Below, piece by piece: positions 1 through 64,000 of a stretch of 64,000 bases of DNA (the stretch's first letter is position 1; every line of letters starts with the position of its first letter). The position numbers and the translations under genes are program-made. Under the pieces are notes generated by a model. It searched no databases and was not told the origin of the DNA. It worked only from the letters and a program-made list of their open reading frames with translations. The DNA is taken from contig NZ_AP024154.1 of the NCBI RefSeq assembly GCF_015533855.1, positions 871,001 to 935,000 on the forward strand, given 5' to 3'. Source of the stretch: Echinicola sp. 20G. GTDB lineage: Bacteria; Bacteroidota; Bacteroidia; Cytophagales; Cyclobacteriaceae.

Positions 1-437
1 AAAACAGCAATCAATGTAATAAGTACCCTGTAAGGATTATTCTTTCCAGAATAATAATCACGAAATAAACCTGTCATAAGCCTTGAACTTAATGTAACTA
101 AGCAACTAGGTGAATCCGCTTAGCTTAGGGTGATCATTCTTTTCGAAACATGACACAGACTTGGATTACATATTCGTTAAATTAAACCACAAAACCATGT
201 CATTCAACGACAAATATAACGAAACTCATTTCATAAAAAATAGTTTCTCTCTTATTTTAATCAAATTTTAAATCTTATATTTTGTCTATTATATACATTT
301 TTAAGCATTTCATTAATAGAAAAATTACAGTTTATTGCATAATTATCTCCATAAAATTTTGATTCGTTATTATTTAAAGCAATTTACTTTTTTAGGTGAA
401 AAAATAATTTTCTAAAAAAATCTATCATCACATTCCC
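1..437. other. AT-rich intergenic stretch at the left edge
   Basis: No convincing gene is seen here. The stretch is very AT-rich, especially 230-430. A short inverted repeat (ATTATTCT / AGAATAAT, four-base loop) lies at 36-55, but with no T-run on either side it is not a clear terminator. It probably combines the 3' flank of the glycine-rich gene to its right with the upstream region of a gene lying off the left edge. Confidence 0.5.
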
Positions 438-1898
438 TTAATTCAATATCACTTTTAGATATTCTACTTTTCCTTCCCATTCGATTTCTGTAAGCACTAA
501 ACCACTTTGGTACGCTAAAAGTATTTCGGCTAATTTGTCATTTAACTCCCAAACTCCCCCAGCCGTAAATTGCTCAGACATATTCAAGCTGTTAATAATT
601 CTAATGTTGATCTCACCTCCGGTATAGACATCTCCATCCAAGAGACCAATTCGAATATCTTTGGCCATACCTGGATTGGGATAAACTTTCCATGCCCCCT
701 TCTGCTCTGGTAAATCAGGAATATTCAAAGCGACCGTTTGACTACAAGAAAAACTACCATCCAGGCCTACCTCCTTCACTCTATAATACAGCCTTTGGCC
801 AAAAAGAGGAAGCTTATGATCCTCAACCTTATACTCAGATGGTTTATCTGACCATCCCACCGCAGGTACTTCATATAATTTCACGAAACTGGACACACCA
901 TTCTCAGAACGTTCCACTTCAAAATGACTACTCTCCCATTCCTTTGAAGTACTCCAGTGTAATGTAGCTTTCCTATCAGTGTTAGAATACGTAACCTTGA
1001 ATTCATCCCACTGAACAGGTAAAACGGACAAAGTAAATGATAAGCGAACATAACCATCAGCGCCATCTCCAGCCCTAGCTGCATAGCCAGCCCCACCACC
1101 TGATCCAGTATTGGCGGCACCGGAAGAGGCTTCTATAAATATAAATGGACTTGCATTGCCTCCTAAACCTGTAGAACCACCATTACCAGGAACCAAGCCC
1201 ATACCTCCTCCTCCAGCACCAAAAAGACCTCCGGATAATGGAGGACTATACCCACCTCCTCCATTCCCTCCAATTGCAGTTGGAATAAAATCTAGTAAAT
1301 AATAGAATATACCATTCACGCCCTCCCCATGAGCACCACCTCCACCTCCTCCAGCGTCATAATCGTTATCTTCACCGCTTCCACCAGAAAAACCTGCCCC
1401 ACTTTCCCCTCCTGACCCTGCCAAACCTCCTTCGCCTCCCTTACCTCCTGCTGCCGAAATAAAACCAAAGCTTGAACTTCCGCCATTTCCACCATCGGCA
1501 TTTCCAGAAGATCCACCAACTCCGCCAGCACCCACTTTGACGGCAAAAGTAATTCCGGGATTTAACACCGCACTACTTTCTATAACTTGACCTCCGCCAC
1601 CACCGCCAGCACTTGGACTAAGAATATCTCCTCTACCTCCTCCTCCTCCGGCCCCTACCACCAAAATCACTGCATCCACGTGGCCATCATAGCATGGTAA
1701 ACTTGGCATGGTAAAACTCCAATCACCTGGACAAGTAAACTCCACCGTATAGGTATAACTTCCAGTCACCTCATCAGCATCTGGAACTGGAGGAAGTGGA
1801 GGATTCACGCACTGGCCCCAGCAAACGCTGATAAGCATTTTATAGAAAACAACCGCATATACCGGCAGTTTAATTGCTCTCAATGACAAAAACCTCAA
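438..1898 (-). CDS. glycine-rich secreted protein with T9SS C-terminal tail
   Basis: Predicted exported protein of about 486 residues. A hydrophobic export signal ends near CWGQC. The next ~230 residues are dominated by Gly, with many runs of three to six Gly, resembling the glycine-rich domains found in adhesin-like and tail proteins. The last ~195 residues are a fibronectin-like module beginning LPVQW, followed by a T9SS type A sorting tail with a YPNP motif. That tail implies passage through the Sec and type IX systems to the cell surface. The reading frame stays open to 2030, but there is no upstream ATG. TTG codons at 1898, 1889 or 1883 would each give a normal signal peptide; the start chosen is 1898, and it is uncertain. 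No specific activity can be assigned. The C-terminal module is shared with the two genes to its right. Confidence 0.7.
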   Translation of the reverse strand: MRFLSLRAIKLPVYAVVFYKMLISVCWGQCVNPPLPPVPDADEVTGSYTYTVEFTCPGDWSFTMPSLPCYDGHVDAVILVVGAGGGGGRGDILSPSAGGGGGGQVIESSAVLNPGITFAVKVGAGGVGGSSGNADGGNGGSSSFGFISAAGGKGGEGGLAGSGGESGAGFSGGSGEDNDYDAGGGGGGAHGEGVNGIFYYLLDFIPTAIGGNGGGGYSPPLSGGLFGAGGGGMGLVPGNGGSTGLGGNASPFIFIEASSGAANTGSGGGAGYAARAGDGADGYVRLSFTLSVLPVQWDEFKVTYSNTDRKATLHWSTSKEWESSHFEVERSENGVSSFVKLYEVPAVGWSDKPSEYKVEDHKLPLFGQRLYYRVKEVGLDGSFSCSQTVALNIPDLPEQKGAWKVYPNPGMAKDIRIGLLDGDVYTGGEINIRIINSLNMSEQFTAGGVWELNDKLAEILLAYQSGLVLTEIEWEGKVEYLKVILN

Positions 1899-2520
1899 CA
1901 ATATAATCCTTGAATAAAATGTACTTAAAATGTGTGTGGAAGGAGGGAAATTTACGCTAAACGACGGACAAGCTTCAAATATGATTTTTACTCTGAACGA
2001 GCTGTAGGCCGTTCTTATAAAATAACTCAATAAGCATTGTCAGTCGGCACTTTCTTAATTTTATCTCAATCATTTTCCAATTTGATTTACAAGTGAATAA
2101 TGAATAAAAACAATCAATTATTATAAAAAACATGGTAATTAACCCCCTTAAAATAGTCAAAAATACGCACAAACAAAGACCATAAATGATCAACAATCAC
2201 TGTATTTTAATCGATCAAACACCTATTAATTTTTGCCATAACTAAAATGTATCTACCAACTAAAAATCTGTTTTAAAAAATTAAAGATCTAGTTCATATA
2301 AAATATCATCGATTTTTTTTCTACATGTCTGGAATAAAACAGAAAAGATGTATGTGAGAATATCCTGATTTTTCTGTGCTTTCCTTACAAGCTCTCATTT
2401 CTATTTGACCACAGTTAGACCCAGACCTGCCTTGTCATCAGATAGGTAAACACGACCAACAAAATAAAACCCTAATCCCAATGCTGAAATCAAATAACCA
2501 AGAAATTATTAATCTAAAAA
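1899..2520. other. intergenic region upstream of the glycine-rich gene
   Basis: About 620 bases of AT-rich DNA with no supported gene. Short open frames here lack coding character. A weak promoter-like TACATTTT occurs on the minus strand at 1916-1923. The region ends at the double hairpin that terminates the next gene to the right. Confidence 0.5.
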
Positions 2521-2540
2521 AGCCACCCAGATGGGTGGCT
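2521..2540 (-). terminator. rho-independent terminator of the 866-residue T9SS protein gene
   Basis: Perfect 8-bp stem AGCCACCC/GGGTGGCT with an AGAT loop. On the minus strand it is followed by a run of six T. It lies 57 bases past the stop codon at 2598. Confidence 0.85.
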
Positions 2541-2541
2541 T

Positions 2542-2557
2542 CTGCTCATTCGAGCAG
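2542..2557 (-). other. accessory hairpin beside the terminator
   Basis: Second small stem-loop, CTGCTC-ATTC-GAGCAG, directly ahead of the terminator hairpin in transcription order. It has no T-run of its own and may help pausing or protect the 3' end. Confidence 0.6.
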
Positions 2558-2597
2558 CTTAGGTATTAAATAAAAAAATACTTCAACTAAAACTAAA

Positions 2598-5198
2598 TCA
2601 CTGTTTCAGTAACTTAATTCGCTCTATTTGGTCACCCCAAAGTATCTCCAGCACAGCAACTCCTTTCGAAAATCTATTCAACAACTGACCAGCCTGTAAG
2701 CTCAATTGCTCTACTCCATTAACCTCAAATTGTTCAGAGCTTCCCTGAACACCGATCAACCTAAACTGAATGGTTTCTCCTTGATAATTGCCGTTGTTCT
2801 CCAAGCCAACTTTTATAATATCCCCAGAGGAAGATGGGTTGGGATACAGCTTCCATACGCCTGAAACATATATAGCATCTGGTACTTTAATCGCCATTAC
2901 ATCCGTATAAGAATATTTCCCACTCAAATCCACTTGCTTGATCCTGTAATAAACCTTTCCACCATTTAAGGGCAAGTTCGCATCATTAAACTTATACTGC
3001 ACTGCTTGATCAGACCAACCCACAGCAGAAACTTCCCCTATCTTTTCAAATCCTAAAACTCCTCCCACTGATCTTTCTATCTCGAAATGACTGTTCTCCC
3101 ACTCTTTATTTACTACCCATTCAACACTGGCCCTTCTACCCTCTTTGATAAATTCAGCTGACCATCCTGCCCAATCAACAGGTAAAACTGCCATTACCCT
3201 TAAACCAAAATTAGCATTGACTACTGAGGTATTATTTAAATTAAAAGCCTCCAAAACACCATCACTTCCTAATAAGTTTATCCCCACTGTGGTGCCTAAT
3301 TGCTCACCACTATTTTCCCAATTCTCTGGTAAAGATGGCTCTGGGCTTTCCTCACCCTCTTCCGCATCAGTTGTAGATAAAACCACCTTATAACTTCCAT
3401 CCGGAACTCTCTCAATGGTATAAGTTCCATCTGACTGCACAGAAGCACTCGCAACCACTTTATTGTCCCCATCAATTATCAATGCATAAAGCCCAGATGC
3501 TGCTGTAGGTGTTCCACTCACCAAATCATCCTCCAATCCATTTTCATCATCGTACACATTACCTTGAAAGGTCAAATACCTATAGCCATCGCCCTCATTT
3601 ACTTCGGTATAATAAGAAGCTGCCCAAGTATTGATGGTATTATTTTGACTAAATCCATTATCCCCATCCGCATGCCATATGTGTGAAGTTCCCGCTTCAC
3701 CAGTCACATTTAAAACTGCAGAAACAGCACTTACAGCCGATCCATCTTCTAAACCGACAAAGCCTGTCTCCCCATCACGAGGAATTAGGGAATCATCCCA
3801 ATAAATATCATTGTCTTCAATATCTCCAGGCCGCACATTTGTAATAGTAATCCCCAAGCTTTGCTCCATATCATAGATAGGGAAATGAACCGGAGAAAAA
3901 ATAACTGCCGCAAACACCTCTATCTCTGAACCACTGACTATAATATTACCATTGGCATCTTTTCCATCCCAATAAATTTCATAATCTCCAGGAGCATCAT
4001 AACTTTCACTCATTACGATATCCACTCCTGTATCATAGATACCATTACCATTCAAATCTATAAGTACATCCACAATACCAGGTAAGCTAATAGAGATATC
4101 CACCCATGCCTCACCGCCTTGACCAACCCCAGTCTTCTCTTGGTAATCGATCAACAAACTTGCATTGGGAGTTTCGGTAGTAGGCCAAAATTCATGGTCC
4201 GGATCACTAACAAAAAGAGGATATTGGTAATTTGAAGAGGTACCACGAATAGATTTCCGATTATCGACATGATTTCCTTGATCATTTCTTGGTCCATCTT
4301 GATTGGCAAAAAAATTCACAAAACCAGCATTGGAATTAGAAAATTTAGCATGCTTTACAAAATACTCATTTCCACTTCCTCCAAAAGTATCATCTACAGG
4401 CACAAAAAAACCAAAGTCACTATGCAATGCTTTATCATTGGCTGCCCCAGCAGTTTCTGGCACATCACTAATAATGCTCCAATATTTACAATATACTCTA
4501 CCTGGCCTCACTTCATTGCTAGAATTAGCAACTGTAATATCCCAAAAACTAATTGGAAGACCATCAGTTAGAGAAGTCCCATCTGAATGTGAAATTTCAA
4601 CCCAAAAAGCCCTATCCTCTCCTGTGTCATTGGTAAACGAATAGGCATCATAACCTCCTGAGCCCACAATTGCATTAGGACCATTGGCCGCAGCTATCGC
4701 ATTTACGGGTCTACCTGTAATTCCCCCGGTGGAATGGGCATCATATGTATGGTCATCTGCTAACCTCCTGGCTGAACCACTTGTTCCATCAGGGAAAAAC
4801 CCCACATCGGTATCATCATAATACCAACGAACTCGAATATTGTTACTGTTATTGTAATATGTATACCAACTACTTGAAGAAAAATAGTAGCTCTTTACTT
4901 TCCTAAATCCCCAATGAACAGTTTCGCCAGCTTTTACATATACATAAAGTCTATGATCAGGGTTATAGCCAGTCGAACTGGTCGGCATCATCATATAACC
5001 TCGGGTTACATAATGCCCATTCCCGACGGAAGTTGCTCTATGTTCTGGTACCCATAGCCAGCTTCTATTTCCACTTGCTGTACCCCAATCTCCTGAACCT
5101 TCAGCAATGGCTCTAGGACAAAAAGAAATAAAAATAAGTACTGTCCCTATCAATATTTGAAAAAAACACCAAGGGACGCTTTTAGTTTTATGGTTCAT
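2598..5198 (-). CDS. large secreted T9SS-tailed protein, paralogue A
   Basis: 866-residue predicted surface or secreted protein. A signal peptide of about 32 residues ends at AIAEGSGDWG. The N-terminal ~340 residues are rich in Trp, Tyr and Gly. A middle part carries Asp/Asn-rich, calcium-site-like motifs (DLNGNGIYDTGVD, DGKDANGN) near residues 380-430. From residue 672 there is a fibronectin-like module (LPVDW) and a T9SS type A tail with YPNP near 784-787. It is closely similar over its whole length to the next gene to the right (5554-8055), so the pair arose by tandem duplication. I recognise no enzymatic domain. Surface adhesion or matrix function is only a guess from architecture. It is well separated from its neighbours and has its own terminator. 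Confidence 0.85.
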   Translation of the reverse strand: MNHKTKSVPWCFFQILIGTVLIFISFCPRAIAEGSGDWGTASGNRSWLWVPEHRATSVGNGHYVTRGYMMMPTSSTGYNPDHRLYVYVKAGETVHWGFRKVKSYYFSSSSWYTYYNNSNNIRVRWYYDDTDVGFFPDGTSGSARRLADDHTYDAHSTGGITGRPVNAIAAANGPNAIVGSGGYDAYSFTNDTGEDRAFWVEISHSDGTSLTDGLPISFWDITVANSSNEVRPGRVYCKYWSIISDVPETAGAANDKALHSDFGFFVPVDDTFGGSGNEYFVKHAKFSNSNAGFVNFFANQDGPRNDQGNHVDNRKSIRGTSSNYQYPLFVSDPDHEFWPTTETPNASLLIDYQEKTGVGQGGEAWVDISISLPGIVDVLIDLNGNGIYDTGVDIVMSESYDAPGDYEIYWDGKDANGNIIVSGSEIEVFAAVIFSPVHFPIYDMEQSLGITITNVRPGDIEDNDIYWDDSLIPRDGETGFVGLEDGSAVSAVSAVLNVTGEAGTSHIWHADGDNGFSQNNTINTWAASYYTEVNEGDGYRYLTFQGNVYDDENGLEDDLVSGTPTAASGLYALIIDGDNKVVASASVQSDGTYTIERVPDGSYKVVLSTTDAEEGEESPEPSLPENWENSGEQLGTTVGINLLGSDGVLEAFNLNNTSVVNANFGLRVMAVLPVDWAGWSAEFIKEGRRASVEWVVNKEWENSHFEIERSVGGVLGFEKIGEVSAVGWSDQAVQYKFNDANLPLNGGKVYYRIKQVDLSGKYSYTDVMAIKVPDAIYVSGVWKLYPNPSSSGDIIKVGLENNGNYQGETIQFRLIGVQGSSEQFEVNGVEQLSLQAGQLLNRFSKGVAVLEILWGDQIERIKLLKQ

Positions 5199-5367
5199 GC
5201 ATCTTTGTTAAAAGGATAAAACATGCACCTCTTTTCCTGCTTTCTTTTTTGGACAATTAGGTGATCATTGGCGCTACAAATAATTACAGAAATAAATTGG
5301 TGTTACTAATTAGGTAGAGCATGTACTGCATCAGTTGGTGCAAATGCATTTCATACTGCTTTAAAAA

Positions 5368-5393
5368 CCTTATAAAACTACGTTAATTAACGT
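5368..5393 (-). promoter_or_regulatory. shared bipartite upstream motif, copy A
   Basis: On the minus strand ACGTTAAT, ten bases, then TTATAAGG, about 190 bases upstream of the paralogue A start. The distal half extends into the perfect 14-bp palindrome ACGTTAATTAACGT at 5380-5393. The same two blocks, at the same 18-base offset and the same distance from the start, occur upstream of paralogue B. A transcription-factor site is the simplest reading. Confidence 0.5.
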
Positions 5394-5403
5394 CTACTAT
5401 CAC

Positions 5404-5438
5404 ATATTTAGAAAAAATATTCTAATTTTTCTAAATAT
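5404..5438. repeat. AT-rich inverted repeat
   Basis: Perfect 13-bp arms (ATATTTAGAAAAA and its complement) around a 9-base loop. It lies 116 bases past the stop of paralogue B and just upstream of the palindrome. It could be a weak terminator of B or an operator; no T-run follows it. Confidence 0.5.
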
Positions 5439-5553
5439 TCAGAATATTATTTTGAAAAGCAAAAACATACGGAAAAACTGCAAAAAACCTATCTTATAAA
5501 TTATAAGAAACTAAATACCAACCCCTTACAAACCAAAACTTTAAATCAACTCC

Positions 5554-8055
5554 TTATTGATAAATAATCTTAATGCACTCCATATGATCCTCCCAATGAA
5601 CTTCTAAAAGCAACAATCCTTTTGACATCCCTTCCAATAAACTCTTCACTCCAGTATTTATTTCTTCAACATTATTCGCTTCAAGATATGGTGATGCTTT
5701 TGTTATCCCAACCAAGCGAACCTTTATGGTGCCTTTTATGACCTCTCTTTCATTCAAATAATTTAGCCTGATATTATCCCCACTTGCTGGGTTAGGACAA
5801 ACCACCCATCCACTTTTAGAAAAGGTCTTGGAATTTACGGATTGACCTAAAACCTTACTATAACTGAATCTACCGTTTAAATCTACTTGCTTTATCCGGT
5901 AATAGATCCTCCCTCCGGAAATAGGTAATTGCACATCTTTGTAACTATACTCTATTCTACTTTCACTCCAGCCTATTGCCTCTATTTTACCTATTTCCTC
6001 AAAACCTTCCTGTCCATCCTTTGACCTTTCAATTATATAGTGGCTATTTTCCCATTCCTTACCCACTGACCATGAAAGTTCTACATTTTCATTTCTATAA
6101 TTGAGATAAAAACTTTCCCATTGCACAGGAAGTATTGACAATGTTCTTAAACCAAAATTAGCGTCTACTATTGAAGTATTGTCAAGATCAATGGTTTCTA
6201 ATATCCCATTATTACCTTTTAAATTAATCCCACTGATCACACCTAATTGCTCACCTGTATTCTCCCAATCTTCGGGAAGTGACGGGCCGGGGCTAGAATC
6301 ACCGGGGTTAGCATTTACTGTACTCAAAATAACACTATAAATTCCATCCGGAATTCTATCCATCAAATAAGCTCCATCTGATTCAACTGGAGCACTGGCC
6401 ACCACCTTATTATCTGCATCAATTATCAATGCATAAAGACCAGTTGCTGCTGTAGGTGTTCCACTCACCAAATCATCATCCAATCCATTCTCATCATCAA
6501 ATACATTACCTCTAAAGGTCAAATACCGATAGCCATCTTCTTCATTAACCTCCGCATAGTAAGATGCAGCCCAGGTATTGATGGTATTCAAATTTCCAAA
6601 CCCTTCATTTCCAGACGCATACCAAATATGAGATGTTCCGGCTTCCCCAGTTACATTCACCTCCAAGGACTGGTCATTATCAACAGAAATTTCGGAATCA
6701 TCCCAGTATATATCATTATTCTCTGGATCACCTGGCCGAACATTGGTTATGGTAATTCCCAGACTTTGCTCCATATCATAAACTGGAAAGTGAACAGGGG
6801 CAAAGACTACAGCGGCAAAAACTTCAATCTGGGATCCACTTACTACCACATTTCCATTAGCATCTTTACCGTCCCAATAAATTTGGTAATCACCAGGAGC
6901 ATCATAACTCTCACTCATTATGATATCCACTCCTCCATCATATACTCCGTTTCCATTAAGATCTATCAATACATCTACTATTCCTGGAAGGCTGATATTA
7001 AAATCCACCCAAGCTTCACCTCCTGTTCCGGTAGGGATCTTTTCCTGATATGATATATCTAATGTTGCAGTGGGAACCTCAGTGGTAGGCCAAAACTCTA
7101 TATCTGGATCATTTAAAAAAAGTGGATATTGGTAATTGGAAGAAGTCCCAGAAATTGACTTTCTATTCTCAACATGACTCCCTTGATCATTACGCGGGCC
7201 GTCCTGATTGGCAAAAAAATTAACATATCCTCCATTTGCCCCACCAAAATGGGCATATTTCACAAAGTAAGCATCTCCCTCTCCTCCAAAAGTATCATCT
7301 ACCGGCACAAAGAATCCAAAATTATCGTGAAAGGATTGATTATTGGCCACCCCCTCTTCACTGGGAAGGCCATTATATACACTCCAATATTTACAATACA
7401 CTCTACCCGCCTGTATATCTGTACCGTTCGCTACTGTAATGTCCCAGTAATCAATTTGGAACCCATTATCAATTATATCACCATCTTCATCGGAGATTTC
7501 AATCCAAAAAGCCCTATCAGCGCCAGTGGAATTGGTAAAGGAATAAGCCTCATATCCGCTTGTCCCCACAATATCTTCAGGTCCATTAGCCGCTTCCTGT
7601 GCATCTGCTGGCCTACCTTCACCTCCACCATCATCACCTGCATCATAATATTCATCATCGATTTCTACCATATCACCACCGGTACCGACGGGAAAAAAAG
7701 AGGTATCTGTATTATCATATAGCCACCTCACTCGCATATTGTCTCCTCCACTTCGCTTTCTAAACCCCCAGTAAACAGTTTCTCCATTCTTTACATAAAC
7801 ATAAAACCTGTGGTCGGGATTATAACTATCAGCATTGGATGGCAACATCATAAAACCTCGAGTGCCATAACCTGTATTAGAGGTACTACTGTTGGAGGGC
7901 ACCCAAAGCCAGCTTCTGCGATCGGTTGCTGTTCCCCAATCTCCTGAACCTTCAGCTAGACCCGGTTTTGCATTTAATGCCGTCAGTAGGACAAAAAGTC
8001 CTACCGAAAGCAATAACTGTGGTTGAAAATAATTAACTGTAGTAGTTTTTTCCAT
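5554..8055 (-). CDS. large secreted T9SS-tailed protein, paralogue B
   Basis: 833-residue exported protein with a signal peptide ending near PGLAEGSGDWG. It aligns with paralogue A throughout, with long identical runs around the FGFFVPVDDTFGG block, the NFFANQDGPRNDQG block and the DMEQSLGITITNVRPGD block. The calcium-site-like DLNGNGVYDGGVD is also kept. A fibronectin-like module (LPVQW) and a T9SS type A tail form the last ~190 residues; the tail motif here is CPNP instead of YPNP. Paralogue A carries extra residues after its DSLIPRDGE block. Function is unknown; export by T9SS is inferred from the tail. The promoter region contains the bipartite motif also found before paralogue A. Confidence 0.85.
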   Translation of the reverse strand: MEKTTTVNYFQPQLLLSVGLFVLLTALNAKPGLAEGSGDWGTATDRRSWLWVPSNSSTSNTGYGTRGFMMLPSNADSYNPDHRFYVYVKNGETVYWGFRKRSGGDNMRVRWLYDNTDTSFFPVGTGGDMVEIDDEYYDAGDDGGGEGRPADAQEAANGPEDIVGTSGYEAYSFTNSTGADRAFWIEISDEDGDIIDNGFQIDYWDITVANGTDIQAGRVYCKYWSVYNGLPSEEGVANNQSFHDNFGFFVPVDDTFGGEGDAYFVKYAHFGGANGGYVNFFANQDGPRNDQGSHVENRKSISGTSSNYQYPLFLNDPDIEFWPTTEVPTATLDISYQEKIPTGTGGEAWVDFNISLPGIVDVLIDLNGNGVYDGGVDIIMSESYDAPGDYQIYWDGKDANGNVVVSGSQIEVFAAVVFAPVHFPVYDMEQSLGITITNVRPGDPENNDIYWDDSEISVDNDQSLEVNVTGEAGTSHIWYASGNEGFGNLNTINTWAASYYAEVNEEDGYRYLTFRGNVFDDENGLDDDLVSGTPTAATGLYALIIDADNKVVASAPVESDGAYLMDRIPDGIYSVILSTVNANPGDSSPGPSLPEDWENTGEQLGVISGINLKGNNGILETIDLDNTSIVDANFGLRTLSILPVQWESFYLNYRNENVELSWSVGKEWENSHYIIERSKDGQEGFEEIGKIEAIGWSESRIEYSYKDVQLPISGGRIYYRIKQVDLNGRFSYSKVLGQSVNSKTFSKSGWVVCPNPASGDNIRLNYLNEREVIKGTIKVRLVGITKASPYLEANNVEEINTGVKSLLEGMSKGLLLLEVHWEDHMECIKIIYQ

Positions 8056-8365
8056 GCACTCATCATTTTACCGATAAAACATGATTGATCCCCTATAGAG
8101 CAGAAAGTCAAATGGTGAGTAAGACCCGCTGACCACAATCAAGGAATTAAGTTGGTTTATTATTCAGGCATTTATCCTTTGAAATCATCTTGGTGATTAT
8201 GTATTTCAAATAATTAAAAAAGCCTTATAATATTGTATTGATTAACGTAATTCTTTACATATATAAAATAAAAAGTAGACAATTAAAAATAATACAAAAT
8301 AATATTTCAAAAAGCATATTCGTGTAAAAAAACAGCATTAATCCCGCCTTGTAATAAAACAGAAA
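8056..8365. other. intergenic region between rho and T9SS paralogue B
   Basis: Contains the bipartite motif described for paralogue B and AT-rich DNA. It shares the ATAAAACATG string just before the start codon with paralogue A (5216-5225). No gene and no TAnnTTTG box seen. Confidence 0.5.
8223..8248 (-). promoter_or_regulatory. shared bipartite upstream motif, copy B
   Basis: On the minus strand ACGTTAAT, ten bases, TTATAAGG, about 190 bases upstream of the paralogue B start. Order, spacing and distance match copy A. The distal half is only partly palindromic here. Confidence 0.5.
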
Positions 8366-8391
8366 AGCCTCAATCCCAGAGGATTGAGGCT
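8366..8391 (-). terminator. rho-independent terminator of rho
   Basis: Perfect 11-bp stem (AGCCTCAATCC and its complement) with a four-base loop. It is followed on the minus strand by a T-rich tract (TTTTCTGTTTTATTA) and lies 27 bases past the rho stop codon. Confidence 0.85.
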
Positions 8392-8417
8392 CAACTTATC
8401 TTTAATCAAACGGATTT

Positions 8418-10163
8418 CTATCCATTCATACTAATAAGGAATTCTGCATTGTCTCGCGTGCCTTTCATTCTTTGCAGTAAGAATTCCATGGCCTCTTGAG
8501 AAGTCATATCTGACATGAGTTTTCTCAATATCCAGATACGTTGCATCTCTTCTTTTTCCATCAAAAGATCCTCACGGCGAGTACCAGAACCCGGCACATC
8601 AATAGCAGGATAAATTCTTCTATTGGAAAGTTTTCTATCGAGGCTAAGCTCCATGTTACCGGTACCTTTAAACTCTTCAAAGATCACCTCATCCATTTTG
8701 GAACCTGTTTCCACAAGAGCTGTAGCAATGATCGTCAATGAACCACCATTCTCTACATTCCTTGCAGCACCAAAGAATCGCTTAGGCTTATGAAGTGCAT
8801 TGGCATCCACACCACCTGATAGAATCTTTCCTGAAGAAGGAACTACTGTATTATATGCTCTGGCCAATCTTGTAATGGAATCCAAAAGAATCACCACATC
8901 ATGACCACATTCTACCATCCTCTTTGCTTTTTCCAACACCATAGACGACACTTTCACGTGACGTTCAGCCTGCTCATCAAAGGTAGAAGAAATCACTTCT
9001 GCCTTTACAGACCTGGCCATATCTGTCACTTCTTCTGGACGTTCATCGATCAAAAGAATCATCAAATGGCACTCAGGATGGTTTTCTGCAATGGCATTGG
9101 CAATCTTTTGTAACAACACCGTCTTACCAGTTTTAGGCTGTGCTACGATCATACCACGCTGACCTTTTCCGATAGGAGCAAATAAATCTACAATCCTAGT
9201 AGAGAAATTATCTGCTTTGGTAGTTAATTTCAATCGCTCCTCAGGGAATAAAGGCGTCAAATACTCAAATGGGATACGGTCACGAATTTCTTCGGTGGTC
9301 TTTCCATTTACAGATATTACCTTCAACAAGGCAAAGTACTTCTCGCCTTCCTTTGGAGGTCTGATTTGACCTTTGATATTATCTCCAGTTTTCAACCCAA
9401 ACAATTTAATCTGAGAAGGCGAAACATAAATATCGTCTGGAGAAGCTAGGTAGTTGTAATCTAAAGATCGAAGGAATCCATATCCATCGGACATGATCTC
9501 AAGCACTCCTTCATTTTCAATTATTCCATCAAATTCTTTAACGGCTACAGCATATTTCTTCTTACTGCCATTATTGGATGGTTGCTCTTCTTGATCTCTG
9601 AAATTCTTGCGCTTTGGAAGATCTACATCCTGCTCTGCCGACCTGGTATTGGCTATTCTTTGAGCCTCTTCATCCACTACAGCTTTTCTTCTAGGACGGA
9701 AGCTTCTTCTGCTATCTTCATCCCCATTGGCTGGTGTTTCCTTTTTTGAGTCAGGCTTGGATTCGGCTTCACTTTTCCTCTCTACTCTTGCCTTGGGACT
9801 CTCTCTTCTGGAATCAGTCTTTGGAGCTTTCTCTTGCTTCTCCACTTTGGCAGACTTCTCTTCTTCTTTTTTCATTTCCGTAACATTCTGGCGACGGAAC
9901 TTTGGCTTACTTTCCTTTTCTGCAGGAACAACTTCTTTGGCTGCAGCGGGAGCTACAACTTCAGGGCTTTCTTCAGGTTTAGTTTCGACTTTGGAAGGTT
10001 TTTTCTTAGGAAGGGCTTTCTCAGGGGTGATTGCTTGTTGATCCAGTATGGCATACACTAGATCATCCTTCTTGAGGGATTTATAATTTTTTACCCCCAA
10101 CTCTTCTGCTATCTCTTTAAGCTCAGATAGCAATCTGATTTTTAGTTCTTCAATGTTATACAT
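8418..10163 (-). CDS. rho: transcription termination factor Rho
   Basis: RNA-dependent hexameric ATPase that terminates transcription at Rho-dependent sites. Residues 1-45 form the Rho N-terminal helical domain. Residues 46-205 are a charged, low-complexity insertion rich in Lys, Glu, Arg and Pro. The cold-shock-like RNA-binding domain is at about 210-290 ([14 protein letters not shown]). The ATPase core follows, with Walker A QPKTGKT at 342-348 and [12 protein letters not shown] after it. At 581 residues it is much longer than the 419-residue E. coli protein; the excess is the insertion, a known trait of Bacteroidota Rho. It is transcribed alone, with a long upstream region and a strong intrinsic terminator. 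Confidence 0.97.
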
Positions 10164-10553
10164 AAAAAACGTATAAGATGTACTTGATGTGATTAATTGA
10201 AATGAGTACTGTGACTGTTTAATTGATTGGTATAAAAAGATATCTTATGAATAAGATGAATCCACAGGGCGCGGATTATGAACTTTTTGATATCACAATA
10301 TTACAGTAAGCAACTTTAATACGCAAACTTTTTCTTATAGTATGTGCTTTTATATTCAAATTATGGATTTAAAACGCATTTAAAGCCTATAGTAGTAGTT
10401 TAAACATTTAGATCTTTTAGCTAAAAGTGGGCTTTTGAACCTGCGTTACTTTACTAACGGATATTTCTTTTTAATGTTGCCTCCCATTTATATCCCTTGG
10501 ATTTCCTCCTCCAATTTTTATCCTCCTTCCCCTTCCCCTCTATCTTAAATCAT
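10164..10553. other. divergent intergenic region between rho and serS
   Basis: About 390 bases without a gene. It probably contains the rho promoter and a long 5' leader, which would suit autoregulation of rho, but no TAnnTTTG box was found on the minus strand. The right end is pyrimidine-rich (10480-10545) just before the serS promoter. Confidence 0.45.
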
Positions 10554-10561
10554 TATCTTTG
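10554..10561 (+). promoter_or_regulatory. -7 promoter element of serS
   Basis: TATCTTTG matches the Bacteroidota -7 consensus TAnnTTTG. It lies 29 bases before the serS ATG, giving a leader of about 25 bases. No clear -33 TTG is seen. Confidence 0.7.
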
Positions 10562-10590
10562 CATTTCTAAAATCAAGCTAAGCGAAACTC

Positions 10591-11865
10591 ATGCTACAAG
10601 TAAATTTTATTCGTGACAATTTTGACCAGGCTGTAGAAGGGCTGCAAAAAAGATTTTTTGCAGGTGCCAAAGAAAAACTGCAAGAAGTCCTGGATTTAGA
10701 TAAGAAAAGAAAAGAAGCTCAACTGGAAAGAGACCAGTTACAGGCTGAATCCAATTCCATATCCAAAAAAATAGGCCTTCTCATGCGTGAAGGCAAAAAA
10801 GAAGAAGCAGAGCAGGTCAAAACCAGAACTGCTGAGATCAAAGGTCAGATCAAATCTTTGGAAGAACAATACAATGAGGTGGAAGAGGCTTTGCAACAAT
10901 TGCTTTACACTATTCCAAATATTCCTCATTCAAGCGTAAAAGCAGGAAAGTCTGACCAGGACAACGAAGTCATCTTGGAGGATGGAAAAACCCCAGAACT
11001 TCATGAAGGTAAGCAGGCCCATTGGGATTTGATCAAAAAATATGACATCATTGATTTCGAATTGGGAAACAAAATAACCGGTGCCGGTTTTCCTGTATAT
11101 AAAGGTAAGGGAGCGAGACTTCAAAGGGCCTTGGTCAACTTCTTTTTGGACGAGGCTACAAAACAGGGTTATAATGAAGTACAACCCCCTATCCTTATCA
11201 ATGAAGACAGTGGATATGGCACAGGTCAGCTTCCTGACAAAGAAGGACAGATGTACCATGCGGTGGCTGACAACCTTTTCTTGATCCCCACAGCGGAAGT
11301 TCCTGTAACAAATATGTACAGAGATGTAATGGTCAAAGAAGAGGAATTACCCATCAAAAACACTGCCTTTACACCTTGTTTTAGAAGGGAAGCTGGCAGC
11401 TGGGGAGCCCATGTAAGAGGCTTAAATAGACTTCACCAGTTTGACAAAGTAGAAATTGTACAGATTTCTCACCCTGACAAATCTTATGAAGCACTGGAAG
11501 ACATGAGCAAATATGTCCAAGGCCTGTTAAAAAAACTGGGGCTTCAATATAGAGTGTTAAGATTGTGCGGTGGAGACACAGGATTTACTTCTGCCTTGAC
11601 CTATGACATGGAAGTATTCTCGGCAGCACAAGAAATGTGGCTGGAAGTGAGCTCCGTAAGTAACTTTGAAACATATCAAGCCAACAGGCTTAAATTGAGA
11701 TTTAAGGACGAAAATAAAAAGACAGTTTTGGCACATACCTTAAACGGCAGTGCTTTGGCCTTACCTAGAATCGTCGCTGCCATCCTGGAAAACAACCAAA
11801 CCGAGAAAGGCATCAAAATGCCAGAAGTATTGGTTCCGTATTTGGGCTTTGAGTGGATTGACTAA
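10591..11865 (+). CDS. serS: serine--tRNA ligase
   Basis: Cytoplasmic class II aminoacyl-tRNA synthetase that charges tRNA-Ser and tRNA-Sec-type acceptors with serine. Residues 1-110 form the long antiparallel coiled-coil arm that grips the tRNA variable loop. The catalytic domain shows motif 2 (the FRREAGSWG region) and motif 3 near the C-terminus (LNGSALALPRIVAAILENNQ). The 424-residue length is normal for the family. The ATG at 10591 is supported by the promoter 29 bases upstream. Monocistronic, ending in a strong bidirectional terminator. Confidence 0.97.
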   Translation: MLQVNFIRDNFDQAVEGLQKRFFAGAKEKLQEVLDLDKKRKEAQLERDQLQAESNSISKKIGLLMREGKKEEAEQVKTRTAEIKGQIKSLEEQYNEVEEALQQLLYTIPNIPHSSVKAGKSDQDNEVILEDGKTPELHEGKQAHWDLIKKYDIIDFELGNKITGAGFPVYKGKGARLQRALVNFFLDEATKQGYNEVQPPILINEDSGYGTGQLPDKEGQMYHAVADNLFLIPTAEVPVTNMYRDVMVKEEELPIKNTAFTPCFRREAGSWGAHVRGLNRLHQFDKVEIVQISHPDKSYEALEDMSKYVQGLLKKLGLQYRVLRLCGGDTGFTSALTYDMEVFSAAQEMWLEVSSVSNFETYQANRLKLRFKDENKKTVLAHTLNGSALALPRIVAAILENNQTEKGIKMPEVLVPYLGFEWID

Positions 11866-11880
11866 GTGGCCTAAACCAAA

Positions 11881-11913
11881 AAGAGGCCCCCAATTTAGAA
11901 TTGGGGGCCTCTT
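11881..11913. terminator. bidirectional terminator between serS and the thioredoxin lipoprotein gene
   Basis: Perfect 15-bp stem (AAGAGGCCCCCAATT and its complement) around a TAG loop, with T-runs on both strands. It ends serS from the left and the convergent lipoprotein gene from the right. Confidence 0.92.
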
Positions 11914-11924
11914 TTCTTTTAAAC

Positions 11925-13352
11925 CTATAGTAAAGTATTGATGGCTTCTCTGATCTCTTCACCACTGCTTGGCCTTGGTGCTTTTGCATTCGCTATTTTT
12001 CCTTCTTTGTCAAAAAGGATATACCTTGGAATGGCCTTGATCATATAGTCTTCGCACAATTCGGACTTCCATGCTCCATCCACATACACATGCACTCCCT
12101 TAAATTCAGGATCATTTTGTAGATACTTCTCCCAAGCGTCTTTATTGCTATCTATAGAAGCGTACATGAAAACTACATCTTCATTGTCCTTGTACTCTTC
12201 CTTAAGCACTTTTGCGGAAGGAAACTCCCCTCGGCATGGTCCACACCAAGTGGCCCAAGTGTCCAAATAAACTACTTTGCCTTTGAAGTCAGAAAGCTTG
12301 ATAGCATCACCCTCCGGGTTTGTACCTTCTATTTCCTTGGCCGGCTTACCTTCTGCCAGTGCTTCCCACTTAGCATTTACCGCGTCTAAATATGGTTTAT
12401 ATTGTGAATTTGGAAACTTCTTCTTGTATGACCCTAATACGATTTCAGTAACTTCTTCGCCATAATAACTTATAGCATCCATAGAAAGACGTGCCATCAA
12501 ATAGTCTTGCAAATGGGCATCTTCTTTTTCTAAAATGTAATCCCTTCGCATCTCAATATATTTGTTAATCCCCATTTCTGAATCCGGGTTTTCCTCTTGG
12601 TAGGACTGCATATAATCGTTAAAGCTTAGTTGATTATTATTATAAACAGCACTTCTGTAGCTTGGTATGATCATACCAGAGCTAGCCATTTTACCGTCAG
12701 TGGAGGTATAAGCCTCCACAGAATCAGGAAGAACTACCTTAACTTCACTTCCAGCAGAACGCTTTCTGGCGATGGGGTAATATTTCACATAAAATCCTCT
12801 CCTTAATTTGAGTAAAGCCTCTTCCATTTCAGCAAAACGATTATTCAAACTATCATTTGCATTGATCAGCTTTAGATTCTCCTGATAAGTTGAGTCTAGT
12901 TTTTCTACAAATTTTTCTGTTTCCAATTGACCATATACTTGTATCTGATTACTGGGAAAAGGGTTAAAATCATTGTAAAACTCACTTTCATTCGCTCCTT
13001 TTCCAGTATAGGATAGCGTTTCCAAATCCGCTATATCACAAGTAACTTCCATGTCTACTCCTTCAAAAAGGATTACAGGTATACTTTTTCCACCTACTTC
13101 GACCGCATACAGACCAAAACTTATACTATCAAGTTCGATTAAATAATTTCCACTAGTATCAGCCTCATAGGAGGAAACAGGGTTTAGTAATTCCCCTCCT
13201 ACTTGTTCAGCCATATTATACAGCCTTATTTGAGAAACTCCCTCATCGCTTTCAAAATTTAATTCTAGCTTTACAGCCGACTGTTTTTCTGGCTGACAAT
13301 ACATCAGCATTAGAAGAAGTGGCAGAAACAATAGTTTTGTTTTCATAAACAT
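11925..13352 (-). CDS. TlpA-like thioredoxin-fold lipoprotein
   Basis: 475-residue periplasm-facing lipoprotein. The signal sequence ends in lipobox LMYC with Cys19 as the lipidation site. The N-terminal ~100 residues form a beta-rich domain of the DUF4369 type usual in Bacteroidota TlpA-like proteins. A helical linker follows, then a thioredoxin domain from about residue 335 with the active-site pair Cys370-Cys373 (WCGPC) and a cis-Pro loop (KAIPRY). Such proteins are thiol-disulfide reductases. The gene is divergent from ccmB, so a role in keeping apocytochrome c cysteines reduced is plausible but unproven. A second Met at residue 3 is an equally good start. Confidence 0.88.
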   Translation of the reverse strand: MFMKTKLLFLPLLLMLMYCQPEKQSAVKLELNFESDEGVSQIRLYNMAEQVGGELLNPVSSYEADTSGNYLIELDSISFGLYAVEVGGKSIPVILFEGVDMEVTCDIADLETLSYTGKGANESEFYNDFNPFPSNQIQVYGQLETEKFVEKLDSTYQENLKLINANDSLNNRFAEMEEALLKLRRGFYVKYYPIARKRSAGSEVKVVLPDSVEAYTSTDGKMASSGMIIPSYRSAVYNNNQLSFNDYMQSYQEENPDSEMGINKYIEMRRDYILEKEDAHLQDYLMARLSMDAISYYGEEVTEIVLGSYKKKFPNSQYKPYLDAVNAKWEALAEGKPAKEIEGTNPEGDAIKLSDFKGKVVYLDTWATWCGPCRGEFPSAKVLKEEYKDNEDVVFMYASIDSNKDAWEKYLQNDPEFKGVHVYVDGAWKSELCEDYMIKAIPRYILFDKEGKIANAKAPRPSSGEEIREAINTLL

Positions 13353-13474
13353 ATCTGGGTTGATTTAAAAATTATATTATGACTACCAAAGGGTAACCAT
13401 CTAGCTAAAGTAACAAATACAGACAGATATACTAATCACTTAGTCATGAAATTACAGGACTGGCCAATCTTTAT

Positions 13475-13482
13475 TATATTTG
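13475..13482 (+). promoter_or_regulatory. -7 promoter element of the ccm operon
   Basis: TATATTTG, a full match to TAnnTTTG. Only seven bases separate it from the ccmB ATG, so the mRNA would have almost no leader. Confidence 0.7.
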
Positions 13483-13489
13483 CGCGGAT

Positions 13490-14155
13490 ATGTGGAATGA
13501 AATAATAGTATTGATAAAAAAAGAGATCACTTTGGAGTGGCGACAAAAATACGCCCTCAATGGAATATTGCTTTACGTCGTCAGTGCTGTTTTTATCACA
13601 TATTTAAGTGTAGGAGCCAAACAAGGTAATATCTCCATCCCCACATGGAATGCACTTTATTGGGTCATCATCCTTTTTTCTTCAGTCAATGCCGTGGCCA
13701 AAAGCTTTGTACAGGAACACCAAGGGCGCCAGCTTTATTATTATATGATTGCTTCACCAGAAGCCATCATATTATCCAAAATCATCTATAACAGTCTTTT
13801 GACCCTTATTCTTTCCCTGTTGGGCTATATTGTTTTCAGTGTAATATTGGGCAACCCAGTCCAGGACCAGCCGATGTTTGTCCTAAACCTACTGATGGGA
13901 GCCATAGGCTTTTCAGCCTGTCTGACCATGGTTTCTGGTATTGCTTCCAAGGCAAGCAATAATGCTACATTGATGGCCATCCTTAGCTTTCCTATTATAA
14001 TTCCCATTTTACTTATGGCGATCAAAATCTCTAAAAATGCCATTGATGGGCTGGATAGGGGAATCAGCGTGGACAAGCTGATCACACTTCTTGCGATCAA
14101 TGCCATCATAGGCGCTACAGCCTATATTCTTTTCCCCTACCTCTGGAGAAGCTGA
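13490..14155 (+). CDS. ccmB: heme exporter subunit CcmB
   Basis: Integral inner-membrane subunit of the CcmABC ABC-type complex in System I cytochrome c maturation. It works with CcmC to deliver heme to CcmE. The 221 residues hold about six hydrophobic segments. The N-terminus (LEWRQKYALNG) is the typical cytosolic start of CcmB in this phylum. It is first in an operon with ccmC, ccmD, ccmE and ccmF. No ccmA ATPase gene lies in the window, so the ATPase must be encoded elsewhere. Confidence 0.93.
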   Translation: MWNEIIVLIKKEITLEWRQKYALNGILLYVVSAVFITYLSVGAKQGNISIPTWNALYWVIILFSSVNAVAKSFVQEHQGRQLYYYMIASPEAIILSKIIYNSLLTLILSLLGYIVFSVILGNPVQDQPMFVLNLLMGAIGFSACLTMVSGIASKASNNATLMAILSFPIIIPILLMAIKISKNAIDGLDRGISVDKLITLLAINAIIGATAYILFPYLWRS

Positions 14156-14227
14156 TGTTCTGAACTCTCAGCCCTGACCTCATCCATAATTTTTGATGAA
14201 AAGGTCGAAAATGAGGAACTTATGCCT

Positions 14228-14235
14228 TACTTTTG
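14228..14235 (+). promoter_or_regulatory. -7 promoter element of ccmC
   Basis: TACTTTTG matches TAnnTTTG. It gives a second promoter inside the ccm cluster, about 25 bases before the ATG at 14260. It overlaps the alternative TTG start at 14233, which argues against that start. Confidence 0.6.
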
Positions 14236-14259
14236 CACTTGTTAAGCAAAATTATTGAA

Positions 14260-14937
14260 ATGCGAGCACATTGGTGGAAAGTATTGGCGATCATACTATT
14301 AGCATACACAATTATCGCCGGCCTTCTCTTTGAAGTACCTAGATTACCCATTCTAAACGAAACGATCCGTGCATTATATTTTCATGTGACCATGTGGTTC
14401 GGCATGATCATTATGTTAGTTGTCGCTGTAGTTTATAGTGTAAAATATCTCCGAAGCGGAGAGTTGAAACATGATGATGTGGCCATTGAGTTTACCAATG
14501 CCGCCATTTTATTTGGGGTTCTGGGCATCGTTACGGGCATGCTTTGGGCCAAATTTACCTGGGGAGATTACTGGAGCGGTGATCCAAAACAGAATGCTTC
14601 GGCGATCGGCTTACTCATGTACTTCGCCTACCTTATTCTAAGAAACTCTTTGACAGATGTTCATCAGAGAGCCCGGATAGGAGCCGTTTATAACATCTTT
14701 GCTTTTTCTGCATTTATCCCATTGATTTTTATTTTGCCTAGACTTACAGACAGCCTTCACCCTGGAAATGGTGGCAACCCCGGCTTCAATGCTTATGATA
14801 TGGACAGCAAACTCAGAATGGTGTTTTATCCAGCTGTAATTGCTTGGACCTTATTAGGTGTTTGGCTCGCTAATCTAAGGTTAAGGGCCAGAAGACTGGA
14901 AAGAAAATTAGAAGACAAACTTATCAATCAACAATAA
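14260..14937 (+). CDS. ccmC: heme-handling membrane protein CcmC
   Basis: Inner-membrane heme-handling protein that loads heme onto CcmE. Six predicted membrane segments, with the periplasmic Trp-rich WWD-type motif TWGDYWSGDPKQNAS at about residues 100-114 and conserved His residues (YFHVTMWF and SLHPGNGG). The frame is open from a TTG at 14233, but that codon sits inside a promoter box. The ATG at 14260 (MRAHWWKVL) is therefore preferred, giving 225 residues. The stop codon touches the ccmD ATG, so the two are translationally linked. Confidence 0.93.
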   Translation: MRAHWWKVLAIILLAYTIIAGLLFEVPRLPILNETIRALYFHVTMWFGMIIMLVVAVVYSVKYLRSGELKHDDVAIEFTNAAILFGVLGIVTGMLWAKFTWGDYWSGDPKQNASAIGLLMYFAYLILRNSLTDVHQRARIGAVYNIFAFSAFIPLIFILPRLTDSLHPGNGGNPGFNAYDMDSKLRMVFYPAVIAWTLLGVWLANLRLRARRLERKLEDKLINQQ

Positions 14938-15180
14938 ATGCAAAAGTGGTTAGTGGTTTTCCTATTGTTCATCAGCCTTCAGGCGGTGGCTCAGGAAAAA
15001 AAAGAGATCAAGTCAGAAGATTACGAAAACTATAGCGTGGAAATGGCCGATGATATGCGCCAAAGCGGAAAAATTTACGTTCTCGTAGGCATCATTGGAA
15101 TTGTTATGGGTGGGGTTCTTGTTTACCTTGTAGGTACAGATAAAAAATTATCTAGACTGGAAAAAGAATTTAAAAGCTAA
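14938..15180 (+). CDS. CcmD-like small membrane protein
   Basis: 80-residue protein with an N-terminal hydrophobic signal (ending near AVAQEK) and one membrane segment around residues 45-65, then a charged tail (KKLSRLEKEFKS). Size, topology and position between ccmC and ccmE fit the CcmD family, which holds CcmE to CcmABC in the membrane. Sequence similarity within this family is weak, so the call rests mainly on context. It starts directly after the ccmC stop codon. Confidence 0.8.
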   Translation: MQKWLVVFLLFISLQAVAQEKKEIKSEDYENYSVEMADDMRQSGKIYVLVGIIGIVMGGVLVYLVGTDKKLSRLEKEFKS

Positions 15181-15182
15181 AC

Positions 15183-15204
15183 CAAAACCTCACAATAGGT
15201 TTTG
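15183..15204 (+). other. intercistronic hairpin between ccmD and ccmE
   Basis: Perfect 8-bp stem CAAAACCT/AGGTTTTG with a six-base loop, three bases after the ccmD stop. No T-run follows, so it is more likely an RNA-stability or processing element than a terminator. Confidence 0.5.
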
Positions 15205-15233
15205 CGTAAGGTTTCATAACATTAAATCAAACC

Positions 15234-15650
15234 ATGAAAAAAGGACATATATTAGGATTAGGCGTAATCGCAGTAGCCATAGTCATTATCGTATCTTCGA
15301 TTGGTGATGCAAGCTCATATGAGAGTTTCTCCACCGCCAAAGCCATGGCCCAAGAGGGTGATGATGACCCTATTCATGTTGTTGGTCAGCTAGCAAAAGA
15401 CAGTATGGGCACGGTGACTGGCCTGGAAGTAAGTGATGACAAGACTTCATTTACCTTTACCATGGTGGACAATGAAGGCACTTCCCAACAAGTTTATTAT
15501 AACGAACCTGTTCCTGCCGATTTCACCCGCTCCGAGCAAGTTGTGGTTATCGGTTCATACAAAAGTGAAAACATGTTTGTAGCTGATAAAATATTGATGA
15601 AATGCCCTTCCAAGTATCAGGAAACTGAGTTGAAGGAAGCATCACTGTAA
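15234..15650 (+). CDS. ccmE: heme chaperone CcmE, CXXXY variant
   Basis: Periplasmic heme chaperone that receives heme from CcmC and passes it to CcmF. One N-terminal membrane anchor (residues 5-23) precedes an OB-fold beta barrel (HVVGQLAKDSMG through VVVIGSYKSENMFVADKIL). In most CcmE proteins the heme-binding residue is a His in an HxxxY motif. Here the matching segment reads KCPSKY, giving Cys124 and Tyr128, the CXXXY form known from archaea and Desulfovibrio (System I*). The 138-residue length is normal. It sits between ccmD and ccmF in the operon, which makes the assignment firm despite the changed residue. Confidence 0.92.
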   Translation: MKKGHILGLGVIAVAIVIIVSSIGDASSYESFSTAKAMAQEGDDDPIHVVGQLAKDSMGTVTGLEVSDDKTSFTFTMVDNEGTSQQVYYNEPVPADFTRSEQVVVIGSYKSENMFVADKILMKCPSKYQETELKEASL

Positions 15651-15690
15651 AAATTAGAGCAAGCATTGCACATTTGATTCCCTGAAAATT

Positions 15691-18219
15691 ATGATTAATA
15701 CCTTTATTGGTAACCTAGGCCATTTGATGGTGATTCTGGCTTTTGTTAGTTCCCTCATTACCGCCTATTCTTATTATCAATACACCGTAGTTCCTGAAAT
15801 TGAAAAAGCCTCTTGGAGGAAATTTAGTAGGATTTTCTTCTACATTCATGCTGTATCTGCCATCTCCATTGGCGTTATACTTTTTAATATTATACACAAT
15901 TTCAGGTTTGAATATTTCTATGCCTACTCCCATGCCTCTAAGGCATTGCCAGTGCACTATATGATTTCCAGCTTCTGGGAAGGTCAGGAAGGCTCTTTTA
16001 TCCTTTGGATTTTCTGGGATGTTATTTTAGGCTTGTTCCTAATCCATACCAATAAATCATGGGAGGGACCGGTAATGGTAGTTTTCTCCTTGGTACAGGC
16101 ATTTCTGGTATCTATGATTTTAGGAGTAGTGATAGGAGACTTGAAGATAGGGAGCTCACCTTTCATTCTCTTGAGAGATGTGGCCAATGCGCCTATTTTC
16201 CAAATGAACCCTGACTTTGTTCCTGAAGACGGCACTGGGCTTAACCCTTTGCTACAAAATATCTGGATGGTTATTCACCCTCCTACTTTGTTCCTTGGCT
16301 ATGCTTCTACCCTAGTGCCTTTTGCCTACTTAATGGCTGGCCTTTGGACAGGCAAATACAAGGAATGGATCCGTCCGGCATTACCTTGGACGATTTTCTC
16401 TGCCTTGATTTTAGGGATGGGAATTATCATGGGCGCTTATTGGGCCTATGTAACGCTTAATTTCGGTGGCTATTGGAACTGGGACCCTGTGGAAAATGCG
16501 TCTTATGTTCCTTGGTTGATCATTGTGGCATCTATTCACACGATGATTACCTTCAGGAAAAGTAGCACAGCCCTGAAGACCTCTATTGTATTGATTATTC
16601 TGCAATTCATTTTGGTCTTGTATGCCACTTTCTTGGTGAGAAGCGGTGTTTTGGGAGACACTTCGGTACACTCTTTTACTGACTTAGGCTTGTCCGGCCA
16701 ATTATTGATTTACCTTTTCTTCTTTATGTTTGTGGCCATCTTCCTTTCTGCAAGGGCATGGAAAAACATTCCTACATCTGAGAAGGAAGCATCTGTTTAC
16801 TCCAGGGAATTCTGGATTTTCATCGGTGCCACTACCCTTGGCCTGATGGCTTTCCAAGTGATCCTCCCTACTTCTATTCCGGTATACAATGCCATAGTCG
16901 AAAGTTTTGGCGGCATTTCCAATATGGCACCACCGGCAGATCAAATCGAATTTTATACCAAGTTCCAGCTTTGGTTTGGAGTGGTACTGGCCTTATTGAC
17001 CGCAGTAGGCCAATTCTTCTGGTGGAAAAAAATGGACAAAAAGGAGCTCAAAAATGCTCTGGCTACTCCCTATATTATCTCCCTAATTTTGGCTGCAATC
17101 ATCATCACTGTAGCCAAAGTTTGGAACATCACTTTCATGGTGATTGTCATGGCAGCTACATTTACCATTGTGGCCAATGCAACCATTCTTTCCAAGTTGT
17201 TGAAGAAATCCACTTTCAAACTGGCAGGAGGTTCTTTGGCGCATATTGGCCTTGGCTTGATCCTTATTGGTGTCATGTTCTCCTCAGGCTACTCAGATGT
17301 TATTTCACTCAATATGTCAGGACTGACATATAAAAGAGATTGGGAAGATGAGCTGAACAAAGAAAACGTTTTGCTCTGGATCAACCAACCCCTCCAAATG
17401 AAGGACTATGAAGTGGTTTACCGAGGCAGAAATAAAAAGCTAGAAGGAGTTCCGGGCTATGTCAATGTCAACAAACTGGAATCTACAGACAACGTCAATG
17501 AAGCCATTGCGCTCGAGGACATTAATGTCAACGGAAAAACCTATCATAAAAAGGGGGATAAAGTAAATATAGTGTTAGAGGAAAACAGCTATTTTGAAAT
17601 TGAGTATTTCAAAGATCAGCAGCACCAATTCACCCTTTTCCCTATGTCGCAACCTAACCCCACCATGGGATTGATTTCTTCTCCTGACTCTAAGCATTTC
17701 TTAAATAAGGACCTTTACACCCACATTTCAGCCATCAATAGCTATGACGATCCGGAATGGGGAGAGGATGAGTTTTATGAAGTGACTCCTGGAGAACAAT
17801 TCCACCTAGGAGACTATATCACCACTTTTGAAGGAGGAGAAGTGATGGAAGAAGTGGAAGGCGTTGAGTTGGAAGAGGGAGATGTAGCGGTGAAGGCCAA
17901 ATTGGTTATTCAGGATCACGACAAACAAATCCATCTGGATCCTATTTTCTTGATCAGAGGAAACAGGATCGGTAAAATCCCAACAGTAAATCACGACTTG
18001 GGCGTAAAAATACAAGTGGATAATATCAGTCCAGAGACCAACAAGTTTGTCTTCAAGGCCAATAATTATCAAAAAGACTATGTGGTGATGAAAGCCTTGG
18101 TAAAACCTTATATCAATGTGCTCTGGATAGGCACCATCATCATGCTCATCGGCTTTGGTGTGGCGATATACAGAAGATATGATGAATTCGTCAAAATGAG
18201 GGACAAAGGTCTCGAATAA
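15691..18219 (+). CDS. ccmF: cytochrome c heme lyase subunit CcmF
   Basis: Large inner-membrane protein that attaches heme covalently to apocytochrome c. The 842 residues contain many membrane helices. The CcmF/CcsA signature GGYWNWDPVENAS is at about 259-271 and conserved periplasmic His residues flank it (IHPPTLFLGY at about 195, and a second after the motif). A large hydrophilic domain lies near residues 545-800, with one final C-terminal helix. It closes the ccm operon and is followed by a terminator. No ccmH or ccmI gene follows, which agrees with the System I* type of pathway. Confidence 0.95.
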   Translation: MINTFIGNLGHLMVILAFVSSLITAYSYYQYTVVPEIEKASWRKFSRIFFYIHAVSAISIGVILFNIIHNFRFEYFYAYSHASKALPVHYMISSFWEGQEGSFILWIFWDVILGLFLIHTNKSWEGPVMVVFSLVQAFLVSMILGVVIGDLKIGSSPFILLRDVANAPIFQMNPDFVPEDGTGLNPLLQNIWMVIHPPTLFLGYASTLVPFAYLMAGLWTGKYKEWIRPALPWTIFSALILGMGIIMGAYWAYVTLNFGGYWNWDPVENASYVPWLIIVASIHTMITFRKSSTALKTSIVLIILQFILVLYATFLVRSGVLGDTSVHSFTDLGLSGQLLIYLFFFMFVAIFLSARAWKNIPTSEKEASVYSREFWIFIGATTLGLMAFQVILPTSIPVYNAIVESFGGISNMAPPADQIEFYTKFQLWFGVVLALLTAVGQFFWWKKMDKKELKNALATPYIISLILAAIIITVAKVWNITFMVIVMAATFTIVANATILSKLLKKSTFKLAGGSLAHIGLGLILIGVMFSSGYSDVISLNMSGLTYKRDWEDELNKENVLLWINQPLQMKDYEVVYRGRNKKLEGVPGYVNVNKLESTDNVNEAIALEDINVNGKTYHKKGDKVNIVLEENSYFEIEYFKDQQHQFTLFPMSQPNPTMGLISSPDSKHFLNKDLYTHISAINSYDDPEWGEDEFYEVTPGEQFHLGDYITTFEGGEVMEEVEGVELEEGDVAVKAKLVIQDHDKQIHLDPIFLIRGNRIGKIPTVNHDLGVKIQVDNISPETNKFVFKANNYQKDYVVMKALVKPYINVLWIGTIIMLIGFGVAIYRRYDEFVKMRDKGLE

Positions 18220-18240
18220 ACATACACTTAAATTCTAATC

Positions 18241-18272
18241 AAGCCTGCATTTTAATGATGTAGGCTTTTTTT
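18241..18272 (+). terminator. terminator of the ccm operon
   Basis: 10-bp stem AAGCCTGCAT/ATGTAGGCTT with one G-T wobble and a seven-base loop, followed by T residues to 18272. It lies 21 bases past the ccmF stop. Confidence 0.82.
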
Positions 18273-18330
18273 GTGGATACACCGAAAGCTGTATCTTAGA
18301 CCTCCAATTGGTTCTATAAGGAAACATTCA

Positions 18331-19110
18331 ATGGACAAATTCAATATTGCGATCATTGGTACGGGCAATGTAGCCTGGCATTTGGCCCCAGCCTTGGAAA
18401 ATGCAGGCCATACCATCACAGAGGTTTATAGCAGGGACTTCCATCGTGCAGAAAAAATCATCAACAAACTTTATACGGCCGAGGTAAAAACAGACCTCGA
18501 TTTCTCAGAAAGTAAAGCCAATATATACATCCTTGCCGTAAGCGACCATGCCATCACACAAGTGGCAGACGCGATCATTCTTCCAGAGGAGAGTATTCTC
18601 GTTCATACTTCAGGAAGCATGCCTTTGGATGTCTTGGGTTTCAGTTCTGCGAGTTATACAGGCATCTTTTATCCTTTACAAAGCTTTAGTAAATCTCGTT
18701 CTTTGGACATTGATGAGATTCCTTTTTTATTGGAATCAGATGATCAGACTACTCTCCAAAAGTTGAAAAAACTGGCCAAAAGCCTTTCCCCACACCACTA
18801 TGTATTGAAATCCAAAGATCGAATGGCCCTCCATGTGGCTGCTGTTTTTGCCAGCAACTTTACCAATCACATGATCCGGGTATCTGAAGAGATCATGCGA
18901 AGGCAGGGCTTGGACTTTGAAATGCTCCAACCATTGATCATAGAGCAAATCAGTAAAACCTTGGAAATAGGAGCCAAATCAGCACAAACAGGGCCAGCAC
19001 TTAGAGGAGACCTTAGCACCCTGGACATGCATTACCAATTTTTGAATTACAATGAACAGGTGGCTGAAATCTATAAATTGATTTCACAGGACATCATCGA
19101 TGCGAACTAA
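18331..19110 (+). CDS. Rossmann-fold DUF2520 family oxidoreductase-like protein
   Basis: 259-residue protein with an N-terminal NAD(P)-binding Rossmann domain (IIGTGNVAWHLAPAL, a GxGxxA fingerprint at residues 7-12) and a helical C-terminal DUF2520 domain, the layout of pyrroline-5-carboxylate or ketopantoate reductase-like proteins. The physiological substrate of this family is not known to me. The frame is open from a TTG at 18271, but that codon lies in the T-run of the ccmF terminator, so the ATG at 18331 is the start. A prenyltransferase gene follows after 78 bases, with its own promoter. Confidence 0.88.
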   Translation: MDKFNIAIIGTGNVAWHLAPALENAGHTITEVYSRDFHRAEKIINKLYTAEVKTDLDFSESKANIYILAVSDHAITQVADAIILPEESILVHTSGSMPLDVLGFSSASYTGIFYPLQSFSKSRSLDIDEIPFLLESDDQTTLQKLKKLAKSLSPHHYVLKSKDRMALHVAAVFASNFTNHMIRVSEEIMRRQGLDFEMLQPLIIEQISKTLEIGAKSAQTGPALRGDLSTLDMHYQFLNYNEQVAEIYKLISQDIIDAN

Positions 19111-19176
19111 ACCTTTTTTCTTGTAATTTTCTGCTTAAAAAAATGCCCACTACTAACCTACTGCCTTACTTTACCG

Positions 19177-19184
19177 TATTTTTG
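19177..19184 (+). promoter_or_regulatory. -7 promoter element of the prenyltransferase gene
   Basis: TATTTTTG matches TAnnTTTG. Only four bases lie between it and the ATG at 19189, so transcription would begin at or next to the start codon. Confidence 0.7.
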
Positions 19185-19188
19185 AAAT

Positions 19189-20061
19189 ATGACTAAGCCA
19201 TCAGCTGAGACAGCTTTTTCCTTTTCTGCCTTTTTCAAAATCATCAGGTCTGACAACTTGCTGATGATGGCTTTTGCTCAGTTAATGACCGCCTATTTTT
19301 TGGTTGAGGAAACTAAGTCAGGAATTCCAGTCTTTTCAGATTATAAATTGTATTTGCTGATTTTCTCGACCATTACCATCGCTGCTTCTGGTTACATCAT
19401 CAATGATTATTACGATGTCAAAATAGACTACATCAACAAACCTGATGAAGTCATCGTGGGCAAGGGCATGAGAAGAAGAGTAGTAATGTTTCTCCACAGC
19501 ATCCTCAACTTTGTAGGTATTGGCCTTGCTTGCCTGGTCAACTTAAAAGTTGGTGCTATCCATTTTATTGCCGCATTTATCCTTTGGCTTTACTCTAACA
19601 ACCTCAAAAGACTTCCCTTTGTGGGCAATTTAGCTGTTGGTCTTTTGACAGGTCTTTCCATTTGGATCATTGGATTCTACTATCAGCAGTCCCAACTTCT
19701 GGTGTTGACTTATGCCATATTCGCCTTCTTTATCAACCTGATCAGGGAAATTATCAAGGACATCGAGGACAGGGAGGGAGACAGAAAACACGGATGTAAG
19801 ACTTTACCGATCGTGCTGGGCTTTAGAAAAACCAAAAACATAATTTTTATCCTTGCAGGAATATTTGTGTGTTCCATTTTGACTGTTGCCTTTAAGATAA
19901 ATGACACCTTATTATATATCTACTTTGGAGCTATTGGAGTTTTATTCTTATTCTTCATGTACAAAATCTATTATGCGGACCGAAAAAAGCATTTCACTCA
20001 ACTCAGCAAAATGTCTAAGGTATTAATGCTAACAGGTGTCTTAAGCATGGCTTTTTTATAA
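19189..20061 (+). CDS. UbiA-family membrane prenyltransferase
   Basis: 290-residue intramembrane prenyltransferase with about eight or nine hydrophobic segments. Both Asp-rich, Mg-diphosphate-binding motifs of UbiA proteins are present: NDYYDVKID near residues 74-82 and DIEDREGDRKHG near 190-201. Bacteroidota proteins of this type are usually annotated as geranylgeranylglycerol-phosphate geranylgeranyltransferase-like. The actual acceptor cannot be told from sequence; a quinone head group remains possible. It appears to be transcribed from its own promoter. Confidence 0.88.
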   Translation: MTKPSAETAFSFSAFFKIIRSDNLLMMAFAQLMTAYFLVEETKSGIPVFSDYKLYLLIFSTITIAASGYIINDYYDVKIDYINKPDEVIVGKGMRRRVVMFLHSILNFVGIGLACLVNLKVGAIHFIAAFILWLYSNNLKRLPFVGNLAVGLLTGLSIWIIGFYYQQSQLLVLTYAIFAFFINLIREIIKDIEDREGDRKHGCKTLPIVLGFRKTKNIIFILAGIFVCSILTVAFKINDTLLYIYFGAIGVLFLFFMYKIYYADRKKHFTQLSKMSKVLMLTGVLSMAFL

Positions 20062-20123
20062 TGTTCCATATGAATTGGCTCGGCTCTTGTACTGGAAAAA
20101 CATGTGAGGCCAAAAAATATCCT

Positions 20124-20131
20124 TATTTTTG
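20124..20131 (+). promoter_or_regulatory. -7 promoter element of purN
   Basis: TATTTTTG matches TAnnTTTG, 42 bases ahead of the purN start. A four-codon ATG-AAC-ATC-TAA mini-frame lies between them at 20150-20161. Confidence 0.6.
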
Positions 20132-20173
20132 TCTTCTCAACCTTTATAAATGAACATCTAAATAGATCTTCAC

Positions 20174-20731
20174 TTGAAAAAAATCGCCATAATTGCCTCG
20201 GGAAATGGAAGCAATGCTGAGGAAATCATCAATCACTTTGATGGTTCCTCCAAAGCCAAAGTGCTGACCATCGCCTCCAATAAAAAAGACGCCTATGTAT
20301 TGGAAAGGGCCAAGAACCACGAAATACCTTTCTTTTCTTTTACCAGATCTGAAATGGAAGAAGGAATTTTAGAAAAATCCTTCCTAGAGCTAGGTATTGA
20401 TTTAATTGTCTTAGCGGGTTTTCTCCTAAAAATCCCAGATGGGCTTATCAAAAAATTCCCCAACCGCATTATTAATATCCATCCCGCTTTACTACCGAAA
20501 TTTGGAGGAAAAGGCATGTATGGCATGCGCGTTCATGAAGCCGTTAAGGAAAAGGGCGAGAAGGAAACCGGCATCACCATCCATTATGTCAATGAAAAAT
20601 ATGACGATGGCAGGGTGATCTTTCAGGAAAGTGTAACGGTATTGGACACGGATACTCCAGAAGACATTGCCAATAAGGTTCACGCCTTGGAGTACAAATA
20701 TTTCCCAAAAGTTATTGAAAGTCTGCTTTAA
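20174..20731 (+). CDS. purN: phosphoribosylglycinamide formyltransferase
   Basis: Third step of purine synthesis: transfers the formyl group of 10-formyltetrahydrofolate to GAR. The phosphate-binding N-terminus (KKIAIIASGNGSNAE) and the catalytic block (NIHPALLPKFGGKGMYG, with the active-site Asn and His) are present, and the conserved Asp lies in NEKYDDGRVI. The 185-residue length is normal. The start is a TTG; no ATG exists in frame nearby and the sequence from it matches the family start. purH lies 69 bases downstream with its own promoter. Confidence 0.95.
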   Translation: MKKIAIIASGNGSNAEEIINHFDGSSKAKVLTIASNKKDAYVLERAKNHEIPFFSFTRSEMEEGILEKSFLELGIDLIVLAGFLLKIPDGLIKKFPNRIINIHPALLPKFGGKGMYGMRVHEAVKEKGEKETGITIHYVNEKYDDGRVIFQESVTVLDTDTPEDIANKVHALEYKYFPKVIESLL

Positions 20732-20745
20732 TCAGCTGATTTTCC

Positions 20746-20753
20746 TACCTTTG
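20746..20753 (+). promoter_or_regulatory. -7 promoter element of purH
   Basis: TACCTTTG, a full match to TAnnTTTG, 47 bases before the purH ATG. Confidence 0.68.
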
Positions 20754-20800
20754 CAGTTTAAAACAATTCATCAAACCTATTTCATTCAATACTTTCAAAA

Positions 20801-22327
20801 ATGGCTGTTAAGAAAATTCAATCTGCCCTTATTTCAGTATTTTACAAAGACAATCTTGAACCAATCATTGCCCTTCTCAAAGAGCAAGGTGTAAAAATCT
20901 ACTCTACAGGAGGAACCCAAAAGTTCATTGAGGAACAAGGCGCAGAAGTAACTGCTGTAGAAGACCTGACCGGCTATCCATCCATTTTCGGCGGAAGGGT
21001 AAAAACGCTTCACCCAAAAGTATTTGGAGGAATCCTTCACAGAAGAGAAGACGAAGGTGACCTTTCCCAAGCCCAGGAATTTGATATCCCTGAAATCGAC
21101 TTGGTAATTGTGGATCTTTATCCGTTTGAAGAAACTGTAGCTTCAGGTGCTTCAGAGCAGGATATTATCGAAAAAATAGACATCGGTGGAATTTCTTTGA
21201 TCAGGGCAGCAGCCAAGAACTTCAAAGACGTTACCATTATTTCTTCTCGTGACCAATATGGTGAACTAGAAGAAAGATTGAAAAACAATGGAGGTGGTAC
21301 TACCATCGAAGACAGAAAATATTTTGCTGCCAAAGCATTCCAAGTGTCTTCCCATTACGACACACATATCTTCAATTACTTTAACCAAGCTGAAGAAATC
21401 CCAGCTTTGAAAGTAAGTGAAAACAATGCCAAGGCTTTGAGATATGGTGAGAACCCTCACCAAAAAGCCCATTTCTATGGCAAGTTGGATGACCTTTTTG
21501 AGCAATTGAACGGAAAAGAACTTTCTTATAACAACTTGGTGGACATCGATGCAGCAGTAGCATTGATGGCTGAATTTGATGGAGAAACTGCCTTTGCAAT
21601 CCTTAAGCACAACAATGCCTGTGGAGTGGCCAAAGGAGCTTCTGTAAAAGAAGCTTACCTTAAAGCATTTGCAGCAGATACGCTTTCTGCGTTTGGTGGC
21701 GTTTTGATCACCAACCAAACAGTGGACAAAGCAGCTGCAGAAGAAATGCATAGCCTATTCTTCGAAGTGTTGATTGCCCCTGCATTTGATGAGGATGCTT
21801 TAGAGGTATTGAAAGGCAAGAAGAACAGAATTCTTCTACTTCAGAAAACCAAAGTAGGTGGTACCAAGCAAATCAAAACCTTGTTGAACGGTATCATTGA
21901 ACAAGACAAGGATTTGTTCATGGAAACCAAGGAAGACTTCAAAGTAGCGACTAAAATAGCTCCAACTGAAGAACAAAAAGACGCCTTGGTATTTGCTGCC
22001 AAAGTTTGTAAGCACACGAAATCCAACACCATTGTATTAAGCAACCAAGACCAGCTATTTGCCAGTGGTGTGGGGCAAACCTCAAGGGTAGATGCATTAA
22101 AGCAAGCCATCGAAAAAGCCAAGTCATTTGGTTTTGAATTGAAAGGTTCTGTTATGGCTTCAGATGCTTTCTTCCCATTCCCTGACTGTGTGGAAATTGC
22201 TTCCAAAGAAGGCGTAGCGGCAGTGGTTCAGCCAGGCGGCTCGATCAAAGACCAAGACAGTGTTGATTTTTGTGACCAAGCCGGAATGGCCATGGTAATG
22301 ACAGGAGTAAGACACTTCAAACATTAA
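20801..22327 (+). CDS. purH: bifunctional AICAR formyltransferase / IMP cyclohydrolase
   Basis: Last two steps of IMP synthesis in the cytoplasm. Residues 1-190 form the methylglyoxal-synthase-like IMP cyclohydrolase domain (IYSTGGTQKFIEE, FGGRVKTLHP). The rest is the AICAR transformylase domain, with the conserved Lys-His pair in ILKHNNACGVAKG and the GVGQTSRVDAL and VQPGGSIKDQD blocks. The 508-residue length is normal. It follows purN, a common purine gene pair, and ends in a clear terminator. Confidence 0.97.
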   Translation: MAVKKIQSALISVFYKDNLEPIIALLKEQGVKIYSTGGTQKFIEEQGAEVTAVEDLTGYPSIFGGRVKTLHPKVFGGILHRREDEGDLSQAQEFDIPEIDLVIVDLYPFEETVASGASEQDIIEKIDIGGISLIRAAAKNFKDVTIISSRDQYGELEERLKNNGGGTTIEDRKYFAAKAFQVSSHYDTHIFNYFNQAEEIPALKVSENNAKALRYGENPHQKAHFYGKLDDLFEQLNGKELSYNNLVDIDAAVALMAEFDGETAFAILKHNNACGVAKGASVKEAYLKAFAADTLSAFGGVLITNQTVDKAAAEEMHSLFFEVLIAPAFDEDALEVLKGKKNRILLLQKTKVGGTKQIKTLLNGIIEQDKDLFMETKEDFKVATKIAPTEEQKDALVFAAKVCKHTKSNTIVLSNQDQLFASGVGQTSRVDALKQAIEKAKSFGFELKGSVMASDAFFPFPDCVEIASKEGVAAVVQPGGSIKDQDSVDFCDQAGMAMVMTGVRHFKH

Positions 22328-22354
22328 GAAAAAACAATCCCCAACTATATCAAG

Positions 22355-22384
22355 GTCCCTGGCTGAAAAGTCAGGGACTTTTTT
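22355..22384 (+). terminator. terminator of purH
   Basis: 10-bp stem GTCCCTGGCT/AGTCAGGGAC with one wobble pair, followed by six T (22379-22384), 28 bases past the purH stop. Confidence 0.85.
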
Positions 22385-22412
22385 GCTTCCCTATTTTTTG
22401 TTCAGCGTTTCT

Positions 22413-22500
22413 GCTGTTCAGGATTTGAAATCCTGAACAATAAATAAAGAGGATTTGAAATCCTCATCATCTAGATTCGGGATTGCAAATCCCGAATAGC
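22413..22500. repeat. REP-like palindrome array, left copy
   Basis: Three different short palindromes in a row: a 23-bp one with 11-bp arms (GTTCAGGATTT) at 22416-22438, a 17-bp one (GAGGATTT arms) at 22449-22465, and a 23-bp one with 10-bp arms (ATTCGGGATT) at 22475-22497. The same three, in the same order and spacing, recur to the right of the transposase gene. All three share a GGATT core. Confidence 0.85.
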
Positions 22501-22586
22501 CAAAATTTTCAGCTAGTCTTAGTAAATCAAATATGATATCCTTAATTTAAAGATTGTTTATATTTTTCAACTAACACTTTTTAGGC

Positions 22587-23114
22587 ATGGCTTTTACGTA
22601 TAAAATCAGGGATCAATATGGAATTTATTTTGTGACATTTACGGTAAACCAATGGGTAGATGTTTTCTCTCGTCCAATTTATGCTGAGCTCCTTCTTGAG
22701 AGCATTAAACACTGCCAAAAGCATAAAGGATTATTGGTTTATGCCTATGTCATCTTGACCAATCATTGCCACTTAATAATCGGAAGTAAAAAGGAACCAT
22801 TAAGTGATATTATTCGGGATTTGAAAAAATACACGGCAAAAAGTATTATCAAAGCCATTGAAGAAAATCCTCATGAAAGCAGGAAAAACTGGTTATTATG
22901 GCTATTGAAAAAGGACGATGGTATCTGATTCTGGAAAGTGGGCTATCATGGTGAAGAAATCACTTCCCAATATTTCCTTGACACCAAAATCCGATATATC
23001 CATCAAAACCCCGTAAAAGCAGGAATTGTCGAAAAAGAAGAAGAATACCTACTGAGTAGTTGTGGTGAATTCTATGGAGTCAGAAAATGCCCCATAGAAC
23101 TCGCTCCATTATAA
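22587..23114 (+). pseudogene. REP-associated tyrosine transposase (RAYT, Y1/HUH family), interrupted by a TGA
   Basis: IS200-like single-strand DNA nuclease of the REP-associated type. The HUH motif is His60-Cys-His62 (TNHCHLII) and the likely catalytic Tyr is Tyr82 (LKKYTAKS). After 113 codons an in-frame TGA at 22926-22928 stops the frame. The same frame then continues for 61 more codons with the expected family C-terminus (FWKVGYHGEEI, IRYIHQNPVKAGIVEK) and ends in TAA at 23114. The full length of about 175 residues matches the family. A single nonsense change is the simplest explanation, so the gene is probably dead or gives a truncated protein. Matching palindrome arrays lie on both sides. 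Confidence 0.9.
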
Positions 23115-23133
23115 TTTAACTGTTTGCTATTTT

Positions 23134-23222
23134 GCTGTTCAGGATTTGCAATCCTGAACTCTTTATAAAGGAGGATTTGAAATCATACACAATCTAATTC
23201 GCGATTTAAAATCCCGAATAGC
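23134..23222. repeat. REP-like palindrome array, right copy
   Basis: Direct repeat of the left array: a perfect 23-bp palindrome (GTTCAGGATT arms, TGC centre) at 23137-23159, a decayed copy of the GAGGATTT palindrome from 23171 whose right arm no longer pairs, and a third at 23197-23219 with one mismatch. Both arrays begin TGCTGTTCAGG and end CCCGAATAGC. Unit-to-unit spacings are 33/26 (left) and 34/26 (right). Confidence 0.85.
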
Positions 23223-23499
23223 AATATTTCGATCACTTTGGACTACTTTTTGCTATCTGCAGCTCCAACTAATATGGGCCAATAAAAATCACCTTAAAAA
23301 AGTACCTGCCAGCATAGATTTTGTCTTTTAATTCGGATGTGTTTTCTTTCTCATTGCAAGACATTTAAAAAAAGTCAATGCTCCATATTTATAAAATCAA
23401 ATTAAGGTAATAATTTTGTTGTCCCTCGTTTTATTTAAGCATTGTTAATGCTAACTTTAAACGATCAACTCAAACGTAATTTATTAAGAAAAGACCAGG
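23223..23499. other. mreB upstream region
   Basis: About 280 bases between the right palindrome array and mreB. It holds a promoter box at 23411-23418 and otherwise no recognisable feature. Confidence 0.5.
23411..23418 (+). promoter_or_regulatory. -7 promoter element of the mre operon
   Basis: TAATTTTG matches TAnnTTTG, 81 bases before the mreB ATG. Confidence 0.5.
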
Positions 23500-24528
23500 A
23501 TGGGATTATTCGACTTTTTCTCAAGTGATATAGCTATAGATTTAGGTACTGCCAATACTCTTATTATACATAAAGAAAAGATCGTAGTGGACGAACCCTC
23601 GATCATTGCGATAGATAAAACAAGCAACAGGATTCTGGCTGTAGGCCGTGAAGCGATGAACATGCATGAAAAAACGCATGAAAACATCAAAACGATCCGC
23701 CCATTGAAAGATGGAGTAATTGCGGATTTCTACGCCGCAGAGCAAATGATCAGGGGTTTGATCAAGATGATTCCTGGGCATAAAAAGGGCATGTTCCCAC
23801 AATCTCACCGCATGGTGATCTGTATCCCATCCGGCATTACGGAAGTGGAAAAAAGAGCGGTAAGGGATTCAGCCGAACATGCTGGTGCCAAAGAAGTCTA
23901 TATGGTCTATGAGCCGATTGCTGCTGCAATTGGTATTGGAATCGACATTGAAAAGCCAATGGGATCCATGATCGTAGATATCGGAGGAGGTACCACAGAG
24001 ATTGCCTTGATTGCCCTTTCAGGCATTGTAGCCGACCAATCTATCCGTGTAGCAGGTGACACCTTCACTAAGGATATTCTGGATTACATGAGGAGACAGC
24101 ACAACCTCTTGATCGGTGAACGGTCTGCCGAGAAAGTGAAGATTGCCATTGGATCAGCCTTGACTGAACTGGATGATGCTCCTGAAGACTATGAAATCAG
24201 AGGTAGGGACTTAATGACAGGTATTCCAAAAGTCATCAAAGTTTCTTATTCTGAAATTGCTTTTGCCTTGGACAAGTCTGTTTCCAAGATCGAAGAGGCT
24301 GTACTTAAGGCCCTTGAAATTGCTCCTCCGGAACTTTCCGCTGATATTTATGACAATGGTATCCACTTGACAGGTGGTGGCGCATTGTTGAAGGGGCTCG
24401 ACAAACGTCTTCACCAAAAAACAAAACTTCCTATTCACATTGCAGAAGATCCTTTAAGGGCAGTAGTGAGAGGAACAGGTACCGCCCTGAAAAATATAAA
24501 TAGTTTCAGAACCGTGCTGATGACCTGA
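23500..24528 (+). CDS. mreB: rod-shape determining protein MreB
   Basis: Actin-like ATPase that forms membrane-bound filaments and guides lateral cell-wall synthesis. The actin-fold motifs are visible: phosphate 1 loop (IAIDLGTANTLI, residues 9-20), phosphate 2 loop (MIVDIGGGTTEIA) and the adenosine motif (LTGGGALLKGLD). An N-terminal amphipathic stretch (MGLFDFFSS) fits membrane attachment. 342 residues, normal length. First gene of the classic order mreB-mreC-mreD-mrdA-rodA. Confidence 0.97.
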   Translation: MGLFDFFSSDIAIDLGTANTLIIHKEKIVVDEPSIIAIDKTSNRILAVGREAMNMHEKTHENIKTIRPLKDGVIADFYAAEQMIRGLIKMIPGHKKGMFPQSHRMVICIPSGITEVEKRAVRDSAEHAGAKEVYMVYEPIAAAIGIGIDIEKPMGSMIVDIGGGTTEIALIALSGIVADQSIRVAGDTFTKDILDYMRRQHNLLIGERSAEKVKIAIGSALTELDDAPEDYEIRGRDLMTGIPKVIKVSYSEIAFALDKSVSKIEEAVLKALEIAPPELSADIYDNGIHLTGGGALLKGLDKRLHQKTKLPIHIAEDPLRAVVRGTGTALKNINSFRTVLMT

Positions 24529-24535
24529 TGAGTAA

Positions 24536-25372
24536 ATGCAACGCATTTTATTATTCTTATATAGTATACGGGCCTTTTTGCTGTTCATTACCTTAGAAAC
24601 CCTTGCCATTTGGCTGGTCGTTTCCTATAATTCTCCGCAAGGGGCCGTTTTCTTCAATAGTTCCAATAGTTTCACGGGAAGTTTCCTCAATACCAAGGAC
24701 AGCTTCACGGAATACTTCACCTTGGGAAAAACCAATGAGGCATTGGCTGAGAAAAATGCTCAGCTGATGGCAAGATTGGCAAATCTGAGGCCTACCAAGG
24801 ATAGTGTCTTTATTCCTTTGGACAGTGGAATGCTGAATAGCTATGAGTTCCGCTCTGCCAAGGTGATCAATAATTCCATCAATCTAAGGACCAACCACAT
24901 TACCTTGAACAAGGGTGCCAATGATGGCATAAAAGAAGGAATGGGGGTTTTTAATGAAGATGGTATCATCGGACGGGTCAAAGGAGTGTCCAGCAACTAT
25001 GCATCCGTTATTTCCTTGCTCCATACTGATTTATTGATTTCTTCTAAAATCAAATCAACCGATGTCTTTGGCTCGACCCAATGGGACGGAAAAAACTCGC
25101 AAAAAGCAAAACTCAAGTATGTCCCCAGGCACGTGGAAGTAGCCAAAGGTGATACTGTAGTCACTTCAGGTTATAATGCTGTTTTTCCTGAAGGTTTACT
25201 GGTAGGAACTATAGATGAAGTAAGTACTGGAACAGAGACCAATTACCTGGACATCACAATTCACCTAACAGCTAACTTCAGCACCTTAACCTATGTATAC
25301 TTGGTAGAAAACAATAGCATGGAGGTAGAATTGGATTCACTTCAACAAATCACAGAAAGCGTCAATGAATAG
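24536..25372 (+). CDS. mreC: rod-shape determining protein MreC
   Basis: Periplasmic scaffold of the elongasome. One N-terminal membrane helix (residues 5-30) is followed by a coiled-coil stretch around 70-85 and the beta-barrel MreC domain (GMGVFNEDGIIGRVKGV, GDTVVTSGYNAVFPEGLLVGTI). 278 residues. It starts seven bases after mreB and its end overlaps the mreD start by eight bases. Confidence 0.93.
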   Translation: MQRILLFLYSIRAFLLFITLETLAIWLVVSYNSPQGAVFFNSSNSFTGSFLNTKDSFTEYFTLGKTNEALAEKNAQLMARLANLRPTKDSVFIPLDSGMLNSYEFRSAKVINNSINLRTNHITLNKGANDGIKEGMGVFNEDGIIGRVKGVSSNYASVISLLHTDLLISSKIKSTDVFGSTQWDGKNSQKAKLKYVPRHVEVAKGDTVVTSGYNAVFPEGLLVGTIDEVSTGTETNYLDITIHLTANFSTLTYVYLVENNSMEVELDSLQQITESVNE

Positions 25373-25886
25373 TAAAAATATAATTTCTTCTGTTGGAGCT
25401 ATTGTCCTTTATTTTTTGATCCAGATTCTGGTGCTCAAAAACCTCGTGCTTTTTGGCATGGCTTTTTGTTTTCTCTATATCCTCTATTTGCTCTTATTGC
25501 CTATAGAAATCAAAACCATCCCTTTAATGCTGATTGCCTTTGTCCTTGGCTTTTCAATCGACATATTCTATGACAGCATGGGCCTACATACTGCCAGTGC
25601 TGTAGTGTTGGCTTTTCTTAGAAAACCATGGCTTCAGGTGATCACCCCTACAGGTGGCTATGACTCCAACACGCCTCCTTCTCTGCTTAATATGGGCATA
25701 GGTTGGTTCTTGATGTACAGCTTGCCATTGATACTCATTCATCACCTTACCTTCTTCTTCATTGACAATATTGCTACATCCTTGTATATTCCGATGATAT
25801 ACAGGACACTTAGTAGTACTGCTTTTACGTTTATCATTGGTGTGATCGTTCAGGTGTTGTTTTATAAGAAAAGGAGAGGAATTTAA
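25365..25886 (+). CDS. mreD: rod-shape determining membrane protein MreD
   Basis: 173-residue integral membrane protein with about five hydrophobic segments, the size and topology of MreD. Sequence conservation is low in this family, so the operon position between mreC and mrdA carries much of the weight. Its start overlaps mreC by eight bases and its stop is immediately followed by the mrdA ATG, so all are tightly coupled. Confidence 0.9.
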   Translation: MNSKNIISSVGAIVLYFLIQILVLKNLVLFGMAFCFLYILYLLLLPIEIKTIPLMLIAFVLGFSIDIFYDSMGLHTASAVVLAFLRKPWLQVITPTGGYDSNTPPSLLNMGIGWFLMYSLPLILIHHLTFFFIDNIATSLYIPMIYRTLSSTAFTFIIGVIVQVLFYKKRRGI

Positions 25887-27689
25887 ATGAATGAAAATAG
25901 GCACAGTGTCATCATCATAGTAATCATTATAGTCGGACTGGTTCTATTGTCCAAACTATTTATGATTCAGGTAATCGATGACAGTTTTTTGCGCAGGGCA
26001 GAAAGAAATGCTGTACAAAGGATAGTAGATTATCCCTATCGTGGCTTGGTATATGACCGCAATGATGAACTGTTGGTCTATAACAATCCTGTTTTTGACC
26101 TGATGGTCATTCCACAGGAATTTAATATAGTTGATACCGCCAAATTCTGTAAACTCTTTCAGATCGAAAAGGAAGAACTTAAGGAAAAGTACAAGGCCGC
26201 TAGAAAGTACAGTTGGGTAAAACCCTCCCCACTGATCAAACAAATCTCCAATACAGATTTTGCCAGAATTCAGGATTACCTGATTGACTACCCTGGCTTG
26301 TTTGTGATGACCCGGTCAGTCAGAGCCTATCCAGATTCTGTAGCCTCCAGTGCTTTGGGTTATATAGCGGAAATCGTTCCTCGGCAGCTGGAAAGAGACA
26401 GTGCCCATTATTACAACCAAGGAGATTATATAGGTCATTCCGGCTTGGAATCCTATTATGAAAAATTCCTTAGAGGAAAAAAAGGTGCCAAATACAAAAT
26501 GGTCAATGTTAGGGGTGTCGATAAAGGCTCCTTTAAAAATGGCCAGTTGGATACTGCTTCCATACCTGGGTTGAACCTGCAATCAACCATTGACATGGCG
26601 CTTCAGAAATATGGGGAAAAACTCATGAAAGGAAAGAGAGGTTCTGTCGTGGCCATCCAACCTAAAACTGGAGAGATTCTCTCCATGATCTCCGCACCAG
26701 TATATGACCCCAATCTCTTGGCAGGTTCTGCCTATGGAAAAAACTACCTTAAACTCCGAAATGATTCCACCAAACCATTGTTCAACAGGCCTATTATGGC
26801 CATGTATCCACCAGGGTCTATCTTCAAGATCGTGCAATCCCTGATTGGACTTCAGTGGGGAATTATCACTCCCAACACCACCTTTGCCTGTAACAAATCA
26901 TTGGTCGCTTGTCATAACCACCCAAGCCCTGTAAACCTATTTGGTGCCATTAGGAACTCCTGTAATCCTTATTATCACCAAGCCTTCCGGATGATGATCA
27001 ATCAAGATATCTCCAACAATACATTTACAGACACTCAGATTGGTTTGGACAAATGGCATGAGGCTGTGGAAAAATTCGGATTGGGAGGTAAGCTTGGTGT
27101 GGACCTCCCCTATGAAAGTAGCGGCAGTGTTCCCAGCAGTAAATTATATGACCGGATTTATGGCAAAGGCCGATGGAAATATTCGACCATTTATTCCCTT
27201 TCCATTGGTCAGGGAGAAATGCAGGTAACCCCATTGCAAATGGCCAATTTAGCCGCCATCTTCGCCAACAAAGGGTACTATTTTACCCCTCATTTGGTTA
27301 AGTCTATCAATGGCAACCCTGAGGATATTCCAGAAGAGTTTACCACCAAACATGATGTGGGCGTTGCCCCTCACCATTTTGACATGGTGCATGATGCCAT
27401 GGCTGAAGCTCTCTATGGTACAGCCATGAGGGCCATCATCAAGGATATCACGATTGCTGGAAAAACAGGTACTGCCCAAAACCCTCACGGGGAAGATCAT
27501 TCTGTCTTTGTGGCTTTTGCCCCCAAGGAAGACCCACAGATTGCCATAGCTGTTTACGTGGAAAATGCTGGATGGGGTGGTCGTGCAGCGGCCAGTACAG
27601 CCAGTTTGATGATAGAACAATATTTAAGAGGACATATAGAAAGACCGGCCTTGGAAGAGTATGTTTTGGCCGGAGATTTTGGAGACTAA
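25887..27689 (+). CDS. mrdA: penicillin-binding protein 2 (elongation transpeptidase)
   Basis: Class B PBP that cross-links peptidoglycan during lateral growth with RodA. An N-terminal membrane helix (residues 8-27) leads to the dimerisation domain (YRGLVYDRNDELLVYN) and the transpeptidase domain. Active-site motifs are SxxK with Ser311 and Lys314 (PPGSIFK), SCN in RNSCNPYY, and KTG in AGKTGTAQNPHG. The 600-residue length is normal. It starts directly after the mreD stop codon and its stop is one base from the rodA GTG. Confidence 0.96.
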   Translation: MNENRHSVIIIVIIIVGLVLLSKLFMIQVIDDSFLRRAERNAVQRIVDYPYRGLVYDRNDELLVYNNPVFDLMVIPQEFNIVDTAKFCKLFQIEKEELKEKYKAARKYSWVKPSPLIKQISNTDFARIQDYLIDYPGLFVMTRSVRAYPDSVASSALGYIAEIVPRQLERDSAHYYNQGDYIGHSGLESYYEKFLRGKKGAKYKMVNVRGVDKGSFKNGQLDTASIPGLNLQSTIDMALQKYGEKLMKGKRGSVVAIQPKTGEILSMISAPVYDPNLLAGSAYGKNYLKLRNDSTKPLFNRPIMAMYPPGSIFKIVQSLIGLQWGIITPNTTFACNKSLVACHNHPSPVNLFGAIRNSCNPYYHQAFRMMINQDISNNTFTDTQIGLDKWHEAVEKFGLGGKLGVDLPYESSGSVPSSKLYDRIYGKGRWKYSTIYSLSIGQGEMQVTPLQMANLAAIFANKGYYFTPHLVKSINGNPEDIPEEFTTKHDVGVAPHHFDMVHDAMAEALYGTAMRAIIKDITIAGKTGTAQNPHGEDHSVFVAFAPKEDPQIAIAVYVENAGWGGRAAASTASLMIEQYLRGHIERPALEEYVLAGDFGD

Positions 27690-27690
27690 C

Positions 27691-28965
27691 GTGAGACAAG
27701 ACGACTTATATATCAACAAAATTGATTGGCTGACCATTTTGATCTATTTCGCTTTGGTCATGATAGGCTGGTTCAATATTTATGCTGCCGTTTATGACGA
27801 ACAAGCAGCAAAAAGCATCTTTGACTTCAGCATCAATTCCGGGAAACAATTGGTTTGGATCGGAACTGCAGTGCTTTTGATTACGGTCATCATGGTGGCG
27901 GATTATAGGCTCTTTGATAACCTCAGCATGATCCTCTACGGTTTTTTCCTCTTGATCTTACTGCTTACCCCTTTTATTGGAAAGGAAATCAATGGCCAAC
28001 GTGCCTGGTTTGAATTGGGGCCTTTCCGTCTTCAACCTGGAGAATTCGCCAAATTTGCAACGGCATTGGCATTGGCCAAATTTATAGAAAAACCATCCTT
28101 TGACCTTAGCCAGCCCAAATATCAATTTCAAGCAATCTTGATCATCCTGATCCCGGTTTCTTTGATCATGTTACAGCCTGATACTGGAACGGCCATGGTG
28201 TATATGGCTTTTTTCATCATGCTTTACCGGGAAGGGATGCCCCAGAAATACTATGTCATGGCTTTGGTATTTATTGCAGTATCTCTCCTTTCCTTGGGTG
28301 TGGAAAACAATTTATACATTGCTGTGCCAGTAGCTTCCCTCACCGTTATTTTGATCTTGATGGGAAAGAAAAACTGGCAGAGAATAATCACTCTTTGCCT
28401 GATTGGTACAGCTGTGATTGCCTACAGTTACAGTTTGGATATGGTTGTTTCCAAACTTCCGGCCCACCAGCAAAACCGTATCATGGTACTTTTCAATCCT
28501 GACCTTGATCCTTTGGGTGTAGGCTGGAATGTAACCCAATCTAAAATAGCTATTGGCTCTGGAGGCTTCTGGGGGAAAGGGTACTTGGAAGGGACACAAA
28601 CAAAATTTGACTTTGTACCGGAGCAACATACAGACTTTATCTTCTGTACTTTGGGAGAAGAATTTGGATGGATTGGTAGCTTGGTAGTAGTAGCTCTTTT
28701 TGCCGCGCTATTGATTCGATTGGTTTTCTTGGCAGAAAGGCAAAAGACCCGGTTTTCGAGAGTTTATGGCTATTGTGTCGTTTCTATCCTGCTTTTCCAT
28801 TTTATGATCAATATTTCCATGACCATTGGCCTTTTTCCAGTGGTAGGTATTCCACTGCCCTTTTTTAGCTACGGAGGTTCTTCACTGTGGTCATTCACCA
28901 TCTTGCTGTTTATCTTTATCAAACTAGATTCACATAGGATTCAGCTCTTGGGAAGAATGAACTAA
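27691..28965 (+). CDS. rodA: peptidoglycan polymerase RodA
   Basis: SEDS-family glycosyltransferase that polymerises lipid II in partnership with PBP2. About ten membrane segments. Conserved blocks include the FRLQPGEFAKFATALALAKF loop, the LQPDTGTAMVY block and the C-terminal FPVVGIPLPFFSYGGSS. A GTG at 27691, one base after the mrdA stop, is taken as the start (424 residues). An in-frame ATG at 27661 inside mrdA would add ten residues and cannot be excluded. Last gene of the operon, followed by a strong terminator. Confidence 0.94.
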   Translation: MRQDDLYINKIDWLTILIYFALVMIGWFNIYAAVYDEQAAKSIFDFSINSGKQLVWIGTAVLLITVIMVADYRLFDNLSMILYGFFLLILLLTPFIGKEINGQRAWFELGPFRLQPGEFAKFATALALAKFIEKPSFDLSQPKYQFQAILIILIPVSLIMLQPDTGTAMVYMAFFIMLYREGMPQKYYVMALVFIAVSLLSLGVENNLYIAVPVASLTVILILMGKKNWQRIITLCLIGTAVIAYSYSLDMVVSKLPAHQQNRIMVLFNPDLDPLGVGWNVTQSKIAIGSGGFWGKGYLEGTQTKFDFVPEQHTDFIFCTLGEEFGWIGSLVVVALFAALLIRLVFLAERQKTRFSRVYGYCVVSILLFHFMINISMTIGLFPVVGIPLPFFSYGGSSLWSFTILLFIFIKLDSHRIQLLGRMN

Positions 28966-28997
28966 AAAAGGTCGGGAATTAATCTCCGACCTTTTTT
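28964..28997. terminator. bidirectional terminator between rodA and the sulfatase gene
   Basis: 12-bp stem AAAAAAGGTCGG/CCGACCTTTTTT with a ten-base loop. A/T runs on both arms let it act in both directions. It begins within the rodA stop codon and ends three bases before the sulfatase stop. Confidence 0.9.
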
Positions 28998-29000
28998 GCC

Positions 29001-30416
29001 TTAGTCTGGTTGAACCAAATCATATTTTTTGTCATACTGCTCCACTTGGTTGGCTCGCCATTCTGGCCCCTCCAAAAACAGCGGATGCGGTAACCTAACA
29101 TCCCAGTGCCCCAATTTCTTCAGTAGCCTTTGGGTGATTTCAAGGTTTTCCAAGGCCACGTCATGCTGCTCAGAAATATCTTCTTCCAAATTATAGAGCA
29201 TAGGCAAACGATCCGGTAACCTCACCAATTTCCACTTTCCTTCCCGAATGGCAGCACTAATGGTGAATCTCCACTTAATTTCCTCATGAGGGATATTCTT
29301 CTTTTCCCCTTTCAAAAAAGGCATCAAGTTTACCCCGTCATACTTATCTTCTTCCTTCAGTTCTCCTCCAGCCAAACTCACAAAAGTAGGCGTCAAATCC
29401 AAGGAGGAAACTGGTGCTGCATAAGAGGAGCCAGCTGAAAGCATTCCATCCCACTTTATAATAAATGGCACATGTATCCCACCTTCCAACAGCGTTCCTT
29501 TCTTACCATTAAAAGGAGCATTTATAGAGGCATTGGTGTAGGCTGGACCGCCATTGTCACTGATAAATACGAAAACGGTATTTTCCAATAGCCCTGCTTT
29601 TTCCACCGCTTCCACAATCCTGCCCACATTGATGTCCAATCTATGTACCATCGCAGCATAGGTTCTTCTCTTTTCATCCTTAATATCCTTGTACAATGCC
29701 AGATCAGCTGCCGTGGCCTGCATTGGGGTATGTGGAGCATTAAAGGATGCATAAAGGAAAAAAGGTTCATCTTGATGTCTTTTTACAAAATCCACGCATT
29801 CATCACCTTTGTCATCTGTGATATAGGTAATCTCCTGTGGTGTCTTGTAATTACACTCTATTTTAGCTTTATAACCTTTGCTATTATTTCCAGCTTCAAA
29901 ATAGTCGTGGCCTCCACCTCTATAACCCCAAAATTCATCAAATCCTCTATTCAAAGGATAAAATTGGTCTTCATATCCCAAGTGCCACTTTCCCACCAAT
30001 CCAGTCACATAACCTAATTCACCTAACCGATCCGCTACAGTCTGCTGCTGAACAGGCAAGCCCAAATAAGCAGGATCAAAGCCAGGCTGATTGTTGGCCA
30101 GATTGTTATCGTAGCCAAATTCTACCTGATTCCGCCCAGTCAACAAACCAGCTCTTGATGGACTACAAACCGCCGAGGAAACATAGCCTTCTGGGAAATA
30201 AACACCTGTCTGGGCCAAGGCATCAATATGAGGTGTTTTGATCTGCTTACTACCTGTAAAACTTAAATCCCCATAACCCAAGTCATCCGCCACAATCAAA
30301 ATGTAATTGGGTTTGTCCTCAGGTAAGCGCTTTCCTTTTTGAGCATTGGTCAGGTTTATTATACCTCCTAAACACCCTAGTATTAACCAAAATTTTTTCA
30401 TAAGTATTGTTTTCAA
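29001..30416 (-). CDS. exported sulfatase, alkaline-phosphatase superfamily (S1-type)
   Basis: 471-residue sulfate ester hydrolase with an N-terminal signal peptide (ending near NLTNAQK). The sulfatase signature CSPSRAGLLTGR starts at Cys84, the residue that maturation enzymes convert to formylglycine. Metal ligands include Asp44-Asp45 (VADDLGYGD), and the SDNGGP block is present. The KWHLG block supplies further active-site residues. The substrate is unknown; marine polysaccharide sulfate esters or glycosaminoglycan-type sugars are usual. A formylglycine-generating enzyme is not in the window. The gene stands alone, far from the glycan cluster at 50-64 kb. Met6 is an alternative start. Confidence 0.92.
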   Translation of the reverse strand: MKTILMKKFWLILGCLGGIINLTNAQKGKRLPEDKPNYILIVADDLGYGDLSFTGSKQIKTPHIDALAQTGVYFPEGYVSSAVCSPSRAGLLTGRNQVEFGYDNNLANNQPGFDPAYLGLPVQQQTVADRLGELGYVTGLVGKWHLGYEDQFYPLNRGFDEFWGYRGGGHDYFEAGNNSKGYKAKIECNYKTPQEITYITDDKGDECVDFVKRHQDEPFFLYASFNAPHTPMQATAADLALYKDIKDEKRRTYAAMVHRLDINVGRIVEAVEKAGLLENTVFVFISDNGGPAYTNASINAPFNGKKGTLLEGGIHVPFIIKWDGMLSAGSSYAAPVSSLDLTPTFVSLAGGELKEEDKYDGVNLMPFLKGEKKNIPHEEIKWRFTISAAIREGKWKLVRLPDRLPMLYNLEEDISEQHDVALENLEITQRLLKKLGHWDVRLPHPLFLEGPEWRANQVEQYDKKYDLVQPD

Positions 30417-30513
30417 CTCAAAGCGGGCAAAATAATCCCATAAAGGCTATAGAAAGCCCCTCCTTGAAAATTCATAATGTATTTACCGGATTATCGGCTT
30501 GTGTAGGGTGATT

Positions 30514-31626
30514 TTACTTTTCGTCAAATTTTCGGTAAACCAAGTGTAGAAATTCGTTTACCTCCTCGGAATCATGATCCCAGTTTAATTTAACAACATA
30601 TCGATTATTGATTAATTCAATCGCTTCCACAAAACTATCGCATTTATCAATAGACTTAAAGGCATGCCCCATCAAATCCGGGTTGCCCTCAAATAATTTT
30701 TTGGTAAACATAAATCGCTGATTGATGGCTACTCCATCTTCCAAACTCTCAATAGGACCTTTCAAAAGGCCACTCTGCTCGGATTCAAATCTCGCCCAAG
30801 CCAATGCCGGGTCTATTGTCCCTCCTGATGGCTGAGCAGATTTGCTTTCTTCAAAAACTGGAGCGGTAGGTAACTCCTTCTCATCTTCTTCAGGTTCAGT
30901 TTGAGAAATGGATCGATTATCAATTTTCTCTTCGTTTTCCTCTTCACTTGAACCTAAAGCTTCTTCCTTATCTTCCGGAATTGTAGCTACTGGGGCTTCT
31001 TCTGCTTCATTTTGGATCAATTCATCCCATTCAATTGGCAATACCTGATTTAAACTTGCGAGTAAGCTCTTCGCAGGTTCAAGCTCATCCAGCATCTTTT
31101 GATAAAGATCATTTAAAGTATTCTTATAAACCTCTGATTCTTCTTGCCCTCCCTTTTCGACCAATTCTGCCAATAACTTAGTATGCCATTTGATATATTT
31201 TTTTGAAGCCTTCAGGTGCTTCAAAGGACTTTCTTCCTTACTTTTTTCAATTTCTCCCCAAAAATATACCAAAGGATCTATCGCCAACAAAACCGTGTCG
31301 ATGACAGCGATTTCCATCAATGGCCTAAAATGATTGTTTTCGATTTTAATCGCCCTCGAAAGTACATTCATAAACTCCTTCAAAGCTTCTGCAACCGCCA
31401 TGTCTTTGTAATCAAAAAATGGATTGCTTTTTAACTTCTCCAATTCTTCGTTCCACTTTTCAAAAAGTGCCTTGATCACCATAAAATTAACCTGGGTACT
31501 GGGCGTTAACTGAATGATCTCTTGACCAGACATGTACTTTTTAGTACCAAAGTATTCCGAACATACCTTTTCAGAAAAGGCATGTGCATAGTTTTCTAAA
31601 TAATTGAGGTTAATTTTATCGTTCAT
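30514..31626 (-). CDS. conserved protein of unknown function
   Basis: 370-residue soluble protein I do not recognise. No signal peptide or membrane segment. Residues 1-215 are mostly helical, with many charged residues. Residues 215-270 form an acidic, low-complexity linker (repeated Glu, with EEAPVATIPEDKEEA). The C-terminal ~95 residues (from about 275) are again helical and aromatic-rich, ending near HLVYRKFDEK. It is divergent from the ferredoxin gene, only 30 bases away. Codon use looks like that of its neighbours, so it is probably a genuine core protein. Confidence 0.75.
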   Translation of the reverse strand: MNDKINLNYLENYAHAFSEKVCSEYFGTKKYMSGQEIIQLTPSTQVNFMVIKALFEKWNEELEKLKSNPFFDYKDMAVAEALKEFMNVLSRAIKIENNHFRPLMEIAVIDTVLLAIDPLVYFWGEIEKSKEESPLKHLKASKKYIKWHTKLLAELVEKGGQEESEVYKNTLNDLYQKMLDELEPAKSLLASLNQVLPIEWDELIQNEAEEAPVATIPEDKEEALGSSEEENEEKIDNRSISQTEPEEDEKELPTAPVFEESKSAQPSGGTIDPALAWARFESEQSGLLKGPIESLEDGVAINQRFMFTKKLFEGNPDLMGHAFKSIDKCDSFVEAIELINNRYVVKLNWDHDSEEVNEFLHLVYRKFDEK

Positions 31627-31656
31627 TAGTAAGTATATTTCTGTAGAAGTACGAGA

Positions 31657-31986
31657 ATGATGCCTAAAATAGTAATTGAAAATCTATACCACAAGGAGAT
31701 TTACACAAAAGCCCCTGATCGCAAAGTTATCGAATTAATCCATGAAAATAATGTGGACTGGATGCATGCTTGCGGAAAAAAAGGCAGGTGCACCACTTGC
31801 ATGATGATTGTAAATGAAGGCATGGAAAACTTGTCAGAGCCAACTGATCGGGAGGAATATTTTAGGAAATTAGGAAGACTAAAAGAGAATCAACGCTTAA
31901 CTTGCCAAGCTAGGTTGCAGCAAGGAACCATTCGCATCAAGGTAAACGAAATGTATAAATTTCCACATATGGATTACAGTGAGTAA
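31657..31986 (+). CDS. 2Fe-2S ferredoxin
   Basis: 109-residue plant-type ferredoxin carrying one [2Fe-2S] cluster. Cluster ligands are the Cys residues in ACGKKGRCTTC (residues 39, 45 and 48) and a fourth Cys in RLTCQARL (about residue 88). It acts as a cytoplasmic electron carrier; its partners are unknown. A second ATG directly follows the first, so the protein may start at Met2. A near-consensus promoter box (TATATTTC, 31634-31641) lies 16 bases upstream. tdk follows after 50 bases in the same direction. Confidence 0.9.
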   Translation: MMPKIVIENLYHKEIYTKAPDRKVIELIHENNVDWMHACGKKGRCTTCMMIVNEGMENLSEPTDREEYFRKLGRLKENQRLTCQARLQQGTIRIKVNEMYKFPHMDYSE

Positions 31987-32036
31987 TCTTTATGGTTTGA
32001 ATAAGATGGCGAATTGAATTTAAGAAGTGGACGAAC

Positions 32037-32621
32037 ATGTTTATAGAACCAGTAATTGGAAATAATCATCCGAAAGAAAAGAAAGGTCATATTGAAGTGA
32101 TCTGTGGATCTATGTTTTCTGGCAAAACAGAGGAACTCATCAGACGGCTCAACCGGGCTTTGATCGCCAAACAGAAAGTGGAAATCTTCAAGCCAGCCAT
32201 TGACACCCGGTACCATGATTCCAATGTGGTCTCCCACAATGAAAATGAAATCCGTTCTACACCGGTTCAGTTTGCCGATGACATCATGCTTTTGGCAGGT
32301 GACTGTGATGTGGTAGGTATTGATGAGGTTCAGTTTTTTGATGCGCAAATTGTTCAGGTAGCCAATTCCCTCGCCAAGTCAGGAAAACGTGTCATCCTTG
32401 CCGGACTGGACATGGATTTTGAAGGAAAACCTTTTGACCCTATGCCGCAGCTTTTGGCTACTGCTGAGTACGTTACCAAAGTACACGCCATTTGCATGAA
32501 ATGTGGAGACCTCGCTTCCTACAGCTTCAGGCTTTCCGATGCCAAACAAAAGGTCGTACTGGGTGAAAAGGATAGTTATGAAGCCCGCTGTAGAAAATGT
32601 TTTTATGAAGACAAAAAATAA
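32037..32621 (+). CDS. tdk: thymidine kinase, type II
   Basis: Salvage enzyme that phosphorylates thymidine with ATP. The P-loop GSMFSGKT is at about residues 24-31, the DEVQFF catalytic block near 96-101, and the C-terminal zinc lasso uses two Cys pairs (MKCGD region with an upstream Cys, and CRKC). Length of 194 residues is usual. It is followed after 33 bases by recO in the same direction. Confidence 0.96.
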
Positions 32622-32654
32622 AGATTACAACCTACTCCAAGTTCACTCCATCCA

Positions 32655-33341
32655 ATGATCAAAAAGACTCAGGGCATCGTCATTCATTATCTCAAATACA
32701 GGGAAACTTCAATAATCGTGAAGATTTTTACCCGTGACCTTGGTCTAAAAAGCTACATTGTCAATGGAGTCAGGAGCGCCAAGTCAAAAACAAAAATGGC
32801 CTTCTATCAGCCTCTGACCCTGCTGGACCTTGTCGTTTATGATAAAGAAAATGCTTCCCTGAACCGAATTTCTGAAGTCAAATTGGCTTATCCATTTCAA
32901 CGGATCCCATTTGATTATTACCGTTCTGGCGTGGCCATGTTTGTGGGAGAAGTGCTTGGAAAATCCATTTATGAAAACTATCAAAACGAATACCTGTATG
33001 ATTTTATCTATCATTGTATCACCTATCTTGATCAAGAAAATATCAATTTAGGAACATATCCATTAAGCTTTTTACTAGAATCTTCCAAGTACTTAGGTTT
33101 TTCACCAGATAATGCTGCGGAATTCTTTGAACAAGTTCATCCGGATGTTAATGACTCAACTTTTGCCAAAGACGAGAAAAAACACTTGACACAGTTGATC
33201 CAATCACCTTTCAATGCTGACATCAAAGTCCCTTCTAACATTAGAAAAAAACTACTGGATGATTTACTCACCTTTTATAAAATACACCTAGAGACTTTCA
33301 CAGAAGTAAAATCCCTGTCCATCTTACGGAGTCTAATGTAG
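32655..33341 (+). CDS. recO: DNA repair protein RecO
   Basis: Recombination mediator that, with RecR, loads RecA onto SSB-coated DNA. The N-terminal OB-fold is visible (TQGIVIHYLKYRETSIIVKIFTRD), followed by the helical domain. The zinc-finger Cys residues seen in some RecO proteins are absent; only one Cys occurs, as is common in Bacteroidota. 228 residues. It converges with the lipoprotein gene at 33353, leaving 11 bases. Confidence 0.92.
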   Translation: MIKKTQGIVIHYLKYRETSIIVKIFTRDLGLKSYIVNGVRSAKSKTKMAFYQPLTLLDLVVYDKENASLNRISEVKLAYPFQRIPFDYYRSGVAMFVGEVLGKSIYENYQNEYLYDFIYHCITYLDQENINLGTYPLSFLLESSKYLGFSPDNAAEFFEQVHPDVNDSTFAKDEKKHLTQLIQSPFNADIKVPSNIRKKLLDDLLTFYKIHLETFTEVKSLSILRSLM

Positions 33342-33352
33342 TCAACCAGCCC

Positions 33353-34120
33353 TTATCCGTTTACCATTATTTGCTTGATGCTCTTAGAAAATACCCCTGG
33401 AACCTCATTCCCTTCTTCGTCTACCAAGGCCACTGATACTTTATGCTCTCCTTTTGGCAGGTTACTGATCTTTACCTGTCCCAATTCTTGAAAAGTATAT
33501 TCCTGCTCATCTACCCTTACCCTGATCTGCAATTGGTCCTCCTTCAAATCACCTCCTACCAAAATAAAGTCCACAATCACCTCTTCATCCAAATCAAATT
33601 CCTGCCCGTTTTGAGGTAGATTTACGCCAATATATGGATCTTCACTCTCGGGAAATGGCTTGGAATCTCCAACTGTGAAGTCTCTCTCTACATAGTTTCC
33701 ATATTCTTTCAGGGCCAACCCCTTTTCATCCACCAAATAAGCCAGAACTTTATAACTTCCTGTTTCCAGTTCCTTTCTAAAGATGGGCATATTATACCCA
33801 ATGGGATCATTGCCATTAATAATCATCTGGAGCTGAAAGCCCTTCACGCCGTGTTCGAATGGATAATTTTTGATATTAAATTCAAAGGGAACACTTCCTT
33901 TTTCAAAAGCTTCATTTTCCAGTGGACTGTAAAGCTCAAGCATCGCATCAGGATAGGCTACCTCTTGAAGTTCATACCTGAACTTTACATTTTCTTGAAC
34001 CTTATCTTCTGGAGTTTCTTCATTGGTTTGATCTCCTTCCTCCTTTTTGGTTTCAGTATCACATGAAAACAAAAGAAAACCACTAAACAACAGCAAAACG
34101 AAACAATTAATTTTCTTCAT
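33353..34120 (-). CDS. lipoprotein with two beta-sandwich-like repeats, function unknown
   Basis: 255-residue predicted lipoprotein: signal sequence with lipobox LFSC (Cys20), then an acidic Glu/Lys-rich linker to about residue 45. Two Ig-like segments follow, each beginning with a LYSP/NLP-type strand (around 60-150 and 165-255), with similar GSYKVLAYLVDEKG and GEHKVSVALVDEEG endings, which points to an internal duplication. No enzyme motif is seen. It probably faces the periplasm or the outer membrane surface. Divergent from the oxygenase gene. Confidence 0.8.
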   Translation of the reverse strand: MKKINCFVLLLFSGFLLFSCDTETKKEEGDQTNEETPEDKVQENVKFRYELQEVAYPDAMLELYSPLENEAFEKGSVPFEFNIKNYPFEHGVKGFQLQMIINGNDPIGYNMPIFRKELETGSYKVLAYLVDEKGLALKEYGNYVERDFTVGDSKPFPESEDPYIGVNLPQNGQEFDLDEEVIVDFILVGGDLKEDQLQIRVRVDEQEYTFQELGQVKISNLPKGEHKVSVALVDEEGNEVPGVFSKSIKQIMVNG

Positions 34121-34198
34121 ATTAGGATCATTGGGTTCTCTTAAAGATATTTAATTTTCCTATAAAATATTTACCTTGCAGGATAAATCGAACATGTC

Positions 34199-35179
34199 AT
34201 GAGCGAAATTCTTTATAACGAAATCCCATCTTTAGACCTTGCCGATTTCACATCCGGTGATGCAAGCCAAAAAGCAGCTTTTGTCCACAAATTAGGAGAC
34301 GCCTACCAAAATATTGGTTTTGTTGCCATCAAAAACCACGGGCTCACCCAAGAATTACAGGACAAGCTTTATGCCACTATTAAAGAATTTTTCTTCTTGG
34401 ACGACAGCATCAAGAACCAATATGAAAGACCTGAAATAGGCTATCAAAGAGGTTACACAGGCAAAGGAAAAGAACATGCAAAAGGAAGAAATACCGGAGA
34501 TCTAAAAGAATTTTACCATGTTGGACAGGATTTGAGTGGCATACCTGATACAGACCCACTTAAAAAAGACTACCCCCCAAATGTGTGGCCTGCTGAAGTA
34601 AGTGACTTCAAGGAAGTGGCACTTGAAGTGTACAAAACCATTGAAAACGCAGGAAAAGCCATGCTAAGGGCTATTGCCTTGCACTTGGAATTACCAGAAG
34701 ACTATTTTGAAGATAAGGTAATTCACGGCAATTCGATTTTAAGACCCATCCATTATTTTCCGATCGAAAACCCTGAAGAAGTTCCTTCGGACGCTGTAAG
34801 GGCCGCTGAACATGGGGACATTAACCTTATCACCCTTTTGATGGGTGCCAGTGCCGATGGCTTGCAAGTATTAAGAAAAGATGGACAATGGATTCCTATC
34901 ACCGCATTACCTGATCAATTGGTAGTCAATGTAGGAGATATGCTCGAAAGACTGACCAATAAAAAACTTAAGTCCACCATTCACCGAGTGGTAAATCCTC
35001 CACGTGAAAAAATGAACAGCAGTAGGTACTCTATTCCATTCTTTATGCACCCAAGAGCTGAGATGGATTTGACATGCCTTGATTCTTGTGTGGATACGGA
35101 AAACCCTAAAGCGTTTGAAGATGCGACAGCTGGTGAATTTTTAGAAGAAAGACTCCGGGAGTTGGGTTTACGCAAGTAG
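34199..35179 (+). CDS. 2-oxoglutarate/Fe(II)-dependent oxygenase, isopenicillin N synthase-like
   Basis: 326-residue cytoplasmic dioxygenase. The double-stranded beta-helix core carries the iron triad His205, Asp207 and His262 (AEHGDI and STIHRV). Arg276 and Ser278 (RYSIPFF) form the 2-oxoglutarate or co-substrate site. The N-terminal DIOX_N domain (YQNIGFVAIKNHGL) is intact. Substrates in this family range widely and cannot be predicted. A transporter gene follows after only six bases, so the two are probably co-transcribed. Confidence 0.9.
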   Translation: MSEILYNEIPSLDLADFTSGDASQKAAFVHKLGDAYQNIGFVAIKNHGLTQELQDKLYATIKEFFFLDDSIKNQYERPEIGYQRGYTGKGKEHAKGRNTGDLKEFYHVGQDLSGIPDTDPLKKDYPPNVWPAEVSDFKEVALEVYKTIENAGKAMLRAIALHLELPEDYFEDKVIHGNSILRPIHYFPIENPEEVPSDAVRAAEHGDINLITLLMGASADGLQVLRKDGQWIPITALPDQLVVNVGDMLERLTNKKLKSTIHRVVNPPREKMNSSRYSIPFFMHPRAEMDLTCLDSCVDTENPKAFEDATAGEFLEERLRELGLRK

Positions 35180-35185
35180 TCATTT

Positions 35186-36397
35186 GTGACCATCAGAAAA
35201 GTCAAATATTACCTCTACCTTAAAGATGTCGTTACACTTTCGGTCACTGCCTTTGGCGGCCCTCAGGCCTTTTTGGCAATGGTTCTTGACATCATGGTCA
35301 GAAAGAGACGGTATATATCAGAAGAAGAGCTATGGGAGCTCCATGCCCTTTGCCAAATATTACCAGGACCAACATCCACCCAAACCATCTCTGCTATAGG
35401 CTATAGGGTTGGAGGGCCCAACTTGGCCTACCTTTCCCTTTTGGTCTGGATCCTGCCTGCCACCATCCTGATGACAGCGGCAGCCATTTTGGTGGATTTC
35501 CTGCAAACCCAAACCGCAGGATCTCTCAACTTTGCCAAATTCATACAGCCCATGGCCATCGGGTTTATTATTTATGCCGCCCAAAAAACCATTGGTAAAA
35601 TGGTAAAGACCACAGAGGCAATGGTCCTCATGATGCTCTCAGCTTTTGTCGCCTTCTTTTACAACTCACCTTATATTTTCCCCTTTATGCTGATCGCTGG
35701 AGGAATAACCACCTCTTTGAAATTCAACAAACAGCCAAAAATTGAAGAAAAGCATGGAATCACCATCCAGTGGGCCAACTTCCTACTTTGGGGAGGTGTT
35801 TTGATCACTGCAGCTGCACTTGGTCATTTCACGAAAATTTTACCCATCAGGCTTTTTGAGAATTTCTACCGTAACGGCAGCTTGATCTTTGGAGGTGGGC
35901 AAGTACTTGTTCCTTATCTCTATACAGAGTTTGTGGAGTTCAAAGCCTATTTAACTTCCGAAGAGTTCCTTACGGGATATGCTATTTCACAAGGTGTTCC
36001 TGGCCCCACTTTCAGCATCAGCTCCTACATTGGAGCACTTTCCATGCGGGAAATGGGCATTGGGGGAGCCATCACGGGAGGTTTGATCGCAGCAGCTGGG
36101 ATTTTTCTTCCAGGGACATTTCTGATCTTCTTTGTCATCAGGTTTTGGGATGAGTTGAAAAAATACAGACCTGTCAGGGCAGCCCTTGAGGGAGTCAATG
36201 CGGTTTCTTGTGGTATGTTGATCGCTGCTGCCTATATACTTTTTGAGCCCATGCCAGCCAATATTTTTAACATCACCGCCATCATCGGCACTTACCTTTT
36301 ACTGCAATTCACTAAAATCCCCTCTCCATTAATCATCATTGGAGGAATTGTTATTGGCCTAGGTTACCAATTTGTGATCAATGGCTATAGCATTTGA
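35186..36397 (+). CDS. chromate transporter (CHR family)
   Basis: 403-residue inner-membrane protein with two homologous halves of about six helices each. Each half opens with a characteristic FGGPQAFLA or FGGGQVLVP block near residues 22 and 232, and each has a PGP motif (LPGPTSTQ, VPGPTFSI). These are marks of the full-length CHR family. Members export chromate or move sulfate-like anions; the real substrate here is not proven. The start is a GTG six bases after the oxygenase stop. Confidence 0.9.
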   Translation: MTIRKVKYYLYLKDVVTLSVTAFGGPQAFLAMVLDIMVRKRRYISEEELWELHALCQILPGPTSTQTISAIGYRVGGPNLAYLSLLVWILPATILMTAAAILVDFLQTQTAGSLNFAKFIQPMAIGFIIYAAQKTIGKMVKTTEAMVLMMLSAFVAFFYNSPYIFPFMLIAGGITTSLKFNKQPKIEEKHGITIQWANFLLWGGVLITAAALGHFTKILPIRLFENFYRNGSLIFGGGQVLVPYLYTEFVEFKAYLTSEEFLTGYAISQGVPGPTFSISSYIGALSMREMGIGGAITGGLIAAAGIFLPGTFLIFFVIRFWDELKKYRPVRAALEGVNAVSCGMLIAAAYILFEPMPANIFNITAIIGTYLLLQFTKIPSPLIIIGGIVIGLGYQFVINGYSI

Positions 36398-36408
36398 AGT
36401 GTTAAAGT

Positions 36409-37275
36409 TTAATGCTTTTCCTCCAAATCAACCTTTAGAAAGGCCCCCATTAGAGATACAAAAGCCGTAATCAAGAAAAATAATAAACTAAAAGCTACAG
36501 CCATATTTTTATCAATACCCATAAAGTCATGGCTAAAAATAAACACCAATTCCCTGGCGCCAACTCCACCAATAGTTAAAGGCAAAACAGCCACAATGGA
36601 AGACAGCAAAAACACAAATTGATAGGACACAACTTGTTCATTAATTCCTAAACCCAAAAGTATAAAATAGGCACAAATCAATTGAGCAGTTTGAACCATC
36701 AGGGAGTAAATGCTAGTCTTTAAGATCGATTTTTTAAAGGATTTGAACCACCACTTGACAATAATTACAAAAACCACAGGAACCAAAAATAGACCGACAC
36801 CGGCCAAAACATCCAAATTAATTCCGGCCAAGTAAGGCCACTCCACCTCTACCCAAAACCAAAGCCCCAGCATCAACCAAACCAAGGCCACCAAGCCGCT
36901 GACCCTGTCCAATAAAACTGCCGCCAAAAGTTGCTTGACATTGGTTTTAAATTGCTTGTTCAATAAATAAACCTTATAACCATCCCCTCCTATTCCTCCA
37001 GGAAGGAAAAGATTATAAAACATCCCAATCCAATAAAGTTTCAGATTTTGCAGCTCACTTAACCTTAAACCAAGGTCTCTAAAGTAGCAATTGAGCCTGA
37101 ATGAGGAAATACCTTTTGATATTACAAAAAATAAAGAGGCCAAAAACAGGTAAAACAAATTGGATTTTTTGATAACCTGCCATGTTTCCTGGACATCTAT
37201 TTTTCGAAACACCAAATAAACCGCTACTCCTGTCAAGAGTACCTTTAGGAGTAGCTTGATGGTTTTTTTATTCAC
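36409..37275 (-). CDS. flippase-like membrane protein (LPG synthetase TM-region / UPF0104 type)
   Basis: 288-residue membrane protein with about eight helices. The conserved NLFLPGGIGGDGYKVYLL and GGVGARELVFIF blocks are those of the lysylphosphatidylglycerol synthetase transmembrane or flippase-like family. Members are thought to move lipid-linked precursors across the membrane. The open frame begins at 37323, but a GTG at 37275 overlapping the upstream glycosyltransferase stop by eight bases is the better start. It is cotranscribed with that family 2 glycosyltransferase. Confidence 0.85.
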   Translation of the reverse strand: MNKKTIKLLLKVLLTGVAVYLVFRKIDVQETWQVIKKSNLFYLFLASLFFVISKGISSFRLNCYFRDLGLRLSELQNLKLYWIGMFYNLFLPGGIGGDGYKVYLLNKQFKTNVKQLLAAVLLDRVSGLVALVWLMLGLWFWVEVEWPYLAGINLDVLAGVGLFLVPVVFVIIVKWWFKSFKKSILKTSIYSLMVQTAQLICAYFILLGLGINEQVVSYQFVFLLSSIVAVLPLTIGGVGARELVFIFSHDFMGIDKNMAVAFSLLFFLITAFVSLMGAFLKVDLEEKH

Positions 37276-38209
37276 CTTGATATACCTGTTTGATGGTATA
37301 GGTTTTCTTATCCTGGGATTCAAAATAAGTCCTTACAATGATTTCAGCCACAATTCCCGTGGTGATCAGTTGTAAGCCTCCCAGTACAAGGATCAGTCCC
37401 ACCAATAGTATGGGCCTGCCCCAAATATCTTCTCCTGCAATTTTCAGTACCAAAAGATAAATATTGATCAATATCCCCACAAAAAAGGACAGCAAACCAA
37501 TGGTACCAAAGAGGTGAATGGGACGCTGAAGGTACTTTTGAAAGAAAAGCATCAGAATCAAGTCGGCCATCACCTTAAAGGTTCTGTTCAGACCATATTT
37601 AGAAGTTCCGTGAATCCTAGGATGGTGCTTCACATTCACTTCCGTCATCTTTGCCCCTTCTTGCTTGGCCAACACAGGAATAAAACGGTGCAACTCTCCA
37701 TAGAGCCCCATGTTTTGGGCAATATGGGCTTTATAAACCCTGAGACTACATCCATAATCTTTCAGGTACACCTTGGTCGTATTTCGGATCATCCAATTGG
37801 CAAACTTACTCGGCAATTTCCTCAACACAAAACCATCTTGGCGATTGGCTCTCACTCCTGCCACCACATCCCAGTCCTCATCAATTGCCTTTTGGAGCAT
37901 CATTGGAATATCTGAAGGATCATTTTGAAGATCTCCATCCATCGTCACAATGTACTCTCCTACAGCATGGTCAATCCCGGCTGCCAATGCTGTGGTTTGA
38001 CCATAGTTTTTGTTAAAAATCAGCACTCGGGTATGCTCATTGCTATACTTTTTGGACTCTTCCACAGTCTTATCTGTAGATCCATCATCCACTAAAATCA
38101 GTTCATAGGAAATTCCCTCCAAAGCTGTATAAACAGCTTCTAGTAAAGGCTCAATATTCTCTTCTTCGTTGTAAACAGTGACTACAAGAGAGAGCTGTAA
38201 CTTAGACAT
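37268..38209 (-). CDS. family 2 glycosyltransferase, polyprenyl-phosphate type
   Basis: 313-residue membrane-bound transferase of the DPM1/ArnC type that moves a sugar from a nucleotide donor to undecaprenyl phosphate. The GT-A fold starts at SLVVTVYNEEENIEPLL; donor-binding residues are in LVDDGSTDKT and the metal site is MDGDLQND. Two C-terminal membrane helices follow (from about 235). The frame is open to 38302, but a promoter box at 38227-38234 lies inside that extension, so the ATG at 38209 is the real start. The next gene overlaps by eight bases. Confidence 0.9.
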   Translation of the reverse strand: MSKLQLSLVVTVYNEEENIEPLLEAVYTALEGISYELILVDDGSTDKTVEESKKYSNEHTRVLIFNKNYGQTTALAAGIDHAVGEYIVTMDGDLQNDPSDIPMMLQKAIDEDWDVVAGVRANRQDGFVLRKLPSKFANWMIRNTTKVYLKDYGCSLRVYKAHIAQNMGLYGELHRFIPVLAKQEGAKMTEVNVKHHPRIHGTSKYGLNRTFKVMADLILMLFFQKYLQRPIHLFGTIGLLSFFVGILINIYLLVLKIAGEDIWGRPILLVGLILVLGGLQLITTGIVAEIIVRTYFESQDKKTYTIKQVYQGE

Positions 38210-38226
38210 ACCATATAAAATTTGGC

Positions 38227-38234
38227 CAAAATTA
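38227..38234 (-). promoter_or_regulatory. -7 promoter element of the family 2 glycosyltransferase gene
   Basis: Minus strand TAATTTTG, 17 bases upstream of the ATG at 38209. It decides the start codon choice. The divergent GT39 promoter is about 90 bases away. Confidence 0.65.
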
Positions 38235-38321
38235 AAGCTTTTTTGCCCCCTCACCAAGCAGGCATACCAAAACCTAACCTTTTGGTAAAGCTTTCTTGAC
38301 ATTACCTTGATATTCTTAATT

Positions 38322-38329
38322 TAATTTTG
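38322..38329 (+). promoter_or_regulatory. -7 promoter element of the first GT39-type gene
   Basis: TAATTTTG, a match to TAnnTTTG, with only four bases before the ATG at 38334. The mRNA would be leaderless or nearly so. Confidence 0.68.
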
Positions 38330-38333
38330 GAGC

Positions 38334-39920
38334 ATGGAAATAGTTTTGAATCGAAAAAAGTATGTGGAGTGGGCACTGCTCCTGCTGTCTCTGATACTTC
38401 ATTTTTCCAATATTTCAGGCCTGAGCATCTATGCCCTAGACGAGGCCAAAAATGCTACAGCCGCTATTGAAATGATGCAAAACAAAGACTGGATCATTCC
38501 TACATTCAACGGCGAATATAGATTTGACAAACCTCCCTTACACTATTACTTTTTTATACTTTCCTATCAGGTTTTTGGAATCAGTGAGTTTTCTGCTAGG
38601 TTTTTTCCTGCCCTATTTGGCTTTTTGACCACCTACATAACCTATCGCTTCACAAAAAGAAATTTAGGCTTCAAGGCCGGAATACTCTCACTTCTTGTTT
38701 TAGCGTCCTCTTTGCACTGGTACATCCAATTTCATATGGCTGTTCCCGACCCCTTTCTAATATTTTTCATGACCAGTGGGCTCATGTTATTCTATGAATG
38801 GTCGAAATCAGGATTCCGGTCAAGGAAATACATGTTGGCCATATATGCCTCCTTAGCTTTGGCTACCTTGAGCAAAGGACCTGTGGGAGTTGTCCTGCCA
38901 GTTTTGGCCATGTTGATCTACTCTCTCTCTGTCAACTTACTCAATGCGAAACGCCTTGTGAGGATTTTCCATCCTGGTGGGTTGTTTCTTTTTTTCCTGA
39001 TGGCGTTGCCTTGGTACATTTTGGTTGCCACGAAGACCAATGGACTTTGGGTAGAAGAATTTTTCTTTAAGCACAATCTGGGAAGGTTCTCTGCCCCAAT
39101 GGAAGGGCATGGAGGCGGTTTTTGGCTGACTTGGATATATGTGATAGCAGGAATGCTTCCTTTTGCCTTTTTTATACCCCAAAGCTTTTGGCATACCATT
39201 AAGTTCCGAACCAATAAACTAACAACTTTTTCCTTGATAGCCAGTATTACCATCATCGTCTTCTTTATGATGGCCGGTACCAAATTGCCAAACTACACTG
39301 TCCCTGCCTATCCATTTATCGCTATTTTAATCGGTAATTATCTAGCTTGGCTGGTAACCAAAAATAAAGTTCAGCGATTAAAAACCCCGGTATTGCTCTA
39401 TGCGCTTTTGATCCTTATACTTCCTTTCGGTATTTATCATGGGCTTAAAAATGACCCTAACCTTCAAATCCCCAAATCGATGCTTTGGCTTTTGATGGCT
39501 CCTTATCTTGTCCTACCAATTCTTTTGAGTGGTTACTTCAGAAATAAAGTATGGCCAGTTCTACTCAGTATGGGTTCTGGCTTTATGATTCTCTCCTTGG
39601 TTTTCTTTTGGTGGGCATTTCCAAAGGTTGACCAGCAGAATCCTGTACTCATTGCCAAAGACCTACAGCATAACATGAAAGAGGCGAACTTGTATTACTT
39701 TAAAATATTCAATCCGGCCTTTTCATTTTACCTGCAAAGACCAATTCAAGACCTGCAGTCAGATCTTAAACCTCAAAAAGCACAAGGTTATTTGATCACT
39801 AGAACACGTTACCTTGAAGAGCTCAAAGCTCAGGGCATCAACTATGAGCCTGTTTTCGAAGGAAAAGATCTCTTTGAGTCTCCGACAACCATTATTGTTA
39901 AGCTTTTACCTGATCAATAA
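38334..39920 (+). CDS. GT39-type membrane glycosyltransferase (ArnT-like)
   Basis: 528-residue integral membrane enzyme with about twelve hydrophobic segments. The first periplasmic loop carries the acidic ALDEAKNATAA block with its Asp-Glu pair and the RFDKPPLHYY block, both typical of ArnT-like transferases that use polyprenyl-phosphate sugars as donors. Lipid A, another glycolipid or protein may be the acceptor. Its last seven bases overlap the end of the next, convergent gene. Confidence 0.88.
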   Translation: MEIVLNRKKYVEWALLLLSLILHFSNISGLSIYALDEAKNATAAIEMMQNKDWIIPTFNGEYRFDKPPLHYYFFILSYQVFGISEFSARFFPALFGFLTTYITYRFTKRNLGFKAGILSLLVLASSLHWYIQFHMAVPDPFLIFFMTSGLMLFYEWSKSGFRSRKYMLAIYASLALATLSKGPVGVVLPVLAMLIYSLSVNLLNAKRLVRIFHPGGLFLFFLMALPWYILVATKTNGLWVEEFFFKHNLGRFSAPMEGHGGGFWLTWIYVIAGMLPFAFFIPQSFWHTIKFRTNKLTTFSLIASITIIVFFMMAGTKLPNYTVPAYPFIAILIGNYLAWLVTKNKVQRLKTPVLLYALLILILPFGIYHGLKNDPNLQIPKSMLWLLMAPYLVLPILLSGYFRNKVWPVLLSMGSGFMILSLVFFWWAFPKVDQQNPVLIAKDLQHNMKEANLYYFKIFNPAFSFYLQRPIQDLQSDLKPQKAQGYLITRTRYLEELKAQGINYEPVFEGKDLFESPTTIIVKLLPDQ

Positions 39921-41425
39921 GAGTCTGTTTTTACCTCTTCAATATGTTGCAGGTCTTTATAGACTTCTAGGCTAAATGTTTTGACAGTGTCTCCTCTATA
40001 AACAGCAAAGTAGGTTTCTTTCAAAATCCTTTCTTTAAAACCTGCAATGATTTCTGGGCGGTCAGCTGTGCCCCATTGCAGATAAACACCATCATAGCCC
40101 TTGTTTTCAAATTGCTCAATTCCTGGCCACAGGTCAAACTGGTTTTTTCTCCTTCCCAGATTGATTGTGAAAGTTTGGGGATTCCCATCCACATAAAAAG
40201 CCATTTCTGAGGCCAAATGATAACTGTCACTGAAGATAAACTGCTTGTCCAAGGAAAGTGAGTCAATCAAAAAGTCAATCCTTTCTCCCATTTCCCTAAA
40301 CCCTGCCAAGCGTGCAAGCGGATCTTTATCCGGTCGCAGGACTTTTTTGAAGCCAATGGCATCTAAAGGAGCAGGTTTCATGATCAATATCAACAAGACA
40401 CCCGAGATAGCTGTAGCATATGTTGCATATTTTCTCCAGCCCGGACTGGCCAATTGCAACACATAGGCCATTGCAATAGAAAGGTTCACATAAGCAAAAG
40501 CAGGCCAATTCACCTCAACTCTTTTGGTGATAGAAATCAAAAAAAACAAACACCAAACACCTATGGCAGGTAGCATGATAAAAAGCATTTGCCGCTCTTT
40601 ATGCTTTATCATTCTTCGAATGGACATCACTAAAAAAGGAATGAAAAAAGCCGAAATAATCCCCAGCTGACCACCAGCATATTCAGAAACATATTTCATC
40701 GATTCTCCAAAATCAAAAGGTTTGCTTTCGCCTTCCACACCACCTAGTGTCCCCACATGCCTGAAGGTCACGAAATCATTCTGAAAATTCCATACGATAA
40801 TGGGAATGAAAGAAAGCGCAAAGACCAGGCAATAGACATAAAAACCTTTTTGCTTCAGCTGCTTGGCATCCACCAATAGTAAATACACAAAAATCAAAGG
40901 AATAGCCAAGACCATGGTGTTCTTTGAAAGCATGCCCATGGCACTGGCCGAGCCCGCGTAAACCCAGTGGGAAGTCTGCCGCGTCTCTGTAGCCATCCAA
41001 AGCCAATAGAAGCTCAATGCCCAAAAGAAAAGTAAAGAGGAATCCGTTGTATGAAAGAATGAAGCCAAATGAAAGTAAGGCATCACCACCAACATCAAGG
41101 CTCCCCAAAAACCAATCTGGGCAGATTTGAACATTTTCAAACCAAGTTCAAAAACAATCCAAGCTGTTCCTGCAGAAAACAGTACCGCACTCAATCTGAC
41201 AGCCACATCAGTGTTCCCCAAAATTCCTGTGAAAATGAAATTGTAAACCGCGACCATTAATGGTTTTGAATAATAATTCCAATCCAGATTTTGTCCCCAC
41301 AGCCAATACTGAGTCTCTTCAGAAAATAAACTCAAAGAAGTAGTAGCAGTAAAAAGAATCTTGAAAAATGTAATGATGCCCAAAATAATGAGCAAATACG
41401 ACCTGTATTGTTTGGCTTTGTCCAT
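39914..41425 (-). CDS. second GT39-type membrane glycosyltransferase
   Basis: 503-residue membrane protein with about ten to twelve helices, related in plan to the gene on its left. The first loop contains FSEETQYWLWGQNLDWNYYSKPLMVA, with the acidic pair and the YYSKP motif expected of GT39/PMT-like enzymes. The frame is open to 41464, and the ATG at 41425 (MDKAKQYRSYLL) is preferred because the hydrophobic segment starts just after it. Donor and acceptor are unknown. Confidence 0.85.
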   Translation of the reverse strand: MDKAKQYRSYLLIILGIITFFKILFTATTSLSLFSEETQYWLWGQNLDWNYYSKPLMVAVYNFIFTGILGNTDVAVRLSAVLFSAGTAWIVFELGLKMFKSAQIGFWGALMLVVMPYFHLASFFHTTDSSLLFFWALSFYWLWMATETRQTSHWVYAGSASAMGMLSKNTMVLAIPLIFVYLLLVDAKQLKQKGFYVYCLVFALSFIPIIVWNFQNDFVTFRHVGTLGGVEGESKPFDFGESMKYVSEYAGGQLGIISAFFIPFLVMSIRRMIKHKERQMLFIMLPAIGVWCLFFLISITKRVEVNWPAFAYVNLSIAMAYVLQLASPGWRKYATYATAISGVLLILIMKPAPLDAIGFKKVLRPDKDPLARLAGFREMGERIDFLIDSLSLDKQFIFSDSYHLASEMAFYVDGNPQTFTINLGRRKNQFDLWPGIEQFENKGYDGVYLQWGTADRPEIIAGFKERILKETYFAVYRGDTVKTFSLEVYKDLQHIEEVKTDSY

Positions 41426-41561
41426 AATGCTGTTTTTCAGAATTGGGTGAAATGATAATATCAAACCCTCCTTCCAATTGTGCTACAAAACTGCAAAAAA
41501 ACAGGCCAGAAAGCAGCAAAAAATCATCATTATTTAAGATTCATTGAGCTTTTATCACTAT

Positions 41562-42257
41562 TCACTTTGGTTCGGTGGTAGCTTGAACCTCTGGTTTTAA
41601 ATGGGAAAGCACCACTTTTTTCTTTGGCAGCAGTCCTCTTTTGAAAGCCCTTCCCTTAAAATACTTCCTAACTATTACCCTCGCCAATAGGGCTGACCCC
41701 ACTCCCAATATTGACCCTGCCATTACATCCCCAATGAAATGCTGCATGAGATAAACCCTGCTAAAACCTACCGTCACTGCTATTAAAACCATTAACACTT
41801 GATAGCGATGTCGTTTAGGAAAAATCATGGCCAGCATGGTGGTAAGAGCAAAAGCGGTAGCCGTATGGCCTGATGGAAAAGAGTGCCAATGGTGCATTGG
41901 TACGCCTGCCACTTGTACCAAATCTATATCCTTAAAAAACGCTGCTGGTCGGGGTGCATTCAAAAAAACCAGTTGTTTCAAAACAACACAAACTATCATA
42001 TGAATGGCAGCATTGAACACACAAAGCAGTGCATAACCATATCTAAAAAGCAACAAGACCGGAAAAACAGCCAAAAACACCAAACCATCTCCCAAGTAGG
42101 TAACATTAGAAAAGAACAAATCGGCCAATAAAAAATGGTGCCGATTAATAAAAAGCTCGTAATCCCCTTTGGGCGCATTCAGTAAAACAATCCCGCCTAT
42201 TATTAGTGTAAAAAAATAAAAGAATATATAAACCGATGGTATTGATTTCCTTTTCAT
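41562..42257 (-). CDS. PAP2-family membrane phosphatase
   Basis: 231-residue membrane phosphatase with about six helices. The three acid-phosphatase motifs are present: KQLVFLNAPRP, SFPSGHTAT and SRVYLMQHFIGDV, with His in the second and third motifs as nucleophile and acid-base. Likely substrates are lipid phosphates such as undecaprenyl pyrophosphate or lipid A phosphate. It neighbours the glycan-transfer genes but has its own promoter. Confidence 0.9.
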   Translation of the reverse strand: MKRKSIPSVYIFFYFFTLIIGGIVLLNAPKGDYELFINRHHFLLADLFFSNVTYLGDGLVFLAVFPVLLLFRYGYALLCVFNAAIHMIVCVVLKQLVFLNAPRPAAFFKDIDLVQVAGVPMHHWHSFPSGHTATAFALTTMLAMIFPKRHRYQVLMVLIAVTVGFSRVYLMQHFIGDVMAGSILGVGSALLARVIVRKYFKGRAFKRGLLPKKKVVLSHLKPEVQATTEPK

Positions 42258-42272
42258 CTTCTTGATTTACTT

Positions 42273-42280
42273 CAAAGGTA
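42273..42280 (-). promoter_or_regulatory. -7 promoter element of the PAP2 phosphatase gene
   Basis: Minus strand TACCTTTG, a full TAnnTTTG match, 15 bases from the ATG. Confidence 0.65.
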
Positions 42281-42364
42281 AAAGGCTAAAATCAATTGGG
42301 AGTTAAGTCAAAATCATGGATTGATTAACAAATAAAACAAGCTTAAACTACTGGTTACCAAAAA

Positions 42365-42394
42365 ACAAACCCCACTCACTTGAGTGGGGTTTGT
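42365..42394 (-). terminator. terminator of the rpsU-xerC-hpf operon
   Basis: Perfect 14-bp stem (ACAAACCCCACTCA and its complement) with a two-base centre and a T-run on the minus strand, 28 bases past the hpf stop. Confidence 0.9.
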
Positions 42395-42422
42395 CATTGC
42401 ATTATTAAATTGGGTTATATTG

Positions 42423-42728
42423 TCATTGTCGTGCTAAAACTAACTTCTCTTTGAATTTTTTGATCTGTCTTCTCAAACCTTCAATCGCTTCATCAGCAGC
42501 TCCCTCGAAAGAATCCGTTTGATGCTTTGCAAAAAACTGCTTACCCGGTACATTCAATTTGATTTCAACGATCTTGTTCTCGTTTTTCTCGTTTTTGTCG
42601 AGTCTCATAAATACTTCCCCGTCGATAATGCGATCATAATAAGTATCCAGCTTATCAGCTTTTTTCTGGATAAAATCAATCAGTTTTTGATCGGCGTCGA
42701 AATGGATTGAATGCATTTGTAATTTCAT
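42423..42728 (-). CDS. hpf: ribosome hibernation-promoting factor, short form
   Basis: 101-residue HPF/YfiA (RaiA) family protein that binds the 30S decoding site and keeps idle ribosomes inactive. The beta-alpha-beta fold is recognisable (MQIHSIHFDADQKL-type start, FIQKKADKLDTYYDRI, then basic strands ending in RRQIKKFKEKL). It lacks the long-form C-terminal dimerisation domain. Third gene of an operon with rpsU and xerC, 31 bases after xerC. Confidence 0.92.
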   Translation of the reverse strand: MKLQMHSIHFDADQKLIDFIQKKADKLDTYYDRIIDGEVFMRLDKNEKNENKIVEIKLNVPGKQFFAKHQTDSFEGAADEAIEGLRRQIKKFKEKLVLARQ

Positions 42729-42759
42729 AATTTTAACAGTTTAAAAGTTAAACTTTTAT

Positions 42760-43644
42760 TTAAGCTTTAGGATGTGCTTGATCAAACACAGCCTTCAGTT
42801 TTTCCATGGAATTGTGGGTGTAAACCTGTGTGGCAGCAAGATTGGCATGGCCCAAAAGATCCTTTACAGCATTTAGATCGGCTCCCTTATTGAGCAGATG
42901 GGTCGCAAAAGTATGTCTCAGAAGGTGAGGGCTACGCTTGGACGTCTGCGCAAAAAGGTCTAAATATTTCCTCACTATCCTGTAAATCTTCATAGGGTAA
43001 GCTTGCTTTCTAGAATTATTAACGATAAAATAATCACTCTCGTTTACATTTAAAAATGTTTCTTCAAATACTTTCCTGTACGAAATAATATTCTTCCCTA
43101 AAGAAACTGTAAGAGGGATTATTCGTTCTTTCTTACGCTTCCCATACACTTTTACCGTTTGCCCTTGAAGATCAATGTCTTGCCATTTGATCGCCAATAA
43201 CTCAGCTAATCTGACTCCCGTTAGGTAAAGGAACTCCATCACCATCTTATCACGCTGACCATCAAAGTCTTGACCATAATCAATCTCATTGAGGATTTTC
43301 TCCATGGAAGTTTCCTGAACAAATTCCGGTAATTTTTTTGGCGTTTTGAGCGCTTTTAATTTATAGGTAGGATCCTTGCTGATTTCTCCTGAGCGGAGTA
43401 AAAATTTATAAAAAGATCTTAAAGTGGCCATTTTTCTATTGACAGTGGTGGCAGAAAGCCCTCCCTCCACTAAATCTACTATCCAAGCCCTGATCTCTCC
43501 ATGACCAGCAGATTCCAAATCCTCCATCCCAAAGGATAGTTTTAAAAATTCCTGGAACTGCTCCAGGTCCTTTTGGTAGGCCAGAACCGTGTGCGCACTG
43601 GCTCTCTTCTCGTGCTCTAGATAGTTTATAAATGAAAAAAGCAT
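42760..43644 (-). CDS. xerC: tyrosine recombinase XerC/XerD type
   Basis: Site-specific recombinase, probably for chromosome dimer resolution at dif. The N-terminal SAM-like domain (FINYLEHEKRASAHTVLAYQKDL) precedes the catalytic domain, which has the full set: Arg in TGVRLAELL, Lys in VYGKRKKER, HxxR in HLLRHTFATHLL, His in LLGHANL and Tyr in QVYTHN. The start is set at ATG 43644; an ATG ten codons upstream would give 304 residues. It lies between rpsU and hpf, an arrangement recurrent in Bacteroidota. Whether it is the XerC or XerD partner is not certain. Confidence 0.92.
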   Translation of the reverse strand: MLFSFINYLEHEKRASAHTVLAYQKDLEQFQEFLKLSFGMEDLESAGHGEIRAWIVDLVEGGLSATTVNRKMATLRSFYKFLLRSGEISKDPTYKLKALKTPKKLPEFVQETSMEKILNEIDYGQDFDGQRDKMVMEFLYLTGVRLAELLAIKWQDIDLQGQTVKVYGKRKKERIIPLTVSLGKNIISYRKVFEETFLNVNESDYFIVNNSRKQAYPMKIYRIVRKYLDLFAQTSKRSPHLLRHTFATHLLNKGADLNAVKDLLGHANLAATQVYTHNSMEKLKAVFDQAHPKA

Positions 43645-43699
43645 ATCAGTGTATTGAAACACCAATATGCTCATTTATTTCTGAGAAAGGAAATATTAA

Positions 43700-43894
43700 T
43701 TATTTACTTTCTTCGTCCTGCATTCTTTGCTTGTAGGCGGCTTTGATTACCTCTGTTCTTCTTTTAACAGATGGTTTCTCGAAATGTTGACGAGATCTCA
43801 ATTCACGGATTGCTCCAGTTCTGTCAAACTTCTTTTTGAAACGCTTAAGCGCTTTTTCGATAGATTCGTTCTCTTTTACGTTTACTACGATCAT
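43700..43894 (-). CDS. rpsU: 30S ribosomal protein S21
   Basis: 64-residue basic ribosomal protein of the 30S subunit: VKENESIEKALKRFKKKFDRTG followed by an arginine-rich helix. The frame is open to 43948, but the promoter box at 43919-43926 and the family's normal length fix the ATG at 43894. First gene of the rpsU-xerC-hpf operon. Confidence 0.95.
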   Translation of the reverse strand: MIVVNVKENESIEKALKRFKKKFDRTGAIRELRSRQHFEKPSVKRRTEVIKAAYKQRMQDEESK

Positions 43895-43918
43895 AATTTT
43901 ACACCCCCTTTCGTGCTG

Positions 43919-43926
43919 CAAATGTA
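43919..43926 (-). promoter_or_regulatory. -7 promoter element of rpsU
   Basis: Minus strand TACATTTG, a full TAnnTTTG match, 24 bases upstream of the ATG at 43894. Confidence 0.7.
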
Positions 43927-44006
43927 GAAAGATAGTTTCGTAAAACAAAATATTCTTCCAAATCAGGCTTTTTGTGCTTCACATTTTTGGATGGGCCGCT
44001 ATTATT

Positions 44007-45149
44007 TTACTTCAAAATCTCTCTGGAAATAACCAACTTTTGGATTTCAGAAGTGCCTTCTCCAATGGTACACAGTTTGGCATCCCTATAATATTTTTCC
44101 ACCGGATAGTCTTTAGTAAAACCATAACCTCCAAAAATCTGCACCGCTTCATTGGCCAGCTCCACCGCCACCTCAGAAGCATAATACTTAGCCTTTGCAC
44201 TGGCCAGGGTAACAAACTCTCCCCGGTTCTTTAAGTCTGCCGCTTTAAAGGTTAAAAGCTTTGCGGCTTCTAGCTTAGTTGCCATGTCTGCCAGTTTAAA
44301 TGAAATTCCCTGATAGGAACTGATAGGCTTATTGAACTGGTGACGCTCTTTGGCATATTGTATAGCTGCTTCCAAGGCACCTTCAGCAATGCCCAAGGAC
44401 AAAGCCGCGATCGAAATCCTTCCTCCATCTAAAACCTTCATGGACTGGATAAACCCTTCTCCCACTTCCCCTAAAACTTGGTTTTTGTGCACCTTGCAAT
44501 CCTCAAAAACCAACTCTGCCGTCTCTGAAGTTCTCATTCCCAGCTTATCTTCCTTTCTTCCTCCTTTAAATCCATCCATGCCCTTTTCCAGTACAAATGC
44601 GGTCATCCCGTGTTTGTCTCCCTTTTCACCAGTTCTGGCAATCACCACAGCTACATCTCCAGAAACTCCATGTGTTATAAAATTTTTAGCTCCATTGAGG
44701 ACAAAGTAATCTCCCTCCTTTACAGCTGTCGTCTTCATATTGGCTGCATCTGAACCGGTATTGGGCTCGGTCAAACCCCATGCTCCCAAATACTCACAAG
44801 AAGCCAACTTGGGCAAATACTTTTGCTTTTGTTCCTCATTGCCAAAAAGCATAATGTGCCCAGAGCAAAGTGAATTGTGGGCTGCCATGGAAAGTCCAAT
44901 CCCCGGATCCAACTTGGCCAATTCTAAAATAGCTGTCACATACTCATTGTAACTGAAGCCACTTCCTCCATATGCTTCGGGAATCAACACCCCCATCAAA
45001 CCAAGTTCACCCAGCTGTTTAAAAAGTGGTAAAGGAAAAATCTGCGCATCATCCCATTCTTTTCGTTTGGGGGTAATTTCCTTAGCACCAAAGTCTCTAA
45101 TCATTTGAGCGATCATCCTTTGGTTTTCATTCAAATCAAAGTTCATCAT
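44007..45149 (-). CDS. acyl-CoA dehydrogenase
   Basis: 380-residue FAD enzyme that introduces the alpha-beta double bond in acyl-CoA thioesters (beta-oxidation or branched amino-acid catabolism). The three domains are present: N-terminal helices, a middle beta domain ([17 protein letters not shown]) and the C-terminal helical domain with [10 protein letters not shown] and the catalytic Glu in [11 protein letters not shown]. Chain-length preference cannot be read from sequence. Monocistronic as far as can be seen, with no promoter box detected. Confidence 0.95.
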
Positions 45150-45303
45150 GTTTCTGCTATTTTCTGGGTTATATTCCTGGTGGTCAAAAAATCTTATAAG
45201 ATCTTCCTGTCAACCTGTTCTACCTAAGGTATTAACTTCCAAGCAAAAAATTAGTTTAACCGATTAAAAAGCAATAAAAATTTTAACACATACCTGATTG
45301 CTT

Positions 45304-45311
45304 TATATTTG
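45304..45311 (+). promoter_or_regulatory. -7 promoter element of galE
   Basis: TATATTTG, a full TAnnTTTG match, 49 bases before the ATG at 45361. Confidence 0.72.
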
Positions 45312-45360
45312 CTCAGACATCAAAAGCCAACCCATTAACCCTGGTAAAAACAAAACATTC

Positions 45361-46374
45361 ATGCAACAAATTTTAATTACAGGTGGAGCAGGTTATATAG
45401 GATCCCACACTGCCGTAGCACTGGTTAACGCCGGTTTTGAGCCGATCATCATCGACAACTTTTCAAACTCCAACAAGAAGGTCCTCGATGGACTGGAAAA
45501 AATCCTTAACAAATCCATAAAATGCTATGAAGGAGATTGTAATGACCGTGAATTGATGCGTCAAATTTTCAGCGAAAACAATATTTCTGGTGTTATTCAC
45601 TTTGCGGCCTCCAAAGCGGTAGGAGAGAGCACGCAAGTTCCTTTAAAGTACTACAGCAACAACATCAATTCGCTGATCATTTTACTGGAAACCATGAAAG
45701 AGTTTAATGTCAAAGACATTGTATTCTCTTCCTCATGCACTGTATATGGACAGCCTGATGAACTGCCGGTGAAAGAGTCCACTCCACGTAAAGACGCGGA
45801 AAGCCCATATGGCAACACCAAAAAAATCTGTGAGGACATCCTGATAGATCATGTAAAAAGCGGCGCTGAAACCAGGGTAGTAGCCTTGCGCTATTTCAAC
45901 CCGATTGGCGCCCACCCTTCATCTCTTATTGGAGAGTTGCCTCTTGGAGTTCCTGCCAATCTGATTCCTTTCGTCACCCAAACAGGTGCAGGCATTAGAG
46001 AAAAAATCACGGTTTTTGGAGATGATTACGACACACTCGACGGCACCTGTGTCAGAGATTATATCCATGTCATGGACCTTGCTGATGCACATGTGAAATC
46101 CATCCAATACCTAGCAGATAAACAGGACAGCTTTTTTGATCTTTTCAATGTGGGCACTGGAAATGGAAATACCGTAATGGAAGTGATCAAAGCTTTTGAG
46201 AAAGTAAGTGGAGCACCTCTGAACTATGAGATTGGACCAAGAAGGTCTGGAGACATTGAAAAAGTTTGGGCCAATACAGACAAAGTCAGCAAAGTATTGG
46301 GCTGGACCCCGCAATACAACTTGGAAGATGCCTTAAAAGATGCCTGGAACTGGCAAGTCAGCTTGAAAAAATAA
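45361..46374 (+). CDS. galE: UDP-glucose 4-epimerase
   Basis: 337-residue short-chain dehydrogenase-type epimerase linking UDP-glucose and UDP-galactose, used for galactose entry and surface glycans. The NAD-binding GxxGxxG is TGGAGYIGSH near residues 7-16. The Ser-Tyr-Lys catalytic set is in FSSSCTVYG and SPYGNTKK. The family hallmark ALRYFNPIGAHPSSLIGE is intact. The frame is open upstream to 45298, but the promoter lies in that extension, so the ATG at 45361 is used. Confidence 0.95.
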   Translation: MQQILITGGAGYIGSHTAVALVNAGFEPIIIDNFSNSNKKVLDGLEKILNKSIKCYEGDCNDRELMRQIFSENNISGVIHFAASKAVGESTQVPLKYYSNNINSLIILLETMKEFNVKDIVFSSSCTVYGQPDELPVKESTPRKDAESPYGNTKKICEDILIDHVKSGAETRVVALRYFNPIGAHPSSLIGELPLGVPANLIPFVTQTGAGIREKITVFGDDYDTLDGTCVRDYIHVMDLADAHVKSIQYLADKQDSFFDLFNVGTGNGNTVMEVIKAFEKVSGAPLNYEIGPRRSGDIEKVWANTDKVSKVLGWTPQYNLEDALKDAWNWQVSLKK

Positions 46375-46498
46375 TTCTAAAGCCTCCTAATCCTGTTAGC
46401 AGACAGTACAGGACGGTTTTTGGTATTGATATCACTAAGTTTATCCTATAATTAATTTTAAAAGTTTTAAAATTTTAATTAGGGGTTTATTAATCGAA

Positions 46499-46536
46499 AA
46501 CCATTTGCTTCCTAAGCAAATGGTTTTTCTTTTTTA
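46499..46536 (+). terminator. terminator downstream of galE
   Basis: 13-bp perfect stem AAACCATTTGCTT and complement with a CCT loop, followed by a T-rich run to 46536. It lies about 125 bases past the galE stop. Confidence 0.75.
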
Positions 46537-46669
46537 AAACCAACTTTTACACTATCACCTCTATCTCATTTATTAAAGCACTAATTATCAGAACATAAAG
46601 ACTTGTAAACAGGTAACTTTTTATATATTAGCTATCGACACGCAAACCACAACATCTTACCTTAAAGGC

Positions 46670-47305
46670 ATGGAAACACTTTTTAACTTTTTATTAGGCC
46701 TTCATATTACTGGAGGTGCAGCTGGATTAATTTCCGGAACCATCAATATGATCAGAAAAAAAGGTGATACCAGGCACAAGAAGACTGGAAAAATCTTTTT
46801 TAGAACAATGCTACTTGCAGGATTGACTGCTTTGGTTTTGGCCAGCATCCACCCAAATCAATTCCTCTTTACTATCGGAATTTTCACCTTGTACATGTTG
46901 GGTTCAGGGTACCGCTACCTATACCTGAGGACGCATCATCCCCAAGCAACTTGGATAGATTGGGGCTTATCTGTTTTTATGATTGCCTTTGGAATTTTCT
47001 TCTTCTTACAAGGTGCACAAAACCTCATGAATGGCAATTATTTTGGAATCGCCTTGTTTGTTTTTGGAGGAATTGGACTTTCCATGGCCATGACAGACAT
47101 CCGTTTCTACCGTGGCAAAGTCACCAGCAAAAACTTCTGGTTGAGGGGCCATATCGCAAGAATGTGCGGAACGTATATTGCCAGTCTAACCGCTTTTTTA
47201 GTGGTCAATATTCATTTCTTGCCAAGCTTATTGATCTGGTTACTTCCCACTGTGATCATCACCCCTATGATCATCAAATGGAGCAAAAAATACAAGACCG
47301 CTTAG
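46670..47305 (+). CDS. DUF2306-like integral membrane protein
   Basis: 211-residue membrane protein with about six helices. The first helix pair (LLGLHITGGAAGLISGTINMIRKKGDTRHKKTGKIF) with His residues and the HKKTG loop is the pattern of DUF2306-type proteins. Function unknown. Its stop codon abuts the stop of the convergent regulator gene at 47306 with no bases between. Confidence 0.8.
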   Translation: METLFNFLLGLHITGGAAGLISGTINMIRKKGDTRHKKTGKIFFRTMLLAGLTALVLASIHPNQFLFTIGIFTLYMLGSGYRYLYLRTHHPQATWIDWGLSVFMIAFGIFFFLQGAQNLMNGNYFGIALFVFGGIGLSMAMTDIRFYRGKVTSKNFWLRGHIARMCGTYIASLTAFLVVNIHFLPSLLIWLLPTVIITPMIIKWSKKYKTA

Positions 47306-47605
47306 TTAACCACCCTTCTTATTGACTTGGATATAATCTTCCAAAGCCTTCACATAAAGTGCAAAAGCTTCTCTCCCTTTACTCGTAATCGAACAAGTGG
47401 TCAGTGGAAAATTGTCCCTAAAAGACTTCTCTACTTCCAAATACCCAGCGGTTTTGAGTTTGCTGATCTGGACAGATAGATTTCCGGCCGTTGCCCCGGT
47501 TTTTTCCTTGATATAGGTAAACTCCGCTTCTTCCACACTCATCAACAAGGAAATAATGGCCAACCTAAGCTGACTGTGAAGAACCGGATCAAGTGCTTTA
47601 AACAT
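47306..47605 (-). CDS. small winged-helix transcriptional regulator
   Basis: 99-residue DNA-binding protein with a winged-helix fold: LHSQLRLAIISLLMSVEEAEFTYIKEKTGATAGNLSVQISKLKTAGYLEV, with recognition helix around residues 40-55, then the wing and a C-terminal helix for dimerisation. It resembles the HTH_34/MarR-like small regulators common in Bacteroidota. It is last of three genes with a membrane protein and a DUF1579 protein, which it may regulate. No ligand can be inferred. Confidence 0.88.
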   Translation of the reverse strand: MFKALDPVLHSQLRLAIISLLMSVEEAEFTYIKEKTGATAGNLSVQISKLKTAGYLEVEKSFRDNFPLTTCSITSKGREAFALYVKALEDYIQVNKKGG

Positions 47606-47608
47606 CCT

Positions 47609-48187
47609 TTATGCTTGTTTGGGCTTCATCAAATGAGCCGGAATAATGTAACTGACAATTACAGCCAGCATTAACAATAAGAGCTGGTATTGAAAAGGCT
47701 GATAGAAGGCCCAAAAACCGCACAAGGTACTTCCAATTCCTCCAATAATCAATGCTTTATAGCGAAGTGTCATTCCAGTAGCATAACAAGCTGTTCCGTA
47801 CAAGATCATAAAAAATGGATAAACTGCATGCCACCCAATTTCAAATGCACCAAATAACAACACCACTATCGCCATACTCATTCCTCCCCAAATACCAGCC
47901 ATTACCCTGCCCATATAGGTCTTTACTTTGGCCTGTTTTTTTCGCTTACTCAAATACAAGAAATGCACAAGACCTCCAAAAGCCATCACAATCCAAACCA
48001 TATAGGCTTGTGGCATCTCCAAAATAAAAGCCATCAAATAATGGGCTGCGGCCACACCCAAAGTCAGGTAGCCCCACATGAAGTACAAAAATCGATCTTG
48101 ATAAATACTGTACCTTGTTGATTCCACCATAGAGCGGATCAAATGGATACTTTCTGCTTCATTCCAGTTTTCATCTGCTTGCATCAT
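47609..48187 (-). CDS. membrane protein of unknown function
   Basis: 192-residue protein with about five hydrophobic helices after a short, charged N-terminus (NWNEAESIHLIRSMVESTRYSI). It lies three bases upstream of the winged-helix regulator gene and three bases downstream of the DUF1579 gene, so the three form an operon. Membrane protein and small regulator pairs like this are common in Bacteroidota; the function is not known. Confidence 0.82.
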   Translation of the reverse strand: MMQADENWNEAESIHLIRSMVESTRYSIYQDRFLYFMWGYLTLGVAAAHYLMAFILEMPQAYMVWIVMAFGGLVHFLYLSKRKKQAKVKTYMGRVMAGIWGGMSMAIVVLLFGAFEIGWHAVYPFFMILYGTACYATGMTLRYKALIIGGIGSTLCGFWAFYQPFQYQLLLLMLAVIVSYIIPAHLMKPKQA

Positions 48188-48190
48188 GGA

Positions 48191-48700
48191 TTATTTTTTG
48201 TCCAGGGTCATTTCAAAACTCGGGTACCACTTTTCTCCATTGGGAGAGTATTGGCCTACTTCGTGCCACTGCCCTTGTTCATTGAGGCGAATGGTGTATT
48301 TGATCTTGCCACCTTGAGGAATATCAAAACCCCATTCAAAATGTTGTGCACCCAACTCTTTTAGGTAGGCATCTGTACTTTGGCCTTTGGCACGCCATGC
48401 TTTCATTTCATAGCCTTCTTTCCATTCATTATAAGTGATCACAGCCACCGCGTTGAACACCAAACTATCCCCTTCATAACCTTTCCCTTCAATAAAAAGC
48501 ATCTTACCTCCTAGTTTGTAGGAGACGTCTTCATGCTGATCAAGGTTCATCTGCTGTCCAGGCCCCTGCATGGCCATGGCCTTACCTTCCCACTTCCCTT
48601 CCAAAAAAGCCAATTTCTTCATGGCTTCATCAGCCTTTTCCTGTGCCATCACCCCAAAGGATGCCATCAGTAAAACAGTCAAACACAATATTTTTTTCAT
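48191..48700 (-). CDS. exported DUF1579 family protein
   Basis: 169-residue protein with a signal peptide (MKKILCLTVLLMASFGVMAQ). The mature part begins with KLAFLEGKWEGKAMAMQGPGQ, the lipocalin-like pattern of DUF1579. It continues through YEGDSLVFNAVAVITYNEWKEGYEMKAW to a C-terminal EKWYPSFEMTLDKK. Periplasmic; function unknown. First gene of the three-gene operon. Confidence 0.87.
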   Translation of the reverse strand: MKKILCLTVLLMASFGVMAQEKADEAMKKLAFLEGKWEGKAMAMQGPGQQMNLDQHEDVSYKLGGKMLFIEGKGYEGDSLVFNAVAVITYNEWKEGYEMKAWRAKGQSTDAYLKELGAQHFEWGFDIPQGGKIKYTIRLNEQGQWHEVGQYSPNGEKWYPSFEMTLDKK

Positions 48701-48852
48701 ATCTGTCTATATTTTAAAGTTAAATATATCTCCAATATAAAGTAGTTTATAATACAAACCAATTTTTAAATGATTTATTTTTAATGACTTACAAACTTGA
48801 TTATAATTAACTATTTCACTAGTTTATATTAAATTTATTACCCCCCAAGCTT

Positions 48853-50013
48853 ATGAAGTGGTTCAATTATTTATGTTTGGTTACATTTTTTTGTGCCTGC
48901 CAGTCCAAGGCTTTCAAAACGGAGAAAGAATATAAAATTGTCTCCTCAGAGAGCTTTGTGGATTTTGGAGAACACATGGTTACTCCAAAGACATTTAGTC
49001 CTACTATAGCTAATTACAAGGGAAAAAATGCCCATATCTTTATTGACCAAAATCTTCAAATTGTCATTAGTGACCTGGATAGCAAGGAACTGATTGAGAT
49101 CATTCCTTTACAAAGAGATGATGGCCCCAAAATGCTCCATTCTCATCCTAATAAGGCCATTCCACTTCAAAAAAAACATTTTCTTATTACCTCTTTATCC
49201 TTTTTCTACATTGTTGACCAAAAAGGAGATGTGATCAAAAAAATTAATCTTGAAAAAATAGTTGAAGATCAGTTTTCCAGAAATCAAGAAGATCATTTCT
49301 TTATAACAGCAAGATCTTCCTACTGTAAAATTAAGGAGAATGAGCTAATATTTAGTTTATCAAGAAACTTACCTATGAGCGGCCCCGTGCCCGCCAAAGC
49401 TTATCCCTATTTCCCTCTCTTTATACAATTGAAAATAAATCCTACTAATTGGCAAATAGAGTGGAAATTATTGGACGTTTCCTTTCCTGAAGAATTTGTA
49501 AAATCCACTTCACTTTCTTATTGGCATGATGAAACTCCTAAATACTTAATTGAGGGAAAACGTCTTATTTATTTCTTCCGCTTCTCCTCAAAACTCTTCT
49601 TTCATGACTTAGAGACGGGGAAGAATAGTTCTTTGGAATTAAACATTGAAGATGCCCCTTACACCTCCTCTCCCGCATCCAGCCCAGAAGAAGGCAATAA
49701 AATTTTAAAATACGCTTTTCTTGACACCTATATAGATACAATTAATAAAATAATATATCGAATTCATCAAAGCCGAAATTTCCAAGACCTTATGGGTAGT
49801 GAGCGAATCCTAAACTCCTATAGTTTAGAAGGAAAACCACTTGTTTCTCATTCTTTAGGGACAATCAAAGAGCATCTGTATTCAGGAATGTTTGGCTATA
49901 AAGACCAATACTACCTCACACCTTTCGAGCCAAGTACTTCAGAAGAGCATTTGGAGTTCTTCCAGTTCAAACTGGTAGAGAAAAATCAGCATTTATCTTT
50001 TGAGGCAAATTAA
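48853..50013 (+). CDS. DUF4221-like lipoprotein
   Basis: 386-residue predicted lipoprotein with a short signal ending in lipobox FCAC (Cys16), then SKAFKTEK. The rest is beta-rich with repeated strand patterns (IFIDQNLQIVISDLDS, FFYIVDQKGDVIKKI, LFFHDLETGKNSSLEL), suggesting a propeller. It resembles the DUF4221 family abundant in Cyclobacteriaceae. Function unknown. The coding sequence is visibly more AT-rich than its neighbours. It converges with the GH78 gene, with seven bases between stop codons. Confidence 0.75.
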   Translation: MKWFNYLCLVTFFCACQSKAFKTEKEYKIVSSESFVDFGEHMVTPKTFSPTIANYKGKNAHIFIDQNLQIVISDLDSKELIEIIPLQRDDGPKMLHSHPNKAIPLQKKHFLITSLSFFYIVDQKGDVIKKINLEKIVEDQFSRNQEDHFFITARSSYCKIKENELIFSLSRNLPMSGPVPAKAYPYFPLFIQLKINPTNWQIEWKLLDVSFPEEFVKSTSLSYWHDETPKYLIEGKRLIYFFRFSSKLFFHDLETGKNSSLELNIEDAPYTSSPASSPEEGNKILKYAFLDTYIDTINKIIYRIHQSRNFQDLMGSERILNSYSLEGKPLVSHSLGTIKEHLYSGMFGYKDQYYLTPFEPSTSEEHLEFFQFKLVEKNQHLSFEAN

Positions 50014-50020
50014 TTCCAAA

Positions 50021-52783
50021 CTAAAAAACAAACTCATACTCGCCTGAACCCAAGCTCACTTCCTTTTGACCTTCTGGTAGGGTCTTCCCATCCAAACTAA
50101 CTTTAGTGACAATGTCTTGGGGCAAAACTACTTTGGCCGTAGTATTTACCGGTACTTTTACTTTCCATGTAATCCTCTTGCCTTTGCGTTCCCAATGGCT
50201 TCCAATTTCTCCATAGAAGGAATCATAGGAAGCCCTGACATAGTCCAGCCCTTCCACAAATGTCGGCTGCAAGCTGATGGCCTTAAATCCAGGACTTTCA
50301 TTACCAGGTGTGATTCCTGCCAAGTATTCATAATACCAAACCATCAGATCCCCCAACAACATGGTGTGATTTTGTGAATTCATACTTGCCTTGGCCACAT
50401 TCCCGTGCCAAAGCTCCCAAATGGTAGTCGCTCCATTTTCAATCATATATCCCCAACTTGGATACGTACGATTGGTAGCCAACTTCAAAGCCAAGTCAGC
50501 CCTGCCATAATCACTTAATATCCTCATCAGCCATTGGGTACCGATCAACCCAGTGCTCAAGTGCCCTTTATTTTTCACCTCAATTGTCTCTACAAGGTGG
50601 TCAAATACTTTTTGCTCATTGAACTCACTCACCATACCGAAAGCCAAGGGAAGCAAATTATCGGTCATCTTGTTATCTCCATAATAACCTTCCTCATGAT
50701 AGAACTCCTGTTGAAATGCCTTTCCTACCTTATCCTTCAAAACTTGGCAGGCTTCAATATCCTCTCTATTCCCTGTTAGCCTAGCAAACTTGCTCATCAT
50801 CTCCATAAAATAATAATAGTAGGCAGTAGAGATCAATGCACTAGGCCGCTTTACATCTGCATTTTGTCCAGTTCCGGCCGCTATTGTGGGAGGAGGAACT
50901 ACCCAATCTCCGTAACTGTCTTTCGTGACGATATAGTCTTCATTCATATATCGAGTAGCCATATAGTCCAGCCATTTTTTCATGGCCGGATAATGATGAA
51001 CCAGCACACTCGTATCTCCTGTATGATCAAAAAGCATGTTGGCAATCATCAAATAGGTCCCTGGCCAAGTCATATTATCGCTGTAATAACGCCAATAGGC
51101 CGGGGCTACATCTGGAATACTTCCATCTTCCTTTTGAGAAAGCCGAATGTCTTCCAGCCATTTTTTGTATAGCCTGACATTGTCAAACATATAGTTTTCG
51201 CCATGAGCCCCAACCGCCCGATCACCCAACCACGGTTGCCGCTCATTTCTTTGTGGACAATCCACGGGCATCCCTTTGTAGTTGCCTGCTATTCCCCACC
51301 AAGCGTTTTGATAAATCTGGTTAAGCGTTTCATCAGAGGTTTCAAAATGGCCGACTGTTTCAATATCATCGTAAACCATTTTTCCCACAAAATCATCCAC
51401 TTTTGGTATTCCCGGGTAGGTACTGACCTCGACAAACCGAAATCCATGATAGGTAAATTTGGGTTCCCAAACCTCTTCTTCACCGCCTTTGAGGACATAC
51501 GTGTCGGTTACCTTCGCATCACGAAGATTGGTCACAAACAACTCTCCAGTATCCTCCAAGGATTCTGCAAATCTCAGCTTGACAGTATCTCCTTGTTCTC
51601 CCCGCACTTTCAGCTGCAACCAGCCCACCATATTTTGTCCCATATCCAATATATAGCGGTTCTGATCCAATGGAATAATGGAGACGGGCTTCACTTCTTG
51701 TATCACCTTCATGTTTTCATTCAATTGCGCCTCAAAATCTCCTCTTGGCTCTTGGACATACTCGGCTTGCAACCAACCGGAGTCATCAAAACCTACCTGA
51801 TCCCATCCGTCAAATTCCTTGTTGGCATCATAGTATTCTCCATCATATTCATTGTTGTTCCGAATAGGGCCATCCGCAGTACCTCTCCATTGGTCATTGG
51901 AAGAAATAACTTCGCTGCTTCCATCTTTATACCGGATTACCAATTGAAACAGTAATTTGGGAAAACCAAAATTTTTAATTTTATAAGGCTTATAATTTTG
52001 GCGCATGGTGAAATAGCGACCATTCCCCAATACCACACCAATGGCATTATCAGAACTGGATTGAACGAGCTGGGTAATATCATAGGTATTGTACTTGACA
52101 TTCTGCGTATAATCAGTTGGTGTCGGGGCGAGCACAGCATCCCCCACCTTATGCCCATTGATATTCAACTCATACAAGCCCAGTCCAATAATATAAGCAG
52201 TGGCTTCCTCCATCTGTTTGCCCACCTTAAACTCCTTTCTAAAATAACGGGCTCCCAAAGTTGGGAAAGTAGATATCTCCTCCCAGGGAAAGGCGCGGTC
52301 AAAGCCTATCCATCTTCCTTTCCAATCCTTATAATACAATAACCCCACACGCCAAAATGCCTCTTCACTCCAGCCACTCTCACCATGATTGGTCCAAACC
52401 CTAACTTTCCAATAGCATTTAGTGTCACTCTCCAAATCTTTTCCGCCATATTTCACCATAACACTTTCATCGGAATCAACCCTGCCAGAATTCCATAAGT
52501 CAGCCTTCTCAGGACTTAATAAATTAGGTGATGTGGCCACCAAAACCTGATAGGCTGTTTGATAGGTGTTTTTTGCAGAGGTATTAATTTTCCAACTCAG
52601 TCGAGGCTGCTTTACATCAATACCTTCCGGGTTTCGCAGCGTTTCAGTTCGTAAGGAAGCTATGCTCAAATCTGCGGAACCTTCATTTTCCCCAATAGCC
52701 AATACTGACACAAACATGCCGATGCTAAAAAACAAGGTCAAAATTGCTTTGGAATAAATCATAACAGAATTGCTTTTATTCAA
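50021..52783 (-). CDS. alpha-L-rhamnosidase, GH78
   Basis: 920-residue exported enzyme that removes terminal alpha-L-rhamnose. A signal peptide (to about residue 33) precedes N-terminal beta-sandwich domains (ASLRTETLRNPEGIDVKQPRLSW) and an (alpha/alpha)6 barrel. The substrate-binding block around 508-521 (DCPQRNERQPWLGD) has Asp508, Glu514, Trp518 and Asp521, at the spacing seen in known GH78 enzymes; Glu514 is the likely general acid. An Asn replaces the usual Asp at 513. Last gene of the cluster, 74 bases after the preceding gene. Met8 is an alternative start. Confidence 0.92.
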   Translation of the reverse strand: MNKSNSVMIYSKAILTLFFSIGMFVSVLAIGENEGSADLSIASLRTETLRNPEGIDVKQPRLSWKINTSAKNTYQTAYQVLVATSPNLLSPEKADLWNSGRVDSDESVMVKYGGKDLESDTKCYWKVRVWTNHGESGWSEEAFWRVGLLYYKDWKGRWIGFDRAFPWEEISTFPTLGARYFRKEFKVGKQMEEATAYIIGLGLYELNINGHKVGDAVLAPTPTDYTQNVKYNTYDITQLVQSSSDNAIGVVLGNGRYFTMRQNYKPYKIKNFGFPKLLFQLVIRYKDGSSEVISSNDQWRGTADGPIRNNNEYDGEYYDANKEFDGWDQVGFDDSGWLQAEYVQEPRGDFEAQLNENMKVIQEVKPVSIIPLDQNRYILDMGQNMVGWLQLKVRGEQGDTVKLRFAESLEDTGELFVTNLRDAKVTDTYVLKGGEEEVWEPKFTYHGFRFVEVSTYPGIPKVDDFVGKMVYDDIETVGHFETSDETLNQIYQNAWWGIAGNYKGMPVDCPQRNERQPWLGDRAVGAHGENYMFDNVRLYKKWLEDIRLSQKEDGSIPDVAPAYWRYYSDNMTWPGTYLMIANMLFDHTGDTSVLVHHYPAMKKWLDYMATRYMNEDYIVTKDSYGDWVVPPPTIAAGTGQNADVKRPSALISTAYYYYFMEMMSKFARLTGNREDIEACQVLKDKVGKAFQQEFYHEEGYYGDNKMTDNLLPLAFGMVSEFNEQKVFDHLVETIEVKNKGHLSTGLIGTQWLMRILSDYGRADLALKLATNRTYPSWGYMIENGATTIWELWHGNVAKASMNSQNHTMLLGDLMVWYYEYLAGITPGNESPGFKAISLQPTFVEGLDYVRASYDSFYGEIGSHWERKGKRITWKVKVPVNTTAKVVLPQDIVTKVSLDGKTLPEGQKEVSLGSGEYEFVF

Positions 52784-52857
52784 GGCTCCGATAAATTAAA
52801 AAAGAGGCTCCATCAATGCAAAGCCCCATTTTTAAACTATCAACCTATATTAAATCT

Positions 52858-54426
52858 CTATCTTTTTACTTCTAATCGTACCAAATTATCCGAAGAGGCT
52901 ACTTCCTCTCCATTGATCAGTACATGGAGTCCCTTTCCTTTTCCATATTTCTTCCCAGAAGCGTCCCAAAATATGGTGAGAATATCTCCGCGATAAGCCA
53001 CATTGTCCAAGCAAAACCAATCCCATTGATCTTCTGGAATCAAGGGATCTACCACAACATTTCCATCTTCTTGAGGCCTAAAACCCACCAAGCCTGTAAT
53101 GATCAAATCATTGAAGGTCGAATGATTATAGTACCTGCTTCGCTCCTGATCACCCTTTAACCAATAGCCTGTTTTTTCATCCAAATACTCTCCAATATAT
53201 GGCCTCCCTCGATAGTATTGGGACTCGACATATTTGTTCATTTGCTGAAAATAATCTGGTTTACCAACCATCTCCTGATCATAGTTGATCAATAAATTGG
53301 CCAAAGCTGTCATGGTTTGGGAAGTTGCAAAAGGCCAAACAGCACCATCCCATTCGCAATTACAACAACCGTGTGTCCTAAATTCCGGATGCCTGCACTC
53401 TGCTGTGGTCAACCCAAAAGGAGCTAAAAAGCCGCCTTCATCCGTCACCTGATCCCAAGCTGCTGGATAAGGGTTTTTATCATCGGGTAGATTAAAATAC
53501 CAAGGAATAAAGCCAATGGCTTCCCTCACTTCGGCAAAACCTCCTTTTTCTTTCACAGTTTCAAAAAATAAACTTTCTGGATTCCAAAGTTGATCCTGCA
53601 CCAATGATTTTATCTCTTGGGCCTTTTTTCTGTAGATTTCAGCTAGTTTACCATCGCCACTTATCTCAGCAATCCTTGCAATGGCCATTGCATTTCCATA
53701 CATATAACTATTGATCGTAGGACGTACATTTTTTACGTGCCTTCCCCCGCTCAAGGATTCTTCCATGCCATCTTTCACGTCTATCTGCCAGAACAGTCCA
53801 TCTTCCCTTTGTCTGTTATCTTCCCACCACTGGTATTCCTCCAGTAAGTCGGGAAGCATATCATTCAAATAATCCTTATTTCCTGTTAGTTTATATCGGT
53901 TATATAAGGCATCTGCTGTCCAACTGCTGAAATTATGCAACTTAGTCATTGGCTTCCCTTCATTGCCCCTGTACCAGGTATGGACAATTTGATCCAAATA
54001 TTTCGGGTCATGAAGCCAACGGGACTCATAAATATGATGCCCTAATGCACAACTGATCAAATTATACTTATCCGAATAAGACCGCTCGACCAAAAACTCG
54101 GTCATGGCATAGCCCACAGGTGTCTCTTTTATGTGCTTCCTGAGCGTCCACCACCGGTAATAAAAGATCTCCTCAAAGTTTTGCTGAGGAGCTTCAAAAA
54201 GTGGAATATTATCTTTCATCCACTCCCATGACGCACTATTGGGAATGGCCTGCTGGATATTTTCATCCTCCATCTGGTTGAAGTAATCCACATAATGCTT
54301 AAAATCTTCTTTTTGGAGAATGGCAGGTCCTTGTGCTAAAGCAGCACTCTTGCAAGCACCCAGACAGGATAAAATAATGGCAAAAAGAAAGGTTATTTTG
54401 GTATTAGACATGCCCAATATTATCAT
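52858..54426 (-). CDS. (alpha/alpha)6-barrel glycosidase, MGH1-like
   Basis: 522-residue exported protein with a lipobox-like LGAC (Cys25) after the signal. Trp/Tyr-rich blocks (FYYRWWTLRKHI, EYQWWEDNRQREDGLFWQ, RPTINSYMYGNAMAIARIA, CNCEWDGAVWPFATSQTMTAL) match the MGH1-like or GH63/trehalase-type (alpha/alpha)6 hydrolases. A short beta domain forms the C-terminus. The exact linkage is unknown. The start overlaps the GH105 stop as ATGA; ATG 54411 is an alternative. It sits between GH105 and GH78. Confidence 0.82.
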   Translation of the reverse strand: MIILGMSNTKITFLFAIILSCLGACKSAALAQGPAILQKEDFKHYVDYFNQMEDENIQQAIPNSASWEWMKDNIPLFEAPQQNFEEIFYYRWWTLRKHIKETPVGYAMTEFLVERSYSDKYNLISCALGHHIYESRWLHDPKYLDQIVHTWYRGNEGKPMTKLHNFSSWTADALYNRYKLTGNKDYLNDMLPDLLEEYQWWEDNRQREDGLFWQIDVKDGMEESLSGGRHVKNVRPTINSYMYGNAMAIARIAEISGDGKLAEIYRKKAQEIKSLVQDQLWNPESLFFETVKEKGGFAEVREAIGFIPWYFNLPDDKNPYPAAWDQVTDEGGFLAPFGLTTAECRHPEFRTHGCCNCEWDGAVWPFATSQTMTALANLLINYDQEMVGKPDYFQQMNKYVESQYYRGRPYIGEYLDEKTGYWLKGDQERSRYYNHSTFNDLIITGLVGFRPQEDGNVVVDPLIPEDQWDWFCLDNVAYRGDILTIFWDASGKKYGKGKGLHVLINGEEVASSDNLVRLEVKR

Positions 54427-55628
54427 TTATTATTCATGAATCTTTCATGCTCTATGCTGGCCATAATGGCCGGAGCCGTAGCTTTTGGGTCATTGTCTTT
54501 GATGGGTTCGGAAATATAATATTCGAAACTACCGTCACGGTTTCCATCTCCTCCCAATCCTGCCACAGCACAACCATCGGTGACAGATACCGTTCCATCT
54601 TCCTCCTCTCGGAAAAACTCATTGACAAGTCCTTCATAACCCTTATGGGCTGTATGGAGAAATTCCTCTGGAAGGTAACCTTCTCGCACACCTTTGTACA
54701 AGAAATACACAAACATGCCCGTTCCTGATGATTCCAAATAATTTCCCTCGCGCTCACCTTGGTCCGTTACCTGATACCAGGTTCCTGTTTCAGAATCCTG
54801 AAAATCCCTTAGCCCTATGGCCACTTCATTGGCTATCTGAATCAACTTTTCTCTTTCAGGATGGTCAGCCGGTAAAAAATCCAATACATCCACAACAGCC
54901 ATCAAGTACCAACCAATACTTCTACTCCAAAAATTGGCAGATAGTCCAGTTTCCTTATCAGCCCATGCCTGTTCCCTACTCTCGTCCCAACCATGATACA
55001 ATAAGTGTTTTTCAGGATCATAAAGTACCCTATACGCCTCTATCAATTGATTAACCGCATCTTCTGTATAGCTTGACTCCTCAAACGCTTTTCCATAAGC
55101 TGCCAAAAAAGGCCCAGCCATATAAAGCCCATCCAACCAAACCTGATGGGGGTACTTCAACTTGTGCCAAAAGCCTCCATCCGAAACACGTGGATGATTT
55201 TCCAATTGCTTCACCAATGTACCCAAAGCTACTCGATACTTCTTCTCTCCGGTTTCTTCATATAGAGGAATCAGTACTTTTCCCGAATTGATATTATCGA
55301 TGTTGTAGCTTTTCAAGTTGTAGGTTTTGATGGTTCCATTCTCCTCAATGATATTCTCCCCAAAACCTTTCACAAAATCAAAATACTTATCATCCCCAGT
55401 ATATTTCCACATGTCCAGCATGGCCTTGCAGACCAGCCCCTCATGATAACCCCAGTAAGGGTCTTCTACGATCCAATCTTTAAAGCGGGCAATGTCAGAA
55501 TCAGCCAAACGTACAGACCATTTCTCCAGATTAGGCCCGGTGCTTACTTCCTCTTCCGAATTGGTCTTTTGCCTTCCGCAAGAAAACAAAACCAACACTG
55601 CACCAACAATTATTTTATAATTTATCAT
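54423..55628 (-). CDS. unsaturated uronyl hydrolase, GH105
   Basis: 401-residue lipoprotein (lipobox FSC, Cys17) that hydrolyses unsaturated galacturonyl or glucuronyl residues left by polysaccharide lyases. The catalytic Asp166 is in HQVWLDGLYMAGPF, the GH105 signature. The NFWSRSIGWYLMAVVDVLDFLP block and the GTGMFVYFLYKGVREGYL block are also present. 401 residues is typical. It starts 16 bases after GH95 and its end overlaps the next gene as ATGA. A lyase to feed it is not in the window. Confidence 0.92.
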   Translation of the reverse strand: MINYKIIVGAVLVLFSCGRQKTNSEEEVSTGPNLEKWSVRLADSDIARFKDWIVEDPYWGYHEGLVCKAMLDMWKYTGDDKYFDFVKGFGENIIEENGTIKTYNLKSYNIDNINSGKVLIPLYEETGEKKYRVALGTLVKQLENHPRVSDGGFWHKLKYPHQVWLDGLYMAGPFLAAYGKAFEESSYTEDAVNQLIEAYRVLYDPEKHLLYHGWDESREQAWADKETGLSANFWSRSIGWYLMAVVDVLDFLPADHPEREKLIQIANEVAIGLRDFQDSETGTWYQVTDQGEREGNYLESSGTGMFVYFLYKGVREGYLPEEFLHTAHKGYEGLVNEFFREEEDGTVSVTDGCAVAGLGGDGNRDGSFEYYISEPIKDNDPKATAPAIMASIEHERFMNNK

Positions 55629-55644
55629 TTACTTCCTCATAGAT

Positions 55645-58086
55645 TTATTTTCCAATAATCGTATATGCTTCTCCAGCTTGGGTAGACAAATCATATTCAT
55701 GGTAGTCCGGTAAATCCACCGCATTAAGCTTTGCTTTCTCCGAAATCAAAGGGGCTTTCACTTCTGGCAATTCAAAAAAGTGGTTAGGGTTTTCACCTTC
55801 AGCTATGCTCAGCCCTTTTGCCTTGAGCTTATTTTCGGAGCGCAGCCTTAGGTTACCACCTTGGGTAGACTTAATGACCAATTTATCCACTTTATGATCT
55901 TTCCAACTCAGCTCCACTATTTCAAATCCACCCCTGGCACGCAGGCCTTTAATGTTTCCTTCGCCCCAAGCTGAAGGCAAGGCAGGCAACAAATGGATCG
56001 CCCCTTCTTGACTTTGCATTAACATTTCGGCAATGCCAGCAGCACAGCCGAAGTTACCGTCAATCTGGAATGGCGGATGTGCATCAAACATATTGGCATA
56101 GGTGCCTCCACCTCGAGTACTTGGGGTGACCAAACTCAATTGGTTTTGCAACAACTTATAAGCATGGTCTCCATCCAGAAATCTAGCCCAAAGATTGACC
56201 TTCCATCCCATAGACCAGCCCGTGGATGGATCGCCCCGATACATTAAAGAAGTCTTTGCAGCATCAAACAACTTCGGGGTCCTAAAAGCTGAAATTTGGT
56301 TACTAGGAAACACTCCATACAAGTGGGACACATGTCGGTGCTTATCTTCAGGATCATCCCAATCATGCATCCATTCCTGTAATTGTCCATACTGGCCGAT
56401 CTGCATCGGAGCTAAGCGAGACCTGGTAACGCTTAAAGTATCAGCAAAATCCTGATCCTTTTCTACTATTTTTGAGGCACGGATTACATTGGAAAAAAGG
56501 TCAAACAGCAATTGGTTGTCCATAGTCACACCAGCAGCTAAGGTAGCACCATGAATGTGACTGTTTTCAGGTGAACTTGAGGGAGAAACAACCAACCATT
56601 GGTGGGTGGGTTCTTCAATCAGCACATCTAAGAAAAACTGTGCAGCACCCTTCATGATTGGATAAGCTTCTTGCAGAAAATCCTTATCTCCGCTATAAAG
56701 GTACCTTTCCCAAAGATGCTGGCTGAGCCATGCTCCTCCACTGGGCCACATGCCGGAAGCAGCATAATCGATCGGCCCGGTAATTCTCCAAATGTCCGTA
56801 TTATGATGCAGCACCCAACCTCTGGCACCATACATCTTTTTCGCCGTTTCAGCACCCGTCTCACTTACTTCCCTAACCATTTGTAAGAAAGGCTCATGCA
56901 TCTCACTCAGGTTAGTAAGTTCTGCTGGCCAATAATTCATTTCCGCATTGATATTGACGGTATATTTGCTTTCCCATGGAGGAAACAACATATCGTTCCA
57001 AATTCCCTGAAGGTTCGCGGGCTGTCCTCCAGGCTGAGAGCAGGAAATCAACAAGTACCGCGCAAACTGAAAATACAAGGCTGCCAACTGCGGGTCATTG
57101 ACTTCTGCAAAATGTTCAATTCTTTGGTCAGTAGGCTTCTCGGCTTCACTCGTTACACCCAAATCAAGAGACACCCTATTGTAAAATTGCTGATAAAACT
57201 GGACATGGGCTTTTTTAATGGCATCATAGTCCTTGGTCAAAGCAGCATTCAATATATTTGCTGCTTTCTGTTCATATTCTTCAGAAAGGTCTTTGTAGTT
57301 TATAAAGTTGGTGGCAATACTGATGTAAAGGGTAAGCTCATCTGCTTCTTTGACACTGATCAGGCCATCCTTTACCACAAGTTCTCCTCCTTTATGACTT
57401 GCTTTAATCCTGCCTTGAAATTTCACTCCTCCTCTTTGGTGGTCATGGGTTTGTGACTGTCCAGAAAGTGTCAATTGATCCTCTCTCACCCTAGCGACTG
57501 CATTATCATGGGGACTGGTCATCTGGACATTGCAAGTGATGCTGGCAGCCCGATCTGCTGTAAGCCTTACCATAATGACATCATCCTCAAAGGCACTGAA
57601 TACTTCTCTTTGATATTGCACCCCATCCACTGTATATGAAACGGTAGAGATAGCCTTTTCCAAATCCAGATCACGGTAATAATCTTGGTAACCTTGATGT
57701 CCGGGAAATGAAATGTATACATTCCCAAAAGTCTCATAAGGCATGCCATCATTGGTCTGGGACATGACCTTTTCATTGGCCAATTCTTGTGCTGCCTGGT
57801 AATTTCCTTCAAAGATGAGCTTTTGAATATATGGGATGGCTGCTTTGGACTTGCTATGCGCATTGCTATTGGGTGAACCTCCCCAAATGGTCTCCTCGTT
57901 AAGCTGCAGTCGTTCTACTGCAGGCACTCCAAATACCATGGCCCCAAGTCTTCCATTGCCTAGTGGCAATGCCTCATTCCAGTTTGATGCAGGCTTATCG
58001 TACCAAAGCTTCCATTTCTTCTCCTGGGCTTGAAGGCTACTAATGGTGAGGAATAAAAACAGCAGTTTTGTCCAAAACTTATTCAT
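55645..58086 (-). CDS. GH95 alpha-L-fucosidase or alpha-L-galactosidase
   Basis: 813-residue exported enzyme. A signal peptide (to about residue 20, SLQAQ) precedes an N-terminal beta domain (WNEALPLGNGRLGAMVFGVPAVERLQLNEETIWGG) and an (alpha/alpha)6 barrel. The catalytic Asn pair is in VNINAEMNYWPAELTN. Later blocks are YSGDKDFLQEAYP and the DIWRITGPIDYAASGMWPSGGAW region. GH95 members split between fucosidase and galactosidase activity and the sequence does not settle which. It has its own promoter, so GH95-GH105-MGH1-GH78 may form a subunit of the larger cluster. Confidence 0.92.
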   Translation of the reverse strand: MNKFWTKLLFLFLTISSLQAQEKKWKLWYDKPASNWNEALPLGNGRLGAMVFGVPAVERLQLNEETIWGGSPNSNAHSKSKAAIPYIQKLIFEGNYQAAQELANEKVMSQTNDGMPYETFGNVYISFPGHQGYQDYYRDLDLEKAISTVSYTVDGVQYQREVFSAFEDDVIMVRLTADRAASITCNVQMTSPHDNAVARVREDQLTLSGQSQTHDHQRGGVKFQGRIKASHKGGELVVKDGLISVKEADELTLYISIATNFINYKDLSEEYEQKAANILNAALTKDYDAIKKAHVQFYQQFYNRVSLDLGVTSEAEKPTDQRIEHFAEVNDPQLAALYFQFARYLLISCSQPGGQPANLQGIWNDMLFPPWESKYTVNINAEMNYWPAELTNLSEMHEPFLQMVREVSETGAETAKKMYGARGWVLHHNTDIWRITGPIDYAASGMWPSGGAWLSQHLWERYLYSGDKDFLQEAYPIMKGAAQFFLDVLIEEPTHQWLVVSPSSSPENSHIHGATLAAGVTMDNQLLFDLFSNVIRASKIVEKDQDFADTLSVTRSRLAPMQIGQYGQLQEWMHDWDDPEDKHRHVSHLYGVFPSNQISAFRTPKLFDAAKTSLMYRGDPSTGWSMGWKVNLWARFLDGDHAYKLLQNQLSLVTPSTRGGGTYANMFDAHPPFQIDGNFGCAAGIAEMLMQSQEGAIHLLPALPSAWGEGNIKGLRARGGFEIVELSWKDHKVDKLVIKSTQGGNLRLRSENKLKAKGLSIAEGENPNHFFELPEVKAPLISEKAKLNAVDLPDYHEYDLSTQAGEAYTIIGK

Positions 58087-58124
58087 TTGGTTTTTTAGGT
58101 TATTGGTTATGCTAAAATCAAGAG

Positions 58125-58132
58125 CAAAATTA
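58125..58132 (-). promoter_or_regulatory. -7 promoter element of the GH95 gene
   Basis: Minus strand TAATTTTG, matching TAnnTTTG, 38 bases before the GH95 ATG. It would let the four downstream glycosidase genes be expressed separately from the catabolic genes upstream. Confidence 0.55.
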
Positions 58133-58171
58133 ACTTTTGCCTCAGGCCAATTTATTAGAAAGTCCTTTAGA

Positions 58172-59593
58172 CTACTCCAAGAGCTTAAATAAAGCTTCCT
58201 TTCCGATCAAGGCATTCTCAGGAAGGTTTTCCCCTTGCTCTCCAAAGACTTTTAATTCATTTTCACTTTCAATAGTGATTCCGGTCTCATCGACCATTCC
58301 ATTTGTATCCGTCCATTTTTCCAGCGACAAACCAAGGTGTTTTGCCATAAATGGATACATGGCCTGCCTTTTGGAATATTTATAATCATGGCCCTCCTTT
58401 GCAAAATGAGCATTGACTATTTTGTCTTTAGCTCCGTAAAAGCCATAGGTCCTTTCAATAAAAGGAAATTCAATTTCTGGCACCGTACTGCTCCAGTCTC
58501 CTCCATCTGAAATGATCAATAAAGGCCTTGGTGCTGTCATAGCGGCAATCTCTGCATTATTGGTTCCGCCTTCACAAAGGTGAATTGGCTTGCCACTTTC
58601 ACAGGGACAGCCTCCTGAAAAATGAGAAGAAACCATAACGGTAGGAACAGAAACTTTGATTCGGTCATCAATAGCAGTGAGTAACATGGTCTGGGAACCA
58701 CCTCCTGAACCGCCTGTGATGCCTACTAAATCTGGATTGGTCTCTTTGAGGGAGGACAAATAATTGATCCATTGGATGCCATTCAAGGTTTGGATGGTAT
58801 GTGACACACTCAGGCGATGATCCTCTGATTCAAACTGCAAAAGTGACTCTCCCCAAGCAAAAAGATCATATCCAACGACCACCGCCCCCATTCTAGCAAG
58901 TGTTGCACTTCTGATCTGCTGACTTTCCCGGTACCTACCTTGTCCAAAATGTCCATTGGGCATAATGATGATGGGGTGATCTTTTTTTAGCGGTTTGGGA
59001 CGATAAACCGATCCTGTGGTATATACCCCTGGAAGCACCTCCATAGCCACATTTTCTACGGAATAACCTTTGTAATTTCTCCTTTTGGTGATTATTGGTT
59101 CAGTAGTCGGTTTTTCAGGAAGGTCCTTAATTCCCAGGGCCTCGATCATACAAGCCTTAAGCGCCTCTTTCCTTACTTCCCACTCTGCTTTGTTTTGGTA
59201 CAGGGTTTTGAAATAATCTAACTGCTCAGCTCCGGTATCGCTTGACTTTTTATGATATTGGTAGGGCTTGATGGTATATTTGACCTCATTTTCTTTGAAA
59301 TAGGTCAAATCAAAAGGGGATAATAGAGCCGTCAATGAGTTTTCCAGATTTCCTTGTCGGATGCGCCAAAAAGCATAATTCAGCGTTTTTCCTTCCACCA
59401 AATCTTGATTGTATTGTAACTCCACATCAAATATCTCTTCTATCCGCTTCAATGTTTCCTCCAAAGTTTCATTATAAGACCGATCCGAATCCTGAGCAGA
59501 ACAAACCGTAATAGAAGCCCATAATAACACACTTACGAGCAGTCCTATAACAATCAATCTTTGGCCCCTTGGCGGCCCATAAAGGCGAATCAT
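58172..59593 (-). CDS. exported esterase with N-terminal STN-like domain
   Basis: 473-residue exported alpha/beta-hydrolase of the dienelactone hydrolase or acetylxylan-esterase type. After the signal (to about residue 33), residues 40-112 look like an STN domain of the kind found in TonB-dependent receptors and FecR-type sensors (LEETLKRIEEIFDVELQYNQ, LENSLTALLSPFDLTYF). The hydrolase domain follows: nucleophile Ser296 in GGSGG, His402 in KEGHDY, and an acidic residue near SDGGDW. It likely removes acyl groups from the polysaccharide. The start overlaps the kinase stop as ATGA. Confidence 0.82.
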   Translation of the reverse strand: MIRLYGPPRGQRLIVIGLLVSVLLWASITVCSAQDSDRSYNETLEETLKRIEEIFDVELQYNQDLVEGKTLNYAFWRIRQGNLENSLTALLSPFDLTYFKENEVKYTIKPYQYHKKSSDTGAEQLDYFKTLYQNKAEWEVRKEALKACMIEALGIKDLPEKPTTEPIITKRRNYKGYSVENVAMEVLPGVYTTGSVYRPKPLKKDHPIIIMPNGHFGQGRYRESQQIRSATLARMGAVVVGYDLFAWGESLLQFESEDHRLSVSHTIQTLNGIQWINYLSSLKETNPDLVGITGGSGGGSQTMLLTAIDDRIKVSVPTVMVSSHFSGGCPCESGKPIHLCEGGTNNAEIAAMTAPRPLLIISDGGDWSSTVPEIEFPFIERTYGFYGAKDKIVNAHFAKEGHDYKYSKRQAMYPFMAKHLGLSLEKWTDTNGMVDETGITIESENELKVFGEQGENLPENALIGKEALFKLLE

Positions 59594-60765
59594 ACCACTG
59601 GTTTTTGGATTTCAAAATATTTGTACACCGCTTCCGGCCAAGGGTAGCTACCCGGCTTGATCGTCAAAACCATATCTCTGTCCATCACCTTTAACCTTAC
59701 CACCCCAGGACTCAATTCCTGCATTGGTATCAAGGCACCCAATGCCAGTTCCTCTATAACAGCACAGGTGGTCGCACCTCCTTCCAAGAGCAATTCTCTC
59801 ACTGGCACTTCCTCAATGACCCTGGCCACAGCTTTGGCCGTTCTTTTCTTTAAAACAGCTGGATAGTCACTGAATTTGACCTTCTTCTTTCCATAGGCCA
59901 TGATGACCCGATCTCCTTCATTGAGTCCTTCTGCGACATCATATACCCAAGCATCCATTCCTACTGGATTGAATACTTCTTCCATTAAGGGCTCTGGCAT
60001 TTCACTAAGGTGAACTCCTTTTTCCACCGCCTTTTCTACAAAATCCTTACTGTTCTGATGACTACTTCCCGCTATCATCAGGCTATTTCCAACAAACGAA
60101 AGCGGGTCAGGCTCCTGACCTCTCATCCATTCGGGGAAATTTCTTTTCAAACACATTTCAAAAAACGCGGCACTTCCTCCGGGCAGAACGGTGCTATCCA
60201 TCAAGCTTGCCCAAGCATAGAGGTCCAGCATGGTTTCAGAGTCTGGAATATTAAAACCTTCTTGGAGATCTTCCTCCTCTGAAAATTTTCCATAAGCCAC
60301 TGAAAGCTCCTCCTCTCTCAACAAGTCTTTGACATTTGCCGAAAAAGCCGGAAAGGTAGGGTCATCCTTAAAGCTTGTTTCATTCAAGGGCAGGCCTTTC
60401 ACATAATAAATCCCATCAGTAATACTTCTTCCCGTATAAGGGTTGGCTGGTGCCAAAAGCATTTTTTTCTTGTTTAGTTTTTGGGCCAGAACTTTCAGTT
60501 CGGCAGCCACATGTCCCCGCATAACCGAATCCGACTTCTTAAAAATCCAAGTTACGCCCATTTCCAAAAGTTCAGAGGCTATCCTGTCTGTTTCCTTTAA
60601 GGCATTTTCCTCCGTCATGGATCGGGTATCTGTGGCAATAACCATCACTTCGGCCCCATTGGCAGGTTTGGCATCCAAAGAAAAAGAAACAGGAATCCCC
60701 CATCTTAGGCATACTCCGGCAATCTCTGCCGCACCAGTAATATCATCGGCTATAACTGCTATCAT
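59590..60765 (-). CDS. four-carbon acid sugar kinase (DUF1537 family)
   Basis: 391-residue cytoplasmic kinase that phosphorylates four-carbon sugar acids such as D-threonate, D-erythronate or 3-oxotetronate. The N-terminus (IAVIADDITGAAEIAG) and the LAPANPYTGRSITDGIYYV block are family marks; the C-terminal half holds the nucleotide-binding region (LLLEGGATTCAVIEEL). The start is placed at ATG 60765, overlapping the pdxA-like gene by 23 bases; an earlier ATG at 60804 is less likely. Kinase and pdxA-like genes side by side is the arrangement known for D-threonate catabolism. Confidence 0.88.
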   Translation of the reverse strand: MIAVIADDITGAAEIAGVCLRWGIPVSFSLDAKPANGAEVMVIATDTRSMTEENALKETDRIASELLEMGVTWIFKKSDSVMRGHVAAELKVLAQKLNKKKMLLAPANPYTGRSITDGIYYVKGLPLNETSFKDDPTFPAFSANVKDLLREEELSVAYGKFSEEEDLQEGFNIPDSETMLDLYAWASLMDSTVLPGGSAAFFEMCLKRNFPEWMRGQEPDPLSFVGNSLMIAGSSHQNSKDFVEKAVEKGVHLSEMPEPLMEEVFNPVGMDAWVYDVAEGLNEGDRVIMAYGKKKVKFSDYPAVLKKRTAKAVARVIEEVPVRELLLEGGATTCAVIEELALGALIPMQELSPGVVRLKVMDRDMVLTIKPGSYPWPEAVYKYFEIQKPVV

Positions 60766-61795
60766 GTTTTTTTCTGTTTTGTGCCATCGGAATGGCGTAA
60801 TCAATCGCTAAGTTCAACGCATCCTCAGATGCTATGCCCTGCCCGGCAATTTCAAAGGCAGTCCCGTGATCTACCGACGTTCTAATAATCGGGAGGCCCA
60901 AGGTAATGTTTACTCCTTTCACACTCTCCATGGTCTTGGTTTCATTGTTCCACTTGAAGCCTACCATCTTAAAGGGAATATGCCCCTGATCATGGTACAT
61001 GGCCACACAACCATCATAATATCCCTGCACAGCCTTGGCAAATAGCGTATCCGGAGGAACTGGTCCTTCGGCCAAAAAGCCTTCGGATTGGGCTGCTGTT
61101 ACAGCAGGAAGGATTTCTTCCGTATCTTCTGTACCAAATAACCCACCATCTCCTGCATGGGGATTCAGTCCTGCGACCCCTATTCGTGGCTTTTCGATTC
61201 CAAACTGAACACAGGCATCATGCAAAAGCCGGATCACATCTTCCACCCTTTCCTTCTTGATCAAATCACAAGCTTGTCTCAAAGGCACATGGGTGGTCAC
61301 ATGAATCACCCTCAGGTTTTGCTCTACCAATAGCATGGCAAATTTTTCAGTGCCTGTAAAAGTAGCATAGATTTCTGTGTGGCCAGCAAAATGGTGCCCG
61401 GCCAAGTTGATCGATTCTTTATTGATTGGGGCAGTCACGGTGGCATCTACTTGCTCTTCCAATGCCAATTCAATGGTCTTTTTTACCGCTTCAAAAGCAG
61501 CATTTCCTGCCATCGCACTGACTTTTCCCATTTCCAATTGAGCTTGATCCACATTGTCCAAATCATAAACGTCGATCACCTCTGGGTCAAATCTCGCCTC
61601 TTCTACACTTGCCATGGCTCTAACCGAGAGCGAGGCTCCCAAGTCTTTCACCATCTTATTGATGGTTTTGGCATCTCCTACTACCAAAGGCCTGCACTTG
61701 TCATGCAAAGCACCATCCTGAAAACTTTTTACTATGATCTCAGGACCTATCCCTGCAGGATCTCCCATTGTGATCGCTATGATTGGTCTCTTCAT
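60743..61795 (-). CDS. PdxA-family dehydrogenase, probably PdxA2 type
   Basis: 350-residue NAD-dependent oxidative decarboxylase of the 4-hydroxythreonine-4-phosphate dehydrogenase family. N-terminal nucleotide or substrate motif ITMGDPAGIGPEI; metal-binding His residues in AGHTEIY, TTHVPLR and YHDQGHIPFK. Classical PdxA makes vitamin B6 precursor, but next to a DUF1537 kinase the PdxA2 role (4-phospho-D-threonate to dihydroxyacetone phosphate and CO2) is more likely. 54 bases separate it from the iron dehydrogenase gene upstream. Confidence 0.88.
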   Translation of the reverse strand: MKRPIIAITMGDPAGIGPEIIVKSFQDGALHDKCRPLVVGDAKTINKMVKDLGASLSVRAMASVEEARFDPEVIDVYDLDNVDQAQLEMGKVSAMAGNAAFEAVKKTIELALEEQVDATVTAPINKESINLAGHHFAGHTEIYATFTGTEKFAMLLVEQNLRVIHVTTHVPLRQACDLIKKERVEDVIRLLHDACVQFGIEKPRIGVAGLNPHAGDGGLFGTEDTEEILPAVTAAQSEGFLAEGPVPPDTLFAKAVQGYYDGCVAMYHDQGHIPFKMVGFKWNNETKTMESVKGVNITLGLPIIRTSVDHGTAFEIAGQGIASEDALNLAIDYAIPMAQNRKKHDSSYSR

Positions 61796-61849
61796 TTTTT
61801 CTCTTTTATTGACTTAAGGTATAAGTATCAGTACCTCAATATTTCTGTC

Positions 61850-62995
61850 CTAAAACAAACTGTAATATATTCTTTCAGCATCCTCAAAGGTCAATTCTTT
61901 GGGGTTGTTTTTAAGCAATCTTGTCACTTTCATCGCCAAGCCAGTCAATTCTGCCACATCGCCCTTTTGAACGCCCAAAGCGGTCAAATTTTGTGGAATA
62001 TCACATAGTTTAACCAACTCCCTCACTTTCTCCACACCATTTATGGCCGTTTCCTCTAGTGTTTCTCCTTCAGTTGCTCCCATCGCTAATGCTATCTGCA
62101 CATGCTTATGAATATTGGAAGACATATTGTAGGCCATCACTTCTGGAAGTAGCACTGCATTGGCCAGACCATGCGGTACATGGTACTTTCCTCCTAGAGG
62201 ATAACTGAGGGCATGCACTGCTGCAGTATTGACAGGCCCCAAACACAAACCTCCATACATACTGCCCAAAGCCACAGCAGACCGGGCATCCATATCATCG
62301 CCTTTTTCATATGCCCTTTTCAAATTACGGCCAATTAAGGCAATTCCCCTCAATGCATAATCATCCACCAGTGGATGACTGAATTTATTGGTATATGCCT
62401 CAATACAATGGGAAAGCGCATCTATTCCCGTCTCAGCTGTAATTTTAGGAGGTAATCCTATTGTCAATTCAGGGTCAATGTATGTGGCATCTGGCACAAG
62501 ATAGGGACTGATAATTCCCTTTTTCTCCAATGTTGATTCATCCAAAAGAATGGCATTGGGAGAAACTTCACTACCCGTTCCAGAAGTGGTTGGAATGCAC
62601 ACCATGTGCGTGCCCCGACCTTTTAACAAATTTATACCTACAAAATCAGATAACTGCCCAGTACTGTCCTGCATGGCAGCCAAAATCTTGGCCAGGTCCA
62701 AAACACTTCCTCCCCCAATGCCTACTATACTTTCTGGGTTATAGGCCTTGACTTCTTTCAAATATTCATTGTAAAGATCAAAAGTAGGCTCGCCGTTATC
62801 ATATACCGTTACTTTCACCTTTAAACCTGCTTTCTCCATCAGTCGGAGCCCTTCTTCAAACCTGGACACCAAAGGTGCGGCAATCAGAATCCATATTCTA
62901 GCTCTGCCAGCCTGAATGGTGTCCTCCACATATTGAGATAAGGCCCCAGTCCCAAACACCAGTTTTTGGGGTTGTAATAAACTAATTGCCCTCAT
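61850..62995 (-). CDS. iron-containing alcohol dehydrogenase
   Basis: 381-residue group III NAD(P)-dependent dehydrogenase. Cofactor motif GIGGGSVLDLAK near residue 92 and metal ligands Asp192, His196, His261 and His275 (GIDALSHCIEAY, AAVHALSYPLGGKYHVPHG), at FucO-like spacing. Substrates could be lactaldehyde, a hydroxy acid or an acid-sugar semialdehyde; the sequence does not tell which. The start overlaps the transporter stop as ATGA, and it belongs to the same transcript as the acid-sugar genes. Confidence 0.9.
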   Translation of the reverse strand: MRAISLLQPQKLVFGTGALSQYVEDTIQAGRARIWILIAAPLVSRFEEGLRLMEKAGLKVKVTVYDNGEPTFDLYNEYLKEVKAYNPESIVGIGGGSVLDLAKILAAMQDSTGQLSDFVGINLLKGRGTHMVCIPTTSGTGSEVSPNAILLDESTLEKKGIISPYLVPDATYIDPELTIGLPPKITAETGIDALSHCIEAYTNKFSHPLVDDYALRGIALIGRNLKRAYEKGDDMDARSAVALGSMYGGLCLGPVNTAAVHALSYPLGGKYHVPHGLANAVLLPEVMAYNMSSNIHKHVQIALAMGATEGETLEETAINGVEKVRELVKLCDIPQNLTALGVQKGDVAELTGLAMKVTRLLKNNPKELTFEDAERIYYSLF

Positions 62996-64000
62996 GAAAA
63001 TTGACTTATTTTTTCCACATTTTTCTTCTCTTTGAAATAACCATAAATGGTCAAATTTGCATCTGCCTTCGGCCGCTTGAAAAACAAACTGGCGATATAT
63101 CCGACGATCAAAACGATCAGGTGACTATAAACTCCCAGCATGTACTTGTGCTGGGAGAAATTGTATTGCCCCAAATCCAACAACAAGCTCTTTTCTCCTC
63201 CTCCAAAACTAATGGGAGTGGAAGTCAATAAGGCATAGGCTGTAAACAACACGCAAACACCAATTCCTATATAAAGGCCTTCCTTATTGGCCCTCCTGCT
63301 TAAAAGGCCCAATAGAAAAATCCCGACTATTCCAGCTGAGAAAATAGCATAAAGGCCAAAGACGGCTCCTAGCACCCCTTCACCTTGCCAAAGCACATAT
63401 AGCACCGCTACAAATGCAGCCGCCAAGCCGGCGATTAGCACCAAAATCCTCCCCACCTTTAACTTTTGGTGGGTACTACAATTGGGATTAAATCGCTTAT
63501 AATAATCTTCTACTCCGACCGCGGCAAGACAGTTCATGTCCGAATCCAAACTGGAGATGGCTGCCGCTGCCAAAGCGGAAAGCACCAAGCCCGTTACCCC
63601 AGGTGGCAATTCCGTCATGATGAAATAAGGGAAAACCGCATCCACGGTAGTTCCTGCAGGTAACGCAGTTCCTGAAATTTGATAAAAAACAAACAGCAAT
63701 GAGCCGATCAACATAAAAAGAGTCCATACTGGAACACTCAAAAACACGCCCAAGTAGGCCGCTTTTTTGGCCTCGTGATCATTTCTGGCTGTAAGGTAGC
63801 GCTGTACGATGGTCTGATCGGTGCCATATTTTTGGATGGCATAAAATATTCCGTTGACCACCATCACGATGAAAGTGAGCTGCGTAAAGTCAATGTCATA
63901 TGGTCCAAAGCCTATTTTTTTCATGTTGATGGCTTCCTCCATGACCCTTTGTGGGCCTCCTTCCGGCACCCATAAAAGAAGGATCAAGCAGAAAACCCCA
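62992..64000 (-). CDS. sodium:solute symporter, partial
   Basis: C-terminal part (about 335 residues) of an inner-membrane symporter of the SSS family, cut by the right edge of the window; the frame is open to the edge. The family block GTDQTIVQRYLTARNDHEAKKAAYLGV is clear, with about seven helices and a short basic tail after it. The substrate is probably a sugar or sugar acid made by the enzymes encoded downstream. The stop overlaps the dehydrogenase start as ATGA. Confidence 0.9.
   Translation of the reverse strand, partial: GVFCLILLLWVPEGGPQRVMEEAINMKKIGFGPYDIDFTQLTFIVMVVNGIFYAIQKYGTDQTIVQRYLTARNDHEAKKAAYLGVFLSVPVWTLFMLIGSLLFVFYQISGTALPAGTTVDAVFPYFIMTELPPGVTGLVLSALAAAAISSLDSDMNCLAAVGVEDYYKRFNPNCSTHQKLKVGRILVLIAGLAAAFVAVLYVLWQGEGVLGAVFGLYAIFSAGIVGIFLLGLLSRRANKEGLYIGIGVCVLFTAYALLTSTPISFGGGEKSLLLDLGQYNFSQHKYMLGVYSHLIVLIVGYIASLFFKRPKADANLTIYGYFKEKKNVEKISQFS

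Follow-up and report, generated by a model that had tools for sequence, protein, structure and literature searches.

A REPtron-like locus with signs of decay between purH and mreB in Echinicola sp. 20G, and a two-hairpin module beside RAYT genes of Bacteroidota

Results

The window analysed here, a stretch of 64,000 nucleotides from Echinicola sp. 20G, carries a gene for a REP-associated tyrosine transposase (RAYT; 22587..23114, + strand) bracketed by matching arrays of palindromes. The locus sits between purH upstream (20801..22327, +) and mreB downstream (23500..24528, +), which served as synteny anchors. The gene matched PF01797 (Y1/HUH transposase) and the NCBIfam RAYT family NF047646 (103.2 bits, cut-off 80), whereas the IS200 model gave 21.8 bits, below its cut-off of 55, which places the gene closer to RAYT than to IS200. 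At E 0.001 the sole PDB sequence match was TnpArep 4er8 (E 1e-4). An HxH motif and a downstream Tyr (alignment position 137) were invariant in 13 aligned relatives. One in-frame TGA, which an earlier reading had missed, occupies codon 114 (22926..22928, +). As it comes before the Tyr presumed to be catalytic, translation as written gives a product without this residue. The stop codon is absent from three orthologues in the genus. Among this genome (G000 of the 11 genus genomes compared), G003 and G007, the dN/dS of the RAYT gene was 0.05-0.07, that of G009 being not computable, and that of purH was about 0.02 in the same pairs; the RAYT values indicate therefore that the gene was under selection. 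Two other RAYT matches occur in this genome, 47% and (truncated) 45% identical to the one in the window. This RAYT type is single-copy in the genome and belongs with the vertically inherited, single-copy RAYT/TnpA-REP genes; the available text of PMC8049555 describes RAYTs as single-copy, vertically inherited and not mobile.

The left array (22413..22500, +) consists of a GCT foot, a long hairpin, a short hairpin, an inverted long hairpin and AGC, the reverse foot. Its palindrome 1 (22415..22439, +; 12/12 paired) has a 23-nt core at 22416-22438 and its foot at 22413-22415, palindrome 2 (22449..22465, +) is short, with 17 nt and 8/8 paired, and palindrome 3 (22475..22497, − strand) is again long, with 23 nt, and corresponds to the palindrome-1 REP inverted, its AGC foot lying on the minus strand at 22498-22500. 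The right array (23134..23222, +) is a direct, partly decayed copy. Its palindrome 1 is an intact long hairpin (23137..23159, +), palindrome 2 is broken (23171..23187, +; 6/8 paired), and palindrome 3 (23197..23219, −; AGC at 23220-23222) is 10/11 paired by plain count, with a net stem score of 8 versus 10 on the left. Palindrome centres are 30 and 29 nt apart in the left array, 31 and 29 nt in the right. A separate T-tailed hairpin lies downstream of purH at 22366-22382.

The preliminary description of this DNA had placed the transposase gene between direct copies of an ~88-bp array, and this was confirmed (84% identity over query positions 1-88, E 5e-19), as was the same order and orientation of the palindromes in both arrays. 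Its view of three distinct palindromes per array did not hold. Aligned with its own reverse complement, the full array agrees in 68 of 89 columns (76%), so that palindromes 1 and 3 represent a single REP, present once in each orientation around a small central hairpin. The four-palindrome array of G009 reaches 80%, so that both array types contain two inverted REPs as a unit, as in REPINs or BIMEs. Judged from its sequence, each array is an inverted repeat resembling a REPIN or BIME, and the TGCT start and TAGC end noted earlier are two outward-pointing feet. As single-stranded DNA the left array is predicted to fold into three hairpins (−24.4 kcal/mol, z −7.8, 0/200 shuffles as good). The predicted fold of the right array is weaker (z −3.5, 0/200 shuffles as good) and its minimum lacks the three hairpins, because palindrome 2 is broken and palindrome 3 weakened. 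The 64-kb window holds 123 palindromes, and only two neighbouring pairs have centres 28-31 nt apart, both in the left array. The arrangement is thus far from chance, the right array being a decayed copy.

Nine of the 11 genus genomes gave a RAYT match with an E value of at most 1e-10; the matches numbered 20, and 14 were used after six truncated or split ones had been left out. At the purH-mreB site itself, a RAYT gene is present in 4/11 genomes and an array or array relic in 8/11 (a remnant in G001 excluded). The order array-RAYT-array is found in this genome, with the TGA, in G003 (RAYT 93% identical to that of the window), in G007 (91%) and in G009 (78%), whose arrays have four palindromes. 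The G003 site contains in addition a TraB-family gene and a segment of ~350 bp between further arrays or array pieces. This TraB/PrgY/GumN-family gene (L063:344-1264), which has an array piece on one side and an array on the other, was not seen in the other 10 purH-mreB intergenic stretches (at most 1,220 bp). In G005 the site carries one array without a gene, and in G006 two arrays flank a 350-bp segment, matched by eye to that of G003, without RAYT. Partial arrays, taken as relics, occur without RAYT in G002, where the array is degenerate, and in G008. The closest relative, G001, retains a palindrome-1 remnant (84% over 37 nt, E 2e-4), the G010 site has other palindromes, and nothing was recognised at the G004 site.

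In a purH-mreB-mreC tree, G001 groups with G000, G006 falls together with G003 and G007, and both G005 and G008 nest with G009 (supports 88 and 90); the position of G002 is uncertain. On this topology the most economical reading is at least four independent losses. RAYT divergence follows that of the flanking genes across the purH-mreB copies, and clades differ in the left and the right array at once, having either three or four palindromes on each side. The pattern, as read from sequence comparison, fits repeated loss of RAYT and not transposition. In the preliminary description, palindromes at the same place in relatives lacking the gene were to count against the array as a mobile or recognised unit, and arrays or relics do lie there without the gene in G005, G006, G002 and G008. 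These gene-less arrays are best read as apparent gene loss, a reading that therefore speaks against an element that moved in as a unit, and not against the array as the recognised unit. The purH-mreB series shows the decay of a locus: intact, with a stop codon, with the gene gone and one array left, and as a remnant.

Elsewhere in this genome the array is scarce. The full array was found at the RAYT locus only, in its two copies, other hits being at E 0.02 or weaker in a search at E<=10. With the G007 array as query (E<=0.001) there were two matches in this genome, both of them the window arrays, and with the G009 array one weak half-array match (C1:3664980, 78% over 51 nt, E 6e-4). Many dispersed REP copies were therefore not found in this host genome, given the two full arrays and the single weak match to half an array. 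Exact matches to the bare core GGATTTGNAATCC number eight in the genome, four of them inside arrays; one of the four outside was examined and, by eye, lies within a coding gene. On each side of the RAYT of 47% identity (locus L010) lie tandem modules of ~150 bp with four other palindromes. Modules of this type, some partial, also occur away from that gene, at one place near 1.42 Mb and at eight in the stretch from 1.81 to 1.85 Mb. At one locus (L210:7782-10490; C1 about 1,818,800-1,821,500), a sigma-70-like ORF is followed by a Cas12f-like ORF, which matches PDB 9n9c ('Nuclease-deactivated Cas12f') over 362 residues (E 5e-187). Three tandem units of ~280 bp come next, each with a guide-RNA-like repeat and one four-palindrome module of the L010 type (by eye). 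Rfam gave no match at gathering scores, and no related plasmid record was found.

When the G007 array was searched against the genus, further full-length matches appeared in G003, G006 and G007. One solitary-array locus is common to these three genomes, with three ordered palindromes in G003 and G007 and a degraded middle palindrome in G006. This genome and G001 carry the neighbouring sequence of that locus without the array; the extra stretch of the array-bearing genomes is wider than the array and imprecise, so that it amounts to presence or absence and not to a clean insertion. At a second shared, orthologous locus array number varies: G006 (L283) has three full matches plus three partial ones, G007 (L281) two full matches and G003 (L279) one full match. 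A third locus has a single solitary array in G006 and G007. A tblastn search with 13 RAYTs on ten fetched regions gave a match in the RAYT control only, and no RAYT match was obtained near solitary arrays or half arrays in any of the nine such regions (4-7 kb). G003 and G007 have intact RAYTs and few further arrays.

Half-array matches (one long and one short hairpin) were frequent in two other relatives. In G005, 17 of 20 fetched places have them outside other repeats, one of the 17 also matching the full array at 71%. In G009 at least 38 unique places, after merging of rows, lie outside the RAYT locus (40 of 82 candidates scored; 36 fetched regions cover all 38 places, with one best place taken for each). 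In 31 of the 36 regions the half array lies inside a longer repeat with its own terminal inverted repeats. Spread driven by RAYT was considered for these G009 copies and rejected, as the 31 regions carry the flanks of another repeat; since they lie mostly inside that repeat, their dispersal is not evidence of RAYT activity. A G009 site compared with G005, G008 and G010 was likewise rejected as a clean empty site on account of nested repeats. Within G009, L228:4246-5242 holds a repeat of ~600 bp with 23-bp inverted ends and many G005 matches, itself inside a larger unit that has CATAGCCGTCAG-type ends and also carries a half array. A separate observation concerns L076 (G005; RAYT 1501-2013), where direct repeats of ~509 bp, 97% identical, gave the top flank score among the 14 genus loci.

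The preliminary description had regarded the whole array, and not a single REP, as the mobile or recognised unit. Solitary arrays without the gene, which it had suggested looking for, were indeed found at other loci in three relatives, one of them at a site where neither this genome nor its sister has the array; half-array matches occur too, and in this genome the array was found at the RAYT gene only. Mobility was not borne out, the RAYT and its arrays being an orthologous fixture at purH-mreB. The array would thus partly behave as a unit, because solitary arrays exist, one of them where this genome has none.

A wider comparison drew on a discovery set of 109 RAYT loci. The genus contributed 14 and the family 24; the other 71 came from named genomes, almost all of which carry the label Bacteroidota or that of a subgroup. 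The family loci were drawn from a longer match list (30 loci, of which five genus duplicates and one at a contig end were left out) and the phylum loci from 80, nine with short flanks being left out. The two flanks matched each other at >=50 bits in 14/14 genus, 16/24 family and 46/71 phylum loci, versus 4/327 mismatched pairs; after dereplication the counts were 10/10, 14/22 and 44/69. The flank copies are direct in the 14 genus loci tested, and both direct and inverted in other loci. Flanks of 350 bp contained 437 palindromes versus about 56 in shuffles. The distance between neighbouring centres peaks at 29-30 nt (62 pairs, none in shuffles), and the commonest form is a 23-nt hairpin, 9 nt and a 17-nt hairpin. 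From these sequences we derive a module that often recurs, with a (C/T)T foot, a hairpin of ~23 nt, 9-11 nt, a hairpin of 15-17 nt and centres 28-31 nt apart. By set criteria it is present in 56/109 loci and absent from 53/109. Near-duplicates, found afterwards, make up 8 of the 109 loci and are included in the spacing, foot and apex counts.

The geometry is tied to the neighbourhood of the gene: in the 57 of the 71 phylum loci that have long flanks, 44 pairs at 28-31 nt lie beside RAYT (21 loci) and none at 2 kb. In 82 of 135 pairs the inner five bases of the two hairpins are identical or differ at one position, versus about 32 expected between loci. Among the 105 modules from 56 loci, 89 have CT or TT directly 5' of the long hairpin, versus 13 on the inner side and a background of 16%; the modules were oriented with the long hairpin first, and their two hairpins are unequal by selection. 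Distance between RAYTs correlates with distance between hairpin apices (Mantel r 0.47, 59 loci, 0/2000 permutations), close relatives being included, and the correlation is partly shared ancestry.

For a hold-out test, predictions were fixed before 40 new RAYT loci were fetched; two identical to discovery loci were dropped, and the remaining 38 retain three near-duplicate pairs. A pair at 28-31 nt, predicted in at least 40% of loci, was found in 16/38 (34 pairs versus 0 in shuffles), and the module by set criteria in 14/38, leaving 24/38 without. The long hairpin was distal to the gene in 20 of 27 modules, as predicted. The predictions for a GYT foot failed: it was expected in at least 50% of modules and was present in 12 of 27 (background 3%), and the inner side, expected to stay below 15%, had it in 5 of 27. 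A CT foot, chosen after seeing the data, was present in 22 of 27 modules versus 5 of 27 on the inner side and a background of 5%. The spacing stands, and (C/T)T describes the foot better.

Discussion

The preliminary description called this locus REPtron-like, and the RAYT family match, together with matched flanking arrays in 14/14 genus RAYT loci, supports this; the RAYT gene appears to be flanked by its own REP sequences. We consider it probable that the locus is a dying REPtron of a Bacteroidota kind, in which the RAYT, a single-strand nuclease of the HUH/Y1 type, was inherited in place and is flanked by its own two-hairpin REPs. The REP would here be the module itself, with its (C/T)T foot, hairpin of ~23 nt, linker of 9-11 nt and a 15-17-nt hairpin whose apex is similar, and the ~88-bp array would be two modules in opposite orientation that share one short hairpin. 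The RAYT may bind both hairpins of a module on single-stranded DNA through the shared apex, whose similarity suggests that one protein reads both. Cleavage would take place at or beside the pyrimidine-T foot, by analogy a natural candidate for the cut or the guide. Arrays or half arrays may have been copied in the past at a low rate, without movement of the RAYT gene. Because the arrays are direct repeats, recombination between them could delete the gene and leave a single array behind, in the way that solo LTRs arise; G005 would be an example. In this genome the gene is broken, the right array is eroding, and no second full-array locus was found.

Three other accounts of the locus were weighed against this dying REPtron. 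That the arrays are the ends of a true transposon inserted between purH and mreB would explain the symmetry of the matched ends and the absence of the complete element from the site in G001 and G004. However, the four close genus copies are all in the same place and their RAYT divergence follows the flanking genes, a second close copy was not found in the genome, G001 has the palindrome-1 remnant, and four relatives carry a gene-less array or relic at the same site. Whole-element transposition into purH-mreB was accordingly rejected, on the shared site and the congruent divergence, and we regard it as very unlikely. Somewhat less improbable, yet still doubtful, is a sequence of events in which the array came first and the RAYT entered later, duplicating it. 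The gene-less arrays in G005, G006, G002 and G008 and the solitary arrays at other loci would suit this order, with G002 (degenerate array, no gene, uncertain tree position) as the only candidate for an early array-only lineage. Against it, orthologous RAYTs sit at the same site in G009 and clade A, which requires either the gene before the split or two insertions at one point; moreover, G005 and G008 are nested with G009 at the supports given above, and the left and right arrays change together between clades. Ordinary transcription terminators or attenuators, with an incidental likeness of the two sides, are hardly credible: the palindromes do lie between co-directional genes and their hairpins are stable, but purH already has its own T-tailed hairpin, the arrays match each other and recur at other loci, and the paired geometry goes with RAYT genes, being seen beside them and not 2 kb away.

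A further alternative concerns what is recognised, so that its probability does not add up to one with those above: these may be plain REPs, each single hairpin being the recognised unit and the pairing a by-product of close placement. In the Proteobacteria treated in the available text of PMC3686654, REPs occur as a rule in doublets, and roughly half of the discovery loci and most hold-out loci have no module. The hairpins of a module are nevertheless unequal, by selection, and usually 23 versus 15-17 nt, the foot stands on the outer side of the long hairpin and rarely on the inner, and the spacing peak at 28-31 nt holds over different stems. We consider plain REPs unlikely. The broader proposal that goes with the two-hairpin REP is that in much of the phylum RAYTs read as one substrate a two-part REP, in which a long hairpin with a foot and a short one without are set a fixed distance apart, and that geometry and foot set the REP class while the hairpin sequence drifts with the RAYT. 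This generalisation is tentative, and we would place it slightly below an even chance. If true, one hairpin might be held by each protomer of a RAYT dimer, for example, with cleavage at the pyrimidine-T foot. The rule of foot, hairpin and linker makes many non-GTAG REPs of Bacteroidota searchable, and it allows a direct biochemical test.

Several known systems resemble this one. The canonical GT[AG]G 5' of the hairpin is absent here, the foot being GCT in the window and (C/T)T in most modules of other loci. For E. coli, the available text of PMC8266576 describes cleavage of single-stranded REPs by TnpA-REP at CT dinucleotides on the 5' or the 3' side of the hairpin, with a crucial role for GTAG. 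No description of the two-hairpin module was found in the open-access RAYT, REP and REPIN literature as covered by its texts without supplements. The closest described system is RAYT subclass 2.6 (group 5) of Bacteroidetes, for which the available text of PMC6006769 reports, from manual inspection, flanking 'atypical secondary structures' without GT[AG]G, and the motifs NH[LIV]H, WQ and YIH[QN]NP. The present locus shares with it the phylum, a YIHQNP Tyr motif, flanking structures without GT[AG]G and the possibility of copies elsewhere; it differs in having NHCH and FWK in place of NH[LIV]H and WQ, and the two-hairpin geometry, the foot and the ordered array are not in that available text. As in REPINs and BIMEs (available texts of PMC3116915, PMC2817692 and PMC8266576), two REPs are inverted, and tandem arrays occur at the 47%-identical RAYT, but here a short hairpin lies between the REPs and is shared, copy number in this genome is low, and there is no GTAG. 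Orthologous RAYTs may have different flanking REP classes, as described under 'orthogroups' and 'orthoswitch' in the accessible part of PMC3686654. One RAYT locus with three- or four-palindrome arrays by clade, on both sides together, is of this kind, although the phylum is different from those cases and copy number is low here. TIRtrons with their TIRYTs (PMC3733652, as far as its text was available) also have a RAYT-like gene between matching terminal repeats; in contrast to them, the flanking repeats are direct in 14/14 genus loci and each is itself an inverted REP-like repeat (two types checked). The kind of system is thus known, and a fixed two-hairpin pattern, often seen in the sequences across Bacteroidota, would be the element that our analysis adds to it.
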